NCBI GenBank assembly: GCA_030618495.1 | Contig: JAUXDE010000109.1 | Location: 1-5,403 of the forward strand | DNA: 5,403 bases | Source: Clostridia bacterium | GTDB taxonomy: Bacteria; UBA6262; WVXT01; JAUXBS01 | Reading direction: 5' to 3' | In this document: positions 1-5,403 of the stretch, one piece after another | How the letters are laid out: each line of letters starts with the position of its first letter | Numbering within the stretch: the first letter of the stretch is position 1 | The notes under the pieces: generated by a model | What the model was told of the DNA's origin: nothing | Databases searched by the model: none | Seen by the model: only the letters and a program-made list of their open reading frames with translations | Program-made: the position numbers and the translations under genes

Positions 1-50
1 GGACAGACACCTATTATTTATATAATGTCAATTGAAATAGGTGTCTGTCC
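1..50. repeat. REP-like palindrome followed by a T run (possible terminator)
   Basis: Bases 1-15 (ggacagacacctatt) and 36-50 (aataggtgtctgtcc) are perfect reverse complements around a 20-base AT-rich loop. The right arm is followed by ctattttttt, so a plus-strand transcript would form a 15-bp stem with a U tract, like an intrinsic terminator. The left arm begins at the first base of the window, so the element may extend further. Arms of this type recur as dispersed palindromes next to REP-associated or IS200-like transposase genes in some bacteria; this is recollection, and no transposase is visible here. It could equally be a plain terminator for a gene to the left. Confidence 0.6.
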
Positions 51-60
51 CTATTTTTTT

Positions 61-126
61 ACGCTCGGCTTACATACACCCGGTATGCTCACCTCTCGTT
101 GCTTCGGCGCGGCTCAAAATCCCCTA
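61..126. other. Unexplained intergenic segment with a small hairpin
   Basis: This GC-richer stretch separates the terminal palindrome from the rubredoxin stop. It holds a small hairpin (catac 73-77, gtatg 83-87, 5-base loop). Neither strand carries a start codon with a ribosome binding site and an open frame of useful length. On the minus strand it reads as a short open frame that soon meets TGA. It may be the body or flank of the same repeat element as bases 1-50, or read-through sequence after rubredoxin. I cannot assign a function. Confidence 0.25.
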
Positions 127-143
127 GCAAAAATAACGGGAAT

Positions 144-302
144 TTATATTACAGAGAACTGATCCTTTGCCGCTCCGCATACGGGGCATACCCAGTTATC
201 GGGCAGTTTTTCAAATGGCGTCCCGGGATTTACTCCTGAATCAGGGTCACCCTTCTCCGGGTCGTAAACGTATCCGCAGACCTTGCACTTATATTTATCC
301 AT
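144..302 (-). CDS. Rubredoxin
   Basis: This 52-residue protein is a classical rubredoxin, a small cytoplasmic one-electron carrier with a single iron held by four cysteines. Two CxxC knuckles are visible: CKVCG at Cys6/Cys9 and CPVCG at Cys39/Cys42. Between them lie the family signatures [14 protein letters not shown] and the [11 protein letters not shown] stretch with Trp37. Length matches the usual 50-55 residues, so the gene is complete. The ATG at 302 has an AAAGGA motif six bases upstream; a nearby ATG at 307 is out of frame. In anaerobes rubredoxin typically feeds rubrerythrin, superoxide reductase or flavodiiron proteins, but no such partner is visible here. The gene sits 22 bases downstream of a MITE-like repeat (324-556), so its promoter must lie inside that element or beyond it. 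Identification is very secure; the redox partner is unknown. Confidence 0.96.
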
Positions 303-323
303 TCCATTTCCTTTCTTCTCTAG

Positions 324-556
324 TGTAGTGTTACTAACATATCTTTACAGATGCTGGAAGTATTTTGTTTCAGCGTCAAGGAACGAAGAGTGACGCCGCC
401 GATGGACAAAAGACGACAGCCCTTCGGGAAGGGCATCATTTGGACGTATTCTGCGTTTTTTCTCCTCACCATATTCTCGATATGCTTTCGTCGTCTTTCC
501 TTGAATCCGTCTCAAAACCTGCCCTTCATATGTAAAGCTATGTTAGTAACACTACA
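324..556. mobile_element. MITE-like element with 18-bp terminal inverted repeats
   Basis: The ends are perfect 18-bp inverted repeats: tgtagtgttactaacata at 324-341 and its reverse complement at 539-556. Allowing two mismatches, the match runs to 30 bases (324-353 against 527-556). A further symmetric pair, tcaaggaa at 376-383 and ttccttga at 497-504, starts 52 bases in from each end. A central hairpin GCCCTTC-GG-GAAGGGC lies at 419-434. The 233-base unit could therefore fold into one long imperfect hairpin, as miniature non-autonomous transposons do. It has no credible gene: the open frame at 351-560 on the plus strand lacks a ribosome binding site and family signatures and merely crosses the repeat. 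The flanks (ctag on the left, ttaa on the right) give no clear target duplication. The right end lies five bases from the SpoIID stop codon. The transposase family is not identifiable from the sequence alone. Confidence 0.75.
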
Positions 557-561
557 TTAAC

Positions 562-1725
562 TCATTTATTGATTTTTGTGCCCGGGAAATACTTCCTGAT
601 GATTTTAAGGTATTTGTAACCTCTCTCAGCCATTCCCTTCGCGCCCCACTGGCACAGACCGACGCCGTGCCCCCATCCCCTTCCGACATACTTTATTTCA
701 TCCGGGTAGTTCTTTAGTTTCACCATTGTGCTTTTTACGATGTCCGCACCGACAGCTATCCTGAACTTATTGGACGGAATGCTTAGTTTGCCCGCATCAT
801 GATAGACATTGATATTTATTGCCCTTTTTGAAAACGATGCCCTGCCGGCTACTTTTATTTTATGAATCCTGCCCACTTTGTACCCGCTCTTGTTCAGTTT
901 TTTTCTTATGGTTTCTTTTTTTATGGTTTTCTTCCAGCTGTACCGGGGTGATTTTCTGCAGTAAGGGCAACGTACGCATTTCAGGTACCCGGGGGAACTA
1001 TTTGTTTCCCACACATTTGACGACTTTTCCGTGAACCCGCCGCACGTACTGTGGAATACCGCGGATATCAATTCGCCTTTATAGTAAATAACCTCGCCTT
1101 CCGTGGCATCCACCGCCTTATTTGACCTCTCGTCCTCGCACTGCAGCCCCCCGTAAACCTGGCAGAAAACCGTTGCCGATAAATCATACCCCTTACTATT
1201 ATGCTTCCCCATGTTTCTGGCGGCATAGGTGCGTGAAACAACCGCCTGCGTTTTCATCGCCTCTACCGGCCATTCAGGTGATATTTCCCTGGGAAGCACC
1301 CCGTATAAATATTCCTCAAGCCCCAGCTTGTTGATTACGGTCAGTTTTTTACCTCTTTTCAGCGCTATCCTTAAATCTCCCCTGTATTTTCTTCCGTTAA
1401 CCCTGAGCCTGTTTTTATCATTCAGGGAATATATCCTGATACTGCCCCCCAGGATTTTATTATTAATCCCTATACCGCCTGCCCGGGCGGAAACAAGATA
1501 TACTTTCCTGCTGTCCAGCTTCATTTCCCTGTTGTTCTTTTCATCACGTACGCTGAATCCACCTTCACAACTGATATTAACGCTGCCGGCATTTTCAATT
1601 ATACCAATCCGTATGGTCTTTCGCGGGGAAACAACGTTTTCGCCCGACAATAATGAAACTGCCGTAAAAAATAAAACAAACACCGCCATTATGTAGGTTA
1701 TCGTCCTATTTATTCTTCTTTTCAT
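562..1725 (-). CDS. SpoIID/LytB-domain protein, probable exported peptidoglycan lytic enzyme
   Basis: The 387-residue protein belongs to the SpoIID/LytB family. SpoIID of sporulators is a lytic transglycosylase that cuts glycan strands lacking stem peptides; relatives in non-sporulators are thought to act in wall remodelling or division. Residues 1-28 form a signal peptide or anchor (basic MKRRINR, then a hydrophobic run). The SpoIID domain spans about 125-380. It includes EEYLYGVLPREISPEWP, where Glu147 matches the catalytic Glu of SpoIID, and then AMKTQAVVSRTYA. FHSTCGG (His225, Cys228) resembles the zinc-binding segment. The C-terminal signature GRGWGHGVGLCQWGA lies at 348-361. A CVRCPYC cluster (Cys250, 253, 256) is a possible metal site. 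I chose the ATG at 1725 because AGAAGGAG lies five bases upstream and the signal peptide starts there; upstream in-frame codons only shadow queH. The start overlaps the end of queH by 20 bases, implying coupled translation. Confidence 0.9.
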   Translation of the reverse strand: MKRRINRTITYIMAVFVLFFTAVSLLSGENVVSPRKTIRIGIIENAGSVNISCEGGFSVRDEKNNREMKLDSRKVYLVSARAGGIGINNKILGGSIRIYSLNDKNRLRVNGRKYRGDLRIALKRGKKLTVINKLGLEEYLYGVLPREISPEWPVEAMKTQAVVSRTYAARNMGKHNSKGYDLSATVFCQVYGGLQCEDERSNKAVDATEGEVIYYKGELISAVFHSTCGGFTEKSSNVWETNSSPGYLKCVRCPYCRKSPRYSWKKTIKKETIRKKLNKSGYKVGRIHKIKVAGRASFSKRAININVYHDAGKLSIPSNKFRIAVGADIVKSTMVKLKNYPDEIKYVGRGWGHGVGLCQWGAKGMAERGYKYLKIIRKYFPGTKINK

Positions 1726-2251
1726 ACCGCTCCTTCTCGCTGAAAATACAGCCGCAGTAATTCTGCCTGTACAATCCCATGCTCTTTGACATGTCAATAC
1801 CCTCCTTCCAGCCCAGGTCAAATTCCCCGCGATAGAACTTAATCCCGTATCTACCCGCCATCTCATCGCATATGCTTTCTATCAACTGCTTGTTCTGCCT
1901 CTTGCTGTACAACAGGGTCGTCGTAAAGGAATCAAACCCCTTTTCCCCGGCAATTCTTGCCGCCTCACCGATACGCATGCTGTAACATATCCCGCAACGC
2001 TCCTGCCCTGGCTGTGTTGTTCGGCCTATTTTCTCAAGCCATGATTCCAGCCCGTACTTTTCCCTATATATAACCGGCAGCTTGACCCTGTCCGCATAAT
2101 ACCCCATCGTCATAAGCCTTTTGGTGTGTTCCTCACAGGGATGGATGTTGGGATTGTACCATAACCCGGTTACCTGAATGTCCTTTTCCTTCAACACCTT
2201 AAGCGGATAACAGGCGCAGTTGGCGCAGCATATGTGAAGAAGTAATTTCAT
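1706..2251 (-). CDS. queH: Epoxyqueuosine reductase QueH
   Basis: This 181-residue protein matches QueH (formerly DUF208), which performs the last step of queuosine synthesis: reduction of epoxyqueuosine to queuosine in the wobble position of GUN-anticodon tRNAs. It is a non-homologous alternative to the cobalamin enzyme QueG. The family hallmarks are present: the N-terminal LLHICCANCACYP with vicinal Cys8-Cys9 and Cys12, ERCGICYSMR with Cys86 and Cys89, the TTLLYSKRQN stretch at 111-120, and the C-terminal NYCGC with Cys166 and Cys168. These cysteines are those expected to hold iron-sulfur and mononuclear iron and form the redox-active pair. Length is normal. Its ATG at 2251 shares ATGA with the recX stop, and a GAGGAG motif lies about 11 bases upstream within recX. 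No other queuosine genes are in view, so the precursor pathway must be encoded elsewhere or salvaged. Confidence 0.95.
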   Translation of the reverse strand: MKLLLHICCANCACYPLKVLKEKDIQVTGLWYNPNIHPCEEHTKRLMTMGYYADRVKLPVIYREKYGLESWLEKIGRTTQPGQERCGICYSMRIGEAARIAGEKGFDSFTTTLLYSKRQNKQLIESICDEMAGRYGIKFYRGEFDLGWKEGIDMSKSMGLYRQNYCGCIFSEKERYEKKNK

Positions 2252-2733
2252 TTGTTCATCTGCTCCTCAATGATACCCGATATGGTTTCATCCAAAAAAC
2301 CCCTGCCCGCAAGAAACGTCTTTATCTTCAGACATAACTTCCTTTTATCCTGCCCGTTATAATTCGCAAACTTCTTACTAATGGCTGCGCGCGCCAGTTC
2401 GTTTTCATCCACACGGCGGTTCTTATAGTATTCTTCAATATATCCCGGCGCTTCTTCCTCGCTGAATCCCTTCCCTTTAAGTCCATGCCTTATGGCTCCC
2501 CGGCCCATGCCGGCAGACAACCTGCTCTCAATATAATCCATCGCGCATTCCATGTCATTGATGTAGTTCTGGCTTTTCAATCCCCCTACGACCTCATCCA
2601 CCGTTTTAACCCCGAACCCCTTATTCAACAGCCGTCTTGTTACTTCACCCGCTGTCTTCTGGCTTCGTGCCAATAGCCGGAAAGCGTAGTTTCTCGCTTT
2701 GGAAAAATCGTCCGGCTGCTTGTTTTTTGGCAT
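2248..2733 (-). CDS. recX: Regulatory protein RecX
   Basis: The 161-residue protein looks like RecX, a small cytoplasmic modulator that binds RecA filaments and limits recombination and SOS activity. The sequence is almost all helical and shows the repeating three-helix pattern of the family. The first repeat has ARNYAFRLLARSQKTAGEV followed by RRLLNKGF (about 13-40). The middle repeat has LKSQNYINDMECAMDYIESR and GAIRHGLKGKGF (about 52-90). A final repeat near 110-160 includes KIKTFLAGRGF. Length is typical. The ATG at 2733 is preceded by AAGGA six bases away, confirming the start. It follows the Mut7-C gene by 18 bases and overlaps queH by four. recA, a frequent neighbour, is not visible here. 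RecX proteins are poorly conserved, so the call rests on pattern rather than catalytic residues, but the motif fit is good. Confidence 0.88.
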   Translation of the reverse strand: MPKNKQPDDFSKARNYAFRLLARSQKTAGEVTRRLLNKGFGVKTVDEVVGGLKSQNYINDMECAMDYIESRLSAGMGRGAIRHGLKGKGFSEEEAPGYIEEYYKNRRVDENELARAAISKKFANYNGQDKRKLCLKIKTFLAGRGFLDETISGIIEEQMNK

Positions 2734-2751
2734 TTAAATTCCTTACATGCT

Positions 2752-3210
2752 TTATGATTTTTGCTTATAACGCGCCAGCCACTCCTTCACGAGTCCCCAG
2801 TGAGTTCCCTTCCAGTACACCCTGTCACAGTTAGCGCAAATATAGAAATTTTCCTGTGTCTGGAATACATAACTCGGCACCCTGCCCCTTGCCTTTTCCT
2901 TTTCAATGGGCTTTATTTCCATGTTGCAGACAAGGCACCTCGTGAACACCTTCTTGTATTCAATCTGCAGGTCCAGCTCTCTGAACAACTGACCCATTTG
3001 TTCTTCAATATAATCACTCTTAATCAGTATTCTCTTTATTGCTTTCTTCTTGCTTATCTTCGTGTCCCTGGTAAGTATTATCCTGCCTTCCTTCAGGCTT
3101 CTATAAATCAAGTCGCTCTTTTTCCCGGGAAGAAAATATTCGGCATCGTAACCGAGTAATCGGAGCCATTTGCACAAACGTCCAAGCATGAAATCAACAA
3201 GAAATTTCAT
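2752..3210 (-). CDS. Mut7-C RNase domain protein with zinc ribbon
   Basis: The 152-residue protein matches the Mut7-C family (formerly DUF82): a PIN-like nuclease fold fused to a zinc ribbon, named after the C-terminal part of nematode Mut-7. The N-terminus MKFLVDFMLGRLCKWLRLLGYD is diagnostic and carries Asp6. GRIILTRD at 42-49 gives the second acidic residue, Asp49. The zinc ribbon follows with RCLVCN (Cys92, Cys95), then VPSYVF, then YICANCDRVYWKGTHW (Cys125, Cys128). An RNase role is inferred from the fold; natural targets are unknown. I prefer the ATG at 3210 because family members start MKFLVD; a GTG at 3216 would add two residues. Neither has a clear Shine-Dalgarno sequence, unlike the next three genes. 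It is the first gene of the recX-queH-SpoIID operon and lies directly after a motA remnant, so the operon promoter is likely within 3211-3300, though I see no convincing boxes. Confidence 0.92.
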   Translation of the reverse strand: MKFLVDFMLGRLCKWLRLLGYDAEYFLPGKKSDLIYRSLKEGRIILTRDTKISKKKAIKRILIKSDYIEEQMGQLFRELDLQIEYKKVFTRCLVCNMEIKPIEKEKARGRVPSYVFQTQENFYICANCDRVYWKGTHWGLVKEWLARYKQKS

Positions 3211-3239
3211 TGACACAACACTTAATTATTGAACAGCTC

Positions 3240-3365
3240 TCAGGTATCTTTCTGCCTTCTCGTAACCGAGGTTAAAATGAACCGTAGCGTTCCGCCTCTT
3301 GAAAGGATACCGACTAATATCAGCCCAACTCAACTGATTGCGCCTATAATTATAGTTATATCCAT
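3240..3365 (-). pseudogene. motA: Truncated motA (flagellar stator protein) remnant
   Basis: A strong ribosome binding site (GGAGAGG) stands five bases before an ATG at 3365 that begins MDITIIIGAIS. This closely resembles the N-terminus of MotA, the inner-membrane proton-channel subunit of the flagellar motor. Codon 12 is then TGA (3330-3332). Past it the same frame continues VGLILVGILSRGGTLRF, again like the first MotA membrane helix and its GGG segment. Similarity then fades and the frame stops at 3240. The remaining ~220 residues of MotA are absent, and the next gene starts 30 bases later. The position downstream of flbD matches the common flagellar order flbD-motA-motB, which supports the call. 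A single change from GGA or TGG would explain the TGA; the missing body indicates a deletion. It is very unlikely to make a functional stator. The match is short, so certainty is moderate. Confidence 0.62.
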
Positions 3366-3383
3366 AGTTCCTCTCCGTTACTT

Positions 3384-3403
3384 TAGTGTGGTGTTTCTGA
3401 CAT
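3384..3403. repeat. Solo sequence resembling the MITE terminal repeat
   Basis: tagtgtggtgtttctgacat at 3384-3403 matches 17 of 20 bases of the left end of the MITE-like element (321-340, tagtgtagtgttactaacat). No second, inverted copy is found nearby, so this is a single diverged end. It lies between the flbD stop and the ribosome binding site of the motA remnant. It may be a scar from a lost or deleted insertion, or a shared short binding site. With only 20 bases and three differences, a chance match cannot be excluded. Confidence 0.45.
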
Positions 3404-3474
3404 CACCCTTCATTCCCCATTATTTTCTTGATTTTACCCTCGCTCAGTTCGTTTATTTTCTTTCCTGTACTCAA

Positions 3475-3627
3475 CTATTTTCCTACCACTTCCTTCACTG
3501 ACCTCTTAACAACGATTTTATTGCCGTTATACTTTGTAATAATGGTATCCGGCTTCGATTCGATTGATTCAATCAAATCATCATTTATCACAACTTCCTT
3601 GTTGTTTATGCGTCTTAAATAAACCAT
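3475..3627 (-). CDS. flbD: Flagellar protein FlbD (SwrD family)
   Basis: This 50-residue gene starts at the ATG at 3627 and ends with TAG at 3475-3477. It matches the small FlbD/SwrD family, usually 50-75 residues, encoded between the hook gene and motA in flagellar operons; SwrD in Bacillus is known to raise flagellar motor power. The diagnostic pattern is visible: MVYLRRINNKEVVIN at the start, DLIESIESKPDTIIT at about 17-31, then the YNGNKIVVKRSV strand and a short final helix. In-frame TAA and TGA codons occur upstream, fixing the ATG as the only reasonable start, yet there is no good Shine-Dalgarno sequence. A small AT-rich palindrome (3629-3640) sits where one should be. The gene lies 48 bases after tldD and 109 bases before the motA remnant, with no other flagellar gene in view. 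Family identity is strong; whether it is still expressed or useful is doubtful because its motor partner is broken. Confidence 0.85.
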   Translation of the reverse strand: MVYLRRINNKEVVINDDLIESIESKPDTIITKYNGNKIVVKRSVKEVVGK

Positions 3628-3675
3628 GGTTAATTTTAACAGATTATTGTAATTTCATTAAGGCATCAGGTTCTC

Positions 3676-5061
3676 TTATCCTGTCCCACCCACCGTTATC
3701 ACGGGTATCCTCAATGTCGGCTGGGCATCTGCTACCGGGACACCCTGTCCGTCCTTGCCGCACGTTCCTATATTAAAACCCAGGTCATTGCCTACCATGT
3801 CAATGGATTCCAGTATTTCCGGGCCGTTGCCTATCAGTATCGCTCCCCTTACCAAGTCTCCTTTTTTACCGTTATTTATCTCGTAACTTTCCGAAACATC
3901 AAACACGAAGTTACCGTTTACGGTATCAACCTGCCCCCCACCCATCTTCTTCACGAAAAGCCCTTTTTTTACCGATTTAATTATTTCTCCGGGAGAATCT
4001 TTCCCGGGCAGAATGAGTGTATTGGTCATCCGGGGTATGGGCGCGTGCCTGTAGGACTGGCGCCTGCCGTTTGCCGTGGATTTGACTTTATCCCTGGTCG
4101 CCGTAAAATAATCATACATATAATTTTTTAAAATACCGTTTTCCACAAGAATGGTTCTTTCCGATGGGTTACCTTCATCATCATACATAAAGGACCCCCT
4201 TCTGCCGGGCAAGGTTGAATCATCAGCCACCGAAATAATTTCCGAGGAAACCTTCTTTCCGAGCTTACCCGCATAAGCGGGTGAAATACCCTTCTGAACG
4301 GCGTCAGCTTCCAGGCTATGGCCGATAGCTTCATGAATCATGGTTCCCCCGGCCTCCGAAGAGAGAACAACCATCATTTCCCCCGTAGGGGCGCTTTTAG
4401 CTTCAAGCATTTTAACCGCCCTGAAGGCAGCCTTTTGCGCAATCTCCCCAACGTTATTCTCATCAAACAGTTCAAAACCCGCCATTCCCCCTAACGTTTC
4501 ATAACTCGTTTGAACAATATTGCCCTTACCGGCAATAACCCTCACCATAAAAGTGGTATATACCTTTTGTTCATTAACAAAAGTCCCTTTTGAATTTATT
4601 AAGGTTGTATCCTTTACGGTATCAGCGTACACCACCAGCACCTGCCTTATCATGCTTGCGGATACGGCTCTTGCTGAACTGTTTGCCTTATTTACAATTT
4701 CCAGCTTCTTCTCAACAGGGACACTCCCGGGCAGTTTCAGCATCCCGGTTCCCCGGGCATTTATTTTTTCTGCGAAGTTTATCCTGCTACCGCCAGGATT
4801 ATTTAACTTTTTTCCCAATAGGTCCCGCGCAATGTCCTTTATCCCCCCGCAACCATTAACATCACTGGTGCTTCCGTACAGAATTTCTTCACCTTTTATT
4901 ATCCTCATGCCTGCGCCGCATTCCGAACCGGACACAACGTCCTCTATCCTGTTATCTTCGCATCTTATGTGAGATGATTGCGTGTTCTCAACATATATAT
5001 CGGCAAATTCCCCCTCTTTAGATATATCACTTACAATTTGTTTCAGTTCATCATCTTTCAT
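3676..5061 (-). CDS. tldD: TldD family zinc metallopeptidase
   Basis: The 461-residue protein is full length for TldD, the catalytic half of the TldD/TldE (PmbA) heterodimer. That complex degrades unfolded peptides in the cytoplasm and trims the leader of peptides such as microcin B17, and it is linked to CcdA antitoxin turnover. The active site is clear: GGTMIHEAIGHSLEAD contains HExxxH with His243, Glu244 and His248, and the C-terminal GTCGKDGQGVPV supplies the third metal ligand, Cys434. The closing TLRIPVITVGGTG is also typical. The N-terminal domain (1-200) shows the family's ADIYVENTQSS and GAGMRII segments. The ATG at 5061 has AAAGGA five bases upstream and overlaps the histidine kinase gene by 11 bases, so the two are likely co-transcribed. 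The TldE partner, which often lies next door, is not present downstream; flbD follows instead. It may be encoded elsewhere. Confidence 0.95.
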   Translation of the reverse strand: MKDDELKQIVSDISKEGEFADIYVENTQSSHIRCEDNRIEDVVSGSECGAGMRIIKGEEILYGSTSDVNGCGGIKDIARDLLGKKLNNPGGSRINFAEKINARGTGMLKLPGSVPVEKKLEIVNKANSSARAVSASMIRQVLVVYADTVKDTTLINSKGTFVNEQKVYTTFMVRVIAGKGNIVQTSYETLGGMAGFELFDENNVGEIAQKAAFRAVKMLEAKSAPTGEMMVVLSSEAGGTMIHEAIGHSLEADAVQKGISPAYAGKLGKKVSSEIISVADDSTLPGRRGSFMYDDEGNPSERTILVENGILKNYMYDYFTATRDKVKSTANGRRQSYRHAPIPRMTNTLILPGKDSPGEIIKSVKKGLFVKKMGGGQVDTVNGNFVFDVSESYEINNGKKGDLVRGAILIGNGPEILESIDMVGNDLGFNIGTCGKDGQGVPVADAQPTLRIPVITVGGTG

Positions 5062-5403
5062 TTTTGTCCTTTGCCTTTTCCTTTGTTTTTCCTTTACTTT
5101 TCCCCGCAGGAAGAATAATAGTGAACGTACTTCCCTTTCCTATTTTGCTTTTTACCTCTATTTTACCTTCGTGAGCTTCAATTATTTCCTTTACATAGGC
5201 AAGCCCAAGACCGGCCCCTTCCACCTGCCCCGTGAAATACTCCTCCACCTGGTAGAACTTCTTGAAAATATTTTCATATTCCTCCGATGGTATCCCCTGT
5301 CCATTATCACGGATTTCTATCTTTATTATATTCTTCCCCGTCTCTGCCGATACATTTATGTTCTTTTTCTTTTTATCGTTGAACTTTATAGAATTTTCTA
5401 TTA
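5051..5403 (-). CDS. Sensor histidine kinase, C-terminal ATP-binding part (partial)
   Basis: Only the last 116 residues are in the window; the gene continues past base 5403. They form most of a HATPase_c (GHKL) domain that binds ATP for autophosphorylation of the kinase. In order there is an N-box end (IENSIKFN), the G1 box RDNGQGIP, an F-box NIFKKFYQVEE, the G2 box GAGLGLAYVKEIIEAHEG, and the closing GKGSTFTIILP strand. The N box, G1, F and G2 boxes identify a two-component sensor kinase. The sensing, HAMP or PAS parts and the phosphorylated histidine are not visible, so the signal is unknown. The protein ends in an 18-residue Lys/Glu-rich tail after the fold, of no known role, encoded by a purine-rich, slippage-prone stretch. 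The frame is open to the window edge; a GTG at 5248 lies inside the F-box and is not a start. It overlaps tldD by 11 bases. Confidence 0.93.
   Translation of the reverse strand, partial: IENSIKFNDKKKKNINVSAETGKNIIKIEIRDNGQGIPSEEYENIFKKFYQVEEYFTGQVEGAGLGLAYVKEIIEAHEGKIEVKSKIGKGSTFTIILPAGKSKGKTKEKAKDKNER

Follow-up and report, generated by a model that had tools for sequence, protein, structure and literature searches.

A probable remnant of an flbD-motA-motB stator operon in a genome that keeps a paralogous rotor-stator set

Genes and features of the locus

The window, that is, the whole stretch of DNA that was analysed, is 5,403 nucleotides long and makes up an entire contig (C73) of a draft genome of 1.69 Mb, 98% complete, in 179 contigs. 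Its genes all lie on the minus strand and comprise the end of a histidine kinase gene, tldD/pmbA, flbD, a Mut7-C domain gene, recX, queH, a SpoIID-domain gene and rubredoxin. A palindrome, GGACAGACACCTATT...AATAGGTGTCTGTCC, lies within positions 1-50 at the contig start. The features discussed below are:

3676-5061, minus strand: tldD/pmbA-like gene (PF19289, PF19290, PF01523), which now precedes flbD
3475-3627, minus strand: flbD (FlbD/SwrD family, PF06289), truncated by a frameshift at residue 50
3434-3484, minus strand: the C-terminal end of flbD, shifted into the neighbouring frame, RKIVEYRKENKRTERG followed by TAA (three-frame translation, alignment to order-mates)
3384-3403, plus strand: solo end of a repeat family, 20 bases, between flbD and the motA relic (exact pattern match)
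3291-3365, minus strand: motA remnant of about 25 codons counted from the start, the twelfth being TGA (3332-3330) (tblastn, shuffle test)
3240-3290, minus strand: the same motA frame continuing to a second TGA (3242-3240), with no detectable MotA similarity (translation, alignment, tblastn)
2752-3216, minus strand: Mut7-C domain gene (PF01927), which now follows the relic
321-559, strand not assigned: nearly full repeat element with inverted ends, its 69-base arms 74% complementary, carrying the same motif as 3384-3403

The reading frame at 3627-3475 is a member of the FlbD family by its match to the PF06289 profile (E 3.5e-18; 65.4 bits against a curated cut-off of 24.7), and the genome has no other FlbD. 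A preliminary description of this DNA had recognized a 50-codon flbD gene, which is borne out, and had called it intact, which it is not. Three-frame translation and alignment to the FlbD proteins of order-mates, one of which is 46.7% identical over the first 60 positions, show that the frame is broken at about 3475-3484, in a short run of A, after 50 open codons. The C-terminal block sits in the next frame, where it reads KIVEYRKENKRTERG (KIVEYRKENKR), corresponding to KVIEYRRLVNQKR in order-mates (KVIEYRR in relatives), and ends in TAA at 3436-3434. The gene is thus a survivor, as had been suggested, but a damaged one. No ribosome binding site was evident to the eye in front of its start. 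A single-sequence structure model of low confidence (pLDDT 64) places four strands and one helix ahead of the break, and on this model the shortened protein might fold; no solved FlbD structure was found.

The motA relic begins with ATG at 3365 behind GGAGAGG, and its Shine-Dalgarno/start region is similar to that of relatives. Its frame reads MDITIIIGAIS*VGLILVGILSRGG; the FlbD-linked MotA proteins of order-mates start MDITTILGVVSGIGLIIIAIFMRMG. The start with its ribosome binding site and the stop at codon 12 had both been noted earlier, and both are present. Comparison of the stretch 3240-3365 with MotA proteins yielded a match to the MotA N-terminus by tblastn and by alignment. With the N-terminus of an order-mate MotA as tblastn query, positions 3365-3291 matched residues 1-25 with 52% identity (E 7.7e-4). 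In local alignments the fragment scored 67-70 against four MotA proteins of the FlbD-containing set, scores equalled by 0 of 2000 shuffles for each, compared with a weak score of 35 against the other MotA paralogue, reached by 81 and 100 of 2000 shuffles. A Pfam scan of the fragment alone gave no match, so that its recognition depended on intact relatives, and its DNA-level alignment to relatives was not significant against shuffles. The sequence behind flbD matches the N-terminus of MotA over 25 residues. Loss of the rest of the gene had been placed after about 30 codons; the loss is confirmed, but detectable similarity ends at about codon 25. The PF01618 proton-channel domain was found in no open frame on the window contig and in three elsewhere in the genome. 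Behind the relic motB is absent, and the Mut7-C gene begins at 3216. Recoding of TGA was considered and rejected: TGA terminates RecX, SpoIID, the histidine kinase and two genes on contig C88, and the motA frame is in any case cut short.

The displaced flbD stop lies 68 bases from the motA start, compared with 32-39 bases in order-mates. No partner was found near the repeat end at 3384-3403. The repeat-end pattern, of which none is expected in the shuffled window, was matched at 50 genomic sites, whereas a reversed-pattern control gave 0. The family ends, TAGTGTRGTGTTNCTRACAT, are often paired in inverted orientation some 215-270 bases apart, and the roughly 50 sites include 321-559; the family resembles a small non-autonomous mobile element of which many copies are partial. 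Another repeat copy, L103, seemed to match the relic region over a greater length, but this match fell within the range of shuffles and was discarded.

Upstream of Mut7-C, adjacent or within about 1.1 kb and in the same orientation, ligA is found in five related loci (L005-L009) as well as in the genus-mate (G001). In the window the relic occupies the place of ligA in this neighbourhood, and Mut7-C, recX and queH downstream are intact and ordered as in the genus-mate. The tldD/pmbA-like gene neighbours flbD in the window but not in order-mates. Given that the relic takes the place of ligA, and given the repeat end and the 68-base gap, rearrangement and repeat insertion are plausible causes of the present arrangement.

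Intact rotor-stator sets in related genomes

The comparison set consisted of six genomes of a small phylum, the window's own included, from two families. The flbD-motA-motB genes are intact in G002, G003 and G004; in G005 a contig opens with an intact motA-motB pair, its first base lying just before motA. The conserved order on which the preliminary description relied thus holds in sister genomes, with motA-motB intact in four order-mates and flbD leading in three. MotB carries a plug and an OmpA-type peptidoglycan-binding domain. A FliF_C-FliG fusion gene and a long coiled-coil gene lie upstream of flbD-motA-motB in G003, and the same two genes, in the same order, end another contig in G004. 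In what follows, set A denotes a FliF_C-FliG fusion, MotA and MotB together with FlbD, and set B the paralogous set that lacks FlbD.

Set B in order-mates consists of FliF_C-FliG, MotA, MotB and a further MotB, with no FlbD beside it. The genome of the window has a whole set B on contig C88, with a FliF_C-FliG of 553 aa, in which FliG_C and FliG_M are fused to FliF_C, a MotA of 255 aa and two MotB. The flagellar rotor component FliG and the stator proteins MotA and MotB are therefore present in this genome. The C88 MotA is 70-72% identical to that of set B in order-mates and 40-41% to that of set A, and no second set-A MotA or MotB was found in this 98% complete genome. Relocation of motA was rejected on the same comparison, as the only other MotA in the genome is the set-B paralogue.

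The surroundings of the intact sets were also surveyed. On C88, positions 7040-19991 (L051) hold a large surface protein of fibronectin type with a weakly matched secretion tail, a PorV/UPF0164-like protein and the full set B; the second MotB is followed by a dCache-HAMP histidine kinase and response regulators. Two paralogous FliF_C-FliG/MotA/MotB sets are found in G003 and G004 (L053 on C55 of G003, L090 on C34 of G003, L091, L092, and L054 of G004). The order-mate set with FlbD also has a coiled-coil protein of 1121 residues, and PorV-like TPR proteins and large surface proteins lie near the sets. Elsewhere in the window's genome, contig C31 (L089, 2-1150) encodes a FliG-domain protein clipped by the contig start, followed by hydrogenase-type genes and no stator genes. 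Its pairwise identities of 32-36% give no clear assignment to set A or set B, and it is perhaps a remnant of set A or a component of a third set.

Are these motors flagellar? The export gate proteins FlhA and FliP were each found in 0 of the 6 phylum genomes, and flagellin was not found in the window's genome; four flagellated control genomes were positive for each. The locus is therefore not a record of recent flagellar loss, and the earlier suggestion that flagellar motility had lately been lost or relocated is not upheld. A search for other flagellar genes and for a second motA, which that suggestion invited, was answered in part: FlhA, FliP and flagellin were not found, and an intact MotA is present but is the set-B paralogue. 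The motors are apparently non-flagellar, judging by three absent marker families, of which flagellin was examined in the window's genome only. The neighbourhood of the intact sets includes outer-membrane proteins of PorV-like/UPF0164 type and large surface proteins that bear secretion tails, several of them weak matches: the PorV-like protein (E 9.3e-6) and Por_Secre_tail (E 1e-4) are below their cut-offs, and CHU_C was matched at E 3.4e-10 in an order-mate. These neighbours suggest a link with surface proteins that are moved or secreted. Outside the phylum, a weak FliG_C match (L083, E 2.4e-4) in an Omnitrophota MAG (that of L027), in which no FliP was found, is possibly a related non-flagellar rotor protein.

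Decay of the locus and alternative explanations

It is likely that 3240-3627 is the pseudogenised remnant of an flbD-motA-motB stator operon belonging to one of two paralogous, apparently non-flagellar motors. A flagellar history, in which motility was recently lost or moved elsewhere and flbD was left as an intact orphan, would suit the fact that flbD and motA are flagellar gene families whose order is kept. It is very improbable, given that FlhA and FliP are absent from all six genomes, even where the operon is intact, that no flagellin was found here, that the MotA elsewhere in the genome is an old paralogue and that FlbD is frameshifted. That a short frame unrelated to motA, hydrophobic at its start, resembles it by chance might be argued from a match of only 25 hydrophobic residues that gives no Pfam hit and no DNA alignment above shuffles. 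That explanation is hardly credible, as the match begins at residue 1 directly behind FlbD and is specific to FlbD-linked MotA, with scores of 67-70 and 0 of 2000 shuffles as against 35 for the other paralogue.

The lesions might also be errors of sequencing or assembly, the operon itself being intact: the genome is a draft in 179 contigs, a sequencing error could explain the flbD frameshift, which falls in a short A run, repeats like the present element often break assemblies, and an intact set-A motA-motB could lie in the missing 2% of the genome. Such an artefact is nevertheless improbable: it would have to account for three separate lesions of different kinds and a missing motB, in front of intact Mut7-C, recX and queH genes in the order of the genus-mate, and with no other MotA or MotB of set A found in a genome that is 98% complete. 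Another possibility is that only motA and motB decayed and that the truncated FlbD still works, being kept for set B. Its 50 conserved-core codons are open, in the low-confidence model four strands and one helix precede the break, and it is the sole FlbD of the genome. This is unlikely, because the conserved C-terminal block has been lost by frameshift and no ribosome binding site is evident; set B does without FlbD in order-mates too, so that FlbD may be unneeded.

Under the favoured explanation, that of a decayed stator operon, MotA and MotB would originally have formed an ion-driven stator turning the FliF_C-FliG fusion rotor, with FlbD (SwrD) raising stator power in set A. Set A would then have been broken by rearrangement together with small lesions: flbD would have been frameshifted, motA interrupted by a stop at codon 12 and deprived of its remaining part, motB deleted entirely, and a repeat end placed between flbD and motA. 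The point lesions may have arisen before or after the rearrangement and repeat insertion, and any order given to the lesions is presumptive. Set B would still supply a complete FliF_C-FliG, MotA, MotB and MotB. Set A is here reduced to the relic and perhaps the orphan FliG piece on C31. That the motor works, and what it drives, is inferred.

By itself the relic is a case of ordinary gene decay; the interesting part is the intact motor sets. It appears that a small uncultured phylum keeps two rotor/stator sets while lacking the export machinery needed to build a flagellum. This bears on whether rotor and stator together can serve as a surface motor in their own right, and on the way in which flagellar modules are assembled or dismantled in evolution. 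The intact loci may specify a surface motor whose design is new, in which MotAB, joined by FlbD in one set, turns a FliF_C-FliG rotor; it would operate without an export apparatus, be linked to PorV-like outer-membrane proteins and large CTD-tailed surface proteins and serve perhaps for gliding or for moving surface adhesins; the order would then have two paralogous motors, of which the window shows one being lost. This is a serious but tentative proposal, to which we incline rather less than to its denial. The window itself holds a broken member of flagellar stator families.

Comparison with known systems

FlbD corresponds to SwrD of Bacillus subtilis, which is reported to make the flagellar motor more powerful (Hall et al., 2018, as cited in PMC9195833), and this link of FlbD/SwrD to the stator accounts for its position beside motA. 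The order-mates share the gene families and gene order of flagellar flbD-motA-motB, including a MotB with plug and OmpA-type domain. They differ in that the rotor is a FliF_C-FliG fusion and that neither export gate genes nor flagellin were found, and the window differs further in having only a clipped flbD and 25 motA codons.

Stator-type motors serve gliding or secretion without flagella in Myxococcus (AglRS) and Flavobacterium (GldLM) (PMC12505986; PMC8986121). The likeness lies in a predicted ion-driven two-protein motor in cells apparently without flagella, and perhaps in the PorV-like and CTD-tailed surface proteins beside the motor genes of the order. In contrast to AglRS and GldLM, for which a FliG rotor is not described in these two papers, a FliG rotor protein accompanies the stator here, and MotA and MotB are of the flagellar type. 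No account of a FliG-MotAB motor of the present kind without flagella was found in the openly licensed literature, which is weak evidence of novelty.

Flagellar genes are also left over in the non-flagellated bacterium Lysobacter enzymogenes (PMC9927559), and the retention of flagellar-type genes without flagella is common to both cases. Here, however, two whole rotor-stator sets are kept across the order and only the copy in the window is decaying; their retention argues for use rather than for leftovers.
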